The position numbers and the translations under genes are program-made. From Candidatus Poribacteria bacterium (GTDB lineage Bacteria > Poribacteria > WGA-4E > PCPOR2b), in NCBI GenBank assembly GCA_003635265.1, contig PYIZ01000029.1, positions 1 through 64,000 on the forward strand: a stretch of 64,000 bases of DNA, written 5' to 3'. A model generated the notes under the pieces. That model worked only from the letters and a program-made list of their open reading frames with translations. It ran no database searches and was not told the origin of the DNA. Of this stretch, positions 1 through 64,000 are shown in pieces (the first letter of the stretch is position 1; each line of letters starts with the position of its first letter).

Positions 1-1
1 T

Positions 2-304
2 GAAATCTACGTGATGGACGCCGATGGGGGTAATCAACAAAGACTCACTGAAAATCGCAGTGATGACGACGATCCCTCATGGTCCTCTGACGGTAAACGG
101 ATTGCCTTCAGCACCCGTAGGGCGGGGGACTTTAAAAACAACTATGAAATCTACGTGATGGACGCTGACGGGGGAAATCAGCAAAAACTCACCAATCATC
201 CGAGGAATGATGGTAGTCCTGCATGGTTTGTTCCTGCTTTTGCCGTTGCCCCCGCGGGCAAAAAGTTTACAATATGGGGATGGCTCAAGCAGATTGACCG
301 ATGA
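2..304 (+). CDS. TolB-like beta-propeller protein, C-terminal part (cut by window edge)
   Basis: This is the 3' end of a secreted TolB-type propeller protein; the reading frame is open from the first bases, so the true start lies before the window. About two blades remain, seen as repeats of 'EIYVMDADGGNQQ' followed by 'PSWSSDGKRIAF'. It ends in the same tail as its downstream paralogs, 'AGKKFTIWGWLKQIDR'. By family, such proteins are periplasmic or surface propellers that bind other proteins or ligands; no enzyme residues are visible. It is the first member of a tandem array of five, and the next copy begins 96 bases downstream. Confidence 0.85.
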   Translation, partial: EIYVMDADGGNQQRLTENRSDDDDPSWSSDGKRIAFSTRRAGDFKNNYEIYVMDADGGNQQKLTNHPRNDGSPAWFVPAFAVAPAGKKFTIWGWLKQIDR

Positions 305-400
305 CTCCCATTTTTATTGGAAAGGGGTTGCCAACACCAGCTGACCTCTATCACCTCCAAAAGATAATAAACCGATTTGAAAATAGAGGAGGAATAGCAG

Positions 401-1402
401 ATGCAACGGAGATACAATCCTGCACATTTGATTTTAGCTAGCGTTGTAGCCTTGGTTCTAACGCTGCTGATGGTATGCGTTGATGCACAGGCACAGATTG
501 CCTTCGCGTCTAATAGGGAGGGGAACTGGGAAATTTACGTGATGGATGTCAATGGAGGGAATCAGCAAAACCTCACCAATAATCCCTTTGAGGATAGGAA
601 TCCCTCATGGTCATTGGACGGTAAACGGATTGCCTTTGAGTCTGATAGGGATGGGCGCGTTAACTATGAAATCCACGTGATGGACGCCGACGGGCAAAAT
701 CAACACAGACTCACCGATAATCCTGGTGATGACAGGCAGCCGTCATGGTCACCGGACGGTAAACGGATTGCTTTTGAGTCCGATAGGGATGGGCGCTTTA
801 ACTATGAAATCTACGTGATGGACGCCGATGGCGGGAATCAGCAAAACCTCACTAACAGTCCCGATGCTGACCGGTTTCCCTCATGGTCACCCGGCGGTAA
901 ATACATTGTCTTCAGTGCCCGCAGGCCTAGGCACTTTGAAAACAAGTTTGAAATCACCTATGAAATCTACGTGATGGACGCCGATGGCGGGAATCAACAA
1001 AGACTGACTAAAAATCGAAAGAATGACTGGTATCCGTCATGGTCACCGGACGGTAAACGGATTGCCTTCGCGTCTGATGGGAAGGGTGACCTTCAAAATT
1101 TTGAAATCTACGTGATGGACGCCGACGGGCAAAATCAACACAGACTCACCATTCATCGTGGTGATGACGGGGCACCTTCATGGACACCGGATGGTAAACG
1201 AATTGTCTTTCACTCTAATAGGGAGGCGGACATTGAAAACTATGAAATCTACGCGATGGACACCGATGGAGGAAATGTTCAAAACCTCACCAATAATCCG
1301 CGTGGTGACATCAGCCCTGCATGGTATGGTCCTGGTCTTGCCGTTGCTCTCACTGGAAAAAAGTTTACAATGTGGGGCGGGGTCAAACAGGTTGACCGAT
1401 AG
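401..1402 (+). CDS. Secreted six-bladed TolB-like propeller protein (array copy 2)
   Basis: A 333-residue protein with an N-terminal signal peptide (two arginines, a hydrophobic stretch at about residues 9-27, then 'AQAQ' as a plausible cleavage site). The rest consists of six repeats, each with an 'EIYVMDxDG' strand and a 'PSWSPDGKRIAF' strand, the pattern of TolB/PD40 propeller blades. Six blades give a closed TolB-like ring. The tail 'GKKFTMWGGVKQVDR' is shared by the neighbouring copies. The start is set by the strong site GAGGAGGAAT just upstream. Family knowledge suggests a periplasmic or cell-surface binding protein; the partner is unknown. No TolB N-terminal domain or Pal-interaction region is visible, so it is not TolB itself. 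Confidence 0.9.
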   Translation: MQRRYNPAHLILASVVALVLTLLMVCVDAQAQIAFASNREGNWEIYVMDVNGGNQQNLTNNPFEDRNPSWSLDGKRIAFESDRDGRVNYEIHVMDADGQNQHRLTDNPGDDRQPSWSPDGKRIAFESDRDGRFNYEIYVMDADGGNQQNLTNSPDADRFPSWSPGGKYIVFSARRPRHFENKFEITYEIYVMDADGGNQQRLTKNRKNDWYPSWSPDGKRIAFASDGKGDLQNFEIYVMDADGQNQHRLTIHRGDDGAPSWTPDGKRIVFHSNREADIENYEIYAMDTDGGNVQNLTNNPRGDISPAWYGPGLAVALTGKKFTMWGGVKQVDR

Positions 1403-1422
1403 CTGCCATTGTCGAGAAAGTC

Positions 1423-1460
1423 GTTATGCTAAAAGTCTGTGACAGCACTTTTAGCATAAC
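1423..1460. repeat. Perfect 14-bp inverted repeat beside a small secreted gene
   Basis: GTTATGCTAAAAGT and its exact reverse complement ACTTTTAGCATAAC are separated by 10 bases. The hairpin lies 28 bases beyond the stop of the small minus-strand gene at 1489-1719, so it could end that transcript, although no T-run follows. An almost identical hairpin at 8426-8467 sits in the same place beside the paralogous gene, so it belongs to a duplicated cassette. Confidence 0.8.
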
Positions 1461-1488
1461 AAAGGTGTCTGACTTTCACTACTGGGAT

Positions 1489-1719
1489 TTATTCTCCAGT
1501 AACATGTTCAGCGTCCTTGAATATACAATCCCAAGGCGGATCACCTGGATGAGTGTGGAAAGTTACTGTGACACCGGTAACACGGTGCTTACAATCGAAG
1601 TGACCGTGGGCCCCGGCGTCTGCCTCTGAGTCATAGGTAAAACATGTAATCATTGACACAGCCAACAGGCTTAGTGCTAAAATGAAAACCGTTCCGAGGG
1701 TCAATGCTTTTCTTAACAT
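1489..1719 (-). CDS. Small secreted Cys/His-containing protein (copy 1)
   Basis: A 76-residue protein starting 'MLRKALTLGTVFILALSLL', a clear signal peptide with cleavage near residue 30. The mature part is short and rich in His, Asp and Cys: 'HGHFDCKHRVTG' and 'HTHPGDPPWDC'. The start is chosen because AAAGGAG stands 7 bases before this ATG; an upstream in-frame TTG lacks such a site. It has a paralog at 8480-8692 with the same signal peptide and the same 'HPGDPPWDC' motif. The two conserved cysteines could form a disulfide, and the His cluster could bind a metal; both are inferences. I do not recognise the family. Confidence 0.75.
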   Translation of the reverse strand: MLRKALTLGTVFILALSLLAVSMITCFTYDSEADAGAHGHFDCKHRVTGVTVTFHTHPGDPPWDCIFKDAEHVTGE

Positions 1720-1742
1720 TATGGGTAACTCCTTTCGGATGT

Positions 1743-1763
1743 GCAGAAGCAATCGACTTCTGC
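1743..1763 (-). promoter_or_regulatory. Leader hairpin upstream of small secreted gene copy 1
   Basis: GCAGAAG and CTTCTGC form a 7-bp stem just upstream of the ribosome binding site of the gene at 1489-1719. The same stem is present in the leader of the paralog (8716-8740) with a different loop, which suggests that it is a retained part of the 5' untranslated region. Confidence 0.45.
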
Positions 1764-2205
1764 TGCTAGAGATAGAACTTCTAAATCTTCCAATTTCGGG
1801 ACAGGCATGAACAAATTTTACAGTTCACGGATTTATCTGTCCCATTGCAATTATAAAATACCAGCTAATAAATAAAAATCCCAGTCGCTTTTAGGCAGTC
1901 TTGACATATCATGTCCAGACCCCTTAAAGTTGGCTGGCATTTTGAGGTTATTGGTCGATATACTTCATAATTGAGGAGTGTGTATAATATTTCTCGGTGG
2001 AATATGTTAGTGGTTCAGGAGGGTAGCTAGGTAACTTACCACCGCACAACACGACTTATAACACCCGATGAATCCCCGATTTATCGGGACAGGCAGGCGA
2101 CTACAGTTGTAGGCTTGTATTGTATTAGGGCAATTGTCCGTGGCAACGCGCAGTGAATTGCCCTACTACCAATTGCTTTGAATCCCGACATCTCACTGTA
2201 GCTGC
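1764..2205. other. Non-coding stretch with one dispersed palindrome
   Basis: No convincing reading frame lies between the small secreted gene and the next propeller gene. The first 60 bases resemble the upstream region of the paralogous small gene (a TGTCCCGAA-like box on the minus strand). Position 2075-2088 carries the dispersed palindrome CCCGATTTATCGGG followed by 'ACAGGCAGGCGACTACAG', a combination seen again at 56,765-56,820. Nothing else is recognisable. Confidence 0.5.
2075..2088. repeat. Dispersed palindrome CCCGATTTATCGGG
   Basis: One copy of a short palindrome that recurs in intergenic spaces of this window (also at 14,783, 15,957, 29,431, 29,451 and 56,765, with looser versions at 6,095 and 6,314). 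The flanks 'GATGAATC' before and 'ACAGGCAGGCG' after are also partly shared with the copy at 56,765. Confidence 0.7.
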
Positions 2206-2235
2206 TTGCATAAATTGCTCAAATAGTTATATAAT
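2206..2235 (+). promoter_or_regulatory. Candidate sigma-70-type promoter before propeller copy 3
   Basis: TTGCAT at 2206-2211 and TATAAT at 2230-2235 are 18 bases apart. The start of transcription would fall near 2242, giving an untranslated leader of about 80 bases that contains the block conserved before every propeller copy (GGGTTGC..., ATAAACTGATTTG, GAGGAGG). Confidence 0.5.
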
Positions 2236-2324
2236 TTTGGTTGAAAAAGGGTTGCTAACACAATCTTACCTCAATCCACTCACAAAAATAATAAACTGAT
2301 TTGAGAGCAGAGGAGGAAAGACAG

Positions 2325-3305
2325 ATGCAACGGAGATACAATCCTGCACATTTGATTTTAGCTAGCGTTGTAGCCTTGGGTCTAACGCTGCTGATGGTAT
2401 GCGTTGACGCGCAGGCACGTATTGTCTTCATGTCTGATAGGGATTGGAACTGGGAAATCTATGTGATGGACAACGATGGGGATAATCAGCTAAACCTCTC
2501 TAACAATCTTGGTGATGATAAGTATCCCTCATGGTCCCCCGACGGTAAACGTATTGTCTTCGAGTCTGATAGGAGTGGTAGAGATCGGAACCGGCAAATC
2601 TATGTGATGGACGCCGACGGGGGTAATCAGCGAAACCTTTCTAACAATGACTTCGATGACAGGGATCCCTCATGGTCCCCGGACGGCAAACGGATTGCCT
2701 TTGTATCTCATAGGGACGGGAACTATGAAATCTACGTGATGGATGCCGATGGGGGCAGGCCTAAAAACCTCACTAACAATCGTACTCCTGATGATAATCC
2801 CTCATGGTCCCCTGACGGTAAGCGCATTGCCTTTGATGCTTATAGGGATGTGAACGTTATAAACCTTGAAATCTATGTGATGGACGCCGATGGGGACAAT
2901 GAGCGAAACCTCACCAATCATGCCAATTTTGACCAGAATCCCTCATGGTCCCCTGATGGCAAGCGCATTGCCTTTGATTCCTTGAGGGATGAGAACAGGG
3001 ATATCTATGTGATGGACGTTGATGGGGGGAATCAACGTAGACTGACCAAAAATCCCTTTAAGGATTGGGAACCCTTATGGTCTCCGGACGGTAGACGGAT
3101 TGCCTTCGTGTCTAATAGGGAGCTGGATGGGAACCATGAAATTTACGTGATGGACGCCGATGGGAGTAACCCTCGAAACCTGACCAATCATCCTGATGAT
3201 GATGCTGATGACTCTGCTCCCTCATGGTATGGTCCTGCTTTTGCAGTAGCTCCCACTGGTAAGATACTTACGATATGGGGACGGCTTAAACAGGTTGACC
3301 GATAA
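2325..3305 (+). CDS. Secreted six-bladed TolB-like propeller protein (array copy 3)
   Basis: A 326-residue protein. The first 25 residues ('MQRRYNPAHLILASVVAL...') are almost identical to copy 2, including the signal peptide. Six blades follow, each with an '[E/Q/D]IYVMD' strand and a 'PSWSPDGKRIAF' strand. The tail 'GKILTIWGRLKQVDR' matches the family tail. The start is placed at the ATG 8 bases after GAGGAGG, equivalent to copy 2, rather than the in-frame codon 24 bases upstream. Blade sequences differ from copy 2 more than the leader and signal peptide do, so the ends are under tighter constraint or were recently exchanged. The role is probably protein or ligand binding outside the inner membrane. 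Confidence 0.9.
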   Translation: MQRRYNPAHLILASVVALGLTLLMVCVDAQARIVFMSDRDWNWEIYVMDNDGDNQLNLSNNLGDDKYPSWSPDGKRIVFESDRSGRDRNRQIYVMDADGGNQRNLSNNDFDDRDPSWSPDGKRIAFVSHRDGNYEIYVMDADGGRPKNLTNNRTPDDNPSWSPDGKRIAFDAYRDVNVINLEIYVMDADGDNERNLTNHANFDQNPSWSPDGKRIAFDSLRDENRDIYVMDVDGGNQRRLTKNPFKDWEPLWSPDGRRIAFVSNRELDGNHEIYVMDADGSNPRNLTNHPDDDADDSAPSWYGPAFAVAPTGKILTIWGRLKQVDR

Positions 3306-3481
3306 CTGCCATTATTGAGAGAACGATGTTTACTAAGAGGTGGGAACGTACGGAGTGGGTCATAAACGCCAACGAAGGGCCGATGAGTTCATACAACAAT
3401 AATTCGAGCTACTACTTTAAACTGACTTCTATCACCCCCAAAGAATAAAAAACCGATTTGATAACAGAGGAGGAATAACAA

Positions 3482-4165
3482 ATGCACCGGAGATACAATC
3501 TCGCACATTTGATTTTAGCTGGCGCTGTAGTCTTGGTGCTGACGCTGATGGTATGCGCTGATGCACAGGCACAGATTGCTTTCGTGTCTCATAGGGAGGG
3601 GAACCCTCAAATCTACGTGATGGACATCAACGGGGGTAATCCTCAAAACCTCTCCAATAATCACCATAATGATTGGCAGCCCTCTTGGTCTCCCGATGGT
3701 AAACAGATTGTCTTCGTGTCTAATAGGGATGGGCACTTTCTAGGCAATATACCCGCTTATGAAATTTACGTGATGGATGCCGATGGGAAAAATCAACTTA
3801 ACCTCACTAATAATCTTGGTGATGATAGGTCTCCGTCATGGTCTCCCGATGGTAAACGCATTACCTTCGTGTCTGAGAGGGTTGATAGGGATGAGCGTCC
3901 TCACCGTGATATCTACGTGATGGATGCCAATGGAAAAAATCAACAAAGACTCACCAATAATCCCAAACATGATGATTGGCAGCCCTCTTGGTCTCCCGAT
4001 GGTAAACAGATTGTCTTTCACTCTAATAGGGAAGGGAACTATGACATCTACGTGATGGACGCCGATGGGGGTAATCAACAAAGACTTACTAATAATCCCC
4101 ATAGTGACGTTAGTCCTGCATGGTTTGTTCCTACTTTTGCCGTTACTCCCACAGGTAAGCCGTAA
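3482..4165 (+). CDS. Shortened TolB-like propeller protein, four blades, no tail (array copy 4)
   Basis: A 227-residue paralog with the same signal peptide ('MHRRYNLAHLILAGAVVL') and leader GAGGAGGAATAACAA before the ATG. Only four 'IYVMD' strands are present against six in the other complete copies, so two blades are missing. The protein ends at 'PTFAVTPTGKP' and lacks the usual '...FT-x-WG-xx-KQVDR' tail; the DNA after the stop is not an out-of-frame tail but unrelated sequence. It may still fold as a smaller ring or pair with another copy, or it may be decaying. The duplicated repeat DNA within the array makes loss of blades by recombination plausible. Confidence 0.85.
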   Translation: MHRRYNLAHLILAGAVVLVLTLMVCADAQAQIAFVSHREGNPQIYVMDINGGNPQNLSNNHHNDWQPSWSPDGKQIVFVSNRDGHFLGNIPAYEIYVMDADGKNQLNLTNNLGDDRSPSWSPDGKRITFVSERVDRDERPHRDIYVMDANGKNQQRLTNNPKHDDWQPSWSPDGKQIVFHSNREGNYDIYVMDADGGNQQRLTNNPHSDVSPAWFVPTFAVTPTGKP

Positions 4166-4280
4166 GTCCCGAAACGAGACAACGGAATCGGGATTTAATT
4201 GTAAAGGGGTTGCCAATCTAAGCTGACCGCAATCACCCCCAAAATAAAAAACCGATTTGATAACAGAGGAGGAATAACAA

Positions 4281-5288
4281 ATGTACCGGAGAACCAATCT
4301 AACCCATTTGATTTTAGTTGGTGCTGTCGCCTTGTGTCTGATATCGCTGATGATATGCGTTGATGCACAGGCACAGGTTGTCTTTGTGTCTCATAGGGAG
4401 GGGAACCCTCAAATCTACGTGATGGATATCAATGGGGGTAATCTGCAAAGACTCTCGGATAATTCGCATGATGATTGGCATCCCTCTTGGTCTCCGGATG
4501 GTAAACGGATTGTCTTTGTGTCTCATAGGGAGGGGAACGCTGACGTCTACGTGATGGATGCCGATGGAGGTAATCAGCAAAACCTTACTAAAAATCTCAG
4601 AAATGACTCTTCACCCTCGTGGTCTCCCAACGGTAAACACATTGTCTTTGAGTCTAATAGAGCTGGGGCCTTTAACTATGATATCTATGTGATGGATGCC
4701 GATGGGGACAATCAGCATAACCTTACTAACAATCCCAATGCTGACCAGTTTCCCTCGTGGTCTCCCGACGGTAAACGCATTGTTTTCAGTGCCCGTAGGT
4801 CTCGGCACTTTGAAAACGAGTTGGAAATCAGTCACGAAATCTACGTGATGAATGCCGATGGGAGTAATCAACAAAGACTCACTGAAAATCGAAAGAATGA
4901 CTGGTTTCCCGCTTGGTCCCCCGATGGCAAACGGATTGCTTTTGCTTCTGATAGGAAGGGCGACCTTGAAAATTTTGAAATCTACATGATAGACGCCGAT
5001 GGGGGGAATCAACAAAAACTCACTGCAGATCGAAAGGATGACTCGTTTCCCTCTTGGTCTCCGGATGGTAAACGGATTGTCTTTCACTCTAATAGGGAAG
5101 GGAACTTTGAAATCTACGTGATGGACGTCGATGGGGGTAATCTTCAAAACCTCACCAATAATCGCAAACATGATGTTAGTCCTGCATGGTTTGTTCCTGC
5201 TTTTGCCGTTGAAGTTACTCCTTTTGCAGTTTCTCCTGCAGGCAAAAAGTTTACAATGTGGGGTTGGCTCAAACAGGTCGACCAATAA
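4281..5288 (+). CDS. Secreted six-bladed TolB-like propeller protein (array copy 5)
   Basis: A 335-residue protein: signal peptide ('MYRRTNLTHLILVGAVAL...AQAQ'), six blades with 'IYVMD' and 'PSWSPDGKRIVF' strands, and the family tail 'GKKFTMWGWLKQVDQ'. The leader AACCGATTTGATAACAGAGGAGGAATAACAA is identical to that of copy 4. A short insertion ('EVTPFAV') precedes the tail. Its last 20 bases overlap the end of the convergent methyltransferase gene at 5269. It closes the array; no enzyme of cell-wall or transport function accompanies it. Confidence 0.9.
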   Translation: MYRRTNLTHLILVGAVALCLISLMICVDAQAQVVFVSHREGNPQIYVMDINGGNLQRLSDNSHDDWHPSWSPDGKRIVFVSHREGNADVYVMDADGGNQQNLTKNLRNDSSPSWSPNGKHIVFESNRAGAFNYDIYVMDADGDNQHNLTNNPNADQFPSWSPDGKRIVFSARRSRHFENELEISHEIYVMNADGSNQQRLTENRKNDWFPAWSPDGKRIAFASDRKGDLENFEIYMIDADGGNQQKLTADRKDDSFPSWSPDGKRIVFHSNREGNFEIYVMDVDGGNLQNLTNNRKHDVSPAWFVPAFAVEVTPFAVSPAGKKFTMWGWLKQVDQ

Positions 5289-6054
5289 CCTCCCTAGATT
5301 CGATCGGTTTTTGAAAATAAACGCCGTGCAGATCCGCTTTTTTCAATACGACCCCTTGAATCTGATGTTCTTTGAGATAATCCGTTACTGCCTCGCGGCA
5401 TCCGGGCCATCTCCAATAATCATCCAGAACAACAAACCCGCCTTCAACCACTTTATCATATAAGGTCTCTAAAACTATCTTGACTGACGCATACCAATCG
5501 GCGTCAATATGCAAAATAGCGATGGTTTGAAGGTCTGCTGTCTGCAGCGTCTCATCAAACCACCCGGGAACAATGTTGACATGCTGTAACGAGAGCCGAA
5601 ATCGCCGAAAAACTCGCTCAACCTTCTCCGTTTCACCGTGACACCACCCTTGGAAATAGGTCTCCGTTGCCTGTTTTCCGTCTTTGCTGCTTGGCGGTGG
5701 CAGCCCACGAAACGAATCAAAGAGCCATAACTTCCTGACTTTGCCGGAGGTTTCATCGTCTCGGTCCGCTACCCCCATCATGGCAGCAGATCCGCCATTC
5801 CACACCCCGCACTCGACTATATCTCCGGGCAGATTCAACTTGTTTGCCTTCTGTGTCAAGCGATGAAGGTTAATCAGTCGCTTCACCGACACCTTTGTAT
5901 ATCTGGGGATCAGCTGCGAGATGAGCGTAGCGAGTCTGAGAGACTTTTTTCGGGGGTTGCGGAGGAGAAACCATAGGATATCGAGCAATCCTTTCCCTGA
6001 GAACAGGATTTGACCGGTGAAAAAATCTGTAGATAGGAGTTTAATCAGATTCAT
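5269..6054 (-). CDS. TylF/MycF-family O-methyltransferase
   Basis: A 261-residue protein of the macrocin O-methyltransferase (TylF) family, which transfers a methyl group from S-adenosylmethionine to sugar hydroxyls of antibiotics or surface glycans. Visible motifs: 'GDIVECGVWNGGSA' (SAM loop), 'LWLFDSFRGLPPP', 'ILHIDADWYASVK' and 'GGFVVLDDYWRWPGCREA', the last two with the metal-binding aspartates of the family. The length is typical. It stands alone on the minus strand and overlaps the convergent propeller gene by 20 bases. With a membrane glycosyltransferase nearby (6598-8301), a role in decorating a surface polysaccharide is possible but not shown. Confidence 0.85.
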   Translation of the reverse strand: MNLIKLLSTDFFTGQILFSGKGLLDILWFLLRNPRKKSLRLATLISQLIPRYTKVSVKRLINLHRLTQKANKLNLPGDIVECGVWNGGSAAMMGVADRDDETSGKVRKLWLFDSFRGLPPPSSKDGKQATETYFQGWCHGETEKVERVFRRFRLSLQHVNIVPGWFDETLQTADLQTIAILHIDADWYASVKIVLETLYDKVVEGGFVVLDDYWRWPGCREAVTDYLKEHQIQGVVLKKADLHGVYFQKPIESREVIGRPV

Positions 6055-6094
6055 TGTGGGTTTTTAGGTATTTGAGGGGTGCTCATAATTATTG

Positions 6095-6110
6095 CCCCGA
6101 TAAGATCGGG
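6095..6110. repeat. Dispersed palindrome, variant CCCCGATAAGATCGGG
   Basis: A looser copy of the window-wide CCCGAT-x-ATCGGG palindrome with two extra central bases. It stands 40 bases upstream of the start of the methyltransferase gene at 6054 and opens a non-coding region rich in hairpins. Confidence 0.5.
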
Positions 6111-6203
6111 ATTCAAAGCAATCTGAATCAGGATTTACAGGATGAAAGGATTTTCAGGATAGAACACGGAACGTCAAACGTGATAGGGGGTTGGGTGCAT
6201 TTA

Positions 6204-6514
6204 GCCCCAGAGGGGCGACATGTCTATAGCCGGGCGATAAGGCCCTCTTCCAAGCCCCAGAGGGGCGACATGTGTATGGCAACGAAATGCTGCGCCGCCG
6301 TGAGGCTTTAAATCCCGATTTTATCGGGGTAATAATCCGTGCAATCTGCGCTATCCGTTTCATCTGCGATTCAGACAAATGGCATATATTGCCCCGCCGG
6401 GTCTATGTTGGCTCATTGGTTAATTCAATTGATTAACCCCACACATTGCGCTCCTCTGGAGCGCGTAAATTTTAGGTGGCCTCCTTCTACAGACATATCG
6501 CTCCTCTGGAGCGA
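6204..6514. repeat. Cluster of four REP-like hairpins with a conserved TCT/AGA loop
   Basis: The non-coding interval 6055-6597 holds four short hairpins: GCCCC-AGA-GGGGC at 6204-6216 and 6254-6266, both followed by GACATGT, and GCTCC-TCT-GGAGC at 6448-6464 and 6498-6514 with longer stems. The first pair read on the other strand also has a TCT loop, so all four share a loop and differ by compensated stem changes. A further dispersed palindrome, CCCGATTTTATCGGGG, lies at 6314-6329. These look like REP-type elements. No REP-associated transposase is in the window. Confidence 0.65.
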
Positions 6515-6597
6515 AAGACTGAATAAATCAACCATAACCACCAACCGATGGATTTTCAACCAATAGCAACTTGGGCTATTTTCATTTCCGATTCAGC

Positions 6598-8301
6598 CTA
6601 TCGTGGTATCCTATAAATCCAGACATAGTCAATGCCGTTAAGGGTTATCACGTGTTCTAGCTCGCCGTTGAGCGTTCCCGTTTGCGGTACCCATCCCGCT
6701 TGGGATTCACGGAGATGAACCACCTCATAATCTGGGATGACCGTTTCACCTGCATCAGCCCAAGACATCTGCCCGGTAAAGTAGGGCAGGAAGAATTGGG
6801 CACTTGATGGAAAGGTTTGAACCCGTAGTGCTTGTGCATTTGGTTTTCTATTAAGGTATTTTGCCGCGAGATCGTATCCCGCGCCTGCGCCAACTGTGAT
6901 AATTTTTCTGATATCAGTGAGTTTGAAGCAGAGGTTGTAGTAGGTGCCGTAGTAGGGGTGAAGCTGGAGGACTGGCAGGATTTGGATCAGGAAGAGGCAG
7001 AGGAGGGTCACGATAGAAAAGGTAAGTTTTTTGGGAGTTGCTCCGGTCCCAAAGCGGGAGTCGATATAGGAGTAACCCCATTTAAGAAACTCAAAGAAAC
7101 CGATGGAGGCAAGTATTTCCAGAATTGGGAAAGCGGGTAGAAGATACCGACTAAACTTTTTGCTTGTCAGCGAGAGGCAGAGGGTGAACAGTAGAACAAC
7201 CGCCACCAGCCCGAGTGCTATCCGAAACTGTCGCGCATACCCTTCTTGATCGCGTTTCCGCCACAGAAAGAGACACCCGGCGAATGCTAAGGGAAGCGTT
7301 AACGGCGTGGTATTTATACAGAGCACCAACGGGTAGAAGAGCCAGCCGGGGTCATATAACACCTGTCCGAGGAAGAAGTGTTCGACGTTATGCGGCGTGG
7401 TAATCGCCCACGCAACGCCACCGAACACCCTCCATACGGTTCGGACTGTATGGCCGGATACCACCCCTACCAACACAACCGATACTAAATATAGGGTGAG
7501 TCGTTGATATGCCCCTCTCTGTAACTCTCGGCGCGCAAACAGCGTAACGCCCAACAGACACACCCCAAACATCAGAAAGATGGGGTTCCAAAAGAGGGGC
7601 CACAGCGCGAAAACGGTGAGTAACGTACAACTCAGGAAACAGAGGCCCGATCCAAACCCGCGGAGAAAGAACTGCCGCCACGTTTCCTCTCGATTCCGAA
7701 ACAGGCAGAAGCAGATAGGCACCCACAAAAGAAGAATAAGGGAGTTGCTTTTGGCAAGGCAGGCTAGACCAAAAGCGAGTCCAGAACCGACAAGGTAACG
7801 ACGTTTTTGGGGTGCCCCACAATAGAGTAGGAGGGATAGGACTGTTAACAGGATAAAAGTCGCCGCCAATGCATCGGTATGGACGCGACGGGATTGGGCT
7901 AAAAAGAGTGGAGAGAAGGATAGAAACGTCGCACCGATGACCGCTACCCAACGCCCAAATAACCGATACAGCAGCATTGCTGCTACACCAATCCCGATTA
8001 ACAGGGCGACGCCGATGGACCACCGGGCTAACGCTAAGCCTTGGACACTCACATGTGGTTCGGTAAAAAAGGTGCGCACTGCAGCAAGCCACATCGTTAT
8101 GACACCCGGATGAAAGGTGACGAGGGCTTCTGAAAAGGCACCCATCTCGACTGCGGTCATAAACACTGTACTATGATCCAACCACCCACCTTCATCAGAG
8201 GTCCAGTGGTCACCCAAAGAGAACAGACGAGGCACACTTGCAATCACAAATAAGCACACACCAAAAAAGAGTGAGGAAGTTTTCGAGGAAAGTGGTTTCA
8301 T
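6598..8301 (-). CDS. ArnT/PMT-like integral membrane glycosyltransferase (GT-C fold)
   Basis: A 567-residue polytopic membrane protein resembling the dolichyl-phosphate-mannose/undecaprenyl-phosphate sugar transferases (GT39/GT83, ArnT-like), which move a sugar from a lipid carrier to protein or lipid on the outer face of the membrane. An N-terminal helix (about residues 10-27) is followed by 'DHWTSDEGGW' with the Asp36-Glu37 pair expected in the first external loop. About ten more hydrophobic segments follow, for example 'VVAMLLYRLFGR..' and 'LTFSIVTLLCLFLIQ', then a soluble C-terminal domain. No good ribosome binding site precedes the ATG. The acceptor is unknown. Confidence 0.8.
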   Translation of the reverse strand: MKPLSSKTSSLFFGVCLFVIASVPRLFSLGDHWTSDEGGWLDHSTVFMTAVEMGAFSEALVTFHPGVITMWLAAVRTFFTEPHVSVQGLALARWSIGVALLIGIGVAAMLLYRLFGRWVAVIGATFLSFSPLFLAQSRRVHTDALAATFILLTVLSLLLYCGAPQKRRYLVGSGLAFGLACLAKSNSLILLLWVPICFCLFRNREETWRQFFLRGFGSGLCFLSCTLLTVFALWPLFWNPIFLMFGVCLLGVTLFARRELQRGAYQRLTLYLVSVVLVGVVSGHTVRTVWRVFGGVAWAITTPHNVEHFFLGQVLYDPGWLFYPLVLCINTTPLTLPLAFAGCLFLWRKRDQEGYARQFRIALGLVAVVLLFTLCLSLTSKKFSRYLLPAFPILEILASIGFFEFLKWGYSYIDSRFGTGATPKKLTFSIVTLLCLFLIQILPVLQLHPYYGTYYNLCFKLTDIRKIITVGAGAGYDLAAKYLNRKPNAQALRVQTFPSSAQFFLPYFTGQMSWADAGETVIPDYEVVHLRESQAGWVPQTGTLNGELEHVITLNGIDYVWIYRIPR

Positions 8302-8425
8302 TGGAAGGAGAACTGTGCAACGATAGGGGCTAGATTGGATTGTTTTTCTCGTTCAAGAATCTGTTATATTTGCTTTGCTAATGTCCGCTTGATGTTAAAA
8401 CCAAACAGCCAGCTAAACAAATTGG

Positions 8426-8467
8426 TCGTTATGCTAAAAGCCTGTAGCGAGACTTTTAGCATAACGA
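8426..8467. repeat. Perfect 15-bp inverted repeat beside small secreted gene copy 2
   Basis: TCGTTATGCTAAAAG and its exact reverse complement are separated by 12 bases. It lies 12 bases beyond the stop of the gene at 8480-8692 and corresponds to the inverted repeat at 1423-1460. The stem is kept while the loop has changed, which points to selection on the hairpin. Confidence 0.8.
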
Positions 8468-8479
8468 AGATGCCTGATT

Positions 8480-8692
8480 TTAATCTGTCCTGTGAGTGCA
8501 GTCCCAAGGCGGATCGCCTGGATGATGGTGAAAAGTCCCACTTGCACCGGTAATACGGTTGGTGCAATCGAGGTGAGCGTGGCCATTGCCGCCTGCCTCT
8601 GCGTCATAGGTAAGACAGGTAACCATTGACACAGCCAATAGGCTTAGTGCGAAAATGAACACCATTCCGAGGGTCAATGCTTTCCGTAACAT
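8480..8692 (-). CDS. Small secreted Cys/His-containing protein (copy 2)
   Basis: A 70-residue paralog of the protein at 1489-1719: the same start 'MLRKALTLGMVFIFALSLL', a signal peptide, then 'HAHLDCTNRITGASG' and 'HHHPGDPPWDC'. The two cysteines and the 'HPGDPPWDC' segment are invariant between copies, while the C-terminal tails differ. The ribosome binding site AAAGGAG is in the same position. Leader hairpin, coding sequence and trailing inverted repeat are all duplicated together. A possible role is an extracellular metal- or ligand-binding peptide, but this is a guess from composition only. Confidence 0.72.
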   Translation of the reverse strand: MLRKALTLGMVFIFALSLLAVSMVTCLTYDAEAGGNGHAHLDCTNRITGASGTFHHHPGDPPWDCTHRTD

Positions 8693-8715
8693 TATGGGTA
8701 ACTCCTTTCGGATTT

Positions 8716-8784
8716 GCAGAAGCAAGCAATCTACTTCTGCTGTTAAAGTAAAGATAGAACTCATCTAAATTGCCCGAATTCGGG
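8716..8784 (-). promoter_or_regulatory. Conserved leader region of small secreted gene copy 2
   Basis: Two elements stand upstream of the gene. A 7-bp stem GCAGAAG/CTTCTGC (8716-8740) matches the leader stem of copy 1. Further upstream is the exact 12-bp palindrome CCCGAATTCGGG (8773-8784), whose position corresponds to a degraded TTTCGGGACA in copy 1. The palindrome is a candidate operator or promoter-proximal element. Confidence 0.4.
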
Positions 8785-8927
8785 ACAATCCAAATAGAGG
8801 CAATTACCGTGCCAAAGAAACCACTGATGCTCCAAAGTCAATCGGTATCAGGGTTTCAACAGCAAATGTTAAAAAAGTCATTGAAGCGATTCGCCCGATT
8901 ATTAGTAAATGTTGCTAGCAACTATTA

Positions 8928-10532
8928 CTAACCGGACCGGCGACGTTCCACGGTGAGTTTGCTCATGTTCTGAATCAGATCGATTGTATCGGTGAGATTA
9001 TCGTCGAACTGGATTTCTAACGACGAGAGTGTATATTGGAAGCAGGGTGCCAACAGGATTACCGCAAAATCCTCCTGTAGAAGGGACAGGACCTGCCGCC
9101 CAATCCTACCTCTTGTGCTTGGGTTCGCCATTCCGTTGAGCTGATAAAGCATCTCGTCAACTTGGGGATTAGAGTAGCCGAAAAAGTTGTGTTCTCCATC
9201 GGAGTGGAACAATCGCGACAGATTGCTGTACTCTAAACCAAAAAAGAACTGCGTTAAAAAGGCATCCGCCTCCGCCTGCATCTCCCCTTTGACAGAGATA
9301 GGATTCCCCACAGAGGAACCCGCTGACCTTCCGATGAGATAAGCCAAATAGCGAAAGGTGCCGCCCGAGCAAGCAATCCGAATGTTAAAAGAATCGTGAG
9401 GAGACGATGGGAGATTTTCTTCCTCAGCAACCTGCCCCATGCGCAGGTAAAGGCTAATTGCTTGATAATCGATGGCTCCTTTAAGCAGATTGCAGTTCCT
9501 TTCGTCCGATAGGAGCCCGTGATGACGGTTGAGGAATAGGGCGTAGTAGTTATCTTCAAAAAAGGGCCACTGTTGACAAGGCACCATTGTTGGGAATTGG
9601 TAGAGGGACTGCATGGCATAAAAAGGGACAAAAAGCAGATCCAGTGTCCCATTTTCAACCGCCTTAATAGCATTGGCGGGCAGTGTGAAGCGCCTCACAG
9701 TCAGCCAGTCGATGTAGGGATCTCCTCCACGGTAGTAATCCGGATTCTGTTCAAAGCGAAAAGTCATGGCATCCGGCCGGAAATACTTCAATCGATAGGG
9801 ACCAGAGGTCACGCGGTAGGGTTGGGACGCGTGGGAAGGTAGTGGGGAAATACTGCGCAGACGAAGGGGAAAGAATGGTTCTTCTTGAGAAAGTTGAACC
9901 CGAAGTTGGTTTTTGCCATCCGGTTTAATCTCTGTGATAATCGGTGCGATGCGACTCTCAGAAAACGCCGCGATTATCTCTTCGAGGGTAATCGGCTTTC
10001 CATCGCTCCAACGGAGGTCCTCTCTCAACGTCAGCTGCCATTGTGAGTTCCCTTTTACTGCTTCGCAGCCGGTTGCAAGCCGTCCTTCGATCTCGCCGTT
10101 TCGGTGGTATACCAAAAGCGGGTCATAGCATAGATGTTGCAGCCAGAAACTCAGCATCGGGTGTGGACGGTCTAAAAAACCCATTTCGGGTGGAATCAAT
10201 TCCCCGATTTCGAGCCAGCTAACGGGGGCCTCCTCATTGGGGCGTGTAGTGCGAAGGCTTCCGGTGTAGGAGAACCCCATCTGTTCTTGAAGCTGTTGGG
10301 CAATTTCCCGCTGATTGGGCTCCCGTTGATTCAGCATTGACAATATAAATTGAATCTGCCCCGGTTGCAAGGTTGATTCAGCCAACTGGTGTTTGAGAAG
10401 GTTCACCTCTTTTCTGCACCGGCTGACATGTCGCGGTGACATTCCAATCCCTTGGGCGATCTCTTCATCGCTGGCTTGGGGGTGCTGCTTTTGATAGGCA
10501 ATCAGTTTGAGAAGCGTATCGACTTTGGACAT
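8928..10532 (-). CDS. SgrR-like regulator: helix-turn-helix plus solute-binding domain
   Basis: A 534-residue protein with the SgrR architecture. Residues 1 to about 100 form a winged-helix DNA-binding part ('ASDEEIAQGIGMSPRHVSRC'), and the rest resembles a family 5 (oligopeptide/nickel-type) solute-binding protein used as a cytoplasmic sensor ('WQLTLREDLRWSDGKPIT', 'VTSGPYRLKYF'). No signal peptide is present, in keeping with a regulator rather than a transporter subunit. The start is set at the ATG preceded by AAAGG rather than the in-frame TTG nine codons upstream. In enterobacteria SgrR responds to phosphosugar stress; here no sgrS-like RNA or sugar transporter is adjacent, so the regulon is unknown. 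Confidence 0.75.
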   Translation of the reverse strand: MSKVDTLLKLIAYQKQHPQASDEEIAQGIGMSPRHVSRCRKEVNLLKHQLAESTLQPGQIQFILSMLNQREPNQREIAQQLQEQMGFSYTGSLRTTRPNEEAPVSWLEIGELIPPEMGFLDRPHPMLSFWLQHLCYDPLLVYHRNGEIEGRLATGCEAVKGNSQWQLTLREDLRWSDGKPITLEEIIAAFSESRIAPIITEIKPDGKNQLRVQLSQEEPFFPLRLRSISPLPSHASQPYRVTSGPYRLKYFRPDAMTFRFEQNPDYYRGGDPYIDWLTVRRFTLPANAIKAVENGTLDLLFVPFYAMQSLYQFPTMVPCQQWPFFEDNYYALFLNRHHGLLSDERNCNLLKGAIDYQAISLYLRMGQVAEEENLPSSPHDSFNIRIACSGGTFRYLAYLIGRSAGSSVGNPISVKGEMQAEADAFLTQFFFGLEYSNLSRLFHSDGEHNFFGYSNPQVDEMLYQLNGMANPSTRGRIGRQVLSLLQEDFAVILLAPCFQYTLSSLEIQFDDNLTDTIDLIQNMSKLTVERRRSG

Positions 10533-10635
10533 TTGTATAAGTTTGACCTTTCGTATCAATAGGACGCAGAGGCGCGAGCATCTGAAACGTAAAGCAAACT
10601 CGCGCTTTTGAACCCAATAAATTGATTCTAACAGT

Positions 10636-10659
10636 AGGAGCGAGGTCCCCTCGCCTCCT
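10636..10659. repeat. GC-rich hairpin between two minus-strand genes
   Basis: AGGAGCGAGG and CCTCGCCTCCT pair with a single bulged G and a 3-base loop. It lies in the 150-base gap between the 1197-residue dehydrogenase gene (ending at 10,684) and the regulator start, just past the dehydrogenase stop. It may act as a terminator, but there is no T-run. Confidence 0.45.
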
Positions 10660-10683
10660 GGCTAGCGCAGGTTAGCTCTCAAC

Positions 10684-13600
10684 CTAATGCCTCTCATTTT
10701 TAGGAGTTGATTTCATCTGTGTAATCCAATCGTATAACAATTGTGCTGCTTGTAGGTCTTGCTGTGAAGTTGCTATAGGCGGCATTTGACCCTTGCCCTG
10801 TTGAGCGACACGCTGGTAAAGGATTGAACGCTCTGGATCACCGGGCGCGATGAGCATCGCATCGGGGATGCCGTAGGTGTCGTGCTGCGGCTGGAAACCG
10901 ACGCTGTAGGTTTTGTCTAGCTTTGTTGTGAAATCTAATACGATACGGGCGTTGCCGCCACCGGTGTGGACATGGCAGTTTGCACACGCAGCGTGTAGAT
11001 ATGAGCGTGCCCTTGCTTCAAGGGGTTCGTTGGGGTTGTATGGGTCAACTAAGTTGGGATACTCCTCCGGCGACTTCGACAACGGTTTCTCGAAAACACC
11101 GATGTGATTCAACGTCCGCAATTGGTTGTCCGAAACGGCACCGTAGTTGTGGACTTTATTCATTTGGATCGTGGTGAGTCCTAGGACGTAGTTGGCAGCA
11201 CGGCTATGGCATTCCATGCACTTCTCCCGGCTGGGATAGTGCCAAGACTGCTCGCGGATGCCTTGAGGTGCGCTTGAATCCTGAATCGTAAAGCCCCGAT
11301 CTGTTCCAGCGGCGTCCACAAGGGTTGCGTCGGTTTGCTCATCGTTCCAGATATAGGAATATCCCACCCACTCGCCCTGTTGTCGAGTCAGCAGCCGTGT
11401 TTCAACTCGGTGTCTGGAGGTAGGATTTCCTGCTTCCAGATCGAGCGCGAAGGTTTGGATCAATGCCGTTCCATCCGGGAAACTCCATCCGACCCCATCG
11501 GCAGCGGACATCTTGATTTGAGAATCACCCGGTAACGCGATGAATCGCTCCACATGTGCCCCATCCGCCCACAACGGCGCATTGACTGAATAGGGGATCA
11601 GTCCCGGATCTGTCTGATGCTCTTTAACCGATGTGAACATGCCCGTTTCGCTTAAGCGGGTCGGAAACTTTTCTGTAGATTCAGGTTTTCGCTCTAATTG
11701 ATAGATACCGCGTGCCAGATCTACAATTAACATTTCATCGTTATGATCAATGCCGAAACTCACAATCTGTAGCGTTGTATCGGCGATTTCCCGATGCCAG
11801 ATAGGTTTCTCGCCATCGTGGCGAAGTGCCCACATTTTTCCAGTTGCGTAGTCGCCGTAGACATAAGCACCCCGCAATTCCGGGAACTTTGACCCGTAAT
11901 AGACGATGCCCCCGGTGATTGAACGGGCTTCGGAGTGGGGGTGTTCGACCGTCGGCTTGACGATAGGGGTGGGCCCCTGTTTGCGATTAAGGAAGAAGGG
12001 GTGGCTGCCTTCGTAAAGGCTCCAACCGTAGTTATCCCCACGACGCACCAGATGGATCATCTCCCACCGATCCTGCCCAACGTTTCCTGCCCACAAGTGC
12101 CCTGTCTCACGGTCGAAGGTGATGCGCCAGGGGTTGCGAATCCCGTAGACCCAAATTTCGGGGCGTGCACCCTCAAGGTGGATAAAAGGGTTATCATTTG
12201 GAATTGAATAGGGGCGTCCTGCCTCCGGACGGTCAACATCAATGCGCATAATTGTCCCGGGCAGGTTACTGAGATCTTGCCCCTTCGGATCTCTATCGTA
12301 GCTTCCGGGGAGACCGGTCAGATTCGTATCGGAATCCATCGCGCCGTCGCCGGCGGGGATGTAGAGGTATCCGTCGGGACCGAACGCGAGATCGCCGCCG
12401 TTGTGATTGTTCGACAGCCACTCTAGAAGAATCAGCTCGGAATTCGGATCACAGCCATACGGCGGTTGACGATCCACCGTAAAACGCGAAACGTAGTTTC
12501 TGGTCTCAGTAACTTTTCCTCCTATCGGTCCGTTGCTAACCACGTAGAGGTAGCCGTTTTCTTCGTAATTTGGATGGAATGTCAAGCCGTAGGTTTCGCG
12601 GCCTGTGTCAATCAGAAATTCGGCGTTTTTCGTCTCCAGATCGTCTTTGAAGCGGCGAATCTTACCCCCTAGTTCAATGACTAGCAGTTGATCTGTCCCC
12701 GGTTCAGGCTCGATATAAACGGGTTGATTTAACGGAAATTTGGTGAATGTCTTTTTAGGACGGAGTGATATGGTTGGTCCGGATTCTGACCCTGCCGTTT
12801 TGCCGGTCAGTGTTGATAAAAATGCGAGTAGGTTGTAATGGTCATCAACCGACAGGAGTTGTGCATAGTTATCCGGCATTGCGGATTTTACGCTGATTCG
12901 CTTACCGAAAGCACGGCTATAGATTGGTCCCTCGTCAATATCGAATTTATCAATGGTGCGGCTCACACCGTTAATGTCCAAGATGATTTGGTTTTCGTTT
13001 TCAGAAACTAATGTGCCGATGAGCGACTCACTGCCAAAGAGGATAACAGTTACATAGGTCTTCAGGTTTGATTTTGATATTGTCTGCATCCCTTCGGGGG
13101 AAGTTTCGACTCCGTTCCGCGAGTCTTCGACCTTAAGTGTGAGTGTCTCTTCATCCTCTCGGACGAGATCTCCACGAATCGGCTCCGAATTGTTGGGTGT
13201 CACCTCAATCCAAAAATATCCCTTCTCCGCCAGATCCGTCAAGACCTCAATAGGTTCAGGATCAATCTCACTTAACAGGAGCATCCTCTCTGTTGCTTCT
13301 GTTGACTCGTTGATACCCAAGACAATTTTTTCGGTGTCTTGTGAGATAAGCGTTCCCTCAAGAACCGTGCCACCGGTTACGACGGACACCACGCCGTACC
13401 CGCGGACAATCTCAGCGTTCGGTTTCAAAATTGATTCTTCGATATAACCGATGGTGTTTAATGCAGCAATACCTGTTAAGTCAGGACCTGGAAAGACCTC
13501 AACCCCATCATCAAGGGTCTGACCCTCCGGCTTCTCAATCCCACTGACATCGTGACAGGCGATACACTTGACCACATTGACGAACACCTCCGCCCCTCGC

Positions 13601-14277
13601 TCGGCGTTTGCGGCATGGACAAGTGGACGTGCCTCCATCTCCCTTGCAACGGTTTGTATATCAACCGGTGGCTCAAACGGTGTCAGATCTACCTCTCCTC
13701 CCTGACTCTGAAGGAATGCGATGACCGCTTCAATCTCTAAATTCGACAGACTGATCGGCGGTTTCCACGCCGGCGTCATGGTCTTACCGTACCCGTGGAC
13801 AAGGAATGCAGCGGGATCATAGAGGGACTCGATGAGATACGCCTTTGCATCCATGCCCGGTTTTCGCGTCGCAGCACCCGCCCCAATATCGGTGAGATCG
13901 GGTCCTCGGCTCGGCGGTGCGGAAGGATTCAGTGTGTGACAGGAGTAGCACGAGCCTTGCCCATTAAAGATCGCTTTTCCTGCCTCCACGAACCGCTCCG
14001 GCTCACGCGTTAAGGTTGGGAGATTGTCGGTGGCATCAGGGACACCCACGACGCGAGATGTCTCCCATGGAACCCGCTGATCGATTCCGTAGGGATTCAC
14101 GTCTGACGGGTTTGCATCGGCTAATGCTTCACCATAGGGTGCTAACATCAGAATAACACTAGCACTGAAGGCGAAAAAAGAACCAAGAAATGTGTGGCAA
14201 CGGACAAGGGGGAACAGGTAGCTGCTAATACGCAATAGTAAAAGCCTCCGAGTTTCTTTGTAAATTTTTGCGCTCAA
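10684..14277 (-). CDS. Tetrahaem sugar-dehydrogenase fusion (cytochrome c - GSDH propeller - cytochrome c)
   Basis: A 1197-residue exported protein. After an N-terminal hydrophobic segment there are two cytochrome c domains (haem motifs CYSCH at 110-114 and CIACH at 238-242) and a short beta-rich region. Next comes a glucose/sorbosone-dehydrogenase-type propeller from about 510 to 830 ('HNGGDLAFGPDGYLYI', 'YGIRNPWRITFD', 'GNVGQDRWEMIHL'). The C-terminal region carries two more haem sites (CMECH at 1020-1024, CANCH at 1098-1102) of the type found in Planctomycetes-like haem proteins. Family knowledge suggests PQQ-dependent oxidation of a sugar in the periplasm, with electrons passed through the attached haems. 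The substrate is not determinable. Fusion of all these parts in one chain is unusual. It is transcribed away from the DUF2203 gene. Confidence 0.85.
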   Translation of the reverse strand: MSAKIYKETRRLLLLRISSYLFPLVRCHTFLGSFFAFSASVILMLAPYGEALADANPSDVNPYGIDQRVPWETSRVVGVPDATDNLPTLTREPERFVEAGKAIFNGQGSCYSCHTLNPSAPPSRGPDLTDIGAGAATRKPGMDAKAYLIESLYDPAAFLVHGYGKTMTPAWKPPISLSNLEIEAVIAFLQSQGGEVDLTPFEPPVDIQTVAREMEARPLVHAANAERGAEVFVNVVKCIACHDVSGIEKPEGQTLDDGVEVFPGPDLTGIAALNTIGYIEESILKPNAEIVRGYGVVSVVTGGTVLEGTLISQDTEKIVLGINESTEATERMLLLSEIDPEPIEVLTDLAEKGYFWIEVTPNNSEPIRGDLVREDEETLTLKVEDSRNGVETSPEGMQTISKSNLKTYVTVILFGSESLIGTLVSENENQIILDINGVSRTIDKFDIDEGPIYSRAFGKRISVKSAMPDNYAQLLSVDDHYNLLAFLSTLTGKTAGSESGPTISLRPKKTFTKFPLNQPVYIEPEPGTDQLLVIELGGKIRRFKDDLETKNAEFLIDTGRETYGLTFHPNYEENGYLYVVSNGPIGGKVTETRNYVSRFTVDRQPPYGCDPNSELILLEWLSNNHNGGDLAFGPDGYLYIPAGDGAMDSDTNLTGLPGSYDRDPKGQDLSNLPGTIMRIDVDRPEAGRPYSIPNDNPFIHLEGARPEIWVYGIRNPWRITFDRETGHLWAGNVGQDRWEMIHLVRRGDNYGWSLYEGSHPFFLNRKQGPTPIVKPTVEHPHSEARSITGGIVYYGSKFPELRGAYVYGDYATGKMWALRHDGEKPIWHREIADTTLQIVSFGIDHNDEMLIVDLARGIYQLERKPESTEKFPTRLSETGMFTSVKEHQTDPGLIPYSVNAPLWADGAHVERFIALPGDSQIKMSAADGVGWSFPDGTALIQTFALDLEAGNPTSRHRVETRLLTRQQGEWVGYSYIWNDEQTDATLVDAAGTDRGFTIQDSSAPQGIREQSWHYPSREKCMECHSRAANYVLGLTTIQMNKVHNYGAVSDNQLRTLNHIGVFEKPLSKSPEEYPNLVDPYNPNEPLEARARSYLHAACANCHVHTGGGNARIVLDFTTKLDKTYSVGFQPQHDTYGIPDAMLIAPGDPERSILYQRVAQQGKGQMPPIATSQQDLQAAQLLYDWITQMKSTPKNERH

Positions 14278-14286
14278 CTAACTCTT

Positions 14287-14323
14287 TTGACATTTTATCG
14301 AATATGGGTTACACTTCTGTCAA
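14287..14323. promoter_or_regulatory. Overlapping divergent promoters
   Basis: On the plus strand TTGACA (14,287-14,292) and TACACT (14,310-14,315) are 17 bases apart and face the DUF2203 gene. On the minus strand another TTGACA (14,323-14,318) faces the dehydrogenase gene, with GATAAA 18 bases on (14,299-14,294) as a weaker -10. The two sites overlap, so the divergent genes could not be transcribed from both at once. Confidence 0.5.
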
Positions 14324-14377
14324 TCGTTATTAGCAGACAGCATCAAAGTTTATCTCAGAATAAAGGTTAGGTGGACA

Positions 14378-14764
14378 ATGCGACGAAAGAGATATTTTAC
14401 TGTCGAAGAAGCGAACCGGTTGATCCCTATGTTAGAGGAGAAACTATCAGAATTGAGGGAGTTTCGGGTGGAGTTAGAAGAACTTGGGGCAGAATTGACT
14501 CCGCTCTTTGAGGTCATTCGTCACAACGGTGGACATCCAAAGACACCGCAGTTTCTCGAATTGACAGGGAAATTCCGGGATGCCATTGAAGAGATTCAGT
14601 CCTATGGGTGCACGATAAAAGATATAAATCCGGGGTTAATTGACTTCCCTCACCTTCTGGAGGGTAGGGAGGTCTACCTCTGCTGGAGGGCTGGGGAAGA
14701 AGCGATTATGTACTGGCACGAGGTTGATGCCGGGTTTGCTGGAAGACAGTTGATTGAAGAATAA
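14378..14764 (+). CDS. DUF2203 family protein
   Basis: A 128-residue soluble protein starting 'RYFTVEEANRLIPMLEEKL', the signature of DUF2203, and ending with 'GREVYLCWRAGEEAIMYWHE', also typical. Length matches the family (about 120-130). The N-terminal half is predicted helical with a coiled-coil character. The function of the family is unknown. It is a single gene under its own candidate promoter, with AGGTGG before the ATG, and is divergent from the haem dehydrogenase. Confidence 0.85.
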   Translation: MRRKRYFTVEEANRLIPMLEEKLSELREFRVELEELGAELTPLFEVIRHNGGHPKTPQFLELTGKFRDAIEEIQSYGCTIKDINPGLIDFPHLLEGREVYLCWRAGEEAIMYWHEVDAGFAGRQLIEE

Positions 14765-14782
14765 AGTTGAACGCAGAGAAAT

Positions 14783-14796
14783 CCCGATCTATCGGG
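14783..14796. repeat. Dispersed palindrome CCCGATCTATCGGG
   Basis: A copy of the recurrent intergenic palindrome, 18 bases after the DUF2203 stop. The preceding flank 'GAACGCAGAGAAAT' resembles the flank of the copy at 15,957 ('GAGCGCAGCGAAAT'), so the repeat unit is longer than the palindrome. Confidence 0.7.
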
Positions 14797-14902
14797 ACGG
14801 TGTCCATAGGGGTTAAGAAATTGAGGGACTGGGTTGCCCCAATCCCTCAGTTGCACAGAATATCGTCGTTCCTATCAAAACACACCTTCTCGTCCACACC
14901 CC

Positions 14903-15919
14903 TCAAATTTCCCCTCGATACTCCCGCTCAAGGGTATTGGTGAAATCAATCACCCGATCTAACGCCTCACTCGCACGGTCACGAGTCGCACTTGTGGTCT
15001 CTTTTTCGGCGAGCCATTTCTGACGCTCCGGAATCCAATGCTCCTTGAGATACGTCAATTGATTCATAAAGTGCGGATCTTCGGTATCACTGACAAAGTA
15101 TTCAATGACGCCAAGCAGCCCGTATTTTCGGTTCGTTTCCATATCTCCGACTTCCGCCGCAATCTGATCCGTCAATGCTTTGTTTCGATCCTGCCGTGCC
15201 TGCCCGACCTCCTTTGCTGATTCCGTCAATAGATGCTCAACGAAAGCCTGCTTAGAATTAACCCAACGCGGTAGGCTCTGGGCATACTCCTCTATATCGA
15301 ATTTACCGTTGCGCCGGATAGCGGAATAGCTGTGGATGTGGACATTGCGGAAAAATGCGGTATAGCCCACATTTGGATCCATCGTGTCGGCGTCGTATAG
15401 GATCTGATTTTCGACGTTGCCGTAGAGAAAATCGTACCGTTCCTCGGTGAGGTTCATCGGCTTCAGGTGTGCTAACACAATGGCACGAACGGCATCGACA
15501 AAATCCTGATCAAAATCGTACATCGCCAGTATCTTCTCGGTGATAACCGCGCCGGACTCATGATGAACCGTACCGCCAAGGTTGTTTTCGTCATAGAGCC
15601 GCGTGACAAGGTTCTCTCGACTCGGCATGAGTTGTTCATTCAACCAGAGTCCGTCGTGATTGACGACCCGTTTGCCGTTTTCGTCTGACAAAATCTCACC
15701 GTCATACCGCTTGGTGATGTCGTGCAACGTTCCTGCAACTTCGAGCTTGGTAACATCGCCGCCCTCACGTTTACCAAGTTCCATGCTCATGGCACGAACT
15801 CTCATCGTGTGGTTCCATGTGTAATGTCGCCATTGGAATCCGACACGGTTGTGATCCCATAAGCCATAGGTCTCATTGACTAAATCTTCAAGTTCCTTTA
15901 ATACTTGGGGATAGTTCAT
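14903..15919 (-). CDS. HD-domain phosphohydrolase
   Basis: A 338-residue protein with an HD metal-dependent phosphohydrolase domain: 'TWNHTMRVRAMSMEL' supplies the first histidine, 'VAGTLHDITKRYDG' the HD pair, and 'AIVLAHLKPM' a further histidine. Such enzymes hydrolyse nucleotides or phosphoesters; the substrate here is unknown. The C-terminal half is helical and charged without a recognised domain. A strong site AAAGGAGG precedes the ATG. It follows the alpha-galactosidase gene on the same strand after 66 bases, with a dispersed palindrome in the gap. Confidence 0.75.
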   Translation of the reverse strand: MNYPQVLKELEDLVNETYGLWDHNRVGFQWRHYTWNHTMRVRAMSMELGKREGGDVTKLEVAGTLHDITKRYDGEILSDENGKRVVNHDGLWLNEQLMPSRENLVTRLYDENNLGGTVHHESGAVITEKILAMYDFDQDFVDAVRAIVLAHLKPMNLTEERYDFLYGNVENQILYDADTMDPNVGYTAFFRNVHIHSYSAIRRNGKFDIEEYAQSLPRWVNSKQAFVEHLLTESAKEVGQARQDRNKALTDQIAAEVGDMETNRKYGLLGVIEYFVSDTEDPHFMNQLTYLKEHWIPERQKWLAEKETTSATRDRASEALDRVIDFTNTLEREYRGEI

Positions 15920-15956
15920 AGAGCCTCCTTTTGCGTCATATTGAGCGCAGCGAAAT

Positions 15957-15970
15957 CCCGATAGATCGGG
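15957..15970. repeat. Dispersed palindrome CCCGATAGATCGGG (one mismatch)
   Basis: A copy of the recurrent palindrome in the 66-base gap between two co-oriented genes (alpha-galactosidase-like and HD hydrolase). In that position it could form a hairpin in a shared transcript and reduce read-through or protect the upstream message. Confidence 0.65.
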
Positions 15971-15985
15971 GCGTAAAGGGTCGTT

Positions 15986-18391
15986 TCATCCTGATGTTTT
16001 GGCAAATTGAACGCTGAACTGTACGAGCGCTGTGCTTGAATTGAATTCAATTTCATAGATCTGTCTGTCCCAGCGAAAGCGGTAGTCGGCACCGTAACAC
16101 GCGATTGCGGCGGGAGCGTAACCTTGAGGCACATGAATGAATAATGTCCCTTTGCTGCGCCTAGGGGGTTTACACACCACTAAAAAACTCTGGCTTCGCT
16201 TATCCCAGCCGGCGGATAGAACATCCACGGCACCCTGTGTGAGGTGGATATCTGTGGCGAGTAGTTGGGGGACATTCTGCTCTGCGCGTAGACACAGCAG
16301 TTTGACAGAGCGGGATGGAATATCGAACAATGTTACTCGCTCTCGGACATTTCCGAGGAATTCACGGTTCCAGAAATCGTGTACAAGATAATATCGGGAG
16401 CGATTTAAGCCGAGTGACTCCAAACTAAAATCGACATCTGCCTTTATGTCTGTCCAGTTGAAAATTCCAACGATATTGTAGGATTCGTAAACAGAGGTCA
16501 CGGGTAGATTCCAGATTTGCGGAATTTTGTTTTCATAAAGGTCAACAGGTATCGCGGAATCACCGATTAACGGAAAAATTTTGGCAAGCAACTCTGCTCG
16601 CTCCGGTTTGAGTGTCGTGAAGTCATCGCCACAAGTGACAACCCCGCCACTCATGCCTGCCAGTGTTATTGAAATAAGTGCTTCGTTCAGAGGCAGTGGC
16701 TCATTGATGGTTAGCGTGCCAAACTCATTTGTCCATGCGTTGCCATACATCGGAAGATGTGCCGCATGAGCATTGGCAATCGGTCCTAACCCTTGTGGAC
16801 TCTCCCAAGCCCCTTCGCCGATATAGCCACTATAACCTGAAGATGTTTCATTTAGCACAAAGTCTCCGATACTTGGACCCCGGCATGTATTACACGCTGC
16901 AAGCACAACCACCTTCTCATTTTCATCAATAATCTGGTTCAGTAGTTGTGCCCCAAGTCGATAAAGTTCAACAGCGGTGAGCGATGCGTCGTGTGCCACA
17001 AAGTTGTTCAGTTCCGTGAGCGGTCCTATCGCATATGCGAGTAAATCCGCTTTGACCAGATCGTATCCCCACTCATCAATCAATTTTCGGGTATTTTCAC
17101 GAATATGTGCTTGTGCTTCCGGTTGTGATACATCGAGTAGCGCAACCTCCCTCCCATCTTCCGGCAAAACGATGGAAGCAGGTTTCTTTTTGTCACGTTC
17201 TTGCAGAAAATACTCGGGATGCGTTTGCAGGAGTTTGGAGTTAACCGCTACACAAAACGGAGTGAATCGGATACCCGCTTTTAGTCCGTTGGCATGGATC
17301 TGGTCGGCGACCGCTTTCATCCCATTTGGGAATTTCTCCACATCCGCTTGATAGCTACCGATTGATGCTTCCCAACCCTTTCCAATCTGGAGGTACTCAA
17401 ATCCACCGGGAATCGAGGGATCAGCTAGTTGGTTTTTGGTAATCTGTTCAATCTGTTCGGAGATTTGCGCTGCGTTTACCGGTCCCTCCTCACTATCCTG
17501 AGAACACCAACCAGAGAAAACACGATTTAGCGATTTTGGTGTCACACGATGTCTGACCATCTCGGCGTAGTCATTGTATGCCTCCCAGCCCTGATGCGCG
17601 AAGTTCAGGTAAACAGGTTCAGCGTACACCTCCTCGCCTTGACGGCAGATATGGTTTTCACACTTATGGTAGAGTGCCCAGTGATTCACACCATGATTTT
17701 CTTCCTTACCCCGTTGCGTACCACCATCGTATCCCATTTGGACAGCAGACCACCATTTTTGAAAGCTCAAAAAGCCGAAGACGAGCGATCGATTGCTCTC
17801 CGTATCATAGAGAACTCCGTTGTAGCAGGAGGTGGTGGACGCATCTTCGTTGATGCGAAATCCGTCGTGAATCTCTTTAAGACCAGACGCTGTCGGTGTA
17901 TTCATGTCCAGAAAAGTATGATAGCCCGACGGTGCACCTCCTAAATAGACACCGCCTTTGGTGTTACCGTTGTGAGGGGAGACGTCAATCGTGGAAATCT
18001 GTTCTAACGAAATTGGTTTCTCATGGGTGTTTTTTACGCCAACGGTCAATACAACATAAGGCTTCTTGGGATAGCATTTCAGATAGAGGTGGGTCTGCAA
18101 TCCATGTCCTTCGGGTTGGTGCGAAAATGTAATTGGTTGGTAAACGCCAGATTCATCTTCGGTGGTAGGATTTGTAATAAACTCCGAACTTCCCGGATCC
18201 AATGTTGTTAGAACTGTCCCATCTTGCAAAATAATCTTTGTATATGCATCCCTGATGACGTTGTAGCCTGTTTTGTCGATGTAGTTCCAGGTTCCTTTGG
18301 AAAGATCAAAATTGATTTGGAATAGATTGTTTTTCGCGATGACCTGACTGCCTTGTCGGCTGATCGCCAGATCACCAGCTCCTTCTTGCAT
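15986..18391 (-). CDS. GH36-like alpha-galactosidase
   Basis: An 801-residue glycoside hydrolase of clan GH-D. An N-terminal beta-sandwich is followed by a TIM barrel: 'GGFEYLQIGKGWEASIGSY' and 'ANGLKAGIRFTPF' are barrel strands typical of GH36. 'DEWGYDLVKADLLAYAI' carries the likely nucleophile Asp449, and 'GGVVTCGDDFTTLKPERAELL' the region of the acid/base Asp. A C-terminal beta domain follows. No signal peptide is seen, so it may act in the cytoplasm on imported oligosaccharides. The start is placed at the ATG with GGAGG 10 bases upstream; an in-frame TTG at 18,529 would overlap the cupin gene and has no such site. It sits between cupin and HD genes on one strand. Confidence 0.78.
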   Translation of the reverse strand: MQEGAGDLAISRQGSQVIAKNNLFQINFDLSKGTWNYIDKTGYNVIRDAYTKIILQDGTVLTTLDPGSSEFITNPTTEDESGVYQPITFSHQPEGHGLQTHLYLKCYPKKPYVVLTVGVKNTHEKPISLEQISTIDVSPHNGNTKGGVYLGGAPSGYHTFLDMNTPTASGLKEIHDGFRINEDASTTSCYNGVLYDTESNRSLVFGFLSFQKWWSAVQMGYDGGTQRGKEENHGVNHWALYHKCENHICRQGEEVYAEPVYLNFAHQGWEAYNDYAEMVRHRVTPKSLNRVFSGWCSQDSEEGPVNAAQISEQIEQITKNQLADPSIPGGFEYLQIGKGWEASIGSYQADVEKFPNGMKAVADQIHANGLKAGIRFTPFCVAVNSKLLQTHPEYFLQERDKKKPASIVLPEDGREVALLDVSQPEAQAHIRENTRKLIDEWGYDLVKADLLAYAIGPLTELNNFVAHDASLTAVELYRLGAQLLNQIIDENEKVVVLAACNTCRGPSIGDFVLNETSSGYSGYIGEGAWESPQGLGPIANAHAAHLPMYGNAWTNEFGTLTINEPLPLNEALISITLAGMSGGVVTCGDDFTTLKPERAELLAKIFPLIGDSAIPVDLYENKIPQIWNLPVTSVYESYNIVGIFNWTDIKADVDFSLESLGLNRSRYYLVHDFWNREFLGNVRERVTLFDIPSRSVKLLCLRAEQNVPQLLATDIHLTQGAVDVLSAGWDKRSQSFLVVCKPPRRSKGTLFIHVPQGYAPAAIACYGADYRFRWDRQIYEIEFNSSTALVQFSVQFAKTSG

Positions 18392-18507
18392 CTGTAGTAT
18401 GCCTCCATACGTGAAACATGAAATGTAATTGGATAAGTTTGACAGACGTTGAGGCAAATTTATCTCAAAATTATGAGTCTGTTCCCCTATTTCTATTCTC
18501 TGATTGC

Positions 18508-19233
18508 CTATTTTGCTAACGCCCAACAATGAAGCAGTGTGGTCGATTCGCTGCCAGTCTGTGATAACGAGAAGGTATCTTCAGGGTTGAGAAAGATCAC
18601 ATCTCTCAAGCCAAGCGTCGATGTTTCTCCATTCGTTTGTACTGTTGCACCTCCACCAATCAGCACATAAATTGATTCTGCGCCGATGGGTTCATGTGTG
18701 AATGCTTCGCCTGCATTGAGTTGGACGTAATCGAGCGAGAGATGTTGACTCCCTTTCTCCGGTGAAACAACACTGCGCCAGTCTCCCGATTTACCGAACA
18801 CCGGTCCTGCTTTTGCCATCGAAATCACTTGTACGCCGCTTCGGTGCCCCAGTTCCGGTTTGGGTGAATCGTTGGGGTGATCCCGTTCACCGCGATACAG
18901 CGCCATATCCGGTGGGGATTGGAAACTGATGAGCCGCGCCGGCTGGTCTGTCGTATTGACGGTGCCGTGAACCTCGCGCGCCGGCACGAAGATGCCATCG
19001 CCCGCAATAATCGGCGTGTAAACATCTCCCTGCCGGATATGGCCACCGCCCTCAAGTACCACAATCATATCCTCCGATTCGTCGTGGAGGTGCTGTGTGA
19101 ACTCTTGACCGGGGGCGTGTTGGCCGTGATTGAGGGTTATCTGTGTGGCTCCCATATCAGGGTGGACGACCCGCCAGTTTTTTCCCTTGCCCATCCGGAA
19201 GGGCGTTCCTGATTCGAGATTAAGAATTTGCAT
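18508..19233 (-). CDS. Double cupin protein
   Basis: A 241-residue bicupin. The first cupin has 'APGQEFTQHLHDESEDMIVVLEG' with a metal-binding His/Glu set and 'DGIFVPAREVHGTVNTTD'; the second, weaker one spans about residues 135-235 ('NAGEAFTHEPIGAESIYVLIGG'). Cupins of this kind are small-molecule isomerases or dioxygenases or simply bind sugars. The start is the ATG preceded by AGGAGA; the longer in-frame extension has no site and would overlap the ATPase gene. It lies upstream of the GH36 gene on the same strand, so a role in handling the released sugar is possible. Confidence 0.75.
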   Translation of the reverse strand: MQILNLESGTPFRMGKGKNWRVVHPDMGATQITLNHGQHAPGQEFTQHLHDESEDMIVVLEGGGHIRQGDVYTPIIAGDGIFVPAREVHGTVNTTDQPARLISFQSPPDMALYRGERDHPNDSPKPELGHRSGVQVISMAKAGPVFGKSGDWRSVVSPEKGSQHLSLDYVQLNAGEAFTHEPIGAESIYVLIGGGATVQTNGETSTLGLRDVIFLNPEDTFSLSQTGSESTTLLHCWALAK

Positions 19234-19352
19234 AAAGACTCTCCTGTTCTGATTCTTCTCGCAAGTGCCAAGATTCAATTCGGATTTGGTAAAGTTGATA
19301 TGCCAAGGGGATAGGTAAATTTTCTCACCATAGGTGCTATTTTTGCGACAGG

Positions 19353-20933
19353 CTACATTCCCCAAACCGTGATTGCTGTTCCTTGATGGCTTGCTGACCG
19401 ACGAAAAACCTTCTCCGCCCACGCCTTATCCGCATCTCGGTCAAAGATTACCAGATGTCCCTCTTCTGTATCGCAGCTATCCATATATGCCCGTGTCTGG
19501 GAAAGTCCTTCTTCCAGCGTTTTCTCAAAAGCACCGTAACGGATTTTGAGTTCGATGACCGATTTTTGGACACCCCCCGGATACGGCCAAATCACCAGTA
19601 GGTCCGTTCGCCTCCGTCCAAGTCCGTACTCCCTTTCCACACGCCCCCCACTGTTGACAATCCGTTGCAAAAACGCCTGCATCAGCAACTGTGGGCCCGC
19701 CTCCTTGTAATCGAAACGCTGTATCCAGCTTTCGGAATGTTCCCGAAAAAACTGCTGAAAAGCAGAAAGAAGTTTGTCTATATCAAGCCGCCCATCCGTC
19801 TGAATATACCACGCGGGTTGATGCGTGATGGTCAATTGGGTGCTAAAGGTGAGCTCTCTAGGAATAATTTCCTGATAGATTTGATTGGCGATGTTCAACT
19901 GCCCTTCGTCTGTCTGTATTAATCCAAGATCGCGCACATACTGAACATCGTCTGTGGCAATGCGATTCGGATCATCCATTCCTGCCAAGATCGGCTCGAT
20001 TACCTGTCGAACACGCTCTTCAGACAGCTTATCCACTAGTTGGTCAATATGCGTCTCACGTCGTAAAATGAGTTGTTCCTTGGCTTGTACTACCATCTCG
20101 GCGGTAATGGTTTCTGTGCGATCGCGATTCGCTTTCATCTTGAAACAAACTTCATAGGCGAGGGCATTGACCAACCAGGGCTGGCCATGCGTCAGTTCCC
20201 AAACGAGAAAACGGGCGGCCTTCTCAAACACCTGTCCAGTCTCTTCGGTATGCTGATTGAGAAGGGTTTCCACTTCTGTGTGGCTAAAGTCTCCTAGGCG
20301 CAACGATTCCGCTTTAACGTTAAATGCGCTGCCACCTGTGATAATGGTTCTCTCTTTCTCCGAATGGATTCGATAATCGCGCACATCTCGCACACCGCAG
20401 AGCAGGATGCTTTGTGGAAACGACGCCGGCCGCTTGAAATACCCGGCTCGCAGTTGTCGCAAAACGGCAATTAACGTATCACCGATCAGCGAATCAATTT
20501 CATCGATCAGAAGAACAAGCGGTTTTGGGGACACTTGCGTCCAGCGAGTTAGTATCTCGTTGAGAGCCGCATGTGCTCCATTTTTTTTTAGAATCTCTGG
20601 CCAAATATCTTCCACAAACCCCTCGCCCAAGAAATCCCGCGCCATGGAAGCCATCTCACTTAAAATTGCTTGCATTCCTCGCCTGACGTTCTCTCGGGCC
20701 GATTGTCCCCCTTCGACGTTGACATATAAGCATCGGTATTTTCCCTGTTGATTAACCTTATCCATCAATGCCAGCAGACAAGTAGTCTTACCGGTCTGTC
20801 TTGGGGCATGTAGTACAAAATATTTCTTCTGGTCAATGAGGAGCAGGATTTCCTCCAGATCCCATCGGGTCAGCGGTGGTAAACAATAATGATCTTCACT
20901 CCGGACAGGCCCTGCCGTATTAAAAAAACGCAT
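19353..20933 (-). CDS. AAA ATPase with C-terminal PD-(D/E)XK nuclease-like domain
   Basis: A 526-residue protein. The N-terminal half is a STAND/AAA-type ATPase: Walker A 'APRQTGKTT' (43-51), Walker B 'PLVLLIDEIDSLI' (138-150), and a sensor region 'QSILLCGVRDVRDY'. The C-terminal part has 'GRRRTDLLVIWPY' and 'KSVIELKIRYG', matching the D...ExK core of PD-(D/E)XK nucleases. This architecture is common in Cyanobacteria, Poribacteria and other large genomes and is of unknown function; it is often multicopy and may be linked to defence or mobile elements. The ATG follows GGAGG, 24 bases after the nucleotidyltransferase stop. Confidence 0.8.
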   Translation of the reverse strand: MRFFNTAGPVRSEDHYCLPPLTRWDLEEILLLIDQKKYFVLHAPRQTGKTTCLLALMDKVNQQGKYRCLYVNVEGGQSARENVRRGMQAILSEMASMARDFLGEGFVEDIWPEILKKNGAHAALNEILTRWTQVSPKPLVLLIDEIDSLIGDTLIAVLRQLRAGYFKRPASFPQSILLCGVRDVRDYRIHSEKERTIITGGSAFNVKAESLRLGDFSHTEVETLLNQHTEETGQVFEKAARFLVWELTHGQPWLVNALAYEVCFKMKANRDRTETITAEMVVQAKEQLILRRETHIDQLVDKLSEERVRQVIEPILAGMDDPNRIATDDVQYVRDLGLIQTDEGQLNIANQIYQEIIPRELTFSTQLTITHQPAWYIQTDGRLDIDKLLSAFQQFFREHSESWIQRFDYKEAGPQLLMQAFLQRIVNSGGRVEREYGLGRRRTDLLVIWPYPGGVQKSVIELKIRYGAFEKTLEEGLSQTRAYMDSCDTEEGHLVIFDRDADKAWAEKVFRRSASHQGTAITVWGM

Positions 20934-20957
20934 CCGGAACCTCCTCTCATTTTTTCC

Positions 20958-21704
20958 CTACCACACTTCATTAGCAATCTCATAATCCTGCGTGGTGTCA
21001 ATCTCGTAATACCCACCGGCAATATCTACCTTGTGAATTTCCACACCCTGCTCAATCATCTCCTGAAAGAGTTGGATCAGATATGCTTTCTGTACAGAGG
21101 CTGCTCCCTGAAAAGGCGTACCATCATATTCATGAGAAACTCGATGGAAATGGTCTCGTAGAAGACCTGCCCCGCGCTGGCTAAATTTTGCGACGCCGAT
21201 ATACTCACCGTGTGCAGCTTCAGGTGCTATATCACGACTGATTCTTGTGACACGCGCTCCTTCTACGAGGACTTTTTCACCATCATCTTCGGGATGAAGT
21301 GTGCGCGCCGTGTAACGTTCTCGCCAAGCGGTATCGACAACAAGCGTGATGTCGTGAGGGGTGTCCATCAACTGCTGCGTCACCCAAGGGCGATAGATGA
21401 TGTCCGCATAGGTGCAGGCAAACGGTTCGTTCATTTCGGCTTCGGCGCAAAAGAGCGAGACTAAGATATTATTCTGCTGCCAATCGGTGTTGTGGTAGAA
21501 GCGGAAAGCAGGGTAATCGCCCTGAATACGTTGAATCTGATACCCACCGACGAAGACAATATCCTTCACATTTGCTGCACACCACGCTTCGAGTATCCAA
21601 TCAAGGATGCGTTTACCTTTAACCGCTGCGAAACACTTAGGCGTATCCTCTGTCAATGGCATGAGCCGTCTGCCACGTCCAGCACCGATAATAATTGTCT
21701 TCAT
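20958..21704 (-). CDS. Sugar/choline-phosphate nucleotidyltransferase-like protein
   Basis: A 248-residue NTP-transferase starting 'MKTIIIGAGRGRRLMPLTE', the nucleotide-binding G-x-G-x-R signature, followed by 'TPKCFAAVKGKRILDWIL'. 'CTYADIIY' supplies the metal-binding Asp, and 'GGYYEIDTTQDYEIA' is the typical end of phosphocholine cytidylyltransferase-like (LicC-like) enzymes. It probably makes an activated sugar or choline phosphate for a surface polymer. The ATG follows AAGGAG. It is the first gene of a minus-strand group leading into the ATPase, and no dedicated partner such as a kinase or transferase is adjacent. Confidence 0.78.
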   Translation of the reverse strand: MKTIIIGAGRGRRLMPLTEDTPKCFAAVKGKRILDWILEAWCAANVKDIVFVGGYQIQRIQGDYPAFRFYHNTDWQQNNILVSLFCAEAEMNEPFACTYADIIYRPWVTQQLMDTPHDITLVVDTAWRERYTARTLHPEDDGEKVLVEGARVTRISRDIAPEAAHGEYIGVAKFSQRGAGLLRDHFHRVSHEYDGTPFQGAASVQKAYLIQLFQEMIEQGVEIHKVDIAGGYYEIDTTQDYEIANEVW

Positions 21705-21862
21705 TTATGCCAATCTCCTTAATTATATTTTACACGACTGCACCCCGATCGTAAATCTTTTTTTCGGCGGTTCTGGATCGTTTTTTCCGTTTTCCTTTTG
21801 AAAACAGTATGTTAAAATACAACAACCTAGCCAAACTATCGAAACTAGCAAGGAGACTTTTT

Positions 21863-22756
21863 ATGTCAAACGTTAATCCCTTCAAACAGTCCGGACAGTG
21901 GTATCGCGGCAATACTCACAGCCATAGTACCGAGTCGGACGGAAGACTGCCGATGGCAGACCGCTTTGCAGCTTATCGCGAAGCAGGTTACGATTTCTTG
22001 GTGCTGACTGACCATCGAAAGGTCAACGATGTTTCTGCTCACAGTAGAGATGGCTTCTTGGCGATTTCTGGTAGTGAAGTCCATCCCAACAATCCTTATG
22101 GCGGCGACACATATCATATCGTCGGTATAAATCTCCATGAGCGCATCAATTGCGCGGAGATGCATCCCAACGCTGTAATCGAGGAGATCAAGCGGCAGGG
22201 CGGCGAGGCGGTGCTCTGCCATCCCTACTGGTGTGGACATACGCTGCTCGATTATCTACCGCTGAGTGGATACTTTGCGGTTGAGGTCTACAACGATACG
22301 TGCATGGGTATCGGCAAGGGCTTTTCCGAGCAGGCTTGGGACGATTTACTGGACAAGGCAGGTCGCCCCGTTTTCGGCATCGCTGCCGATGACGCCCACG
22401 GTACAGAACATGACTGTTTCCACGGCTGGGTCATGGTGAAGGCACCTGAACTCACCACCGATGCGATTATGACAGGATTTCGTACCGGTGCTTTCTATTC
22501 GACCCTCGGACCGGAGATAATCGATCTGGACGTGGTGGACGAAGGCGAAGAGAAAAAGAGCGTTTCTGTCAAATGTTCGCCCGCACAATCCATTGTGTTC
22601 AAAGCCCAGCGCAGTCGTGGAAAGCGCATCGTTGCCCCCGAAGGTGAGGTGCTGACTGAGGGAACGTATGAACTGCCGAGCGGCATCCACTACGTTCGCG
22701 TCGAGATTACCGATGAGACCGGCAAGAAGGCGTGGTCAAATCCGTTTTTCTTTTAA
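21863..22756 (+). CDS. PHP-domain metal-dependent phosphoesterase-like protein
   Basis: A 297-residue PHP protein. Metal-ligand motifs in order are 'NTHSHSTESDGRLP' (HxH), 'FLVLTDHRK' (DH), 'GSEVHP' (E.H), 'AVLCHPYW' (H) and 'GIAADDAHG' (D.H), the full PHP set. Family members hydrolyse phosphoesters or act in unknown small-molecule pathways; this lacks a polymerase domain. The start is the ATG with AAGGAG 7 bases upstream. The C-terminal 70 residues form a small beta domain ('GTYELPSGIHYVRVEI'). It precedes a Gfo/Idh/MocA gene on the same strand by 150 bases, which suggests a sugar-related context. Confidence 0.82.
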   Translation: MSNVNPFKQSGQWYRGNTHSHSTESDGRLPMADRFAAYREAGYDFLVLTDHRKVNDVSAHSRDGFLAISGSEVHPNNPYGGDTYHIVGINLHERINCAEMHPNAVIEEIKRQGGEAVLCHPYWCGHTLLDYLPLSGYFAVEVYNDTCMGIGKGFSEQAWDDLLDKAGRPVFGIAADDAHGTEHDCFHGWVMVKAPELTTDAIMTGFRTGAFYSTLGPEIIDLDVVDEGEEKKSVSVKCSPAQSIVFKAQRSRGKRIVAPEGEVLTEGTYELPSGIHYVRVEITDETGKKAWSNPFFF

Positions 22757-22907
22757 GTTCGGTTTGTGATGTTTAACGCGTACCGGTGATTGCCTCCCGT
22801 TTCCACAACGGATATGGGTAGGCAGTCACCCTATGCCGCTTAAAGGGTAGATTGATAATGGTGCGCACAAACGGATAGGGTCTAGCAAAGGAGGAGGAAG
22901 TTACACA

Positions 22908-23882
22908 ATGGCGGATCTGAAAGTCGGTGTTATTGGCTGCGGTGGGCACGCGCAGGGTCACTTTGCGATGATTAAAGATGAACCCCGGATGCAGCTCATC
23001 TCAGTCGCAGAAATCGACGACCAGCGACTGGAGCGGGCAAAACTTAACCATGAACCCGAATCTGCGTTCAGCGATTACCGCGAGATGCTAGATCAGGTCG
23101 ACCTAGATGTCGTCTATATTGTAACTATGCCCGGTCATCTGCTGCCAATCGTGGTGGAGTGTTTGGGACGCGATCTACATACATCGGTCGAGAAATCACC
23201 GGGGATGAACGTCGGAGAAACACAGCAGATGCTCGACGCTGCCCGCAAGAGTAAGGGCAAAGCGATTCTGTCTGTCAACCGCCGTTACAAGCCGGAGGTG
23301 CTGGCGGTGCGGAAGTTACTGCAAGAGCGCGGCGGAGCGGTACAGGTGGCAGCGAACTATCATAAACCACCATCGGGCTTGCAGGTTCCAGGTCGCAAGG
23401 AAGTTGCGCCGCCGGAGATTATCTGCGATGCGATTCACCATGTCGATCTACTCCGCTGGATGGCGGGACGTGCGCCAACTGAAGCGGCAACCGCCGTGGA
23501 GGTTTACGGTCATTCGTGGCACGGCAAACGGGGAGGCACACCCCGCTACAACGCCGTCATCGCCTTTGACAACGGCTGCCGCGGCACGATGATGAGCCAC
23601 TACGGAGTCGGCTACCGGATTCAGTCGGCGGAGGTCCACACCGAAGATATGTCAGCATATCTCGACCTGACACGCGTACCGAAAATCACCCTTTACTTGG
23701 ATGGAGCACTGTGCGAGGAGCCGCTTGACCTCGACGCTGTCGGTGGACCCGACTTCAACGAGACGCGCCATTTCGCCGACTGCATCCTGAACGACACCAC
23801 CCCTTGGAGTCCGCTGGAGGAGGCGGTGAAGACGATGGAACTGTGCGAAGCCATTGAGCGAGGACATCGGGGGAGGCTTTAA
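22908..23882 (+). CDS. Gfo/Idh/MocA family oxidoreductase (copy A)
   Basis: A 324-residue NAD(P)-dependent oxidoreductase. The N-terminal Rossmann fold reads 'KVGVIGCGGHAQGHFAMI'; 'VEKSPGMNV' corresponds to the EKP-type motif but with Ser in place of Pro; 'DAIHHVDLLRWMAG' is the catalytic region with the conserved D..HH.D pattern. Such enzymes oxidise or epimerise sugars, inositols and sugar acids; the substrate cannot be told. AGGAGGAGG precedes the ATG. The sequence is more GC-rich than its surroundings. It follows the PHP gene in the same orientation. Confidence 0.85.
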   Translation: MADLKVGVIGCGGHAQGHFAMIKDEPRMQLISVAEIDDQRLERAKLNHEPESAFSDYREMLDQVDLDVVYIVTMPGHLLPIVVECLGRDLHTSVEKSPGMNVGETQQMLDAARKSKGKAILSVNRRYKPEVLAVRKLLQERGGAVQVAANYHKPPSGLQVPGRKEVAPPEIICDAIHHVDLLRWMAGRAPTEAATAVEVYGHSWHGKRGGTPRYNAVIAFDNGCRGTMMSHYGVGYRIQSAEVHTEDMSAYLDLTRVPKITLYLDGALCEEPLDLDAVGGPDFNETRHFADCILNDTTPWSPLEEAVKTMELCEAIERGHRGRL

Positions 23883-23979
23883 TCCGGATTCGGTTTAACA
23901 ATAAGAGCTGTAGGAGGGATTTCCGAATCCCGACTTCCGACTCAAACGACGAGAACACCGAAAACTAAATAGCCCTAGT

Positions 23980-25365
23980 TTAACGAGATAACCGATCGAG
24001 CACATTTTGTGTGATGCGCTCCACAATCGGATCACCGCCTTGTAGTCCGTGTGCCCAATCGGTTGTAGCGGCGGTGAAAACAGTTCCGCCACGGGTATAA
24101 ACCCCCATTGTCGCTGCGCCAGTGCGGCCTCTATCCCAACGTTCGTACCACTCACAGTCGTCGGGATGCCATCGTACCGGGGCAGTACAGAGAATGAGGA
24201 AGCTATCGGGAGTGCCATCCCGATGCGTTGGGGCAGGGAGTCCGTCCACAATTTTTAGTTCGCAACCGTCACACTCGTAGCCCACGATGGTGTGCATACC
24301 ACCGAAGGTATCTCCCTGCTTGAGATCTGTTCCTTCAAAAATCCAATGATCCGGGCGATGCACTGTGTATTCGCCTAAACCATCCATGAATTGACCGTGG
24401 CTGAGGTGGTAGCCGCCGTAGAGAAAACCAACACCGGTCAATTCGTTTTCAGGGCGACCGACGAGGTAATGACTCCACAGGGTACTCAAGGTTCGATAAT
24501 CGCCTGTCTTGTAAATGGGGTCCATATTGTACCACTGCTTCCAGCAGGTCAAGGCGCGTCCTTCGTCTTCAGGACGGACTTGCCAGCAGACCGAATTTCC
24601 GCTAAAAAACGCCGCATTCCCACCGTCAGCGATGAATGCCTCTAGGTTGTCCCGCATCCCTCCAGACCAGTATTCATCGTGACCGACGCTCAACACCAGT
24701 CGATATCCCTTCAAGATTTCCGGGTGAAATTCAAGATCGCTGTTGGCGGCGCAATCGAGTGTGTAACCATTTTGTTCCGCCCATTCTACAAAGAACGACT
24801 CCCATCTGCTAAAAAGTCCTGCCATCGGCCGATCGAAAGAGATACGATGCCCTTGTACGTTGTTATGACCGTGATAACCGTAGACACTATATCCGCCCCA
24901 ATTGTTGTAGGCGTTATAGGTGTTTGTCGCCAGTTGTAGCAGGATCTTTGTGTCACGTCCCGGCTGTGGAGATCGCACGATGAAGTGCATCATTCCTTCG
25001 GCGGTTCGACGGTTTCTGTACGTGAAACCTCCACCGTTATCCTCCACTCGCATTGACACTTCGTAGTATCCGCTCTGCCATGTATCCGGCACACGCAGCT
25101 TGAAACTCGTGGGCCAGCGGCAGCCGTACGACGATGCATCTTCTGGAACTGGATACGCAGATCCGGGGAGTTCTTTCTCGCTCCAAACCACCTCACGGGT
25201 TGCACCGACGCGCACAATTTCCAATGAATATTCCGATGCGCCGGTGGAAATATGAAACCCGATCTCGTCGCCCGGTGCATAGCTGAGTTGGTCGGTGTAC
25301 CCTTCGATATAAAGTGGGCGCAACTGTGTCTCTGAAAAACCTAACTGCGCCTTATATGCTTCCAT
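23980..25365 (-). CDS. N,N-dimethylformamidase large-subunit-like protein
   Basis: A 461-residue protein resembling the large (beta) subunit of N,N-dimethylformamidase: an N-terminal beta-sandwich ('SYAPGDEIGFHISTGASEYS', 'ESGYYEVSMRVED'-like region), then an alpha/beta part with 'NTYNAYNNWGGYSVYGYHG', 'VLSVGHDEYWSGGMRDNLE' and 'GGNAAFFSGNSVCWQVR'. The known enzyme hydrolyses dimethylformamide using mononuclear iron and needs a small subunit; none is adjacent, so the substrate here may be different. The start is the ATG preceded by AAGGAG. The longer in-frame start at 25,458 is excluded because it would include the terminator of the upstream gene. Confidence 0.75.
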   Translation of the reverse strand: MEAYKAQLGFSETQLRPLYIEGYTDQLSYAPGDEIGFHISTGASEYSLEIVRVGATREVVWSEKELPGSAYPVPEDASSYGCRWPTSFKLRVPDTWQSGYYEVSMRVEDNGGGFTYRNRRTAEGMMHFIVRSPQPGRDTKILLQLATNTYNAYNNWGGYSVYGYHGHNNVQGHRISFDRPMAGLFSRWESFFVEWAEQNGYTLDCAANSDLEFHPEILKGYRLVLSVGHDEYWSGGMRDNLEAFIADGGNAAFFSGNSVCWQVRPEDEGRALTCWKQWYNMDPIYKTGDYRTLSTLWSHYLVGRPENELTGVGFLYGGYHLSHGQFMDGLGEYTVHRPDHWIFEGTDLKQGDTFGGMHTIVGYECDGCELKIVDGLPAPTHRDGTPDSFLILCTAPVRWHPDDCEWYERWDRGRTGAATMGVYTRGGTVFTAATTDWAHGLQGGDPIVERITQNVLDRLSR

Positions 25366-25391
25366 ACAGATCTCCTTCTTAGCTGTGGGGG

Positions 25392-25432
25392 CAATAAAAA
25401 AAGCAGCCAAGTGAATGGCTGCTTTTTTATTG
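25392..25432 (-). terminator. Rho-independent terminator after the DUF4159 gene
   Basis: Read on the minus strand, the stem GCAGCCA/TGGCTGC with a 6-base loop is flanked by A- and T-runs that extend it to about 17 pairs with one bulge, and the T-run completes a classic terminator. It lies 33 bases beyond the stop of the gene at 25,465-26,943 and upstream of the dimethylformamidase-like gene, so these are separate transcripts. The flanking A-run makes it potentially bidirectional. Confidence 0.85.
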
Positions 25433-25464
25433 CTTGATTCGAGAGGTGTCCAAATCAACAGATT

Positions 25465-26943
25465 TTATTCAAGTGCCCCAATTTTTGCCGCTTCAGGTGC
25501 TTCGGTCGGCAGCCTCCGGGCTGCCATTCTATCCTCTGGCACATAGCCGGAATAATCCGAAATTGAACCACTCGTCAGGGCATAAACTGCGACGTTAGTC
25601 ATGAAACGGTAGACGCCGGGAGAGTATTTGACGGAGCGGGTTGGTAAGCTAACCGACTCCATTGCGCACATGTAGTCACGGCGAACCAAAATGACCGAGA
25701 TTTTGTCGCCAACAGAAACGCCTTCAAGGAAGTTCCGCCTACCCGGGCGAGACCCCCACCAGAAAATGTCGAATCCGGTTGGCGGACCACCCATCTCATA
25801 GAAATTATCGTAGATTTCATGTTCGTTTGGGATGCGTTGCACCTGATATTCTGGCATCACATATCGCATCTGTGCCAAGAATAGGCGAGGCATTGCTTGC
25901 GTCGCTGCATCAATTCCGCAGTCGTCAAAAACAAGGAAACCGCCTTTTTCAACGAGATACCGCCGCAATGCAGCCATTTCTGTCTCGGAAAATCGGCTGT
26001 CCATCTTGCCGCCGCCATATTGACGACCCATCAGGTTCTTGGAACGGACGTGTGCTGGGTCATGCCCTGTCATGAAAACTAACGGACATTTCATCAGGTT
26101 AGCGTCGTTTATCTTCAGGGCGCCACCTTCGACGTTCATGTCCGTCTTAATCTTGGTACGTTCATTGAGCCACTTGGTGAAAGCGTTCAGTGAGGAAGCA
26201 TCTGCCCACCAGTCCGAAAGACTATGGCGGAGGCGCGTGAAGCGGAAAACGCCGCGGATATCAGCACCACGACCAACAACACGACCACCGGGTTCGCCGC
26301 GTGGCAATGGAGGTACCTCAACGTTACCGAGGTTAATGTTCTCAACGACATCGCTCAAGGCATCGCGAGCGGCACCGACGTGTTCGACCATAGCGAGTCC
26401 CTTCGGACGCGCAAAAGCAACCTTCACCTGCACAATGCCACCAATCCCACGACCGATGTTGGCGGGAGCGGCACTTGGAGCCGTTGCGACAGGTGCAGAA
26501 AATGCCAACGCGCCGGGAGCGTCAGAAACAGGCAAATCAGCATGTGTCACAACTTGCGGCACTGGAGCATTGGTTCTAACTACCTTAGGGACGTTCGGGT
26601 TGATGGGCGCTTCCAACTTCACTACTTTATTGGAAAATTCCAAAACGGTTTGAGGCTGCACGGAGGTCGGACGCACAACCGCTGCTGTCGTTACTCTAGG
26701 TTGGACTTGAACTTGCTCAACTACCACTGTGTTTGTGGTTGGAACGGTTGGTTTTATCACCGGCTTAATGACCGGTTTACGAACTTGCGGTTTGGGGGGT
26801 TCCTTTGCCTGTAGGACTTCGGCACCGACTAAATCTTTGAACTGCTGCGTCTGGGTAACGAGGTAGATACCCGTGATAAAGAAGGCGACTCCGTGAACAA
26901 TCACCGAGGTCATTAAAGCCCCTGAGGTTTTTTTGGCACTCAT
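25465..26943 (-). CDS. TonB-like N-terminus fused to a DUF4159 domain
   Basis: A 492-residue protein. Residues 10-28 form a single membrane anchor, followed by a Pro/Val/Lys-rich linker ('PKPQVRKPVIKPVIKPT') like that of TonB. The C-terminal half, from about residue 240 ('SDWWADASSLNAFTKWLNER'), is a DUF4159 domain with 'GGGKMDSRFSETEMAALRRY' and 'GGFLVFDDCGID'. DUF4159 proteins occur beside MoxR/VWA genes in Planctomycetes and related groups and are of unknown function. No TonB C-terminal domain follows, so it would anchor the DUF4159 domain in the periplasm at the end of a stiff linker. It is monocistronic, ended by the terminator at 25,392. Confidence 0.75.
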   Translation of the reverse strand: MSAKKTSGALMTSVIVHGVAFFITGIYLVTQTQQFKDLVGAEVLQAKEPPKPQVRKPVIKPVIKPTVPTTNTVVVEQVQVQPRVTTAAVVRPTSVQPQTVLEFSNKVVKLEAPINPNVPKVVRTNAPVPQVVTHADLPVSDAPGALAFSAPVATAPSAAPANIGRGIGGIVQVKVAFARPKGLAMVEHVGAARDALSDVVENINLGNVEVPPLPRGEPGGRVVGRGADIRGVFRFTRLRHSLSDWWADASSLNAFTKWLNERTKIKTDMNVEGGALKINDANLMKCPLVFMTGHDPAHVRSKNLMGRQYGGGKMDSRFSETEMAALRRYLVEKGGFLVFDDCGIDAATQAMPRLFLAQMRYVMPEYQVQRIPNEHEIYDNFYEMGGPPTGFDIFWWGSRPGRRNFLEGVSVGDKISVILVRRDYMCAMESVSLPTRSVKYSPGVYRFMTNVAVYALTSGSISDYSGYVPEDRMAARRLPTEAPEAAKIGALE

Positions 26944-27310
26944 TTGTTACCTCCAAAAATAGTTTCCGTCGACAGTTAGATAACCCTTTGTACCATCTTA
27001 CATAGGATGCTAAAGCAGGCTTGTTTTTTTATGGCAGACGATTTACCAGTCGATGGAGAGACGCTCACGCGATAAATTCCTGACTGGGAAAATGTACAGA
27101 GTCAGCGTCGAGCTGTCATCCACCGGCTATTCACGCAGAAAATCTCGCTAAAAGATGAAATTCTCGTACCCTAACCTTGCACGCACTATTCAAACACAGA
27201 AATCGCCCGAACGACCTAGAGATTTCTATATATCATCAACACACCCTAAATTTTACGCCAAAATAGCCATTCGGTCAAGAAAAAAATGAGTCTACCTCTA
27301 TCATACACCG
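26944..27310. other. Non-coding interval, nothing recognised
   Basis: This 367-base gap lies between the start of the DUF4159 gene and the end of a Gfo/Idh/MocA gene. I see no reading frame, palindrome or tandem repeat that stands out. It presumably holds the DUF4159 promoter. Confidence 0.5.
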
Positions 27311-28396
27311 TTAATCATCTTTCCCTTTTCCAATCTCAATCCATCTCTTCTGCGCTGCAGATTCAACGACAGCATCAATCGCTGACTGCGCCTTCCAGCC
27401 ATCAAGGAAGGAGGGATCTCGATCCGAATTAAGTTTTCCCCTGAGAATTCCGTCAACGAAGCAGCCCATCATTCGCCCTAGGGCGTGCGGTTTACCTTCA
27501 GCAGCTTCAGGTGGCAGATCAATTGTCTCCCAATCACCGTCCCGGTGGCGAAACCGTAAACCCTCCTCTTGACCACGGCTTAAGTAAGCAAATAGTGCCC
27601 CCTCCTCACCGATTACCTCAATATATTTATTTTCTGGGCGTGACGGCGTAATACTGCTGACAAAAAACTGACCTTTCAAGCCAGATTCGGTCTCGAACCA
27701 AGCAGCAGCAAGATCATCGGTGTCGATTGGGGTCGGTTCACCTGTGCTAGCGTGTGGGCGAACGCGCGGCACGTTATGCAACACACCGCACACCTGTGTA
27801 ATATCGCCACATACCCACCGAATCGCATCAAAAAAGTGGGAACCCATATCGCCAAGAATGCCGGTGCCAGAAAGGGTTTTTTGATTACGCCATGCTGCCG
27901 TTGCCGATGATTGCAGCGCACCCCAGCCATCGCATTGAATGCGAACATAAAGGGGTTTGCCAATCTTGCCCTTTTTGAACATTTGGCGTAGTTTATAGAG
28001 GCAATGTGTGTAGCGAAATGTAAAGGCGACCTGATGGATCTTACCACTGGCTTCGGCAATATCGTACATCTCGCGCGCTTCGGAGACATTCATTGCTAAG
28101 GGTTTCTCGCAGAAAACGTGCTTTCCCGCCTGGAGCGCCTCTATCACAATGGGATGGTGGAAGACGTTTGGTGTCACGATTGTCACTGCATCGATTGTGT
28201 CGTCGGCAATCACGTCTGCGTGGTCTGTATAGACTTTTGGAACACCAAATTTGAGTGCAGTTTGCTCACACAAATCACGGCTACGACGGCACAGTGCGAC
28301 GACTTCTGCGTTGGGGTGACGCTGCAAGCCGGGGATTTGACACTCCTCTGCAAATCTGCCGGCACCAATTACGGCAAAACGGAGTTTACGGTCCAT
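27311..28396 (-). CDS. Gfo/Idh/MocA family oxidoreductase (copy B)
   Basis: A 361-residue NAD(P)-dependent oxidoreductase. The Rossmann segment is 'LRFAVIGAGRFAEECQIPGL'. The catalytic motifs are 'HVFCEKPLAMNVSEA' (EKP) and 'GTGILGDMGSHFFDAIRWV' (D..H). Length is normal. It differs strongly in sequence from copies A and C, so the three are not recent duplicates. AAGGAG precedes the ATG. It sits 82 bases downstream of the SirB1 gene on the same strand. Substrate unknown; sugar or sugar-acid oxidation is the usual role. Confidence 0.88.
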   Translation of the reverse strand: MDRKLRFAVIGAGRFAEECQIPGLQRHPNAEVVALCRRSRDLCEQTALKFGVPKVYTDHADVIADDTIDAVTIVTPNVFHHPIVIEALQAGKHVFCEKPLAMNVSEAREMYDIAEASGKIHQVAFTFRYTHCLYKLRQMFKKGKIGKPLYVRIQCDGWGALQSSATAAWRNQKTLSGTGILGDMGSHFFDAIRWVCGDITQVCGVLHNVPRVRPHASTGEPTPIDTDDLAAAWFETESGLKGQFFVSSITPSRPENKYIEVIGEEGALFAYLSRGQEEGLRFRHRDGDWETIDLPPEAAEGKPHALGRMMGCFVDGILRGKLNSDRDPSFLDGWKAQSAIDAVVESAAQKRWIEIGKGKDD

Positions 28397-28478
28397 GCAG
28401 TTGCTCCTTGTTCCTGCTTCATGTGTTCTTCATGAGTGAGTGTGGGAAAGGGTTTAATCCCACAAAGGTTTATCGAAG

Positions 28479-29309
28479 TTAGTTTAGTTTAGCAATCTGT
28501 TGGGTCAGGACGCGGATATTCCTAGAAATTTCCTCCTGATCCGGTGGATCATCCGATAAGCGGAGGTAGGTGTTGAAGGCAGCTAGAGACCTGCCGTAGG
28601 CGTTGACTTGGTAGTACAGATAACCGAGATCTCGATAGTCTTGGGCGGATTGGGGGGCAAGCCATGTGATCTGTTCGGCGGAGCTGACCGCTTTCTGATG
28701 TTCTCCTTCCCTGAAGTGGATCTGTCTCAGATTCCGCAGCATCCGTGCGAGAATCTCCTTATTCGTAACCGCTTGCAGAAACCGTGGATGTATCGACACA
28801 GGCTCACGGAAAATCTGCGTTAATCTTTCGGAGAGATCCGCATCGGATAAAATTTGCCCTCTCTCAAATGGATCAATCACAGTATCTAAATCTCTATGCT
28901 TGACGATAAAATGTCCGGGAAAACCGACTCCCACCAACGGCAACCCAATCCGCTTACCAATCTCCATATACACCACTGAAAGCGTAATCGGAATGCCAAT
29001 TTTACGTTCAAGCACTTCGTTGAGGTAGCTATTCCGTGCATCGTAATAATGTTCTTGGCTGCTGCCCGCAAATCCCTGTGTCTCAAATAGATATTGGTTT
29101 AAGTGGTTAATCTGGTCACTCGTATCCGCTTCCTTACCAAGCTGCGATTGTAGTTCTTCAGCCATTTGGTTTAATCGTTGTAGATACAGTTCAATGTCCA
29201 GATCTGCATAGGCATCTTTGGCAATCAAGAGTGCACCCTTAGCCAGATCGATCTGGTCATTTTCTAGTTGTGCAAGCTCAAAAAGAGCGTCACCAGCCGC
29301 GTTTTTCAT
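28479..29309 (-). CDS. SirB1-family protein (transglutaminase-like fold plus TPR)
   Basis: A 276-residue protein with the SirB1 pattern: a helical N-terminus, then 'NQYLFETQGFAGSSQEHYYD', 'LNEVLERKIGIPITLSVVYME' and 'VGVGFPGHFIVKH', followed by TPR-like helices ('AVSSAEQITWLAPQSAQDYR', 'DLGYLYYQVNAYGRSLAAF'). SirB1 proteins belong to the transglutaminase-like superfamily but are of uncertain activity. The usual catalytic Cys is not evident in the expected 'N-x-x-C' place, in keeping with many SirB1 members being inactive. It appears as a single gene on the minus strand ahead of Gfo/Idh/MocA copy B. Confidence 0.82.
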   Translation of the reverse strand: MKNAAGDALFELAQLENDQIDLAKGALLIAKDAYADLDIELYLQRLNQMAEELQSQLGKEADTSDQINHLNQYLFETQGFAGSSQEHYYDARNSYLNEVLERKIGIPITLSVVYMEIGKRIGLPLVGVGFPGHFIVKHRDLDTVIDPFERGQILSDADLSERLTQIFREPVSIHPRFLQAVTNKEILARMLRNLRQIHFREGEHQKAVSSAEQITWLAPQSAQDYRDLGYLYYQVNAYGRSLAAFNTYLRLSDDPPDQEEISRNIRVLTQQIAKLN

Positions 29310-29430
29310 AAATATTGGCGAAGTTTGTGTCCTCCGCCTTCCCTTTTTTGATATTCTTAAATGAGATTGCTATCGTTGTGAGTTTCGGGCTTTTCAAAAC
29401 AGGCTCCGATTCTCGTCCCGTTCCGCCTGT

Positions 29431-29464
29431 CCCGATTTATCGGGGAGGATCCCGATCTATCGGG
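29431..29464. repeat. Two adjacent dispersed palindromes
   Basis: CCCGATTTATCGGG at 29,431-29,444 and CCCGATCTATCGGG at 29,451-29,464 stand six bases apart in the 361-base gap 29,310-29,670 between divergent genes. This is the only tandem pair of the dispersed palindrome in the window. The rest of the gap is AT-rich and must hold the promoters for the SirB1 and S9 peptidase genes, which I cannot assign with confidence. Confidence 0.7.
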
Positions 29465-29670
29465 AAAGTCCTTGATGAAATCGGAACTTGAAAATCTCTG
29501 GAAAATGGGGTATCATGAGCATCAGATTCAACTGTATTGGACAATCTTTTATTTAATAATACCGTTTTGCTGAAACTCACATTACTGGGTCACAGGATAT
29601 TTTACCATAACTGACCCGACTTGCCTAATCTATTCTCTAGAAGCTGCTAGCAGTAGGAACAAAGCATATC

Positions 29671-31674
29671 ATGGCTAACAACACACAAGAACGTCGAGAA
29701 TTGAGGACACTTCACCCCGAAGATATTGTCGGGCTGAAAGGACTCAGTGGGTCAGTAATCTCGCCTGATGGTAAGTGGGCGGCATTTGTCCGAACCGTTC
29801 CAGTCCTTGAAGTGGAAAAGAGCGAACACCGGGGTCATATTTGGCTGGTTTCAACCGATGGCGGTGAACCGTTCCAGTTGACGAATGGGCCTGATGGAGA
29901 CAGCAATCCGCAATGGTCGCCCGACAGCACGCGACTTGCCTTTGTCTCAAAGCGGGACGGCAAAACGCAGATCTGGATTATTCCAATTGGGGGTGGCGAG
30001 GCAAAGCAACTCACCCATGCGAGCAACGGCGCATCAAATCCGCGATGGTCATCTGACGGAAAACAGATCGCATTTCTGAAGGCTGAGGAGGATAGCGCGG
30101 CTGAAGAGCAGCGGAAGAAAGCCGGGGATGACCGGGTGATCATGGGGACAGATGACTTCAAGCAGCAGCACCTGTGGGTTATTGATGTCGAAATGCTAGA
30201 CGATGAGTCTGAATTGCTCTTTAGTTTGCCGGGAGAGGGGTCAGATGAGAATGTCGATGTGGACAAATCCCAGAGGTTGACAGAAGGGGATTTCCACGTC
30301 AGCGAGCCGTGTTGGTCACCAGATGGGAAGCAGATCGTCTTTATCTCCACACCTTCTCCTAAGGCAGATGATACGATGTTTAACGGCCTTGTTCGCGTTG
30401 TTGGTCTTGAAACGAAGCACGTCCGAAAATTGACAGCGCACACAGGTGGTGAGAGTTCGCCACGCTGGTCACCGAACGGGGAACAGATCGCATACTTGCA
30501 TAGTCCAGCGGGGTATGGCCAGAAAAACCTCCACATCATTTCAGCGGAAGGCGGTGCATCAACAAACCTGACCGCCACCCAGCTCGATCGTAACGCCGAC
30601 CTACCGGTCTGGTCTCCGGACGGAACTACTATCTACTTCATTGCAATGGATCGGGTGCGTTGGCAGCTTTACTCTGCCTCAAAAGCAGAGGGAGAAATTC
30701 GTCAAATCACGCATGGCGATTGTGTCATTGGAGGGATTTCCATCGCCGATGATGGCGATACATTCTTGTGTACTCGCAGTGAGGCACATGCCCCAACGGA
30801 TATTTGGGTTGGTTCTATCCGCACAGGGGGGAGGAAGCAGCTCACGAAACTCAATCCACAACTAGAAAACTTCGCACTCGGTGAAGTACAGGTGATTCAA
30901 TGGCAGAGCAGCGACGGACTTGAGATCGAAGGCTTACTCTGTTTACCCGTTGGCTACGAAGCGGGCAAAAGCTATCCGCTCATTGTTGAGCCACACGGAG
31001 GTCCCCGCAGTTCACGCGATTTGGGATTCAAGCCGACATGGCACTATTTCAGCGGCGAAGGTTTTGCTTACTTTGCCCCGAACTTCCGCGGCGGGGATGG
31101 ATACGGGAACGACTTCGCCACGGCGAACTACAATGATTGGGGTGGTGGTGATTATCAGGACATCATGACAGGCGTTGATTTTCTGATTGAAGGAGGAATT
31201 GCTGATCCTGACCGTCTAATCGTCGGCGGTTCAAGCTACGGCGGCTACATGACAAGTTGGATTATCACCCACACTGATCGCTTCAGAGCCGCTTGTAATG
31301 TTTGTGGCGTCATCAATCTGGTAAGTTTTTATGCACAAACCGATATTCCAAGTTTTATGTCGCTCTACTTTGCAGGTCCTCCATCGCAGAGTTTAGGATT
31401 GTACCGTGAACGGTCACCAATCAACTATGTGGATCACGCCCAAACCCCAACCCTCATCCTGCACGGCGAGGAGGATATCCGAGTTCCTTTGCCACAGTCG
31501 GAGGAGTTCTACGCTGGACTCAAAGCCGCCGGTGTCAACACGGTATTCGTAAAATATCCACGTGAAGGTCATAGCATTGGGGAGCCGCGGCATCAGTTGG
31601 ATATGCTCAAACGCCAGTTGGCGTGGTACAACCAGTACATGACCCATGATGCGAAAGGTGATGAGAGCGCGTGA
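29671..31674 (+). CDS. S9-family prolyl-oligopeptidase-like serine peptidase
   Basis: A 667-residue protein with an N-terminal TolB/PD40-type propeller ('PQWSPDSTRLAFVSKRDGKT', 'PRWSSDGKQIAFLK') and a C-terminal alpha/beta-hydrolase peptidase domain. The catalytic triad is visible: Ser522 in 'GGSSYGGYMTSW', Asp602 in 'LHGEEDIRVP', His634 in 'PREGHSIGEP'. This matches the acylaminoacyl-peptidase (S9C) group, which cuts short peptides. No signal peptide is evident, so it is likely cytoplasmic. It is a single gene on the plus strand with a weak ribosome binding site (AGGAAC). The blades resemble in motif, but not in sequence identity, those of the secreted array at 1-5.3 kb. Confidence 0.9.
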   Translation: MANNTQERRELRTLHPEDIVGLKGLSGSVISPDGKWAAFVRTVPVLEVEKSEHRGHIWLVSTDGGEPFQLTNGPDGDSNPQWSPDSTRLAFVSKRDGKTQIWIIPIGGGEAKQLTHASNGASNPRWSSDGKQIAFLKAEEDSAAEEQRKKAGDDRVIMGTDDFKQQHLWVIDVEMLDDESELLFSLPGEGSDENVDVDKSQRLTEGDFHVSEPCWSPDGKQIVFISTPSPKADDTMFNGLVRVVGLETKHVRKLTAHTGGESSPRWSPNGEQIAYLHSPAGYGQKNLHIISAEGGASTNLTATQLDRNADLPVWSPDGTTIYFIAMDRVRWQLYSASKAEGEIRQITHGDCVIGGISIADDGDTFLCTRSEAHAPTDIWVGSIRTGGRKQLTKLNPQLENFALGEVQVIQWQSSDGLEIEGLLCLPVGYEAGKSYPLIVEPHGGPRSSRDLGFKPTWHYFSGEGFAYFAPNFRGGDGYGNDFATANYNDWGGGDYQDIMTGVDFLIEGGIADPDRLIVGGSSYGGYMTSWIITHTDRFRAACNVCGVINLVSFYAQTDIPSFMSLYFAGPPSQSLGLYRERSPINYVDHAQTPTLILHGEEDIRVPLPQSEEFYAGLKAAGVNTVFVKYPREGHSIGEPRHQLDMLKRQLAWYNQYMTHDAKGDESA

Positions 31675-31714
31675 CAGGCACGCTCCAACATGTTCTCATT
31701 TTTTCATTTTCCAG

Positions 31715-31744
31715 TTGACCGTTTTTTGTCAGTGGGGGTATAAT
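31715..31744 (+). promoter_or_regulatory. Sigma-70-type promoter for the acyl-CoA synthetase gene
   Basis: TTGACC (31,715-31,720) and TATAAT (31,739-31,744) are separated by 18 bases, a close match to consensus. Transcription would start near 31,751, leaving a leader of about 125 bases before the ATG at 31,875. Confidence 0.65.
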
Positions 31745-31874
31745 GCACATCAGCGCGAAAGGTGACGGACAAGTACCGTGAGTGTTGAAATTCGTTTGGT
31801 AACCGAAATAGACGAAGGATAACTGTGGGAACGTTTCCCGGATTCCCCATAATCCGAATACAAGGAGGTTGGTC

Positions 31875-33668
31875 ATGGACACAATAACAATCAACCAAAT
31901 GGTACAAAATACCATACAGCAACATGGTTCAGAGACTGCGCTATCTCACAAAGTTGACAAGGAGTATCAGGACATCTCTTATGCAACACTCGCAGAACGG
32001 ATCAAGCACTTCTGTTTAGGGTTGACTGAACTTGGCTTGCAGAAAGGAGATCGTGTTGCACTGCTATCAGAAAACCGTCCGGAGTGGGCAATAACCGACC
32101 TAGCAATTCTCGCCGGCGGTGGGGTCACTGTGCCGATGTTTTCGACGCTGACGTCCGCACAGGTGGAATACATCGTCAGAGATTCGGGGGCAAAGATCCT
32201 CTGCGTATCCAGCGAGAGGCAGCTGCAGAAGATCAAGGACTGGGATGAAAATGTCCCAACGAATCTTCAGCACATTGTTATTTTTGATGAGCTGCAAGAC
32301 GACGCGGTACGCACATTCGATCAGGTGTGTGAGCTTGGGCAGGGGGTTGAAAACGGGGATCAGGTCTACCAGCAAGCTAACGAGGTTGTTACACCGGACG
32401 ACCTCGCCTCGATTATTTATACCTCCGGCACAACAGGTGATCCGAAGGGCGCGATGCTGACCCACAGCAATTTTATGTCGAATATACAGGTAATCACGGG
32501 GATTGTAACACTTACCCCTGAGGACGTTTTCCTCTCTTTCCTCCCACTGTCCCATGTGTTTGAACGGATGGGAGGGCACTATCTGCCACTTAGCAGTGGC
32601 GCGACAATTGCGTATGCCGAAAGCCCGTTTACTATCCGCCAGAATATGCAAGAGGTCCGCCCGACAATTATGATGAGTGTGCCTCGTGTCTATGAGGCGA
32701 TGCACGAAAGAATTCTCAACTCTGTCAAGGAAGGTTCTCCGACTAAACAGAAGATCTTTCACTGGAGTGTCGGTGTCGGATCGAAGGTGAGTCAAGCCAT
32801 CCAACAGAAGCAGAAGCCCTCCTCCATGTTATCGCTGAAGGCGAGTATTGCCAATAAACTAGTTTTTGAAAAACTTAAGGCGGTAACCGGCGGCCGGCTG
32901 CGTTTCTTCGTCTCCGGCGGTGCTCCCTTGTCGAAAGCGATTGCGGAGTTCTTCCATGCAGCGGGTATCCTCATCCTTGAAGGATATGGTCTGACAGAAA
33001 CCTCACCCGTTATCTCTGTGAATAGACCCAACCAGTGGAAGTTCGGCACTGTGGGTCCCATGATTCCGGGCATAGAGGTGAAAATTGCTGAAGATGGTGA
33101 GATTCTGTCACGCGGACCGCACATCATGCAAGGCTATTTCAACAAACCGTCAGATACAGCGGAAGCTATCGACGCAGATGGGTGGTTTCACACGGGTGAC
33201 ATCGGGGAAATTGACGAGGAAGGATTTCTGACAATAACAGACCGTAAGAAAAATCTCCTCATCCTGTCCAATGGGAAAAATGTCGCGCCGCAACCTATTG
33301 AGAATCAACTCAAGCAGAGTCCGTATATCAGCGAAATCATGCTGCTCGGTGATCAGCGTAGAACTATTACTGCGCTTATTGTGCCGAATTATGATGCGAT
33401 TAAGGAGTTCGCGGCAGAGCAGCAGCTTGAAGCCGAGGACATTCCTGCACTCCTCCAGACGCAAGAGGTTCAACGGTTGATTCGGGGTGAGATTAACCAA
33501 TATTCACCCGATTATGCTGACTTTGAGCGGGTTCGGATGTTCACTTTAATGGAAAAGGAGTTCTCGGAAGAATCGGGAGAGATGACGCCGACGCTCAAGT
33601 TGAAACGATCGGTCATTATGGAGAACCATAAAGCAACAATTGACCAGATGTATGGCGACGATGGTTAG
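31875..33668 (+). CDS. Long-chain fatty acid-CoA ligase (AMP-forming)
   Basis: A 597-residue adenylate-forming enzyme. Motifs: the P-loop-like 'IIYTSGTTGDPKGAMLTHSN', 'GYGLTETSPVISVN' (A5), 'DGWFHTGDIGEIDEEGFLTI' (A7) and 'DRKKNLLILSNGKNVAPQPIE' (A8/linker), all diagnostic of long-chain acyl-CoA synthetases of the FadD15 type. It activates fatty acids to acyl-CoA with ATP. The start is the ATG with AAGGAGG six bases upstream; the in-frame TTG two codons earlier sits on that site. Length is typical. No other lipid genes are adjacent, and it has its own promoter. Confidence 0.93.
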   Translation: MDTITINQMVQNTIQQHGSETALSHKVDKEYQDISYATLAERIKHFCLGLTELGLQKGDRVALLSENRPEWAITDLAILAGGGVTVPMFSTLTSAQVEYIVRDSGAKILCVSSERQLQKIKDWDENVPTNLQHIVIFDELQDDAVRTFDQVCELGQGVENGDQVYQQANEVVTPDDLASIIYTSGTTGDPKGAMLTHSNFMSNIQVITGIVTLTPEDVFLSFLPLSHVFERMGGHYLPLSSGATIAYAESPFTIRQNMQEVRPTIMMSVPRVYEAMHERILNSVKEGSPTKQKIFHWSVGVGSKVSQAIQQKQKPSSMLSLKASIANKLVFEKLKAVTGGRLRFFVSGGAPLSKAIAEFFHAAGILILEGYGLTETSPVISVNRPNQWKFGTVGPMIPGIEVKIAEDGEILSRGPHIMQGYFNKPSDTAEAIDADGWFHTGDIGEIDEEGFLTITDRKKNLLILSNGKNVAPQPIENQLKQSPYISEIMLLGDQRRTITALIVPNYDAIKEFAAEQQLEAEDIPALLQTQEVQRLIRGEINQYSPDYADFERVRMFTLMEKEFSEESGEMTPTLKLKRSVIMENHKATIDQMYGDDG

Positions 33669-33744
33669 AAGGCTGCTGCGGTATATACCACTCCTGTATG
33701 CGATACAGTTTCTAACGTCTAATTGGGATGGCGCGTGAGAGCGT

Positions 33745-34311
33745 TCATTTCTGCGAAGCCATCCGCTCAAATGCGCTAGGGGATTGGCGGGATTTCCAAG
33801 CATTGACTAGTGTACTTACATTGATTTGGTTTGACTGCATTGAGTCGATTTCCAGATCATATTCGGCGAAACTGTGTATTATTTGATAGTCCTGCCGAGC
33901 CTCCCCAACGCGCCGATTTCCCCTTTCGCGCTCTCTGCGCTCAAGTTCAGGAAGCGGACAGTGCACGCCGACAAAGAATACGTCCAAGTCGGTGAGTAAT
34001 GTCACCAGATTTGACATCCACGCCTCGTTCTCAATGATGTGCTCGACGATGAGATTATTACCTGCCTCTGCCAAAACTGGCAAACACCTATGAAACCCAT
34101 CGAAGACGGCGGGTCTCATCGTTGACCAATCAATTTCACCGGTGCGAATACGTGCCATCGGCAGGGCGTTGGAATCGCGAAGGTGGTCAAACGAAAAATG
34201 CCAGAATGGCATTGGCAGTGTTTGCTGTAATTCGCGTGCAAGCGTTGACTTCCCAGAACTTGACGCGCCGTTGATGAGGATAATTTTTCCTTGTTCGCGA
34301 GTGGTATCCAT
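33745..34311 (-). CDS. Chloramphenicol phosphotransferase-like kinase
   Basis: A 188-residue P-loop kinase with Walker A 'GASSSGKST' (15-23), 'PFWHFSFDHLRDS' and 'NNLIVEHIIENEAW'-type segments, then 'FVGVHCPLPELERRERERG', which together match the CPT-like family. The founding enzyme phosphorylates chloramphenicol, but most family members have unknown substrates, so resistance should not be assumed. The gene is followed by an unrelated convergent gene and preceded by the alpha-toroid gene on the same strand at 41 bases distance. Confidence 0.8.
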   Translation of the reverse strand: MDTTREQGKIILINGASSSGKSTLARELQQTLPMPFWHFSFDHLRDSNALPMARIRTGEIDWSTMRPAVFDGFHRCLPVLAEAGNNLIVEHIIENEAWMSNLVTLLTDLDVFFVGVHCPLPELERRERERGNRRVGEARQDYQIIHSFAEYDLEIDSMQSNQINVSTLVNAWKSRQSPSAFERMASQK

Positions 34312-34352
34312 AAGATTTCTGGTGTCAAGAATATGATACTCGTATCTGCATT

Positions 34353-35279
34353 CTATTTTTCTACTTGTTCGATACGCCCAAAATCTCTCAATGTTTTCAA
34401 GGTATCGACTGTGAACCTAGATTGCCATTCCTTCTTGGCTTTTTGCCATGCGTCTGGATATTGATCTCCCCAAGAGAAATTCGGAGACCAAGAGCCATCC
34501 CCGCCCTGCTGTTCGATTTCAAAGTCCAAGTTCATCTCCACTTCATCTTTGAGTTCGGCGGCGAGAGGTGATTCTGGAGAGGAAACCAACCACAGGGGTT
34601 TGAGAACATAACCAGTCAGCTGCTCTGCATTTTGAGCGACATGAGGTGTTGCCACCCGGGCAAGTTTTTCCCAAACTTTGTCCCTATTCGGCAGCGCCTC
34701 CGTCTCCGCAAGCCTAGCGAAACAGAGGAGATCGTGCATCTCCATTTCGTCAGGTAGGGAATCCAGATGTGCCAGAACGTCCGTGGTTAATTGCTGCAGC
34801 AATTGGGGCGGGACTCCATCGCTAAATTCGTGCAAATATCCGACAATCTCAGCACGCGGGTTGACCAGAAACTGACCGAAAGTTTCGGCACTGTTCTCGT
34901 AATTCCACCAAGGGGCGTGAGGCACCTCAGCCACTTCGGGTGGAATGATTTGCCATATCTGCCGGGACTCATCATAGGTAGCGACAAAATACTCGATTCC
35001 TTTCCGCACCAGCGTGTGACTCACAGGAACCCGAATTTCCCTGAGAACCTGAAAACCTACCGTAGTCGCAATCGCAGACGAAGCCGACGTCCTGATGTCA
35101 GGCTCTAGGCTGTTGCCAAACCCGCCATCGTCGTTTTGATAAGGTGCCAGGGCCGCAAGGACAGCATCGGCAGATCCGGCTTCAAAGTGAAATTCAAAAC
35201 GTCTTTGGTCCAGCGCCCTTCCCTGATCCATTATGAAGTTCTTCGCGTTCTGAAATGCAGCATGTGTAAGCCTTTTCAT
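34353..35279 (-). CDS. Alpha/alpha-toroid (prenyltransferase/squalene-cyclase-like) protein
   Basis: A 308-residue protein with the sequence style of terpenoid-cyclase toroids: 'LAPYQNDDGGFGNSLEPDIR' and 'QQGGDGSWSPNFSWG' are two QW-like repeats. The usual catalytic 'DxDD' motif of cyclases is not seen, so it is more likely a structural or binding toroid of unknown function. No signal peptide is present. It is co-oriented with the CPT-like gene. Confidence 0.65.
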   Translation of the reverse strand: MKRLTHAAFQNAKNFIMDQGRALDQRRFEFHFEAGSADAVLAALAPYQNDDGGFGNSLEPDIRTSASSAIATTVGFQVLREIRVPVSHTLVRKGIEYFVATYDESRQIWQIIPPEVAEVPHAPWWNYENSAETFGQFLVNPRAEIVGYLHEFSDGVPPQLLQQLTTDVLAHLDSLPDEMEMHDLLCFARLAETEALPNRDKVWEKLARVATPHVAQNAEQLTGYVLKPLWLVSSPESPLAAELKDEVEMNLDFEIEQQGGDGSWSPNFSWGDQYPDAWQKAKKEWQSRFTVDTLKTLRDFGRIEQVEK

Positions 35280-35432
35280 TTTTTTCTTGTCTTAGACAGT
35301 GGTCAGAGGTGACCACTTTTATGGATTGAATTGTCTGGTAACGTTTTATCCGTACAAAAGTAGTAATTAACCCTTGCCCCACAAACCAAGGAGCGATAGC
35401 AAAACAAGGATATGGAGAGACACCTTTCCGCA

Positions 35433-35678
35433 CTATATATCAATGTGTTCGGGTAATATCCTGTTTTTGAACGTTCCTTGACCTGGACTCGGTGGAACAA
35501 TCGTGGCGAGTTCAAATCCAAGCGTGTAAATAAGTCGAATGGAGCGCTTATTCGCAGCAACACATCGGGCTTCGATCGCCGTCAGGTAACTCATCGAACC
35601 CAACTCAAATGATTGCTGCAGTTGCCTCAGTAGCATATCCTTGCCCCCAAAATGCCGGAGATAGCTCAATCCCAACAT
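35433..35678 (-). pseudogene. GNAT acetyltransferase remnant
   Basis: The frame reads '...TAIEARCVAANKRSIRLIYTLGFELATIVPP', the C-terminal acetyl-CoA-binding end of a GNAT acetyltransferase ('N-x-x-S-x-x-x-Y-x-x-x-GF'). The upstream part, with motif A of the fold, is absent, and only 81 residues are open. A truncated gene is the simplest reading. Several intact GNAT genes occur elsewhere in the window. Confidence 0.55.
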
Positions 35679-35719
35679 CTCCGTGTGAGTTCTAAGACCT
35701 TACGAGTCTTCACCTGCGC

Positions 35720-36157
35720 CTATGCTTCTGCCTTTTTCGCTTTGGGTGTCTTACTAGTGGTTTTGGTCGGCTTGCCGGTTGAGCGCAACAGTTTTACGAC
35801 CTCCGCAGCCTCTTTACCTCCGCTTTTCGCATGTGCCATGAGCGAAATCCCGTGCGGTCCCCGTTTGTCTATTACGGACGGATCGTCAGCCACAACGGCC
35901 TTGACGATTTCCAACTTGCCCAGCATGGCGGCGGCAAACAGATCTATGCGGGCACCCCTTTGCAGCAAATACTCCGCGATATCCTTACGGCCCGTGTGCG
36001 CTGCCGCTCCGAGCGCCGTCTCCCAGTCGCCTCCTCCCCAGTCCCAGCTGGCATTAACTAATGCTGGTTCTTTCTTGAGCAGTTTCTTAACGCTGTCGAG
36101 ATCGTTGTGTGCGTCGTAGACGAATTGATGAACCAAATCCGTATCTATAGCTGACAT
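35720..36157 (-). CDS. Small ankyrin-repeat protein
   Basis: A 145-residue cytoplasmic protein with two to three ankyrin repeats: 'DSVKKLLKKEPALVNASWDW', 'TALGAAAHTGRKDIAEYLLQ' and 'LFAAAMLGKLEIVKAVVADD'. A Lys/Thr-rich tail ('TKTTSKTPKAKKAEA') ends the protein. Such proteins mediate protein-protein contacts; the partner is unknown. AAAGGA stands before the ATG. It is alone on its strand, next to the acetyltransferase remnant. Confidence 0.82.
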   Translation of the reverse strand: MSAIDTDLVHQFVYDAHNDLDSVKKLLKKEPALVNASWDWGGGDWETALGAAAHTGRKDIAEYLLQRGARIDLFAAAMLGKLEIVKAVVADDPSVIDKRGPHGISLMAHAKSGGKEAAEVVKLLRSTGKPTKTTSKTPKAKKAEA

Positions 36158-36549
36158 TCTGGTTTTCCTTTCGTATAGTGGTGGAGTCCCGCCGTGGTGC
36201 TGCTGGCAGTAGACCTTGGTTGATTATCTAACATTGCAAAAAGTAAGATAGTGGTTGCAATTATAACATAACATATGTTAAGTGACAAGAGGAAATTCCA
36301 GAAAAGATTCACTTGCTCTCATTTTTTCAAGCGTTTAGCGTTGACATGCTTTTAGATGTGAGATGTGTGAAAAATTTTTCCAAGAAGGGAGACAAAGCCG
36401 GAGCGTGGAAAGTGGAGAGTGACCGAACATCACTTCACAAAAAGCTGGCGCAAATGAAGCGTATAAACTGATTGGCAATGAAGCACAAATTCGCTGCTAT
36501 ACTGGATAGACAAATTCTTCTCTCAACTGATGGTGTCGCCGTTACCAGC
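36158..36549. other. Non-coding interval, nothing recognised
   Basis: A 392-base AT-rich gap between the ankyrin gene and the orphan permease. I find no credible gene, repeat or strong hairpin in it. Confidence 0.5.
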
Positions 36550-37803
36550 TTACTCGGTACGGAGTGCCTCGATCGGCGATAGCTTCATCGCTTTTACGGC
36601 TGGATACAACCCAAAGCCAAGACCTATCACCGCAGAAAATGACACCGAAATCAGTACCCACCGTGCCGAGAGAACCGCAGGCCATTCGGGAACAATCTTG
36701 ACAATCTTGACAGCCAGATGCGCCATCCCCTTACCGGCAAAGGTGCCGAATCCAACCCCTATTAGTCCACCAATACTGCACATGGCAACAGATTCAATCA
36801 AAAACTGAAGCAGAATATCCAAACTTTTTGCCCCTAATGCCTTTCGCAATCCGATTTCCCGTGTGCGTTCCGCCACAGCAACCAACATCATATTCATGAT
36901 GCCAATCCCGCCAACAAGGAGTGAAAATCCGGCGATACTTCCCAAAGCGATTTTAATAACCTTGCTAATTTTTCCCAGTTTTGCCACACCGGCTCGTATG
37001 TCAAAAATGACAAAGAAATCATCTTGGTTGTTGTGCCGTTTCCGCATAACCGATTTAACCTCTTCAATTGCTTTTGGAATAACCTCTACGGTGTGTGCTT
37101 TAACCGCAATCTGCAAAATCCGATCGTTGCCAGTGAATCGTTGCTGAGTTGTTGTGATCGGAATAAAAACGAGCTCATCAAAACTAGAACCAAATTTAAG
37201 ACTTCGCCCGCGGGGCACCAGCGTGCCAATAACAGTGAACCGCTCTCTATTTCCAATTTTAATCTCTTTTCCGAGTGGTGATGCTACACCAAACAACTCC
37301 GCAGCCACACTCGATCCGAGCACAACAACTTTCGTAGCGTTGTCAACGTCTTGATCGGAAATAAACCGCCCTTCGCGCAAGTTCCAGTCCATCGCCGCGG
37401 TATAGGCAGCATTCACACCGTTATAGCCGCCACGAGTGTTCGCGCCGCTTGGGGCTTGAATCAACACACCGGTCCAATTCGGAATACGCGGGGTGACCAC
37501 CTTAACGGAGGGACACTCCGCCTCAATTGCCAAGACATCGCCGTAGTTAAAGTGTTCCCCACTCCGAATCGGCACCCGGCGACCATTAACCCACTTTGAG
37601 GTGGTGCGATACAACGTGAATTGGTTAATACCACCAATCTTTTGAAGATCTTGAAGGATAATTTCTTTGGCACCATCACCAATGGCTATCATCGCAATCA
37701 CAGCCGCAATGCCGATGATAATACCAAGCATCATCAGCAAGGAGCGTAGTTTGTTTGAGTAGATCGCTTTTATCCCAACGGATAGCCCATCACTTAGACG
37801 CAT
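36550..37803 (-). CDS. MacB/FtsX-type ABC transporter permease (orphan)
   Basis: A 417-residue permease with the MacB layout: a first transmembrane helix near residues 20-42 ('KLRSLLMMLGIIIGIAAVI'), a periplasmic MacB-PCD domain ('TKVVVLGSSVAAELFG', 'GKEIKIGNRERFTVIG'), then three helices in the C-terminal FtsX domain ('RTREIGLRKALGAKSLDIL', 'FSAVIGLGFGLYPAVKAMKL'). Such permeases work with an ATPase and often an adaptor to export peptides or lipoproteins mechanically. Neither partner gene is adjacent, so it presumably uses an ATPase encoded elsewhere. The ATG has only a weak site. Confidence 0.85.
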   Translation of the reverse strand: MRLSDGLSVGIKAIYSNKLRSLLMMLGIIIGIAAVIAMIAIGDGAKEIILQDLQKIGGINQFTLYRTTSKWVNGRRVPIRSGEHFNYGDVLAIEAECPSVKVVTPRIPNWTGVLIQAPSGANTRGGYNGVNAAYTAAMDWNLREGRFISDQDVDNATKVVVLGSSVAAELFGVASPLGKEIKIGNRERFTVIGTLVPRGRSLKFGSSFDELVFIPITTTQQRFTGNDRILQIAVKAHTVEVIPKAIEEVKSVMRKRHNNQDDFFVIFDIRAGVAKLGKISKVIKIALGSIAGFSLLVGGIGIMNMMLVAVAERTREIGLRKALGAKSLDILLQFLIESVAMCSIGGLIGVGFGTFAGKGMAHLAVKIVKIVPEWPAVLSARWVLISVSFSAVIGLGFGLYPAVKAMKLSPIEALRTE

Positions 37804-37937
37804 TCAGAACCACTTTCATATCAGGTGCCTGTTTACGGTAAATTGGTATGACGGCAAAAGTGCCCGGAACTGAGGCAATCATATGCGCTATCCAACGTCA
37901 AATCCATCTGAGCAGATGGGCGAAAAGGATTCCTGAC

Positions 37938-38240
37938 TTATACATTATCATGAAATAACGAAAATGTGGTTGATTCGACGGAGGACACCGATGTCTCAAA
38001 ATCCGGGAACAGCCAGAGTTGATTCGTCTCATCTGCCACCGGGGTATCCTCAACGGCTGGTTCGTCAGATAGAATCGCTGGGGTGTCCCATAAATCCACC
38101 TGCTCTACTGTCGCCACGTTCCGATTTGATGCGATACGGGCGTAGATACGGGCGCGTTGCTCGGAAGAGATCGCTTGCTGGGCGAAGGCTTCGCGCATTA
38201 ATTGTATGAGTGTGTCGGTAAACAAATCTGTTTGCATCAT
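37938..38240 (-). CDS. 100-residue protein with three sliding-clamp-binding-like motifs
   Basis: A small acidic protein without a recognised fold. It contains QTDLF (residues 3-7), QVDLW (47-51) and QLWLF (74-78); the first and third fit the bacterial beta-clamp-binding pentapeptide (QL[S/D]LF-like), and the second resembles the QLPLW form. Between them are a helical segment ('TLIQLMREAFAQQAISSEQR') and a disordered acidic stretch. The gene overlaps the end of a sliding-clamp gene by ATGA, so the two are translationally coupled. I infer that the protein binds the clamp at several pockets, perhaps as a regulator or tether. It has no recognised homolog to me. Confidence 0.75.
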   Translation of the reverse strand: MMQTDLFTDTLIQLMREAFAQQAISSEQRARIYARIASNRNVATVEQVDLWDTPAILSDEPAVEDTPVADETNQLWLFPDFETSVSSVESTTFSLFHDNV

Positions 38241-39358
38241 CTCAAAGGCATAACAAGATAACGAAAGTCTTGTGCTAAATCAAGAAGTATCGGTGATAAA
38301 CGGTTCGTGCTTGGGTTCAGCCAGAGTGTAACATCGGTTGCATCGGTATGTAGGAGTGCTTCTTCAGAGAACCAGCTATCAATGGTTGTGGCTGCATCTG
38401 GACCTTCATACTGAATTGGTACACTCGCTTCCGATTTTCCCAAGTGGGTGTTGTTGCTAACAGTCAACTGTCCATTGCTGAAACGAAATTCGGTGCGGTG
38501 GTTGGGATTATCTTCCACATGAATAATTCGGAGTGCCCAGAGCAACTTTTCACGATTCACCTTAACCTCTAAAGGGGCGGCTGCACCTTCCAAAACTGAT
38601 AGATAATTTGGGAAATTTTCTTGTGGCAAGAGACACCTTAACACAACATCTTCAGCCTCAAAACCCACAGCGTTTTCACCGAAACGTAGTCGGCAGACCC
38701 CTGGCTCTAAGGATTCTATCAGGTCGACCATCTTTACGCAGGCGTTATAAGCCATTGCTCGCTTCGGGACTGGCGCATCCGTGTTCGCTAACGCACGCGC
38801 GGAGAGCAACGTCAACACCGCCATCCGTTTCCCATCGGTGGTCACGATTCGGTATTCACCATCATGCGGATGAAAAAGTGCCCCCGTAATCCCAGCGCGT
38901 CGGTCCGCCCCTTCTGCGTCTGACGGTTTTTCTGATGCGAACAAAACAGTATTCAGTGCCTTCCCGAACTGCGACGCTGAAATTTCATACTCGTGTACAT
39001 CTGTCGGTTCTTCAAGTGCCGTATTCAGACCTTTTTCGGCGTATGTACGCACGACGTGTTGATGCTGCTCGCCTTCAATGTCCAGACACCCATGCCTTTC
39101 GTGGTGACTGAACTGCAATGTCTCGTTGGTCGTATGTTCACAAATACGCGGCAGTGCATCTGCGGAAATGGTTGCCGTACCGGGGGCTTCAACTTCAGCT
39201 GGAGTTGTGTAGTCAATACAGAATTTTCCATCGTCAGTGTCACATCGGAACTGCAATTGTGCCGCTTGCGCTGTTATCGACAGGTGCGTTTTCGGTTCAT
39301 CAAGTTTCAAAAGTGCTAATGCCCGTTTTAACGTGGCAGCATTACAGGTGAATTTCAT
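38237..39358 (-). CDS. DNA polymerase III beta sliding clamp (DnaN-type), divergent
   Basis: A 373-residue three-domain clamp, of normal length. Landmarks of the ligand pocket are kept: 'YRIVTTDGKRMAVL' in domain 2, 'LPQENFPNYLSVL', and the C-terminal 'YLVMPLR'. Domain 1 is atypical: the usual 'LPIL-x-N-x-L' motif is missing, replaced by 'LDEPKTHLSITAQ'. It forms the ring that holds polymerases on DNA. It is not next to dnaA, recF or gyrB; instead it follows an ECF sigma gene and overlaps a small clamp-motif gene. It is either the genome's main clamp in an unusual place or a second, specialised clamp. The start follows GGGAGGAACCG. Confidence 0.85.
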   Translation of the reverse strand: MKFTCNAATLKRALALLKLDEPKTHLSITAQAAQLQFRCDTDDGKFCIDYTTPAEVEAPGTATISADALPRICEHTTNETLQFSHHERHGCLDIEGEQHQHVVRTYAEKGLNTALEEPTDVHEYEISASQFGKALNTVLFASEKPSDAEGADRRAGITGALFHPHDGEYRIVTTDGKRMAVLTLLSARALANTDAPVPKRAMAYNACVKMVDLIESLEPGVCRLRFGENAVGFEAEDVVLRCLLPQENFPNYLSVLEGAAAPLEVKVNREKLLWALRIIHVEDNPNHRTEFRFSNGQLTVSNNTHLGKSEASVPIQYEGPDAATTIDSWFSEEALLHTDATDVTLWLNPSTNRLSPILLDLAQDFRYLVMPLR

Positions 39359-39443
39359 CGGTTCCTCCCTACCCACAGGACAGGCATCGGGAACTGCCTT
39401 TTCGCCAGCGATGCCCTATCGGCTGTGTTTTTCCAGTCCAACT

Positions 39444-40001
39444 TTAGAACAGATCCTTGAGCGATGTGTTCCGTTGTTTCAATAACCGTAGCACTTCATC
39501 GCGCAAGGCTTTTCGCGCACGTTGCCGAAGAGATTTCACAGCGGTCTCGCTCCGTTGGATGATTTCTGCAATTTCTCGATTCGGTGTGCCCTCCAATTCA
39601 CCCAACACCAGTACAGTCCGGTCAATCGGGCGCAATTGAAGTAGTGCCGCTTGCAAAAATTCTGCGCTTTCGGAGCGAATTAACCCTTTGAGTGGAGTTT
39701 CCATCGAAGTTGCCGGGCTGGTAAACACCTGCGTCATCTCGTCCACAGTCGTTATGTCCAATGGAATCGTCCCGTATCGCTGACGCTGGCGCATCAGGTC
39801 AATGCACCCATTATATGCGATGCGAAAAAGCCACGCCCGGACAGATGCAGGGTCTAGCAATTCAGACCAGCTTTGGTACGCTCGCAGAAAAGTCTCGGCG
39901 GTCATATCCTCGGCATCCGTTGGATCTCCCAGCAGCCGCAGAATGAATCGATAGATAACATCAACATGTAATTCATACGCTTCGGTGAATGATGCCTCCA
40001 C
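39444..40001 (-). CDS. ECF-type RNA polymerase sigma factor
   Basis: A 185-residue sigma-70 family protein with only regions 2 and 4. Region 2: 'VIYRFILRLLGDPTDAEDMT', 'ETFLRAYQSW', 'RAWLFRIAYNGCIDLMRQRQ'. Region 4: 'LRPIDRTVLVLGELEGTPN', 'REIAEIIQRSETAVKSLRQRA', the DNA-binding helix-turn-helix. The start is GTG, preceded by CGAGG. No anti-sigma gene follows; instead the sliding clamp gene begins 85 bases downstream. The operon could let the sigma factor control clamp supply, but autoregulation is not shown. Confidence 0.9.
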   Translation of the reverse strand: MEASFTEAYELHVDVIYRFILRLLGDPTDAEDMTAETFLRAYQSWSELLDPASVRAWLFRIAYNGCIDLMRQRQRYGTIPLDITTVDEMTQVFTSPATSMETPLKGLIRSESAEFLQAALLQLRPIDRTVLVLGELEGTPNREIAEIIQRSETAVKSLRQRARKALRDEVLRLLKQRNTSLKDLF

Positions 40002-40087
40002 AAATACAGTACCTCGTCGGCTTGTGTTTTCAGGATATTATGACGAAGAAAACGGGATCAGGCATCGAAAATAATGATGAAACGCAA

Positions 40088-40119
40088 AAGGGGATTCCCA
40101 ATCTGTTGAGAATCCCCTT
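40088..40119 (-). terminator. Candidate terminator hairpin upstream of the sigma gene
   Basis: AAGGGGATTC and GAATCCCCTT form a perfect 10-bp stem with a 12-base loop. On the minus strand it is followed by TTTTGCG. It would end the transcript of the gene group 40,168-48,647 and isolate the sigma/clamp operon. Confidence 0.55.
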
Positions 40120-40167
40120 ACCGAGTTGAAATGTTGCCTACTGTTTCTAACGCAGTCCAATCCTGCC

Positions 40168-40506
40168 TTATGAATCACCCCTACTACCTGTTCCTCCGAG
40201 ATGAACCCACCAATCGAGATCCGTCATGTCTTTCACTTGCTTGTTACGTATCTTCCTTTTGATTGCCTGTGCGTACATGGATAAGTCAGTTCTCTGTCCA
40301 CATCTGACTGAGAACATAGACCGTAATACACCTTTAATTTCGGACTCAATAAATCTCGCAATAGATAGAATCTCTGCCGCGTCTTTCACTTCAACTAATT
40401 TTGCCATCGCGGTCTGGGTTTCTTTTGAGAAGACCGAGAGGCGTTGGAAATGGGCGGATCGCCACTTGAAGGAAGGTGTGAACTGATCACTCAAAGTGAA
40501 CCCCAT
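40168..40506 (-). CDS. Hypothetical protein downstream of DUF4037
   Basis: A 112-residue protein with no family I recognise. It contains an amphipathic helix ('AEILSIARFIESEIKGVLRS') and a basic region ('AQAIKRKIRNKQVKDMTD'). Its start overlaps the end of the DUF4037 gene by 20 bases and has no clear ribosome binding site, so it would be made by coupling. A shorter form starting at 'MAKLVEVKDAAE' (residue 34) is possible. Confidence 0.45.
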   Translation of the reverse strand: MGFTLSDQFTPSFKWRSAHFQRLSVFSKETQTAMAKLVEVKDAAEILSIARFIESEIKGVLRSMFSVRCGQRTDLSMYAQAIKRKIRNKQVKDMTDLDWWVHLGGTGSRGDS

Positions 40507-41560
40507 AGATGTTGGTAAAACACCGGGATCGGTGTGCGTTGCTCAGGACATCCGTACTATCCACAAACTGATCGACGCTGCCTACCAACGGTTGTCCTTT
40601 CAACCATTCGTCTTGGACAGCTGCCAAGCACGTCTCAGCAAATCGATCCCCTCCGATCACTCGAAAGGGACGTTTATAGAATAGGCGGACTTCAGGATCA
40701 ACGGGAGGAGTGAGGTTCAGTTGATTGTAGCAATGTGCGACATATTCGTAGGCGGAACAGAGTGCTTTTTCTCTGGTAGGATAGTCCGTAGCCTTCAGTG
40801 CTGCCTCTAGAAGTGGGGCGAGTCTAGGAGCCATGTGGAGATTTCGGAATGCGCTACCCAGCCACTTGCTGTACGGGGCATATCGTCGCTCTATAAGAAA
40901 GCAGAGCCGCATGAGGTCGCGTACAATTTGGGCTGTCAGGATTCGTGAACCGAGTTCATCGCCGACTTCAGCCGTGCGGCCAACAAACGCCTCTTCTTGA
41001 GCGATTCGACGCCACTGACAAGCCAACATCCATAGCCAGATATCGTTTGGATACCACTCCAGCTTATTGCGAACGCGTTTCAAATCTCCGTCGGGATCGT
41101 GAAAGACCGCACCTGCTGTCACCTCCAGCAGTAACTGTTGTGGTGTCGTAAGCCAGTTTTGGACGGTTATACCCACTTGTGGGTCAAATCCAAGATGTGA
41201 TTTAAGCCATTCTCCAAGGGGAGCAACGTTCACATGGTGCTTAACAGCGACCTCATCCCAACCGAAGTATACAGGCCCTCCGTGAAACTCCTCTGGCAGA
41301 CTATAATCGATAATCGTGCGAACGGCATCTACTTCAGAGGTTGCCACAAAAAGGTGGAGTTGTGGTCCCCAGCCGTGGTCTGTTGATCGAGGAGTATCAA
41401 AACCGAGGACATCCGACCCTGAACCTAGCCTCGCTGCACTGTGGGCTCGTCCTTCTATGAGTGGGCACACAACTTCAATGTAGAACATCCGAGCTAAATC
41501 AATGCCGCTTACAAAGTTGGCTTCATCGTTGGAGGTATCGCTGGTTTTAATCGAGGTCAT
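40487..41560 (-). CDS. DUF4037 nucleotidyltransferase-like protein
   Basis: A 357-residue protein with the DUF4037 signature 'ARLGSGSDVLGFDTPRSTDH' followed by 'GWGPQLHLF', which resembles the G-S-x-x-x-D pattern of the polymerase-beta nucleotidyltransferase fold. The helical C-terminal half ('DLMRLCFLIERRYAPYSKWL') fits a minor-nucleotidyltransferase or aminoglycoside-adenylyltransferase-like arrangement. The activity is unknown. The start is placed at ATG 41,560 because the longer frame from 41,749 would run into the upstream kinase gene. It belongs to a run of group-transfer enzymes. Confidence 0.75.
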   Translation of the reverse strand: MTSIKTSDTSNDEANFVSGIDLARMFYIEVVCPLIEGRAHSAARLGSGSDVLGFDTPRSTDHGWGPQLHLFVATSEVDAVRTIIDYSLPEEFHGGPVYFGWDEVAVKHHVNVAPLGEWLKSHLGFDPQVGITVQNWLTTPQQLLLEVTAGAVFHDPDGDLKRVRNKLEWYPNDIWLWMLACQWRRIAQEEAFVGRTAEVGDELGSRILTAQIVRDLMRLCFLIERRYAPYSKWLGSAFRNLHMAPRLAPLLEAALKATDYPTREKALCSAYEYVAHCYNQLNLTPPVDPEVRLFYKRPFRVIGGDRFAETCLAAVQDEWLKGQPLVGSVDQFVDSTDVLSNAHRSRCFTNIYGVHFE

Positions 41561-41684
41561 CTCTGATTTTGCTGTTTTTTTATAAGTTTTCACAGTTTGT
41601 GAACGCCGAATGGTGCGCAGCGGGGATTGCTTTGCTACAGAATGAACAATCCAGCCAAAGACAAATATCGGAAGCTGGATATTC

Positions 41685-42767
41685 TCAACGACTTTCGTGA
41701 ATTGTTGCCACTTGTTCAAATATACGCCCGATCTGTGGCAGGTACTCAATCTGATGGCTCAAACGTGCCACCCCCTTGCACCGACATGCTAACTCATCCG
41801 ATACTTCACACATTCGGGGAATGGGTACAAGACGTAACAGCCAATATATCCATGCTATCAGTAGTCCCCTGTAATAGATAGCATCGTCTAGTGCACCACG
41901 GAAACCAGACGACAATTCCGTCCGATAAACGCTTTCGATCTCTTGCGCCAAAATTTCATCACATTCCCAACGCACTGGAAAAGGAAACGGACCTAAAGGA
42001 GCATCAAGTAGAAAGTATCCGTAACTACTGTACTCGAAGTCCACAAGTTTCACACCGTCGTCCACCAACAGATAGTTCTGGGGAGCAATATCTACGTGCC
42101 TGAAAGCAGAAAATAGTTCGGCGTTTGAAAGAGTCTCCTGCAATTCAGACAGTTCGCTCTCAAGGGCGATAGATTCTGGCTGCTCAACTAATGTTGCGAA
42201 TTTACGAAAAGTTCGGACGATTCCATCGAATGAATCTGTGTCTGCTTGGTAATGGGTGCTCAGACTTGTTCGCAGACTGAACCATTCGTTTTTTCTTCCA
42301 TAAGTACTTCCGTGCATACGTCCCATTGCTTGAGCGTGGGTCAATAGCGCATGCGCTCGCTCGGCTGCATTGGATTTACGCAATATATCCCTGAACGAGT
42401 GTGCTTTCGGCACATACTCAAATGCGATTAACCCCTGTACAGCATCGCCAGCAATGAACTTGGGGGTTATCATCTTATCACCGCCGATTTTACCCAAGAA
42501 TTGAAGCGCAGCCCATTCATTGAAGAGTTTCCAAGCCGAGCTTCCGATACAATCCCGCTTACGATTGTACGGCTCGCGTTTGGTCTGTCTAGCCATCTTT
42601 ACAAGCAACACTTCTGGTAGGTAACTAGGTCCGTCAGATACCCAACAGCGAAAGATACGATTCTTCTTGAATTTCGTGCATTTTGCAAGCCGAATCTCGT
42701 ATCCGAGAGAATTTGAAAGACTTTGCTCTATGAGTGATAACGGGACATCCATCTTTGATTGTTCCAT
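41685..42767 (-). CDS. APH-like phosphotransferase
   Basis: A 360-residue kinase of the aminoglycoside/choline/homoserine kinase fold. The catalytic loop is 'HVDIAPQN' (His224, Asp226, Asn231) and the metal-binding DFE is 'LVDFEYSSYG' (Asp243). The N-lobe is atypical, with no clear glycine loop, but Lys57 in 'VLLVKMAR' is a plausible ATP lysine. The substrate is unknown: the family includes enzymes acting on antibiotics, choline and sugars. It lies between the DUF4037 gene and the transglutaminase-Nudix gene, on the same strand, with short gaps. Confidence 0.8.
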   Translation of the reverse strand: MEQSKMDVPLSLIEQSLSNSLGYEIRLAKCTKFKKNRIFRCWVSDGPSYLPEVLLVKMARQTKREPYNRKRDCIGSSAWKLFNEWAALQFLGKIGGDKMITPKFIAGDAVQGLIAFEYVPKAHSFRDILRKSNAAERAHALLTHAQAMGRMHGSTYGRKNEWFSLRTSLSTHYQADTDSFDGIVRTFRKFATLVEQPESIALESELSELQETLSNAELFSAFRHVDIAPQNYLLVDDGVKLVDFEYSSYGYFLLDAPLGPFPFPVRWECDEILAQEIESVYRTELSSGFRGALDDAIYYRGLLIAWIYWLLRLVPIPRMCEVSDELACRCKGVARLSHQIEYLPQIGRIFEQVATIHESR

Positions 42768-42811
42768 TCATATAAGCCACGATGACAGGCAATATCGATT
42801 GCGAGGCTTCT

Positions 42812-43855
42812 TCAATTGTTTAATGTTTCTCTTGCATACCCCAGCTTTTCCCTAATCCGTTTTAGGATCGAGAAGGCAAAGGGCGGACTCTCACCAAGGG
42901 CATCCCAAGAATCTACTGCTCGGAGATCAAACCAACCAATATCCTTGATTAACCAGCCAACATCCTTTATTGGGGATTCTGCGTCGCCTAACTCGGGTTC
43001 AATCCCAGGTCCTGCCACACCTCCGACAATCTGGCATAGATACGTCTTGTGTCGCTCATAGAAAGGGTCTTGCGGGACCTTCTCGTCCAGAATAAGTCGC
43101 TCTACTTCTACTTGGAGATGTGTCTCTTCCCACACCTCTCGTATCACGCATTCTTCTTCGGATTCCGAACCTTCCCGCCCGCCTCCGGGAATTACCCAAA
43201 CCGCCTTGCCATCATCTTCGATTTCTAGTAAGAGGACGTGGTGATCCTTGAAGATGACTGCCTGATATCGAATATCTCGTCCCTGAAAGGGCATGTCTGG
43301 CAGATGATTGCGGACCCCTTCCCAAGTGTCGTAGTTTCTCAAGACAACAAGAACCGATGGCAGCGGGTCTGCCCATACGCCTCGGAGATCCTTTTCTCCC
43401 TCAACGGCTATGGGCCAGGCTAATTTTTCATTAGGCGGATCGAATTGAGCGTCTACCCCGTTTTTGTTGCCTCTTGGATCGATTCTGTACCACCCAAATT
43501 CGGGCAGCAAAACTGCATTCAAACCGTGTAGTGTGAAGGGGGGCGTTCTCCCGTTTCGCGTGAGTCGTTGGTAGCACAGGCCAGCGGGTATACGGTTCGC
43601 CCTTAAGAGCGCAGCCAGCAGATGGCTCTTGGCAAAACACCATCCTGTCTTATAACGCAATACCTCGGACGCAGCACAGGTCGTCGGATTCATCTTGAAG
43701 TCACCGCTGTGCTTGATTTCATCCCGCACCCACTCAAAGCAGCGTTTTGCGATTATCGTTTGCTCTGAGATTCCGTTTCCCAGAGTACGCGCTAGATCTT
43801 GAACTTCGGGGTGGTTATAATCCATCACGTCCGTGGGACGCAAGTATTTATCCAT
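42812..43855 (-). CDS. Transglutaminase-like / Nudix hydrolase fusion
   Basis: A 347-residue two-domain protein. Residues 1 to about 165 form a transglutaminase-like cysteine-protease fold with a Cys73/His110/Asp126 triad ('TGWCFAKSHLL', 'TLHGLNAVLL', 'YRIDPRGN'). Residues about 195-330 form a Nudix domain with box 'GGREGSESEEECVIREVWEE' ending in THL, in which the last conserved Gly is His. Nudix enzymes cleave nucleoside diphosphates linked to other groups; the transglutaminase-like part may cut or ligate amides. The combination in one chain is unusual. GGAG precedes the ATG, and the methyltransferase gene ends only 14 bases upstream. Confidence 0.85.
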   Translation of the reverse strand: MDKYLRPTDVMDYNHPEVQDLARTLGNGISEQTIIAKRCFEWVRDEIKHSGDFKMNPTTCAASEVLRYKTGWCFAKSHLLAALLRANRIPAGLCYQRLTRNGRTPPFTLHGLNAVLLPEFGWYRIDPRGNKNGVDAQFDPPNEKLAWPIAVEGEKDLRGVWADPLPSVLVVLRNYDTWEGVRNHLPDMPFQGRDIRYQAVIFKDHHVLLLEIEDDGKAVWVIPGGGREGSESEEECVIREVWEETHLQVEVERLILDEKVPQDPFYERHKTYLCQIVGGVAGPGIEPELGDAESPIKDVGWLIKDIGWFDLRAVDSWDALGESPPFAFSILKRIREKLGYARETLNN

Positions 43856-43869
43856 ATCAATTCTCCAAC

Positions 43870-44655
43870 TCAGCCTCGCTTGCAGCAGACTGAGATGATG
43901 CTAGGGCTATCAGCGGTCAACGGTTCTAGATCCCAATCGCCATACTGCCGTTCGATGCTGAAGCCGTTGTAGTATAGCAGCGCTGCAAGCTCTTGCGGGA
44001 AGGTGTAGCGCAACGCAGTACGCGTAATCTTGGTGTGTTCTTTCCCATCTTCGTACCAGCGTTTATAGGTCGTCCAGTGGTGGATCTGAGCCACATGGTC
44101 ATATACGTAGGTTCTTGACACACGCACTTCGCGCCCACTTGTAGCAATAAAAGGGGACCAATCTTGTTCCTCCGCATTCGTTTCAAGGGGCACAAATAGT
44201 CCTGCTGGGGTTTGGGAGTGGGGGAAAATCGGATTGCGCGTTTCAAAGGCGAACAATCCTTCGTCGTGTAAATGTGCGTACACACGCCGCAGCAGTGCTT
44301 CCTGACCGGCGTTTGTCAAAAACGCCTGAAAAGCGTTGCCCGTCAAGAAGATGAGCCGAAATTGTTCGCCGAGGTCAAATGTTCGGGCATCCCCCACGAT
44401 CCAGCGAGTAGGCAAGCCAACAGATTTATTACGCGCCCGCTCTATCATTCCCGGAACAATATCTAAACCGGTTACAGAAAAACCCGATCGCGCAATCGGG
44501 ATACTGACACGACCTGTACCACAGGCAATTTCGAGCACCGGACCGCCAGTCTCTTGTGCTAGGGCAGTGTAAAAGGCGATGCCTGTATCGCTAGCATCCT
44601 CCAGATCATAATTGGCTGGATCGGAGAACTCCTCAAGATTGTCGTGATCGATCAA
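43870..44655 (-). CDS. Class I SAM-dependent methyltransferase
   Basis: A 261-residue methyltransferase. Motif I is 'VLEIACGTGRVSIPIA', motif II 'VTGLDIVPGMIERAR' and a post-motif 'WIVGDARTFDLGEQF'. The C-terminal half ('VSRTYVYDHVAQIHHWTTYK') resembles methyltransferases of small molecules rather than RNA. The start is TTG, chosen because GGAG stands seven bases before it. It is closely linked (14 bases) to the transglutaminase-Nudix gene downstream. Confidence 0.85.
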   Translation of the reverse strand: MIDHDNLEEFSDPANYDLEDASDTGIAFYTALAQETGGPVLEIACGTGRVSIPIARSGFSVTGLDIVPGMIERARNKSVGLPTRWIVGDARTFDLGEQFRLIFLTGNAFQAFLTNAGQEALLRRVYAHLHDEGLFAFETRNPIFPHSQTPAGLFVPLETNAEEQDWSPFIATSGREVRVSRTYVYDHVAQIHHWTTYKRWYEDGKEHTKITRTALRYTFPQELAALLYYNGFSIERQYGDWDLEPLTADSPSIISVCCKRG

Positions 44656-44696
44656 TGTACCACTCCAAGATGTTACAAATGACTATACTATTATGA

Positions 44697-45173
44697 TTAT
44701 TTAATCGGCTTCGAGATCCAAATCTCTTCTGGACACCCAGAATTATCGGTTTGTGCGCGCTTGTACACGCTGAATCCGCACTTCCAATAGAAACGCCTTG
44801 TCTTCTCATAGGGTTGGTACTCTACACTATCCCCGAGCGTATAAGTGGCGAGCTCATCTATTCCTATATCACGTGCTCTCATTTCTGCGGCTGCTATAAG
44901 TCGACTGCCAATTCCCTGCCTCTGGAATGCCTGATCAACCCCAAGCCAACCGATGCAAAGCCGTCCCTCTGCCACGTAGAGTGTCACGAATCCAACCACC
45001 TTTTGTCCAGAGATTGCCACAAATCCTTCCTGATGTCGTATGTCAGTAGGAATCGATTTACTTCGGGCAGTCTCATCAAACCATTCAGGAAGCCCCTCTA
45101 TAATAGTGAGAATTCCAGAATAATGTTCCTCTTCAAGAGGCTGAATTTGTGTCGACATCGGTTTGCTTCGCAT
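44697..45173 (-). CDS. GNAT-family N-acetyltransferase
   Basis: A 158-residue acetyltransferase. Motif A, which binds acetyl-CoA, is 'FQRQGIGSRLIAAAEMRARD', and motif B is 'YEKTRRFYWKCGFSVYKRAQ'. Length is typical. Substrate unknown. The ATG could be at residue 1 or residue 6; neither has a strong site. It is 41 bases upstream of the methyltransferase gene in the same run. Confidence 0.85.
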   Translation of the reverse strand: MRSKPMSTQIQPLEEEHYSGILTIIEGLPEWFDETARSKSIPTDIRHQEGFVAISGQKVVGFVTLYVAEGRLCIGWLGVDQAFQRQGIGSRLIAAAEMRARDIGIDELATYTLGDSVEYQPYEKTRRFYWKCGFSVYKRAQTDNSGCPEEIWISKPIK

Positions 45174-45296
45174 GTTATCTAATCCATTTTAGGTGATAAG
45201 CGGAGGCTTTATGGTGGTCCAACGTTTTCAAGTTACTGAATCTGTGAAGCGGGTTGCAAAAAACCAAAGCGTGTCAGCGCTGCAGTGGTGACCATG

Positions 45297-46169
45297 CTAT
45301 GTTGCTCGGAAGAACGAACAATCAAGCCCCACCCCTGGATTACTCCTTTCTTCCAACAACAATGATGTGAGATCCCATACCCAGACAGCCTTCCTCCCTG
45401 CAAGCTCCATCCTAAGAAGTTCCTGCCATTTCTTCAGATCATCCTTGACTTCAATGAGTAGATCATCCCAACAGTTTGAAACACAGTTTGAAGCAGATAT
45501 TACAACAAGGATCAACTCTGCTTGGCACACCATTTGTCTCACCTCGTCGGGTCGAAACATGTGACACCGATGGTGAACATCAGCCCAATTTTCAGGTGTT
45601 AAGTCACCTGTCTCGGTAATCTTGCGGTTATTTTCTGGAGGCACCGACAGAATGGCCCCTAAGTTCCGGTGTGCACCTCCCCAAAGAGACATGACGCTGG
45701 CGAGAACGTGACCACCGCTCTGACAAACCCGTGTGCATTCTCCCAATGCAGTGGAAGCTTGATCGAAGACGTAGCTCAAAGGACCGCCGTAACAGATGAC
45801 GGCATCAAAGGACTCACTGGACAGACAACTCATATCGCAAATATCTAGTTGCAAGCGATCCTCCACGGCATCCTCAAAGCCCAATGCCTCCGCATATTTT
45901 CGATTTAGATCAAGTTGCACCTGCGATATATCTGCTACCACGACACGGCAACCCATATTAGCCAGGGTCTGAGTGAATCGCCCAGGTCCAGCTCCCACAT
46001 CTAAGACTCGTGACCCGGGCTCTACGAATTGTTCTAGATAATGGGTATGCAGAAATAGACTAACTTCGTTTGCAGGACGCCGAGTAAATCGTCCCCATTC
46101 CTGTTCGCCGTACTCATCGTAGTAATTGGCTACCCACTTCGGACTGTAGTAACTGTGCTTGGATCTCAT
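45297..46169 (-). CDS. Class I SAM-dependent methyltransferase
   Basis: A 290-residue methyltransferase with motif I 'VLDVGAGPGRFTQTLANMG', then 'VVVADISQVQLDLNRKYAEA' and 'DAVICYGGPLSYVF' (motif IV region). The insert 'CHMFRPDEVRQMVCQAELIL' is the usual substrate-recognition end of UbiE/COQ5-like enzymes. The start is the ATG 12 bases inside the open frame, preceded by GAGTGG. The substrate is unknown. Its cysteine content (about ten) is notable. Confidence 0.82.
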   Translation of the reverse strand: MRSKHSYYSPKWVANYYDEYGEQEWGRFTRRPANEVSLFLHTHYLEQFVEPGSRVLDVGAGPGRFTQTLANMGCRVVVADISQVQLDLNRKYAEALGFEDAVEDRLQLDICDMSCLSSESFDAVICYGGPLSYVFDQASTALGECTRVCQSGGHVLASVMSLWGGAHRNLGAILSVPPENNRKITETGDLTPENWADVHHRCHMFRPDEVRQMVCQAELILVVISASNCVSNCWDDLLIEVKDDLKKWQELLRMELAGRKAVWVWDLTSLLLEERSNPGVGLDCSFFRAT

Positions 46170-46274
46170 GTGTCCACTCAAATAAGTTAAGTGCTGCTTT
46201 TCTCAATAGAGCACGTACCGTCACCCAGTTTTACCTAAAGACAGCAACGACTGATTATCCTGTAGATGGATTTC

Positions 46275-46787
46275 TCAGCAACCACACTCCTTGAATTCTG
46301 ACGAATATCGCACGATGCCGCTGACTTTATCAAGAGCCCCATCCTTCAGTTCTATTGCCATAAAATGTTCGTCAGTGTCATACTCGTTGCCCAAGCCGTA
46401 AAGACTGGCACGGGAAAAACCGAATCGTGGGTAGTAATAGGGACTTCCCAACACGACCGCCATCTCAAATCCGGCCGCCGCACATTTTTTCAACCCTTCG
46501 CGTACCAAGATAGAACCAATGCCCTGCCGTTGAAACTCTGGCAAGACGGATAGAGGTGCCAGTCCAACAGCACGGAACGCTTTGGGCGCGAGTGTTATCG
46601 TCACCGGCGAAAACATAACATGACCAACAATCTTATTGTCGCTGACTGCTATCAGTGCGACCGGTGCCTTGTTTCTGTCTCGCAGCAATTCAACGAGGTT
46701 GGCTTCGGTGTCACCACCGAATGCAGCGACGATAACCTGACGGATTTCCTGACACTCCTCTTGCTGTTCTTCCCGTATCTCTGTCAT
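46275..46787 (-). CDS. GNAT-family N-acetyltransferase (YhbS-like)
   Basis: A 170-residue acetyltransferase with 'VGLAPLSVLPEFQRQGIGSI' (motif A) and 'GFEMAVVLGSPYYYPRFGFS', the hallmark of the YhbS-like subgroup. The start is the ATG preceded by AAAGGA. The usual role of this subgroup is unclear; small-molecule or protein N-acetylation is likely. Confidence 0.88.
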   Translation of the reverse strand: MTEIREEQQEECQEIRQVIVAAFGGDTEANLVELLRDRNKAPVALIAVSDNKIVGHVMFSPVTITLAPKAFRAVGLAPLSVLPEFQRQGIGSILVREGLKKCAAAGFEMAVVLGSPYYYPRFGFSRASLYGLGNEYDTDEHFMAIELKDGALDKVSGIVRYSSEFKECGC

Positions 46788-46847
46788 TGTGTAGATTTTC
46801 CTTTCGCAGGGCAACTTGGCAACTTGTTATTGTGTTCTAATTACACC

Positions 46848-47645
46848 TCAATCCATTCGGGAGGCAGCGACTGTTAGCCAAACAGGCAATCCAGCACGAG
46901 GATTTCGCCTCCAATCAAGTAACGATTCATCGATGTCAGATGCCTCACCACTGCCCCGCCAAAATCCGGGATCTTGCGTAGGACTTTCGATAACTTTTTT
47001 CAAGGTCAATCCAGATTGTGCCAGTGGATTAAGCAAATCCGCTAAGGTCCAGTTAAACTCATATGATCCGTCCACTGACTCTCGAAATGGTCCGGTGTCC
47101 CAATAAGGTTTTGCCATCTCAATAGGCATCACCTGCTCTTTCCATGGACGCATGAATGGATGAATGTCGTAGAAAACGTATGCGCCCCTTGGTTTCAAGA
47201 CTCTCGAAACCTCACGGAACACTGCACTAAGATTAGCAATCCACACAAAGAAGCCATTTGTGGAACAGACCAGATCGAAAGTTGAATCGTCTGCGAATCC
47301 AAGATCGGCGGCATCGGAACGGACAAAATCAATTGACACACCGAGTGTCTCTGCACGACTTGCTGCTAACTTCAATCGTTCCTCTGAAATATCTGTGGAG
47401 GTCACGACTGCCCCTAAGCCTGAAAGTGCATAGGCCGCCATGTTATCGCCGCTACCAATGATACACACCTGCTTGTCCTGAAGATCGCCGACCATCTCTC
47501 GGATTGTGACGAGCGTTTCGCCCTCAAATGCCAATTCAGGCTCTTTATGGCATCTGCGCCAACGCCCATCACGGTTCAGGCGTTCTTCCCATGTTGTCGC
47601 CTGACTATTCCAATGCCGACGATTGGCTTCATGACTTTTAATCAT
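46848..47645 (-). CDS. Class I SAM-dependent methyltransferase
   Basis: A 265-residue methyltransferase. It begins 'NRRHWNSQATTWEERLNRDG', a typical lead-in, then has a degenerate motif I 'VCIIGSGDNMAAYALSGLG' and 'VVTSTDISEERLKLAASRAE', with 'FDLVCSTNGFFVWI' as motif IV. Motif I lacks the usual acidic residue before the glycine loop (Ile instead of Asp/Glu), but the fold is clear. It lies immediately upstream of the YhbS-like acetyltransferase gene. Confidence 0.8.
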   Translation of the reverse strand: MIKSHEANRRHWNSQATTWEERLNRDGRWRRCHKEPELAFEGETLVTIREMVGDLQDKQVCIIGSGDNMAAYALSGLGAVVTSTDISEERLKLAASRAETLGVSIDFVRSDAADLGFADDSTFDLVCSTNGFFVWIANLSAVFREVSRVLKPRGAYVFYDIHPFMRPWKEQVMPIEMAKPYWDTGPFRESVDGSYEFNWTLADLLNPLAQSGLTLKKVIESPTQDPGFWRGSGEASDIDESLLDWRRNPRAGLPVWLTVAASRMD

Positions 47646-47699
47646 AGACGGTTCAACCTCGCAAATATCAAAATATCGCTTTCAGACAATTTCCCGGAA

Positions 47700-48647
47700 T
47701 CAAACGACAGCCCGGAGTGACGTACGCCGAATATCGTCCAACTCCTTAGCACTGAAGACGCCCACCTGATAGAGATTTCGATACTCTTCAGAGACGCTTT
47801 GGCCGAATATCATCGGATCATCTGTATTAATAGTCACTGGCACACCATTATCAAACAAGATGCGGATGGGATGTGAAGCCATGTCTGGCACGGCATCCAA
47901 CATCACGTTGCTCGTAGGGCACACATTTAGCTGAATCTGATTCTCGGCAAGCCACTTCATAACTTCGACTGATTCCGAGGCACCGATGCCGTGTTGGACT
48001 TCGTTCAATTCGAGGAGTTCGACGGTCCATCTTATCTCCGCCGCACCCCCGAACTCTCCGACATGTGCTTTCAGTTTCATCCCCGCAGCTTGCGCCTTCG
48101 CATACAAAGGTTGCACAGACTCAGGGGAGCACGCCTCTTGGCAGTCATACAGATCGATCGACTGAAACAGACCGAATTCTATCGCCTCGTGAGTCAACTT
48201 CATCAGGTTTGGGTTATCGGCACCCGTCCGGGGAATGCCAAGCTCTGGCCGCAGATCAATCTGCGTTCGATACCGGTCAACTAACGCCTCAATAAACGTC
48301 CGAATCCCGGCTAAACCATCTGGATAGTAGGCAGCCAGCCGAATGTCAAAGCTCATCTCAAACACAACCACGCCATCCCGTATTGCATCGCTCACCGCTG
48401 ACGCTGCGACGAACTCAGAACCTTTGCGACCGCTTATGTGAGGGTCTAAGGCTTCGGCTGCGTACTCCATCATCCCCTGAAGCCCTTTCATCTTGGCAGG
48501 TGCTGGCATGAGTGAACACCCCAACCAGCGCTGCACATTCTCTAATCGTGTGCCAAAGTACGCATGGCAGTGGGCGTCAACTTTAGCAGCCCTCCTCATA
48601 GCAGTCAGGTCATCGGTTGATAGGGCTTCAACAAAATCAACACACAT
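47700..48647 (-). CDS. Adenosine-deaminase-family amidohydrolase
   Basis: A 315-residue metal-dependent deaminase-like protein. Zinc-ligand motifs: 'VDAHCHAYFG' (HxH), 'LKAHVGEFGG' (HxxE), 'VQHGIGASES' (HGIG) and 'VTINTDDPMIFG' (DD), the complete adenosine deaminase set. Length is slightly shorter than classical Add (about 330-350). It may deaminate adenosine, adenine or a related compound. AGGAG precedes the ATG. It is the most upstream member of the same-strand run 40.2-48.6 kb. Confidence 0.85.
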   Translation of the reverse strand: MCVDFVEALSTDDLTAMRRAAKVDAHCHAYFGTRLENVQRWLGCSLMPAPAKMKGLQGMMEYAAEALDPHISGRKGSEFVAASAVSDAIRDGVVVFEMSFDIRLAAYYPDGLAGIRTFIEALVDRYRTQIDLRPELGIPRTGADNPNLMKLTHEAIEFGLFQSIDLYDCQEACSPESVQPLYAKAQAAGMKLKAHVGEFGGAAEIRWTVELLELNEVQHGIGASESVEVMKWLAENQIQLNVCPTSNVMLDAVPDMASHPIRILFDNGVPVTINTDDPMIFGQSVSEEYRNLYQVGVFSAKELDDIRRTSLRAVV

Positions 48648-48743
48648 TTCACTTCTCCTGGGTCACTTCCGGTAGTTCTGCCGGACTACGATTCAGTCGG
48701 ACGCGAACAGCAGTATGTTCGGTCTGCACGTTTCGCTTATCAT

Positions 48744-49766
48744 CTATTCCCACGGTTTAAGGATAATTTTGGAACTTTCATGAGATGTCGAAACCTCAAA
48801 CGCCTTCTGAATCTCGCGCATTGGAAAGACGTTGCTGATTAGCAGATCGAGCAGCGGCGAGCCCTGAATGACCTTCATCAAACCCGGAAATTGACTGAGA
48901 TTATAGTGCCAGGCACCGAGTAGGCGCAACCCTTTGCCGATGAGGTCGGGGCTGACATGGATAACAGTATCGTTCCTGCCGCTCTGCCCGACAAACGCAA
49001 CGGTTCCGCGCCGCCGCGTCGCATCAATGCAGAGGCGATGGGCTTGGACGTTCCCAGAACAATCGAGCGCGAAATCGACACCGCGTCCGTCCGTTGTAAG
49101 CTCCCGAATCTGTTGAACCGCGTCTTCATCAGTTGGATTGATGACCGCCTCAACACCCATCTGTTTCGCCCGTTCAACGCGCCACGGAATCAGTTCCGCT
49201 GCGATAACTCTTGCGCCCCGAAATCGTGCGTTCGTGATCGCACCGAAACCGACCGGGCCGATACCGGTGATGAGAACGGTGTGCGTTGCATTAACACCCA
49301 TCTCATCGAACGCACGGTACGATGGGCCCAGCGCGCAACACGCGAGCGAAGCGTGTTCGTAGGAGACATTGTCGGGAATCTTCGGGAGTAGCCAAGATGG
49401 TTTGAGGAGATATTGTGCCATCGTCGCTCGGCCGTTCGGTGATCCGACGAATTCTTCAAAATTGTAGCTGTCTTCACAGTGGATGTAATCGCCGACGGTG
49501 CAGAGGACGCATTTCCCACACGGGTATTGCGGCATCACAACCACACGGTCGCCGACCTCGACTTTTCCGGGCTGTGCGATTTCGACGACCTCACCCGCCG
49601 CTTCGTGACCGAGGGCGTTGGTTTTGTCCCCACGCTCGAAGGCGTGGTACTCTGTACACATCGGTGACGCGTGAACTTTCACAACAACCCAATCCGCTTT
49701 CGGCTTCGGGTCCGGAACTTCGACGAGTCCAGCTTGATGTTCACCTAAAATCGCTGCCTGTTTCAT
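48744..49766 (-). CDS. Zinc-dependent alcohol dehydrogenase (MDR superfamily)
   Basis: A 340-residue medium-chain dehydrogenase. The catalytic zinc site includes Cys in 'ASPMCTEYHAFE' and 'GHEAAGEVVEI'; four cysteines in 'CGKCVLCTVGDYIHC' form the structural zinc site; 'GIGPVGFGAI' begins the NAD-binding fold. Substrate likely a sugar or polyol alcohol. AGGAGC precedes the ATG. Its codon use looks more GC-rich than the preceding cluster. It lies about 240 bases from the binding-protein gene upstream, on the same strand. Confidence 0.9.
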   Translation of the reverse strand: MKQAAILGEHQAGLVEVPDPKPKADWVVVKVHASPMCTEYHAFERGDKTNALGHEAAGEVVEIAQPGKVEVGDRVVVMPQYPCGKCVLCTVGDYIHCEDSYNFEEFVGSPNGRATMAQYLLKPSWLLPKIPDNVSYEHASLACCALGPSYRAFDEMGVNATHTVLITGIGPVGFGAITNARFRGARVIAAELIPWRVERAKQMGVEAVINPTDEDAVQQIRELTTDGRGVDFALDCSGNVQAHRLCIDATRRRGTVAFVGQSGRNDTVIHVSPDLIGKGLRLLGAWHYNLSQFPGLMKVIQGSPLLDLLISNVFPMREIQKAFEVSTSHESSKIILKPWE

Positions 49767-50009
49767 GGTTGCTCCTAACGGGCTTTATGAGAAATCGAGA
49801 GTTAAATTTTCCTACTGTTTGAGTTGATTTTACGGTGGGGACCTTACCGGCAATATCTGTGGCAGAAAGAGCGAGGTATACCGGATCGAACCATGGCTCG
49901 CCCCCTTGCTTGCACGACTGACTTCCAAACGTCTTCTTCTAATGCTTGTCCCCAGCAATATGCATCGGTGAGCTCTTTGAGTAGTGGGACACCTACAACA
50001 GTAAAAGGA

Positions 50010-51209
50010 TTACGGTTTAATCACTTGATGTAACTGGACTTCACCATCTTTGATGATATTGATGACCCCGCTCTTAATCGCGTGCCGGTTTTCATCATAA
50101 CGGGAGAGTATCGCTGCACCGCTGTAGTCTGTTGTCGCGGCGATCTGATCTCGAATGTTCCTTGGTGTCAAGTCTTTCGACCGCTGCATCGCCTGAACCA
50201 TAATCCGAACAGCGTCATATCCGAGTGAAGCGGGTCCATCGGGCAAAATCCCAAACATTGACGTATATGCAGCTACGAATTGACGGGTATCTTCACTGAC
50301 AAGTTCGGCCGTGGGCTGTGCCAAGAAATGATTAATGAAGAAGCTCCCTTCCAGCGCCATTCCACCGGTAGAAATCAATTCTGGGGCATCCCAGCCATCA
50401 CCGCCGAGGAAGGTTACCGTCAAGCCGATGTCTTCTTTTGCCTGCCGAATTGCTAGAGGGACTTCAGGCACGAAGCCCGGCACGAAAAGTACGTCTGGCG
50501 TGTCTTCGGCAATTGCGGTCAATTGCTCAGTGAAATCGGTATCGCCTTTCGCATAAAATTGCTGCATCAAAATGGTGCCACCTCGTGCAGTGAAGCTATT
50601 GGCAAAGAATTGCGATAATCCTTCCGAATACGCCCTGCCCGTTTCAGTAAGTATAGCGGCAGTTGTCACTCCTAAGCTTTCGACAGCAAACTTCGAGATC
50701 AATTCACCCTGGAACGCATCGGTAAACGCGCACATAAACACGAAATCGCCCGCATTGGGGACGGTCGGATTGGTGGGATAAGTGGTCACCATAGGTATCT
50801 CGTGACGCTGGGCAACCGGTGCAACACGCAGGGCATGCCGTGACCAGTCGGGGCCAATGAGTCCCAATATCCCCTCTTTGGTAATCAGTTCCTCCGCCAG
50901 TTCAACACTGCGACTCGTATCGTGCTTATCATCTCTAGCGATGAGGTGTATCGGTATCCCGTTGACGCCGCCTTCCTGATTTAGCTGGTGGACTGCTAAT
51001 TCCGCACCATTCCGGGTGGTTCCCGGGAGCGGTGAGGAATACAGGAAACCGATTCTGATTGAGGCATCACGACTTCCGGTGAAAACCACTCGTTGAATCT
51101 GCTCACAGCCAAAAAGCATGGTTGTTATTAGGAAAAGTGACGCCAGAAGCCCATAGGTTGCTACGCGTCTGAGACCCGTTTTTTCATACACAGCGTGTTT
51201 GTATGTCAC
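50010..51209 (-). CDS. Branched-chain-amino-acid-type ABC substrate-binding lipoprotein
   Basis: A 399-residue exported protein. An N-terminal hydrophobic stretch ends in a lipobox 'MLFGC', so it is probably a lipoprotein. The rest is a LivJ-type type I periplasmic binding fold: 'GFLYSSPLPGTTRNGAELAV', 'GLIGPDWSRHALRVAPVAQ' and 'LGYDAVRIMVQAMQRSKDLT'. It would capture amino acids, amides or similar compounds for an ABC importer, but no LivHMGF genes are present in the window, so the permease is elsewhere. The start is GTG, set by AAGGAGG six bases upstream. Confidence 0.88.
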   Translation of the reverse strand: MTYKHAVYEKTGLRRVATYGLLASLFLITTMLFGCEQIQRVVFTGSRDASIRIGFLYSSPLPGTTRNGAELAVHQLNQEGGVNGIPIHLIARDDKHDTSRSVELAEELITKEGILGLIGPDWSRHALRVAPVAQRHEIPMVTTYPTNPTVPNAGDFVFMCAFTDAFQGELISKFAVESLGVTTAAILTETGRAYSEGLSQFFANSFTARGGTILMQQFYAKGDTDFTEQLTAIAEDTPDVLFVPGFVPEVPLAIRQAKEDIGLTVTFLGGDGWDAPELISTGGMALEGSFFINHFLAQPTAELVSEDTRQFVAAYTSMFGILPDGPASLGYDAVRIMVQAMQRSKDLTPRNIRDQIAATTDYSGAAILSRYDENRHAIKSGVINIIKDGEVQLHQVIKP

Positions 51210-51305
51210 TAAAATCCTCCTTTTGTGTTTCAGTTTTTAGGTATGAAGCATTATATGATCGCCAGGGACATTCAGTTTTGGGTTAAATGTGCGGGGTTCA
51301 TAATC

Positions 51306-52256
51306 CTACTTTAACACCTTCTCAAGAATAGCGCTCCTTAACAACGGGATCATGATTTCGTGATGCCCGGTAAAGGTATAGCCCCGACCGCCAGCCTCTG
51401 TCGGTCGCCTGACAACGTTCTCCAAGGGGCGGTAGTGCTGGATCATGTCAAAGTTCGCTGTGGTAAAGTTGGTCACACGGTTCCCCAGATTCCTCGCAAT
51501 CGTCAATGCTTTGAGAAACACTTCGGGCATCAATACTGCTGAGCCGAGATTCAACACTACGCCGCCATCACCGAGATCGGCGACAATGGCGGTGAACCTG
51601 CGAAAGTCGGTGAAGGTGGCTTGACCGATTGCCGCACCGTCCGCCGAAGGATGCTGATGGATAATGTCCGTCCCGATAGCAACATGCACCGTAATCGGTA
51701 TCCCCAACTGCGTCGCGGTCGCCAGCGAACTGTAGTCCTGATGCGGCGCATGAAGGTGGAGCAACTTTTGTCCTAACGCTTCGCCCATGCCGATCTCCGC
51801 TGCAACCGCTTCCCCAAAGGCTTCATTCATAAACCGTCCGGTCTCTTCGACCATACCAAATTGCCCCGTCTCCAGATACTCGCCCACATCCTCAGAGGTT
51901 TCTCCGATCAAGGCAATCTCGAAATCGTGAATGCTACTCGCACCATTGAGTGCCAGCGCAGTAATCACACCACTTTCCATCAGATCGATTAGAATGGGAC
52001 TTAGACCGCACTTAATCACATGCCCGCCTAACATTGCAATCACCGGCTTTCCGGTTCGGTACGCTGCCCCAATCCGCTCGACCAGATCTTGCAACTCTGC
52101 CGCTCTCAATATCTTTGGCAGTCCTTCAAGGAAACGATCCACGCCACTCCAATCGGTCGGCTTGGCAAAGTCACGGATAGAAACCTTGTTGACTCGTTCC
52201 GCGATCGGATACGTGGTCACCCGATCCAGATTCACCGCATCCCATTTTTTGGACAT
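51306..52256 (-). CDS. Deoxyhypusine-synthase-like protein
   Basis: A 316-residue protein related to the deoxyhypusine synthase family: 'KPVIAMLGGHVIKCGLSPIL', 'VITALALNGASSIHDFEIAL' and 'GETSEDVGEYLETGQFGMVE' are characteristic of its NAD-binding fold. In archaea and eukaryotes the enzyme modifies eIF5A; bacterial homologs are thought to act on polyamines. The usual active-site lysine segment of true deoxyhypusine synthases is not evident, so the activity is uncertain. The start is the ATG with GAGGG upstream rather than ten codons earlier. No polyamine genes are adjacent. Confidence 0.7.
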   Translation of the reverse strand: MSKKWDAVNLDRVTTYPIAERVNKVSIRDFAKPTDWSGVDRFLEGLPKILRAAELQDLVERIGAAYRTGKPVIAMLGGHVIKCGLSPILIDLMESGVITALALNGASSIHDFEIALIGETSEDVGEYLETGQFGMVEETGRFMNEAFGEAVAAEIGMGEALGQKLLHLHAPHQDYSSLATATQLGIPITVHVAIGTDIIHQHPSADGAAIGQATFTDFRRFTAIVADLGDGGVVLNLGSAVLMPEVFLKALTIARNLGNRVTNFTTANFDMIQHYRPLENVVRRPTEAGGRGYTFTGHHEIMIPLLRSAILEKVLK

Positions 52257-52282
52257 GTTGTATATTACCCTCGTGCTTAGAC

Positions 52283-52465
52283 TCAATTCTTGCGAATCGT
52301 ATCTCGCTCTTCCCTGAGTTTCGGTATCAACCGCTGCATCGGTGAGGGTGAAGTAACCCCCATAAGTGTAACGTCAGAAAGCATCTCCTGAAACGCCTTC
52401 TCATGCGGTTCTAGCATTCCTACGTGCTGTGATGTTTCCTGAACGGCGCTAACCGTTGGCGTCAT
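52283..52465 (-). CDS. Possible small protein (uncertain)
   Basis: A 60-codon open frame immediately upstream of the deoxyhypusine-synthase-like gene, ending 26 bases before it. It reads as a charged helical peptide ('PKLREERDTIRKN' at the end) with no recognised motif. A GGTGG close to the ATG is a poor site. It may be chance. Confidence 0.22.
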   Translation of the reverse strand: MTPTVSAVQETSQHVGMLEPHEKAFQEMLSDVTLMGVTSPSPMQRLIPKLREERDTIRKN

Positions 52466-52652
52466 ACCACCATATTCATAAACTAAGTCTTCTATATCTC
52501 CAGCAAAGTTTAGTTCTAGTTGAGATTGATTGTCAAGTCCCTACCCCCACAAGAACAGTATCCCTTATAACGATTGTCATTTCAGAAGCTATACGTGGAC
52601 AGAACTTGAGACTGGACGCAAACTCCGTTACACCCGACATCGATCCTACAAC

Positions 52653-53522
52653 CTATTGGGACATTCGATAACCGCCGCCAACATAGAGCAGCTGTCCAGT
52701 GAGCCAACGGGCTTGCTCAGAACAGAGGAAAACAGTGACATCCGCCACATCTTCAGGTTTACCAACCCTGCCTAACGGTGTAGATTTTGCAATCTCTTTC
52801 TCAGCTTCAGGTGTGATGTAACCCGTCTGAATCGGTCCGGGAGCAATTACGTTCACAGTTATCCCGTATTTTCCCATCTCACATGCAGCGGAACGACTAT
52901 AGGATTCGATCGCGTGTTTGCTCGCAGCGTAGCTGATATTGCGTGGGTGACAATGTGCAGCGTCTGTACTGGTGTTCACAATGCGCCCCCAGCTCAATCC
53001 GTTTTTGAGGTATCGCTTCAAGTACACTTGCATCATTAACACATAGGCTCGGGCGTTAATAGTAAAATGTGCGTCGATACTCGAGGCAGTGGTTAGAAAA
53101 ATGCCGCGCTCGTCTTTTGAAGTTTGCTCAGGGTCAAATGTTTCCAAAACGCAATGGGTGTGATTGTTAATCAAGATGTCAACGGGTCCCAGTTTTTTTT
53201 CACAGGCATCGAAAAGTTTCGAGATGTTTGTTTCATCAGCAAGGTCGGCTTCTAAGACAGATATCCGCATATCCTCTTCCTCAAACTGGTTCACGAGATG
53301 CTCGATAGGGTTTTGCTGCATTGCCCGATAGAAGACATCCCCACCTAATCCGGTTTCTTCAGCTTTCCTCAATTCTGCTTCGCTATATTGAGGCGGTGGA
53401 CGAAAGAATGACGCAAACACCTTTACGCCTTGGGCGCCCAGAGCCAGAGCGGTTGCGGCACCGATGCCATGATTCGCACCCGTAATCAGAGCGACTTTGC
53501 CTTTTAACTTGGTGTCAATCAC
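52653..53522 (-). CDS. Short-chain dehydrogenase/reductase (SDR)
   Basis: A 289-residue classical SDR: cofactor motif 'LITGANHGIGAATALALG', 'VDILINNHTHCVL' (NNAG-like), catalytic 'SYAASKHAIESYSRS' (Tyr-x-x-x-Lys) and 'GITVNVIAPGPIQTGYI'. A roughly 40-residue insertion between the second and third strands ('QYSEAELRKAEETGLGGDVF') makes it a little longer than usual. The start is GTG, since GGAGG stands six bases before it; an ATG six codons upstream has no site. Substrate unknown. Confidence 0.88.
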   Translation of the reverse strand: MIDTKLKGKVALITGANHGIGAATALALGAQGVKVFASFFRPPPQYSEAELRKAEETGLGGDVFYRAMQQNPIEHLVNQFEEEDMRISVLEADLADETNISKLFDACEKKLGPVDILINNHTHCVLETFDPEQTSKDERGIFLTTASSIDAHFTINARAYVLMMQVYLKRYLKNGLSWGRIVNTSTDAAHCHPRNISYAASKHAIESYSRSAACEMGKYGITVNVIAPGPIQTGYITPEAEKEIAKSTPLGRVGKPEDVADVTVFLCSEQARWLTGQLLYVGGGYRMSQ

Positions 53523-53999
53523 CGTGTTCCTCCACGTCATGAGAGAAGACTCTCACTCCTGCCATGGTCGCTCGCCCGCATTAAGCTGCCGAAAACGTCC
53601 ATCACCGTTTTCTTTGTTCTGATGAATTTTGGTTTATTGGTGGTTGCACCCTCAACTTAACGAACGATTCGGCTCAACATTGGTTCCTTTTGGTGGTTCA
53701 GGATGAGGTGCGAATTTCCCAGAGATGTCACTCTCTATAGACCAGAAAGACTCCAATTAGGAATAACCCGTGCAAGCAATTGATTCTTCAAATCTTTTCT
53801 TCTCCAGAAATTCCACATTGCGATTTTGGTGGGTGTGGCTGATTCTTAGTTATCCGTCGGTACACTTGATTTCTGATGTGGCTGGCTTCCTGTCTTTTGT
53901 TGAAATCCAGTATAACATAGTACATTGTGGAAAGGTTATCAATTTCAAACTTTCCCCGACCAGTCTCGAAAAGTAAAGGGCCCGACTATCAACAAAAAA
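53523..53999. other. Non-coding interval before a strong promoter
   Basis: Between the SDR gene and the promoter at 54,000 I see no convincing gene. A 68-codon plus-strand frame at 53,770-53,976 lacks a ribosome binding site and recognisable features. The SDR promoter should lie here on the minus strand. Confidence 0.5.
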
Positions 54000-54028
54000 T
54001 TGACTGCTACAAAGCCTTTTGCTATAAT
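54000..54028 (+). promoter_or_regulatory. Near-consensus sigma-70-type promoter
   Basis: TTGACT (54,000-54,005) and TATAAT (54,023-54,028) are separated by 17 bases. It faces the Gfo/Idh/MocA gene at 54,127, with a predicted leader of about 90 bases. It is the best promoter match I found in the window. Confidence 0.75.
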
Positions 54029-54126
54029 GCGCTTAAAGTTAAATTGGAGTGTCAAGTCGCCTTTCGCAGCGGAGAAAAACCGGTGAAAACAACCTTCAAT
54101 TTTCAATTGCCAGAGGAGGCGAATCA

Positions 54127-55212
54127 ATGGACAAGCTCAAAATTGCACATATCGGCACAGGGAATCGTGGAACGGGCGTCTACCTTCCGCTCATTGCGAA
54201 GTTGAAGGACGACCTTGAACTCGTTGCCGTTTGCGATCTACACAAAGATTCCGTCAAAGAGCAGGGCGAAAAGTATAACATTGCCGCATACACAGACACC
54301 GCTGAGATGCTGGAAAAAGAGAAGCCAGATATCTGCTCCATCGTAATTACGCCGAGCAACAATCATATCCCGGGACTGCTGTGCTCTGAACATGGGGTAA
54401 GCTACTGCACCGAGACGCCGATCGACACAGACCTCGGTTGGTCGGACAAAATGATCGAATCCGCAAAGCAGCACGGAACGAAGATTGAGGTCAACGAAAA
54501 CTATTATCGTGTGCCATCGGAGCGGATTAAACGCGAGATGATTCTGGGGGGTGTATTCGGCAAAATCAACGTCGCCTACAACGAATTCCGCGGGCACGGG
54601 TATCACGGGATCGGCTTGATTCGCAGTTACGTCGGATTTGATAACGAACCCCTTCGCGTGTTCGGTTTCCGAAAGAGTTTCACAGTGCAGGAGCACGTCT
54701 GGCGACAAGGTCAGCCGACACGCGACTCAGAAGAATGGCAGCAGGGCATCATTGAATTTGCCGATGGAGCGGTCGGGGTATTCAATTTCAGCAGCTTGTC
54801 TTACGGTTCGCCGCTTCGCGGTTTCAACGGCACGAAGTTCTACGCCGAACGCGGGATGTGCTTCCGCGATGAAGCGGTCATTCTGAATAACACTGCCGAT
54901 GAGCAACGCGAAATCACAATCACGCGCAAAACCAACGATGTTGATGGGTTTGAAACCGTCGCCGCACTTGTGGCGGATACAACACCGGAAGTGGTGTGGG
55001 AAAATCCGTTGCAAAATTACCCGCTCAGTGATGGCGAAATTCCCGTCGCGTCTGAACTGATGAGTATCGCAAACGCTGTTCGCAACGACACCGAGCCCGA
55101 ATATGGCACTTACAATGGCCGTAAGGACCGGGAGATTGACGTGGCGATGGTGACATCGTGGGCGAACGATGGTGAACCGGTGACGTTCCCATTTGAATAT
55201 GAGCGGCGATAA
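54127..55212 (+). CDS. Gfo/Idh/MocA family oxidoreductase (copy C)
   Basis: A 361-residue NAD(P)-dependent oxidoreductase. The Rossmann loop is 'KIAHIGTGNRGTGVYLPLIA'; the EKP-type motif is altered to 'SYCTETPIDTDLGW', with Thr-Pro where Lys-Pro is usual; and 'VNENYYRVPSERI' corresponds to a catalytic segment. Loss of the EKP lysine is a notable departure and may change or abolish the dehydrogenase activity. GGAGG stands nine bases before the ATG. It has its own strong promoter and terminator, so it is a single-gene unit. Its convergent neighbour is a sugar-acid dehydratase. Confidence 0.8.
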   Translation: MDKLKIAHIGTGNRGTGVYLPLIAKLKDDLELVAVCDLHKDSVKEQGEKYNIAAYTDTAEMLEKEKPDICSIVITPSNNHIPGLLCSEHGVSYCTETPIDTDLGWSDKMIESAKQHGTKIEVNENYYRVPSERIKREMILGGVFGKINVAYNEFRGHGYHGIGLIRSYVGFDNEPLRVFGFRKSFTVQEHVWRQGQPTRDSEEWQQGIIEFADGAVGVFNFSSLSYGSPLRGFNGTKFYAERGMCFRDEAVILNNTADEQREITITRKTNDVDGFETVAALVADTTPEVVWENPLQNYPLSDGEIPVASELMSIANAVRNDTEPEYGTYNGRKDREIDVAMVTSWANDGEPVTFPFEYERR

Positions 55213-55293
55213 AGTCAGCCATCCACACCCACTCGATTGGGATGGGCAAATCCCAATCTCCTCGCAAAGATCTGTTGGTTGGATAATGGTCGG

Positions 55294-55331
55294 AAAAAGC
55301 CCGGTGAGAATTTTTCTCATCGGGCTTTTTT
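55294..55331 (+). terminator. Rho-independent terminator of Gfo/Idh/MocA copy C
   Basis: A 16-bp stem AAAAGCCCGGTGAGAA / TTCTCATCGGGCTTTT with one G-T pair and a 3-base loop, followed by a T-run. It lies about 80 bases after the stop of the gene at 54,127-55,212. Confidence 0.9.
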
Positions 55332-55368
55332 ATGTGGCTCATATAAAAAGAAAGTGCAAAGCACGAAC

Positions 55369-55402
55369 AGAAACCGAGTTTTTTCTTCAAAACTCGGTTT
55401 CT
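55369..55402. repeat. Second hairpin between convergent genes
   Basis: AGAAACCGAGTTTT and its exact reverse complement are separated by 6 bases, and GTGCAAAG/CTTTGCAC extends the pairing at the outside. With A- and T-runs on both sides it can terminate transcription in either direction, serving the convergent dehydratase gene. Similar GAAACC...GGTTTC hairpins occur as dispersed repeats in cyanobacteria, from memory. Confidence 0.65.
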
Positions 55403-55484
55403 TTGCACTAAATCTTAACATGAGCGTTTTATGTCTACCCTCTTCCGCATAGCGGAATCCTCGATAAATCGGGACTTGTATATT

Positions 55485-56648
55485 CTATGTGCTTACGCTC
55501 TCTATCCAAGCCTCATCAATCTCAAGACCGAAACCGGGAGCGTCCGATGGTACAAGGTAGCCATCTTTGATGACTGAAGTGCCGGGCAGCTTGACCATCT
55601 CTTCAAGCGGTACACCGGGCGCGGAAACACCTTCAGACCGTTCACCCCACGTGATAGCGGGCATGGCAAATGACAGATGTTGACCGTAGGGATAATTCAT
55701 TCCGCCGTGTGCAATCACGGAGATGCCGTTTGCTTCAGCGATGTGACAGATTTTGGCTGCAGCGGTAATGCCGCCACACCACAAAACGTCTGGCTGGAAG
55801 ATGTCGACCAACCGCCGACCCGCAGCAGCGGCAAAAATGGTTGGCAGATACCAGTGTTCTCCCGTAGCGAGCGTTTGCCAAGGAATGCGTTGACGCAAGG
55901 TTTCGTAGCCCACAAAATCCTCAGGGGAAATATAATCTTCCATCCACTTCAAGTCGTAGGGTTTCATGATCTCGCAGACACGCACGGTATGTTCAACGTC
56001 AAAGCCGGTCCAAGCATCCAACATCAATTCAACTTTATCGCCGATCACTTCTCGTGTATTCGCCACCAATTCTTCGAGTTTGATCAAGCCTTCCTTTCCG
56101 TGCACCGGACCGTAAGGTGTGAATAGTTTGGTCGCTTTGAATCCAAGCTCCATATACCACTCCTGATCAAAGCCGGAAGCGTAGCAGAGAATTTTCTCCT
56201 TCTGTGGCCCGCCCAACAGTTCGTAAACAGGTCGCTTCAGAATTTTACCTTTGAGGTCCCATAGAGCACAGTCGACTGCACTGATCGCGTAGCTAATCAA
56301 ACCGGTTGCACCAAAGGCGGTTGATGACCGCACCATCATATCCCACAGTTTCTCTGTCGCCATGCAGTTTTCGCCGACAAGACGCGGGGCAAAGTAATCC
56401 GTGATGATTCGAGTCACTGGACCGCCATGAAGTGAAATACCGAACCCCCAAGTACCATCTTCCGCCGTCACGATACATGCGGGTCTTTTCCATTCTAAGG
56501 AGGCATCCCCCTCTTTTTTGTCGAAGGTTGGGTAGCGGGAAATGGGTCGATTCATTGGATATTTACTGGCTCGACTCGGTGTCCGCGGCGGTGTTGTCGG
56601 GTTCGGATTTAACTCAATTTCTACAACGCGAATCTCTTTAATCTTCAT
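55485..56648 (-). CDS. Enolase-superfamily dehydratase, L-rhamnonate-dehydratase-like
   Basis: A 387-residue mandelate racemase/muconate lactonizing enzyme family protein. Metal ligands are Asp211 ('VELMLDAWTGF'), Glu237 ('LKWMEDYISP') and Glu264 ('LATGEHWYLP'); His314 in 'VIAHGGMNYPYG' is the likely catalytic base. The spacing and the 'DVLWCGGITAAAKI' segment resemble L-rhamnonate dehydratases, which convert a sugar acid to its 2-keto-3-deoxy form. Exact substrate is inferred. AAGGAG precedes the ATG. It is convergent with Gfo/Idh/MocA copy C. Confidence 0.85.
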   Translation of the reverse strand: MKIKEIRVVEIELNPNPTTPPRTPSRASKYPMNRPISRYPTFDKKEGDASLEWKRPACIVTAEDGTWGFGISLHGGPVTRIITDYFAPRLVGENCMATEKLWDMMVRSSTAFGATGLISYAISAVDCALWDLKGKILKRPVYELLGGPQKEKILCYASGFDQEWYMELGFKATKLFTPYGPVHGKEGLIKLEELVANTREVIGDKVELMLDAWTGFDVEHTVRVCEIMKPYDLKWMEDYISPEDFVGYETLRQRIPWQTLATGEHWYLPTIFAAAAGRRLVDIFQPDVLWCGGITAAAKICHIAEANGISVIAHGGMNYPYGQHLSFAMPAITWGERSEGVSAPGVPLEEMVKLPGTSVIKDGYLVPSDAPGFGLEIDEAWIESVST

Positions 56649-56718
56649 AGAATCTCCTTTTTACCATGTTTTGAACCTCTTAGGACTTACGCAGTTGAAC
56701 GCTCAAAGTCCTGTAGTT

Positions 56719-56778
56719 CGGCGATTTATCGCCGTAGAACACAATTTCCAATGCCCGATGAATCCCCGATATATCGGG
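56719..56778. repeat. Intergenic palindromes including CCCGATATATCGGG
   Basis: CGGCGATTTATCGCCG at 56,719-56,734 is followed by the dispersed palindrome CCCGATATATCGGG at 56,765-56,778. The flank 'GATGAATC' and the downstream 'AGGCAGGCG...ACTACAG' match the copy at 2,075, 54 kb away, so the repeated unit here is about 50 bases with an insertion. Confidence 0.65.
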
Positions 56779-56888
56779 ACTCCGACAAGCCGAGAGCAGG
56801 CAGGCGGCCAACTACAGTAGGCGCACCATCAAGGATCCCGTAGTGAACAACGATCGTTGTTCAACACTGAGGTGCGTAACTCCTACCT

Positions 56889-57794
56889 TTAATCGAAATG
56901 TTTCTCTAATTCGTAAGTCCAATCCACGACGCGATAGCCACAATTACTGTAAAACAGGAATGCACGGTAGTTTTCCCAGTCAGTGCTAATCGTTGCGTGG
57001 CGGTATCCGACTTGGCACATCTCTTGAAGTGAGTATTGGAGCAGATAACGCCCAATACCTTGCCCTTGATAGGGGTCGTCGATGTCGAGTCCGGTAGTAT
57101 GAAGCCAGTCTTGTGCATCGGGGTGGCTTGAAAACTCACCGCCAGAGACAGACTCACACTCTCCAATCTTTTCACCATCTAGGTGAGCACGGACAGTACA
57201 ATTGGGACGTTGCCCCCTTCCCTGTTCCCAGTCAACAGAAAACGTTATCGGCAGACTTGAGGGTACTGGTGTGACAGAGTAGTTCTCCCAATCTAGAAAA
57301 ACCTCCCCTGAACAGTATTGATAGCCGTTGAATCCGAGGAGTGCTTGAACATGGTCAAGTCCGTCCGATAAGCCAGCGTTTTCAAAATGATAGAAACGAT
57401 ACCGACAATCCTGTGAAAAGGCATCAATGTGAGCGACGTTACACGCTTCCAAATAAGTCTCCGCTTTTTCAAGCACAGCTTGCCCGGCACGCCGTGCACC
57501 GCGCTCGTACCCCAAAAACCGAATAACACCGACAGGAATTTCCCTGTTATCTCCAACCTGACCGATACCGACGTGGATAAACGCCTGCAAGGTGCGGTTC
57601 TCTATCGCAACGAAAGCTGTCTCAAAATCAAGTCCACCCTCCTGTATATCAGCTTTACCAGTAGTAACCCCGACCATCGCAAGAGCGAACTCTTTCTCCT
57701 GGACCGGGTAGCAATGGGGAACATTAACGGTCTGACGGTTATAGAATGCTGTCAAAGCACTTTGCAGCTTGGGTGTATATTGAACGATGTTCAT
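56889..57794 (-). CDS. GNAT-family acetyltransferase with an N-terminal GNAT-like half
   Basis: A 301-residue protein. The C-terminal half carries motif A 'IDDPYQGQGIGRYLLQYSLQ' and 'NYRAFLFYSNCGYRVVD', a standard GNAT. The N-terminal 150 residues ('FETAFVAIENRTLQAFIHVG') look like a degenerate second GNAT domain. Double-GNAT proteins are known for aminoglycoside and mycothiol acetylation; no specific substrate can be assigned. AAGGAG precedes the ATG. It heads nothing further: downstream is the non-coding repeat region. Confidence 0.78.
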   Translation of the reverse strand: MNIVQYTPKLQSALTAFYNRQTVNVPHCYPVQEKEFALAMVGVTTGKADIQEGGLDFETAFVAIENRTLQAFIHVGIGQVGDNREIPVGVIRFLGYERGARRAGQAVLEKAETYLEACNVAHIDAFSQDCRYRFYHFENAGLSDGLDHVQALLGFNGYQYCSGEVFLDWENYSVTPVPSSLPITFSVDWEQGRGQRPNCTVRAHLDGEKIGECESVSGGEFSSHPDAQDWLHTTGLDIDDPYQGQGIGRYLLQYSLQEMCQVGYRHATISTDWENYRAFLFYSNCGYRVVDWTYELEKHFD

Positions 57795-57837
57795 CTCTAC
57801 TCCTTTTCGCTTTGTATCTTCCCGAATCCATAGAAAA

Positions 57838-58713
57838 CTACTGCTCTTTTATCGATGTGGATAGAAATGTGTCAACTACCTTAAAATATTCCTCCGGTTG
57901 ATCGACCCAAGTGGCGTGTCCACACTCGTTTAGAAAAGCAATCTCCGTCTGCGGAATCTTTTCCTTGATTAGGTATGCTTGTGTAATTGGTTCGTAATCC
58001 TGATATCCATACACAACTAAGGTTGGCGCGGTAATCCTATCAGCGTCTGCCAGTTGCATTTCATGCTTGAAATTGGTGGGTGACTCAGCATGTCTAAGAT
58101 AGCCACCACAGCTCAGATAGAAGTCGATAAACTGCCCCGCAGTCTCACGTGAGTAAAATATGACGCGAGCCCATATCCGAATCAAGGCTTCGTCAATTTC
58201 ACGTGGAACCCCGCCCTTCTCGGAACGCGCTTGGTCGTATGACCGCCGAATCGCTGCAAACTCTTCAGGCGAGGTCGGATATGCCATCCGATCTCTATTT
58301 GCGCGATAACAGCTACTCATTTCGGAATTGAGCGGTCCCGGACCCACCAAGATGAGATGCGATAATCGGTCAGGATACGCTTGGGCATAGAGCAATCCCA
58401 GCCCGCTGCCCCACGAGTGCCCAAGCAGTGCCATCTGATCCAAGCCCAAATGGTCACGAAGCGTGTCGAGATCTTGGATAAATTTCTTGATATCCATTGC
58501 ATCCTCGCCGCTCTCAAGCAGTTTCGATTGACCGGATCCGCGTTGGTCATAGAGAATACATCTATATTTTTTGGCAAATAGCTCTCCCATTGGGCGATAA
58601 AGCAGGTGATCCCAACTACCATGAAGACAAACTAAGGTCGGTCCTGCACCGATCTCAAACCAAGCCATTTCATGCCCGTTCACCTGCAAGGTATGTTCTT
58701 TCCAAGCGTGCAT
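57838..58713 (-). CDS. Alpha/beta hydrolase, proline-iminopeptidase-like
   Basis: A 291-residue hydrolase. The oxyanion region is 'LVCLHGSWDHLLYRPM', the nucleophile elbow 'ALLGHSWGSGLGLLYA' (GHSWGS), the acid Asp in 'VVYGYQDYEPI' and the base His in 'NECGHATWVDQPEEY'. 'CILYDQRGSGQSKLLE' is typical of proline iminopeptidases and haloalkane/ester hydrolases. AAGGAGAGAACG precedes the ATG. Substrate unknown. Part of a second same-strand run of small enzymes. Confidence 0.88.
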   Translation of the reverse strand: MHAWKEHTLQVNGHEMAWFEIGAGPTLVCLHGSWDHLLYRPMGELFAKKYRCILYDQRGSGQSKLLESGEDAMDIKKFIQDLDTLRDHLGLDQMALLGHSWGSGLGLLYAQAYPDRLSHLILVGPGPLNSEMSSCYRANRDRMAYPTSPEEFAAIRRSYDQARSEKGGVPREIDEALIRIWARVIFYSRETAGQFIDFYLSCGGYLRHAESPTNFKHEMQLADADRITAPTLVVYGYQDYEPITQAYLIKEKIPQTEIAFLNECGHATWVDQPEEYFKVVDTFLSTSIKEQ

Positions 58714-58734
58714 CGTTCTCTCCTTGTATTTTCA

Positions 58735-59142
58735 TCATACACATTCCTCCGCGAAAGTCTGCTCGCCCCTCTCCTCCTGTTTCCGCTTCATCTCTGCAAT
58801 TTCTTGGTCTGTCAGACGCTCTTCGTCCGTCACGACAGTCTGTTCGATTAATTCCAGTTTCAATTCTCGGTTGGTCAGCCACTCCCAGCGAGTAACATTC
58901 ACTGGATGGGGATGTGGATCCACATCCTCAGGACCAATCTCATCGGCAACAATATACAGATAACCGGGAGTCACGCCGTTATGCTTAACCGTGCCGCCCC
59001 CAGACTGGGTGAGCAGTGAAGGTCTGTGAGAGAACGCTTTTGCCACATTTCTGTTCTGTGTAATCGAACTCCCGACCCTAAGTTTGGTCAACTCTTGCTG
59101 AGAGCCATGATACCATGTCAGCGTATAGTCGAAATCCTGCAT
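58735..59142 (-). CDS. Conserved hypothetical with ADP-ribosyltransferase-like N-terminus
   Basis: A 135-residue protein. It begins 'FDYTLTWYHGSQQELTKLRV' and continues 'GSSITQNRNVAKAFSHRPSL', a pattern of the type Y-H-G-S...G-S-x-x-T...A-x-A-F seen in small ADP-ribosyltransferase-like and RNA 2'-phosphotransferase-like folds. 'EWLTNRELKLELIEQ' near the C-terminus also recalls a conserved family of short bacterial proteins. The fold assignment is tentative. The start is the ATG with AGGAGAG upstream. Confidence 0.6.
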   Translation of the reverse strand: MQDFDYTLTWYHGSQQELTKLRVGSSITQNRNVAKAFSHRPSLLTQSGGGTVKHNGVTPGYLYIVADEIGPEDVDPHPHPVNVTRWEWLTNRELKLELIEQTVVTDEERLTDQEIAEMKRKQEERGEQTFAEECV

Positions 59143-59210
59143 CGGTCCTCTCCTGAACGGATACCTAAACGCACAACGGGGGCACACTGTGCCATTCAGT
59201 TCTAATTTGC

Positions 59211-60068
59211 TTAAGGCACAAAATCAAATGATAGCGCATCTCCCAAAGGCACATATCCAATTTTGGTGTAGATACTATTAGAGGTTGGATTCGATAAATC
59301 GGTATATAGATTACAGAATGAGTAGCGCCCTGAGAGCAGTTTCTTTGTCAATGACCAAACGCATGAAGTCGCATATCCCTTACTGCGATGCTCCGGGGGT
59401 GTGTAGACCGTGCTGATTGTTGTCCCATTTCTAATCGGGCGAGTTTCAGTAGCGATCGAGACCGGACCCCCATCATCCCAAATATATAGTAGCCTGTCCT
59501 TGATGTACTGCTGGGCGTTGCTTTTGGCTTGGTCAACATCCACAGGCTCGCCTATTGTTTCTGAAAAGGCAGCAATCCATTGCGTCATGAGCGGGTGGTC
59601 AGCCATACACGCCAAACGTAATTTTCCCGGAGAAAGCGGTACATCAGCCACTATTCTCGCTTCAAACACACGTAGCCGCATGACTACTCTGGCTGATATA
59701 CCAGCCCTCTCTTCAGTCCAACACTCAGAAAAGGCTTGGGCTTCGGTCGCCGGTCCGGTAACCCCCGGTATTGGTGTATCAATACCACGGAGGTAGCGTG
59801 TAAGATGAGCCATAGCGACTTCGACGCTAGTCTCGAATCTACTCAAGATGAGTCTCCTAGGTGGTGTCATAATTGCCACACCGACGGCTCTACCTTGCTC
59901 CAAAATACTCAACAGCAGCGGTGATTCCGGTCCGTAATAGCGAGGATTCTTGGCGAGCCTGTAAGCTAGACCAATCGGCAAGTTGTTTTCACTCTCGTTC
60001 AATTCCAAGTAAGCACCTGAAAGTGAAATAAGTTCGTTTGCATCGTCGTGGGATTGTATTTCGACCAT
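59211..60068 (-). CDS. GNAT-family N-acetyltransferase
   Basis: A 285-residue protein. The C-terminal half has 'ISTVYTPPEHRSKGYATSCV' (motif A) and 'NLYTDLSNPTSNSIYTKIGY', typical of the GNAT subgroup related to Eis-like/FR47 proteins. The N-terminal half is a helical region without an obvious motif. TAGGAGG precedes the ATG. It lies 15 bases downstream of the methyltransferase gene on the same strand. Confidence 0.85.
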   Translation of the reverse strand: MVEIQSHDDANELISLSGAYLELNESENNLPIGLAYRLAKNPRYYGPESPLLLSILEQGRAVGVAIMTPPRRLILSRFETSVEVAMAHLTRYLRGIDTPIPGVTGPATEAQAFSECWTEERAGISARVVMRLRVFEARIVADVPLSPGKLRLACMADHPLMTQWIAAFSETIGEPVDVDQAKSNAQQYIKDRLLYIWDDGGPVSIATETRPIRNGTTISTVYTPPEHRSKGYATSCVWSLTKKLLSGRYSFCNLYTDLSNPTSNSIYTKIGYVPLGDALSFDFVP

Positions 60069-60083
60069 TTTGCCTCCTAAAAA

Positions 60084-60692
60084 TTATCGTTTTCGGGCGA
60101 TAATAGAATTGAAGGTTACGCCGTCACGTGGGTTTAACTTACGATAGTATTCCAATCTGAATGATTGTTGTACGACTTCAAGGAGTTTCTCCGGTTCCCA
60201 AAACGAGAAAAATCGCTTCGGTTCGTATGTATCTCGTTCTAAGATGCCTTCAAAATTTTCTCCGCCCCAAAGTCCAAGATACATTAAGCCGTTTCCGTTG
60301 AGTCGGGTCACAATCAGACTGAAAATGTGCCCTATATCCTTCTTTGGTATATGTAGTAGACAATTCAGCGTATACACTGCGTCAAATGTCTCATCAATTT
60401 GATCAAGGTCGTAGCAATCCAATGCTTGAGCGGTGACACCCTTTTCTGCGGTGAATTTCACCATTGTTGGCGCGTTGTCCACCGCAAGAACTTGGAATCC
60501 TTGACTTTGAAAGAACTGGGCATCTTGACCGGGACCACAACCAATTTCAAGGATGGTCCTTCGCTTTTCCTCCTTCAAGAGTTTTAGAAACTCTGACCGC
60601 TCTCGTTCCTTAAACTCGTCGGTAGTGCTAGATTCCCTTTGATAAGCGTGTTTTTCGTAAGACTCAATGAGCGTGTCAGTGAATTGCATCAT
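60084..60692 (-). CDS. Class I SAM-dependent methyltransferase
   Basis: A 202-residue methyltransferase with motif I 'TILEIGCGPGQDAQFFQSQG', 'VLAVDNAPTMVKFTAEKG' and 'FDAVYTLNCLLHIPKKDIGH'. It resembles methyltransferases of small acids or sugars. Two adjacent ATG codons begin the gene, with GGAG nine bases upstream; an in-frame TTG nine codons earlier is less likely. It diverges from the ABC transporter operon. Confidence 0.85.
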   Translation of the reverse strand: MMQFTDTLIESYEKHAYQRESSTTDEFKERERSEFLKLLKEEKRRTILEIGCGPGQDAQFFQSQGFQVLAVDNAPTMVKFTAEKGVTAQALDCYDLDQIDETFDAVYTLNCLLHIPKKDIGHIFSLIVTRLNGNGLMYLGLWGGENFEGILERDTYEPKRFFSFWEPEKLLEVVQQSFRLEYYRKLNPRDGVTFNSIIARKR

Positions 60693-60749
60693 GTCGTAAT
60701 ACTCCAAGACTGTGCGCAATAAAAGGAGAACTTTGTTGACGCGGTATTA

Positions 60750-60758
60750 TGGTATAAT
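60750..60758 (+). promoter_or_regulatory. Extended -10 promoter of the ABC transporter operon
   Basis: TGGTATAAT is a full extended -10 element (TGn-TATAAT). The best -35 at the usual distance is weak (ACTTTG), and TTGACG nearby is only 11 bases away. It faces the ABC ATPase gene, with a leader of about 90 bases. Confidence 0.55.
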
Positions 60759-60851
60759 GTAACCCCTTCTTGATGCAAATAATTCTGTCTTTCTACAAAT
60801 TAACCTCTCCGTTCCGAGAGTTTTCAACCTGATAACCTAACGCTAACAAAA

Positions 60852-61835
60852 ATGCCAATTATCACAGTCGAACATCTGAGCAAACATTTCAAAGTTTATA
60901 GACGCCGCACCGGGTTTTGGGGAAATCTCAGCAGCACGGTTTCACGCAAGCACGATATTATCAAAGCAGTTGATGATGTGAATTTCTCCCTTGAGCGTGG
61001 AGAATTGGTGGGGTACATCGGTGCCAACGGAGCGGGAAAATCAACAACCATCAAGATGCTGACAGGAATCCTTGTGCCAACTTCAGGACATATTGATGTG
61101 ATGGGGTTGACGCCGTATCGCCAGCGAAAGGAAAATACGCGCAGGATTGGCGTTGTGTTTGGACAACGAACCCAACTCTGGTGGGATCTGCCCGTTATCG
61201 ATTCCTTTGAGTTGCTCAAGCATATCTACGAAATCCCGCAGAACCTGTACAAACAGAACCTTGAATTTTTCAGTGAAATGTTACAATTGCAGCCATTTCT
61301 GTCCACGCCGGTGCGGAGATTGAGTCTTGGACAACGGATGCGGTGCGATTTGACCGCAGCACTGCTGCATAACCCGGAGATCCTGTACTTGGATGAACCG
61401 ACCATCGGCTTAGATGTGGTTGCCAAAGAGCAGGTTCGTCAGTTTCTGAGGCAGGTCAACGCGGAACGCCAGGTCACAGTTATTCTGACGACGCACGACC
61501 TCAACGATGTCGAGAAGGTTTGTCAGCGGCTGATTATCATTGACAACGGCAAAATCATCTATGACGGTGGGATTGATGACTTGAAGAAACGTTACGGCAA
61601 AACCCGGATGCTCATCGTTGACCTTGCACAGGCGTATTCTGATATCCAACTTGAGGGGGTGGATCTGACCCGACGCGACGGCAATCGTATCTGGCTTGCA
61701 TTTGATCGCGATACGATTTCTGCCTCCGAAGTCATCGCACAATTGACGGCGCGCTATGAGATTCAGGATTTAACGATATCGGAGCCGGAGATTGAGGAGA
61801 TTGTTCGACGCATCTATGAGTTGGGGGTGCATTAA
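60852..61835 (+). CDS. ABC-2-type transporter ATP-binding protein
   Basis: A 327-residue ATPase. Walker A 'GANGAGKST' (57-65), Q-loop 'VFGQRTQLWWDLPV', signature 'LSLGQRMRCDLTAALLHNP' and Walker B 'ILYLDEPTIGLDVVAKEQV' are all present. The C-terminal extension ('EVIAQLTARYEIQDLTISEP') is typical of NatA/NodI-like exporters. It powers the two permeases that follow, forming an exporter of lipids, polysaccharides or drugs. No good ribosome binding site precedes the ATG. First gene of a three-gene operon. Confidence 0.92.
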   Translation: MPIITVEHLSKHFKVYRRRTGFWGNLSSTVSRKHDIIKAVDDVNFSLERGELVGYIGANGAGKSTTIKMLTGILVPTSGHIDVMGLTPYRQRKENTRRIGVVFGQRTQLWWDLPVIDSFELLKHIYEIPQNLYKQNLEFFSEMLQLQPFLSTPVRRLSLGQRMRCDLTAALLHNPEILYLDEPTIGLDVVAKEQVRQFLRQVNAERQVTVILTTHDLNDVEKVCQRLIIIDNGKIIYDGGIDDLKKRYGKTRMLIVDLAQAYSDIQLEGVDLTRRDGNRIWLAFDRDTISASEVIAQLTARYEIQDLTISEPEIEEIVRRIYELGVH

Positions 61836-61855
61836 TACCCGCGGATCACATCACG

Positions 61856-62653
61856 ATGAAGAAATATCTCACTTTTACGCTGAAAGCCTTTCAGCGAACA
61901 CTGACATATCGGTTCGAGTTATGGATGGAACTGTTTATCAACGTGCTGTTCATGTTGGTCTACGTCTATCTGTGGAAGGCGTTATACACAGGACGGACAT
62001 CGGTGGAGGGATATGATCTGAACGGGATTCTGACGTACATCGTTGTCTCGCAAACCCTATTGACCTTCACGTTTACACTTCGGATATCACGTATTATCGA
62101 AGAGAAGGTGCGAACGGGCGAAGTAGTCACCGATTTAATGAAACCGATTGATTTCCAACTCATGACGCTTGCAACCGCTGCGGGGACTTCAAGCCATACA
62201 GCGCTATTCAATATGCTCCCAAAATTCTTGCTGTTTTACGGTGCGTTTGGGCTATCGCTACCGCCATCGCCTTTGACTGTCTTCCTCTTTTTCATTAGCG
62301 TGGTCTTAGGATATATCATTCTGTTCAGTATAGAATTTATAATCGGTATTTTTGCCTTCTGGCTTGTCGAGATTCGTGGTCTCTACGCCTTCGTTATTTG
62401 GGGGTTGGCTATGTTGTTTTCCGGGTATTTTTTGCCATTGGAGTTTTATCCCGATTTCTTAGCCAAAATTGCAGTGGTCTTGCCGTTTCGTGCAATTATC
62501 TATTTTCCAACCGCCATTTACACCGGTCAGTTAATAGGGGAGAGTCTCGTTACGGCGCTGTTGATACAATTGACTTGGGTGGCTGTGTTGGTGGGGATTG
62601 GACGGCTGGCATACCGGGCAGCCTTCCGCAAGTTAGTGATTCAGGGCGGATAG
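61856..62653 (+). CDS. ABC-2-type permease (DUF990-like)
   Basis: A 265-residue membrane protein with six hydrophobic segments, for example 'LFINVLFMLVYVYLW' near residue 28 and 'FAFWLVEIRGLYAFVIWGLA' further on. It belongs to the short ABC-2 permease group that works as a heterodimer with a second permease. The start is 20 bases after the ATPase stop. The export substrate is unknown. Confidence 0.88.
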   Translation: MKKYLTFTLKAFQRTLTYRFELWMELFINVLFMLVYVYLWKALYTGRTSVEGYDLNGILTYIVVSQTLLTFTFTLRISRIIEEKVRTGEVVTDLMKPIDFQLMTLATAAGTSSHTALFNMLPKFLLFYGAFGLSLPPSPLTVFLFFISVVLGYIILFSIEFIIGIFAFWLVEIRGLYAFVIWGLAMLFSGYFLPLEFYPDFLAKIAVVLPFRAIIYFPTAIYTGQLIGESLVTALLIQLTWVAVLVGIGRLAYRAAFRKLVIQGG

Positions 62654-62671
62654 AACGAGCACATTGGAATC

Positions 62672-62699
62672 GTAGGGAACGCAGATCTGCGTTCCCTAC
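62672..62699. repeat. Perfect 28-bp palindrome inside an operon
   Basis: GTAGGGAACGCAGATCTGCGTTCCCTAC is an exact, loopless palindrome in the 68-base gap between two permease genes of one operon. Related GTAGGG...CCCTAC palindromes are, from memory, common dispersed repeats in several phyla. As RNA it would fold into a stable hairpin right upstream of the second permease start. Confidence 0.85.
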
Positions 62700-62721
62700 A
62701 TTTGGGGGTATGGAGAGATCG

Positions 62722-63528
62722 ATGGTGCGACGTTATATCAAACTCTACTTTTTACTCGCTGGGGCGTATGTGCGTTCCCGGCTGCAATACCGACTCTCGT
62801 TTGGGCTCATGTGCTTCGGCATTGTTATCAGTGAGATCTGCTTACTCGGTTTGTTGGGTGCGTTGCTCGCCAAGTTTCGGACCGTTAATGGCTGGACATG
62901 GGCGGAGGTGGTGTTCCTGTACGGCTTAGGAAACTTGGCGTACTCATTCATGCGGATACTGGGTAGCCAATTAGACGATTTTGATCGGTACATCATTCGC
63001 GGCGAGTTGGATGGTGTGTTGATTAAACCTGTGCCGCCGCTATTCTACATCCTTGCAAATCGTGTGGAGTTAATCCACGTCTCGCGGGCATTGACAAGTG
63101 TTGCTATCTTCGTTGTCGCGTTCCATTTGAGCGGGATTCGCTGGACGCTGGACGTTGCGCTGTTTACTCTCACAACAATTCTGAGTGGTACGCTGATTAT
63201 GTTTACACTCATGCTCATCAGTGCTACCGTCGCGCTATGGACGACAAAATCGGGTAAATTAACGGATCTGCTCATTAGTGCAACCAAAGAAGCAACCGCT
63301 TTTCCTATCTCGATCTATCCGCTCGCCGTGCGGTTACTTTTGACGTTTGTTCTCCCCGTTGCTTTTGTGACCTATTATCCCGCCCAACAACTGCTTCAGA
63401 AGGGCGAATTTCTCGGTATGCCTGAACTCTTTCAATTCGGAGCGCCGGTCGTTGCGCTAGTGATGCTTTGTGTTAGTTACCTGTTCTGGTGTAGTGGGTT
63501 ACGACGCTATCACAGTACAGGTTCATGA
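62722..63528 (+). CDS. ABC-2-type permease, second subunit
   Basis: A 268-residue membrane protein with six hydrophobic segments, starting 'MVRRYIKLYFLLAGAYVRSR'. 'FLYGLGNLAYSFMRILGSQL' and 'RGELDGVLIKPVPPLFYILA' are typical of this permease group. The start is chosen at the ATG with GGAGAG seven bases upstream; a longer open frame reaching back into the first permease is a shadow. It completes the ATPase-permease-permease operon. Confidence 0.87.
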   Translation: MVRRYIKLYFLLAGAYVRSRLQYRLSFGLMCFGIVISEICLLGLLGALLAKFRTVNGWTWAEVVFLYGLGNLAYSFMRILGSQLDDFDRYIIRGELDGVLIKPVPPLFYILANRVELIHVSRALTSVAIFVVAFHLSGIRWTLDVALFTLTTILSGTLIMFTLMLISATVALWTTKSGKLTDLLISATKEATAFPISIYPLAVRLLLTFVLPVAFVTYYPAQQLLQKGEFLGMPELFQFGAPVVALVMLCVSYLFWCSGLRRYHSTGS

Positions 63529-63555
63529 GGATTTCTAGACAAGGCTGATTTTTCC

Positions 63556-63584
63556 TTGCACTTCGTTGGTTGGTATGGTAAAAT
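63556..63584 (+). promoter_or_regulatory. Promoter of tRNA-Ala
   Basis: TTGCAC (63,556-63,561) and TAAAAT (63,579-63,584) are 17 bases apart, and TGG directly before the -10 gives an extended element. The tRNA begins 15 bases after the -10. Confidence 0.7.
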
Positions 63585-63598
63585 AAAAATAGTCACGT

Positions 63599-63671
<73 letters not shown>

Positions 63672-63700
63672 CCTTTTTTGTGCCCACAGATCTCTGTTTC

Positions 63701-64000
63701 CTACCTGTCGCTCGGTTTTTGTGTGTTGTCGACTTTCTTCGGAGCAGCGCTGAAGCGGGGCGGTAAACCGTTGTCTAGCACACCGAGGATGGTCAGATGC
63801 AACTGTGCACGCGGAGGCAGAGACTTGAGAAGATTCTCTTCAGCGATCTTAACCTTCTGTTCCTGTGCCAAGCGTTGCTGGTGAAATTTTTTCAAAATCT
63901 CCCGGACCTCTTCATCTGATGTCAGCGTATCTTTAGCAAGCCGGTTCAGGGGCTTCAGATTTTCGATTGCTTGGCGGTGACTTTGACGTTTGAATTCCCA
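63701..64000 (-). CDS. Protein C-terminus, Spy/CpxP-like (cut by window edge)
   Basis: The minus-strand frame is open from the right edge to a stop at 63,701, giving about 99 residues of a C-terminal part. It is helical and charged, with 'LNRLAKDTLTSDEEVREILK' and 'LLKSLPPRAQLHLTILGVLD', which resembles the periplasmic Spy/CpxP-like stress or metal-sensor family. The assignment is weak without the N-terminus. The real start lies outside the window. Confidence 0.5.
   Translation of the reverse strand, partial: WEFKRQSHRQAIENLKPLNRLAKDTLTSDEEVREILKKFHQQRLAQEQKVKIAEENLLKSLPPRAQLHLTILGVLDNGLPPRFSAAPKKVDNTQKPSDR

Follow-up and report, generated by a model that had tools for sequence, protein, structure and literature searches.

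An operon of an ECF sigma factor, a divergent sliding clamp and a small protein in Candidatus Poribacteria as a candidate cellular counterpart of clamp-activated T4 transcription

Activation of transcription by a sliding clamp is a mechanism known from bacteriophage T4. According to passages of the T4 literature, the sigma factor gp55 and the protein gp33 tether RNA polymerase to the gp45 clamp by C-terminal clamp-binding tails, whereby gp33 lowers basal transcription and is required for activation by the clamp through its own clamp contact (PMC7892883, PMC2988020). In part of a 2010 review, the restriction of such coupling of transcription to replication to T4 and perhaps its relatives is called puzzling, other instances not having been found (PMC2988020), and a section of a 2021 structure paper states that further instances are to be expected in nature (PMC7892883). 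Our search of the open-access literature returned the T4 system and no bacterial sigma-clamp system, and excerpts of two reviews on ECF sigma factors do not name a sliding clamp among the ECF extensions (PMC8999054, PMC8103513). Here, we describe an operon from Poribacteria which resembles T4 late transcription, as outlined in extracts of the two T4 papers, in that it combines a member of the sigma family with a sliding clamp and a small protein about 100 residues long (PMC7892883, PMC2988020). We assign a probability of roughly 0.5 to the reading that these genes constitute a dedicated sigma-clamp system, in which sigma factor and clamp would work as partners, bridged by the small protein, following a T4-like logic. 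The likeness rests on parts and logic and not on sequence relation, and the Poribacteria system is cellular, not viral. Furthermore, gp45 is a PCNA-like trimer, whereas the Poribacteria clamp is of the bacterial DnaN type, and the T4 genes are scattered, whereas those of Poribacteria are organized in an operon or fused.

The window analysed here comprises the first 64,000 nucleotides of contig 29 (PYIZ01000029.1) of the 5.3-Mb assembly GCA_003635265.1 from a Candidatus Poribacteria bacterium. It carries three co-oriented ORFs on the minus strand in the order sigma, clamp, small protein (Table 1), and the stop of the clamp gene overlaps the start of the small-protein ORF by an ATGA at 38237-38240. 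The original prediction had described this arrangement correctly, and only the clamp start had to be changed. The most likely start is the ATG at 39358, giving a product of 373 aa, because an RBS-like GGGAGGAACC lies directly 5' of it and is kept in 4/4 close homologs; for this reason, the GTG at 39376 is the less likely start. Since the dN/dS values between the genomes G000 and G003 were 0.14 for the sigma, 0.24 for the clamp and 0.29 for the small-protein gene, all three genes look protein-coding and under purifying selection. The corresponding values between G006 and G012 were 0.09, 0.18 and 0.31.

Table 1. Positions of the genes, motifs and upstream site of the sigma-clamp operon, numbered along the window.
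Feature	Position	Strand	Basis
ECF sigma factor, 185 aa	39444..40001	-	Pfam and TIGR02937
Sigma C-terminal tail SLKDLF, degenerate clamp-binding-like	39447..39464	-	Homolog comparison
Divergent DnaN-type sliding clamp, 373 aa (ATG start)	38237..39358	-	PHROG 947, TIGR00663, PDB
Small protein, 100 aa, proposed sigma-clamp bridge	37938..38240	-	Homologs adjoin the clamp in 6 genomes
N-terminal helical hairpin of the small protein, residues 6-41	38118..38225	-	AlphaFold2 model and alignment
Motif 1 QTDLF, small-protein residues 3-7	38220..38234	-	
Motif 2 QVDLW, small-protein residues 47-51	38088..38102	-	
Motif 3 QLWLF, small-protein residues 74-78	38007..38021	-	Kept in 4/4 close homologs
Promoter-like site GRTGCCT-N14-CGTCATA	40039..40066	-	Upstream alignment, 4 genomes

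The product of the first gene matches the Pfam profiles Sigma70_r2 (59 bits) and Sigma70_r4_2 (50.3 bits), both above cut-off, as well as TIGR02937 (84.9 bits, cut-off 42.9), and is thus assigned to the ECF type with sigma-70 regions 2 and 4. In this respect it differs from gp55, which has no normal region 4. ECF sigma factors are abundant in Poribacteria, and some of them carry fused domains such as HTH and PD40. The protein ends on D-L-F in 4/4 close homologs, whereby the tail SLKDLF becomes SIEDLF in two homologs, and the homolog from G061 (family f5) ends on NLDDLLK. A comparable end is absent from the 4 sigmas of the zf-HC2 operon described below and from 22 other listed ECF sigmas, among which L060 (probably in the wrong frame) and L056 (identical to the second sigma of L091) are weak controls. 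The tail lacks the usual Q of clamp-binding peptides. The parallel to T4, where sigma factor and small protein both carry clamp-binding tails, is a predicted one, based on the small-protein tail and the degenerate DLF end of the sigma factor.

A CGTC-like -10 element is typical of ECF promoters. The regions upstream of the sigma gene in G000, G006 and G012 barely align, apart from a site that fits the pattern GRTGCCT-N14-CGTCATA and is located 37 bases 5' of the sigma start codon in G000. The exact pattern, which was derived from the very sites that were then counted, occurs once each in G000, G003, G006, G012 and G009, always ahead of the sigma gene, and not at all in G001, G002 and G024, which lack this gene. 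Sites with one mismatch were found at the level of a reversed-pattern control, and no wider regulon was seen. The promoter-like site would thus fit an autoregulated ECF operon.

The clamp is divergent. Its match to PHROG 947 (E 4.6e-30) spans residues 1-373 and its best match among PDB clamps has an E of 6.6e-13, while its TIGR00663 score of 82.3 bits lies under the equivalog cut-off of 137.65, so that it would not be classed as a DnaN equivalog by this profile. In Pfam, clamp domain 1 remained unmatched and the central domain (domain 2) was the sole match, below cut-off. The original prediction that the clamp lacks the usual domain-1 motif agrees with this Pfam result, but domain 1 does appear in the f5 homolog from an identical gene order, which matches all three Pfam clamp domains above cut-off, and we therefore read the window protein as a three-domain clamp. 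A clamp with 85% identity to it is encoded by the Candidatus Poribacteria MAG JAJECO010000084.1. A model of the window clamp from a two-row alignment reached a pLDDT of 33. As the idea of a dedicated clamp would have it, the window clamp differs from the one typical of the genome. In G003, G006, G012, G060 and G061, separate clamps score above the TIGR00663 cut-off. DnaN domains of Poribacteria are also found fused to FtsZ and to DUF4159.

The window clamp shares with canonical DnaN the full-length match to clamp profiles and the landmarks of the peptide cleft. A signature of G174, R176, L/M177, M362 and P363, which we take to be the cleft residues in E. coli clamp numbering, was found in 4/4 window-type, 2/2 f5-type and 26/29 canonical clamps. 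Besides its low TIGR00663 score and its linkage to a sigma gene, the window clamp differs from canonical DnaN by the loss of basic pore residues. Window-type clamps have T or A at the position of E. coli R24 and D or E at that of R73, whereas the canonical Poribacteria clamps shown have R or K at both. Within assumed pore-helix boundaries, the mean net charge is -3 for the window clamps vs -0.4 for the 29 canonical clamps. Because of the lost R24/R73 residues and the lower pore-helix charge, it appears doubtful that the window clamp tracks along DNA. The loss of these residues would suit a different reading, according to which the clamp does not slide but, as a scaffold or sensor off the DNA, binds the sigma factor or sets it free in the manner of anti-sigma partners, with the small protein as a degenerate anti-sigma factor; this reading is opposed by the peptide cleft that the trio clamps have kept, and on all the evidence, including that from the zf-HC2 operon below, we consider it rather unlikely.

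The small protein has no family match in Pfam or NCBIfam and a single PHROG match with an E of 0.13, and a profile built from the six small proteins hit 0 solved structures at E up to 10. The bacterial clamp-binding peptide follows a QL[S/D]LF-like pentapeptide consensus. All three pentapeptides that the original prediction had claimed for this protein are present (Table 1). Three or more matches to Q..[LMFI][FWY] occurred in 30/200,000 shuffles of the sequence and in 0/2639 background tiles of 100 aa, and the number of pentapeptides thus exceeds chance. Among the four close homologs, motif 3 is invariant, motif 1 reads QTDLF, QTDFF, QAELS and QTDFF (kept in 3/4) and motif 2 reads QVDLW, QMDFW, GMELW and GMELW (Q kept in 2/4). 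The distant small proteins have one loose match, QLELY, in G060 and none in G061. An AlphaFold2 model from a two-row alignment (mean pLDDT 59.5), which we used for helix and disorder only, shows helices at residues 6-21 and 26-41, with a block of pLDDT 73-78 over residues 11-40; the remaining tail is modelled at low confidence and has no secondary structure. The N-terminal hairpin is also the part that close and distant small proteins have in common in the alignment. Motifs 2 and 3 fall within the tail, and the burial of motifs that would have spoken against the original prediction is thus not seen for these two. With regard to homologs, its expectation was borne out by half, as the distant small proteins keep the linkage to the clamp gene but are without QLWLF-type motifs. 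We treat QTDLF, QVDLW and QLWLF as putative clamp-binding-like motifs. Several pentapeptides on one small protein could also be expected if the sigma factor only drove its own operon, while clamp and multivalent ligand served replication, repair or the sequestering of clamp partners. The autoregulation-like promoter without another exact site in the searched genomes and the separate clamps above the TIGR00663 cut-off are in line with such a division of roles, which leaves the sigma::clamp fusions and the sigma/zf-HC2/clamp operon described below unexplained and which we regard as improbable.

Conservation of the trio was surveyed in 84 Poribacteria genomes, with the clamp search covering all 84 (58 + 26); the assemblies are incomplete MAGs and absences are therefore soft. 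The small-protein profile matched in 5/84 genomes, namely G000, G003, G006 and G012, which share the order sigma, clamp, small protein, and G009, where a fragment is found. G061 (f5) encodes a more distant sigma factor, clamp and small protein in that order; the contig of G060 (f5) starts within the clamp gene and carries the small-protein gene as well. The complete trio thus occurs in one order in 5/84 genomes from the families f1, f2 and f5, which bears out the predicted conservation of the three-gene order, with identities of the distant proteins down to 16-20%. G009 still has the promoter-like site, but behind it the beginning of the sigma gene is joined directly to the end of the small-protein gene, and the operon was thus lost by internal deletion. 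G069 has a clamp fragment only. A scan of genome contigs yielded one locus, itself from Poribacteria, and outside Poribacteria the survey covered plasmids, phages and viral contigs. A tblastn search of phages with the window clamp returned 5 weak records, all of them short of 80% coverage.

Many DnaN matches of the survey came from frames some 580 residues long, one of which also had an ECF sigma match. These frames encode, as a single ORF, an ECF sigma factor (about residues 1-185), a linker and a whole clamp; in L075, for instance, Sigma70_r2, Sigma70_r4_2 and clamp domains 1, 2 and 3 each score above the Pfam cut-off. A first batch contained 35 such ORFs, 32 of them full-length, and a second batch 9, of which 7 are full-length. 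Altogether there are 44 ORFs, whereby 39 have all three clamp domains and 5 are truncated to two, and L163 is one more fusion, split by a frameshift. The fetched loci do not include G063:C25, a 465-aa frame with a DnaN match. By hand count the fusions occur in 37/84 genomes, all from family f3 (37 of its 58). They resemble other ECF sigmas with an extra domain in that the ECF core is followed by an added domain in one protein, and they differ in that the added part is a complete three-domain sliding clamp. In tblastn searches with a fusion protein, coverage of at least 80% was reached in 0/2915 matching plasmid records and 0/227 matching phage records. No relative was confirmed when viral contigs were scanned with the clamp alignment and with the fusion protein, and a viral origin was rejected.

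On a sigma tree whose groups were named after the tree had been seen, the sigmas of the two fusion classes were rejected as one clade (AU p 3e-6), as were all clamp-linked sigmas (AU p 6e-116), and a single origin of all sigma-clamp pairings was thereby ruled out on the sigma tree. The pairing seems, therefore, to have arisen more than once. The fusion clamps take two places on the clamp tree, yet a single clade is not rejected (p 0.48). Since the sigma classes are unrelated but the clamps may form one clade, there were either two fusions or one fusion and a later sigma swap. The peptide-cleft signature is present in 7/7 class B fusion clamps, L157 and L159 having been put in this class by sigma scores without a tree, and in 0/32 full-length clamps of class A. 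Its loss in class A would fit a covalent link that needs no peptide. With their occurrence in 37/84 genomes, we hold the fusions to be stronger evidence of sigma-clamp coupling than the window itself. That sigma and clamp genes are chance neighbours, associated without function in a phylum with abundant ECF sigmas and free domain shuffling, appears very unlikely to us. The many ECF sigmas fused to HTH, PD40 and so on, the fusions of DnaN to FtsZ and DUF4159 and the deletion of the operon in G009 are what one would expect from it, whereas the order kept across families at such low identity, the purifying selection on all three genes and the frequency of the fusions are not.

A second operon was found in G023 and G043, in which a sigma gene is followed by genes for a zf-HC2 protein of 129 to 138 residues, a clamp, and then a second sigma and an anti-sigma factor. 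The zf-HC2 protein preceding the clamp carries QLIMF or QLTMF. By shuffling, a motif of this type is expected in 2-3% of sequences of this make-up, and it was found in 0/18 zf-HC2 paralogs, which are those fetched as loci among the relatives found in the phylum, and in 0/2 second anti-sigmas of the same loci. Like class I anti-sigma factors of the zf-HC2 type, the window small protein is encoded beside an ECF sigma, and in G023 and G043 a true zf-HC2 protein stands between sigma and clamp. The window protein differs from this type by its clamp-binding-like motifs and has no zf-HC2 match in Pfam. Profile comparison with the zf-HC2 proteins of L091/L114 showed no similarity (hhalign probability 0.2%), so that no homology between the two was found. 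As the zf-HC2 protein, too, has QLIMF/QLTMF, a small protein with a clamp-binding-like peptide accompanies sigma and clamp in two unrelated systems. The cleft signature is missing from the clamps of the zf-HC2 operon (0/2), which speaks against simple peptide binding there. For a clamp that merely scaffolds the sigma factor under a degenerate anti-sigma, it counts that the small protein of the G023/G043 operon is of the zf-HC2 anti-sigma type, that 5/44 fusions have two clamp domains only and that, as stated in parts of one ECF review, many ECF sigmas bear C-terminal regulatory domains (PMC8999054). This is countered by the failure of the window small protein to match zf-HC2 or those anti-sigmas, and by the 39/44 fusions that have all three clamp domains.

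The sigma::clamp fusions, together with the separate sigma/zinc-finger/clamp operon, suggest that the sigma factor is a physical partner of the clamp. The original prediction of a dedicated operon stands as regards the conserved unit, but the sigma factor as a mere private switch of that unit does not agree with the fusions and the zf-HC2 operon. From sequence comparison we consider the genomic coupling of sigma and clamp well supported, and we infer clamp-activated transcription, including tethering and loading, by analogy with T4. In a dedicated sigma-clamp system of this kind, the clamp loader of the cell would mount the clamp on DNA, and the loaded clamp would keep the sigma-bound RNA polymerase there. 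Promoters read by this sigma factor would then fire when and where clamps are loaded, i.e., in replication or repair. The small protein would act as the bridge, whereby its N-terminal hairpin might contact either the sigma factor or RNA polymerase, while its flexible tail, and above all QLWLF, might sit in the clamp cleft. The DLF of the sigma tail might provide a second, weak arm to the clamp, and in the fusion proteins the covalent link would take the place of the bridge. Poribacteria would then have arrived at the T4-like logic independently. The distant small proteins without QLWLF-type motifs, the sigma tail without Q and the lost pore residues count against such a system, as do the zf-HC2 operon clamps without the cleft signature, the absence of a wider regulon from the site search, the single clade of fusion clamps that the tree does not reject, and the abundance of ECF sigmas, some with other fused domains. 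That Poribacteria more generally run cellular clamp-activated transcription, with ECF sigmas recruited to or part of sliding clamps, and that this pairing was made repeatedly, both in trans, where a bridging protein is encoded as well (window operon, zf-HC2 operon), and in cis (the fusions), is a joint proposal that we put forward tentatively, at slightly less than even odds.

The class of mechanism is already known from T4; the Poribacteria case would be a cellular variant with a new protein architecture, and the fusions would represent a sigma-factor architecture absent from the open-access literature searched. Both the window operon and the sigma::clamp fusions offer concrete candidates for further T4-type coupling in cells, and the question whether such coupling exists elsewhere becomes testable with three small genes. 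If the proposal is true, these bacteria would link gene expression straight to the replication or repair of their DNA, with no signalling pathway in between. Our data thus suggest that these bacteria may use a sliding ring to turn on genes, as has so far been described for T4-type bacterial viruses.

Clamp domains were also found joined to partners other than an ECF sigma factor. The Pfam scan of one such ORF (L092) yielded three clamp domains together with the Tubulin and FtsZ_C domains, each above its Pfam cut-off. A second long clamp ORF (L162) resembles it; the FtsZ part was confirmed by Pfam for L092. Two further ORFs open with DnaN domain 1 only. In the Pfam scan of L089 the remainder was assigned to DUF4159 and the clamp domain scored under its cut-off. 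Ribosomal protein genes lie directly downstream of the DnaN domain 1-DUF4159 ORF.

Sigma factors close to that of the class A sigma::clamp fusions also occur with an HTH or PD40 part in place of the clamp (L076, L084, L085), each located 1-2 kb 3' of a sigma::clamp fusion. A MacB-type or ABC-2 permease gene immediately adjoins 27 of the 35 fusions from the first batch (loci L075-L113). A MacB-type permease gene also lies downstream of the sigma-clamp-small protein trio in the window, in the trio's own orientation, and is absent as downstream neighbour in the remaining trio genomes.

Coordinates of the features discussed in this part
Feature	Location	Strand	Genome
DnaN-FtsZ fusion, one 693-aa ORF	L092 2426-4507	-	G045
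Long clamp ORF	L162 1738-3615	-	G070
DnaN domain 1 ORF, ~565 aa	L089 3925-5616	+	G006
DnaN domain 1 ORF, ~565 aa	L090 3363-5069	+	G008
Sigma with HTH or PD40	L076 7252-8451		
Sigma with HTH or PD40	L084 5789-7042		
Sigma with HTH or PD40	L085 6079-8001		
MacB-type ABC permease	window 36550-37803	-	G000
Trio deletion remnant	L039 9483-10190	-	G009
Strong inverted repeat, arms ~12 bases	window 40088-40119		G000
Tandem dnaN pair (example)	C5 30072-31166 and 31466-32560		G041

In the trio remnant of G009, the deletion has fused the promoter and the beginning of the sigma gene to the small gene's tail region. The inverted repeat 5' of the promoter site, which the upstream alignment also revealed in G003, is probably the terminator of the preceding gene.

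The clamp search showed that standalone dnaN genes often occur in tandem in f3, the family holding all sigma::clamp fusions. In the assemblies G000, G010, G023, and G046, the sigma-linked clamps are the sole matches to the DnaN profile TIGR00663. The missing separate clamp likely reflects an assembly gap; alternatively, the sigma-linked clamp may be the sole clamp of these cells.
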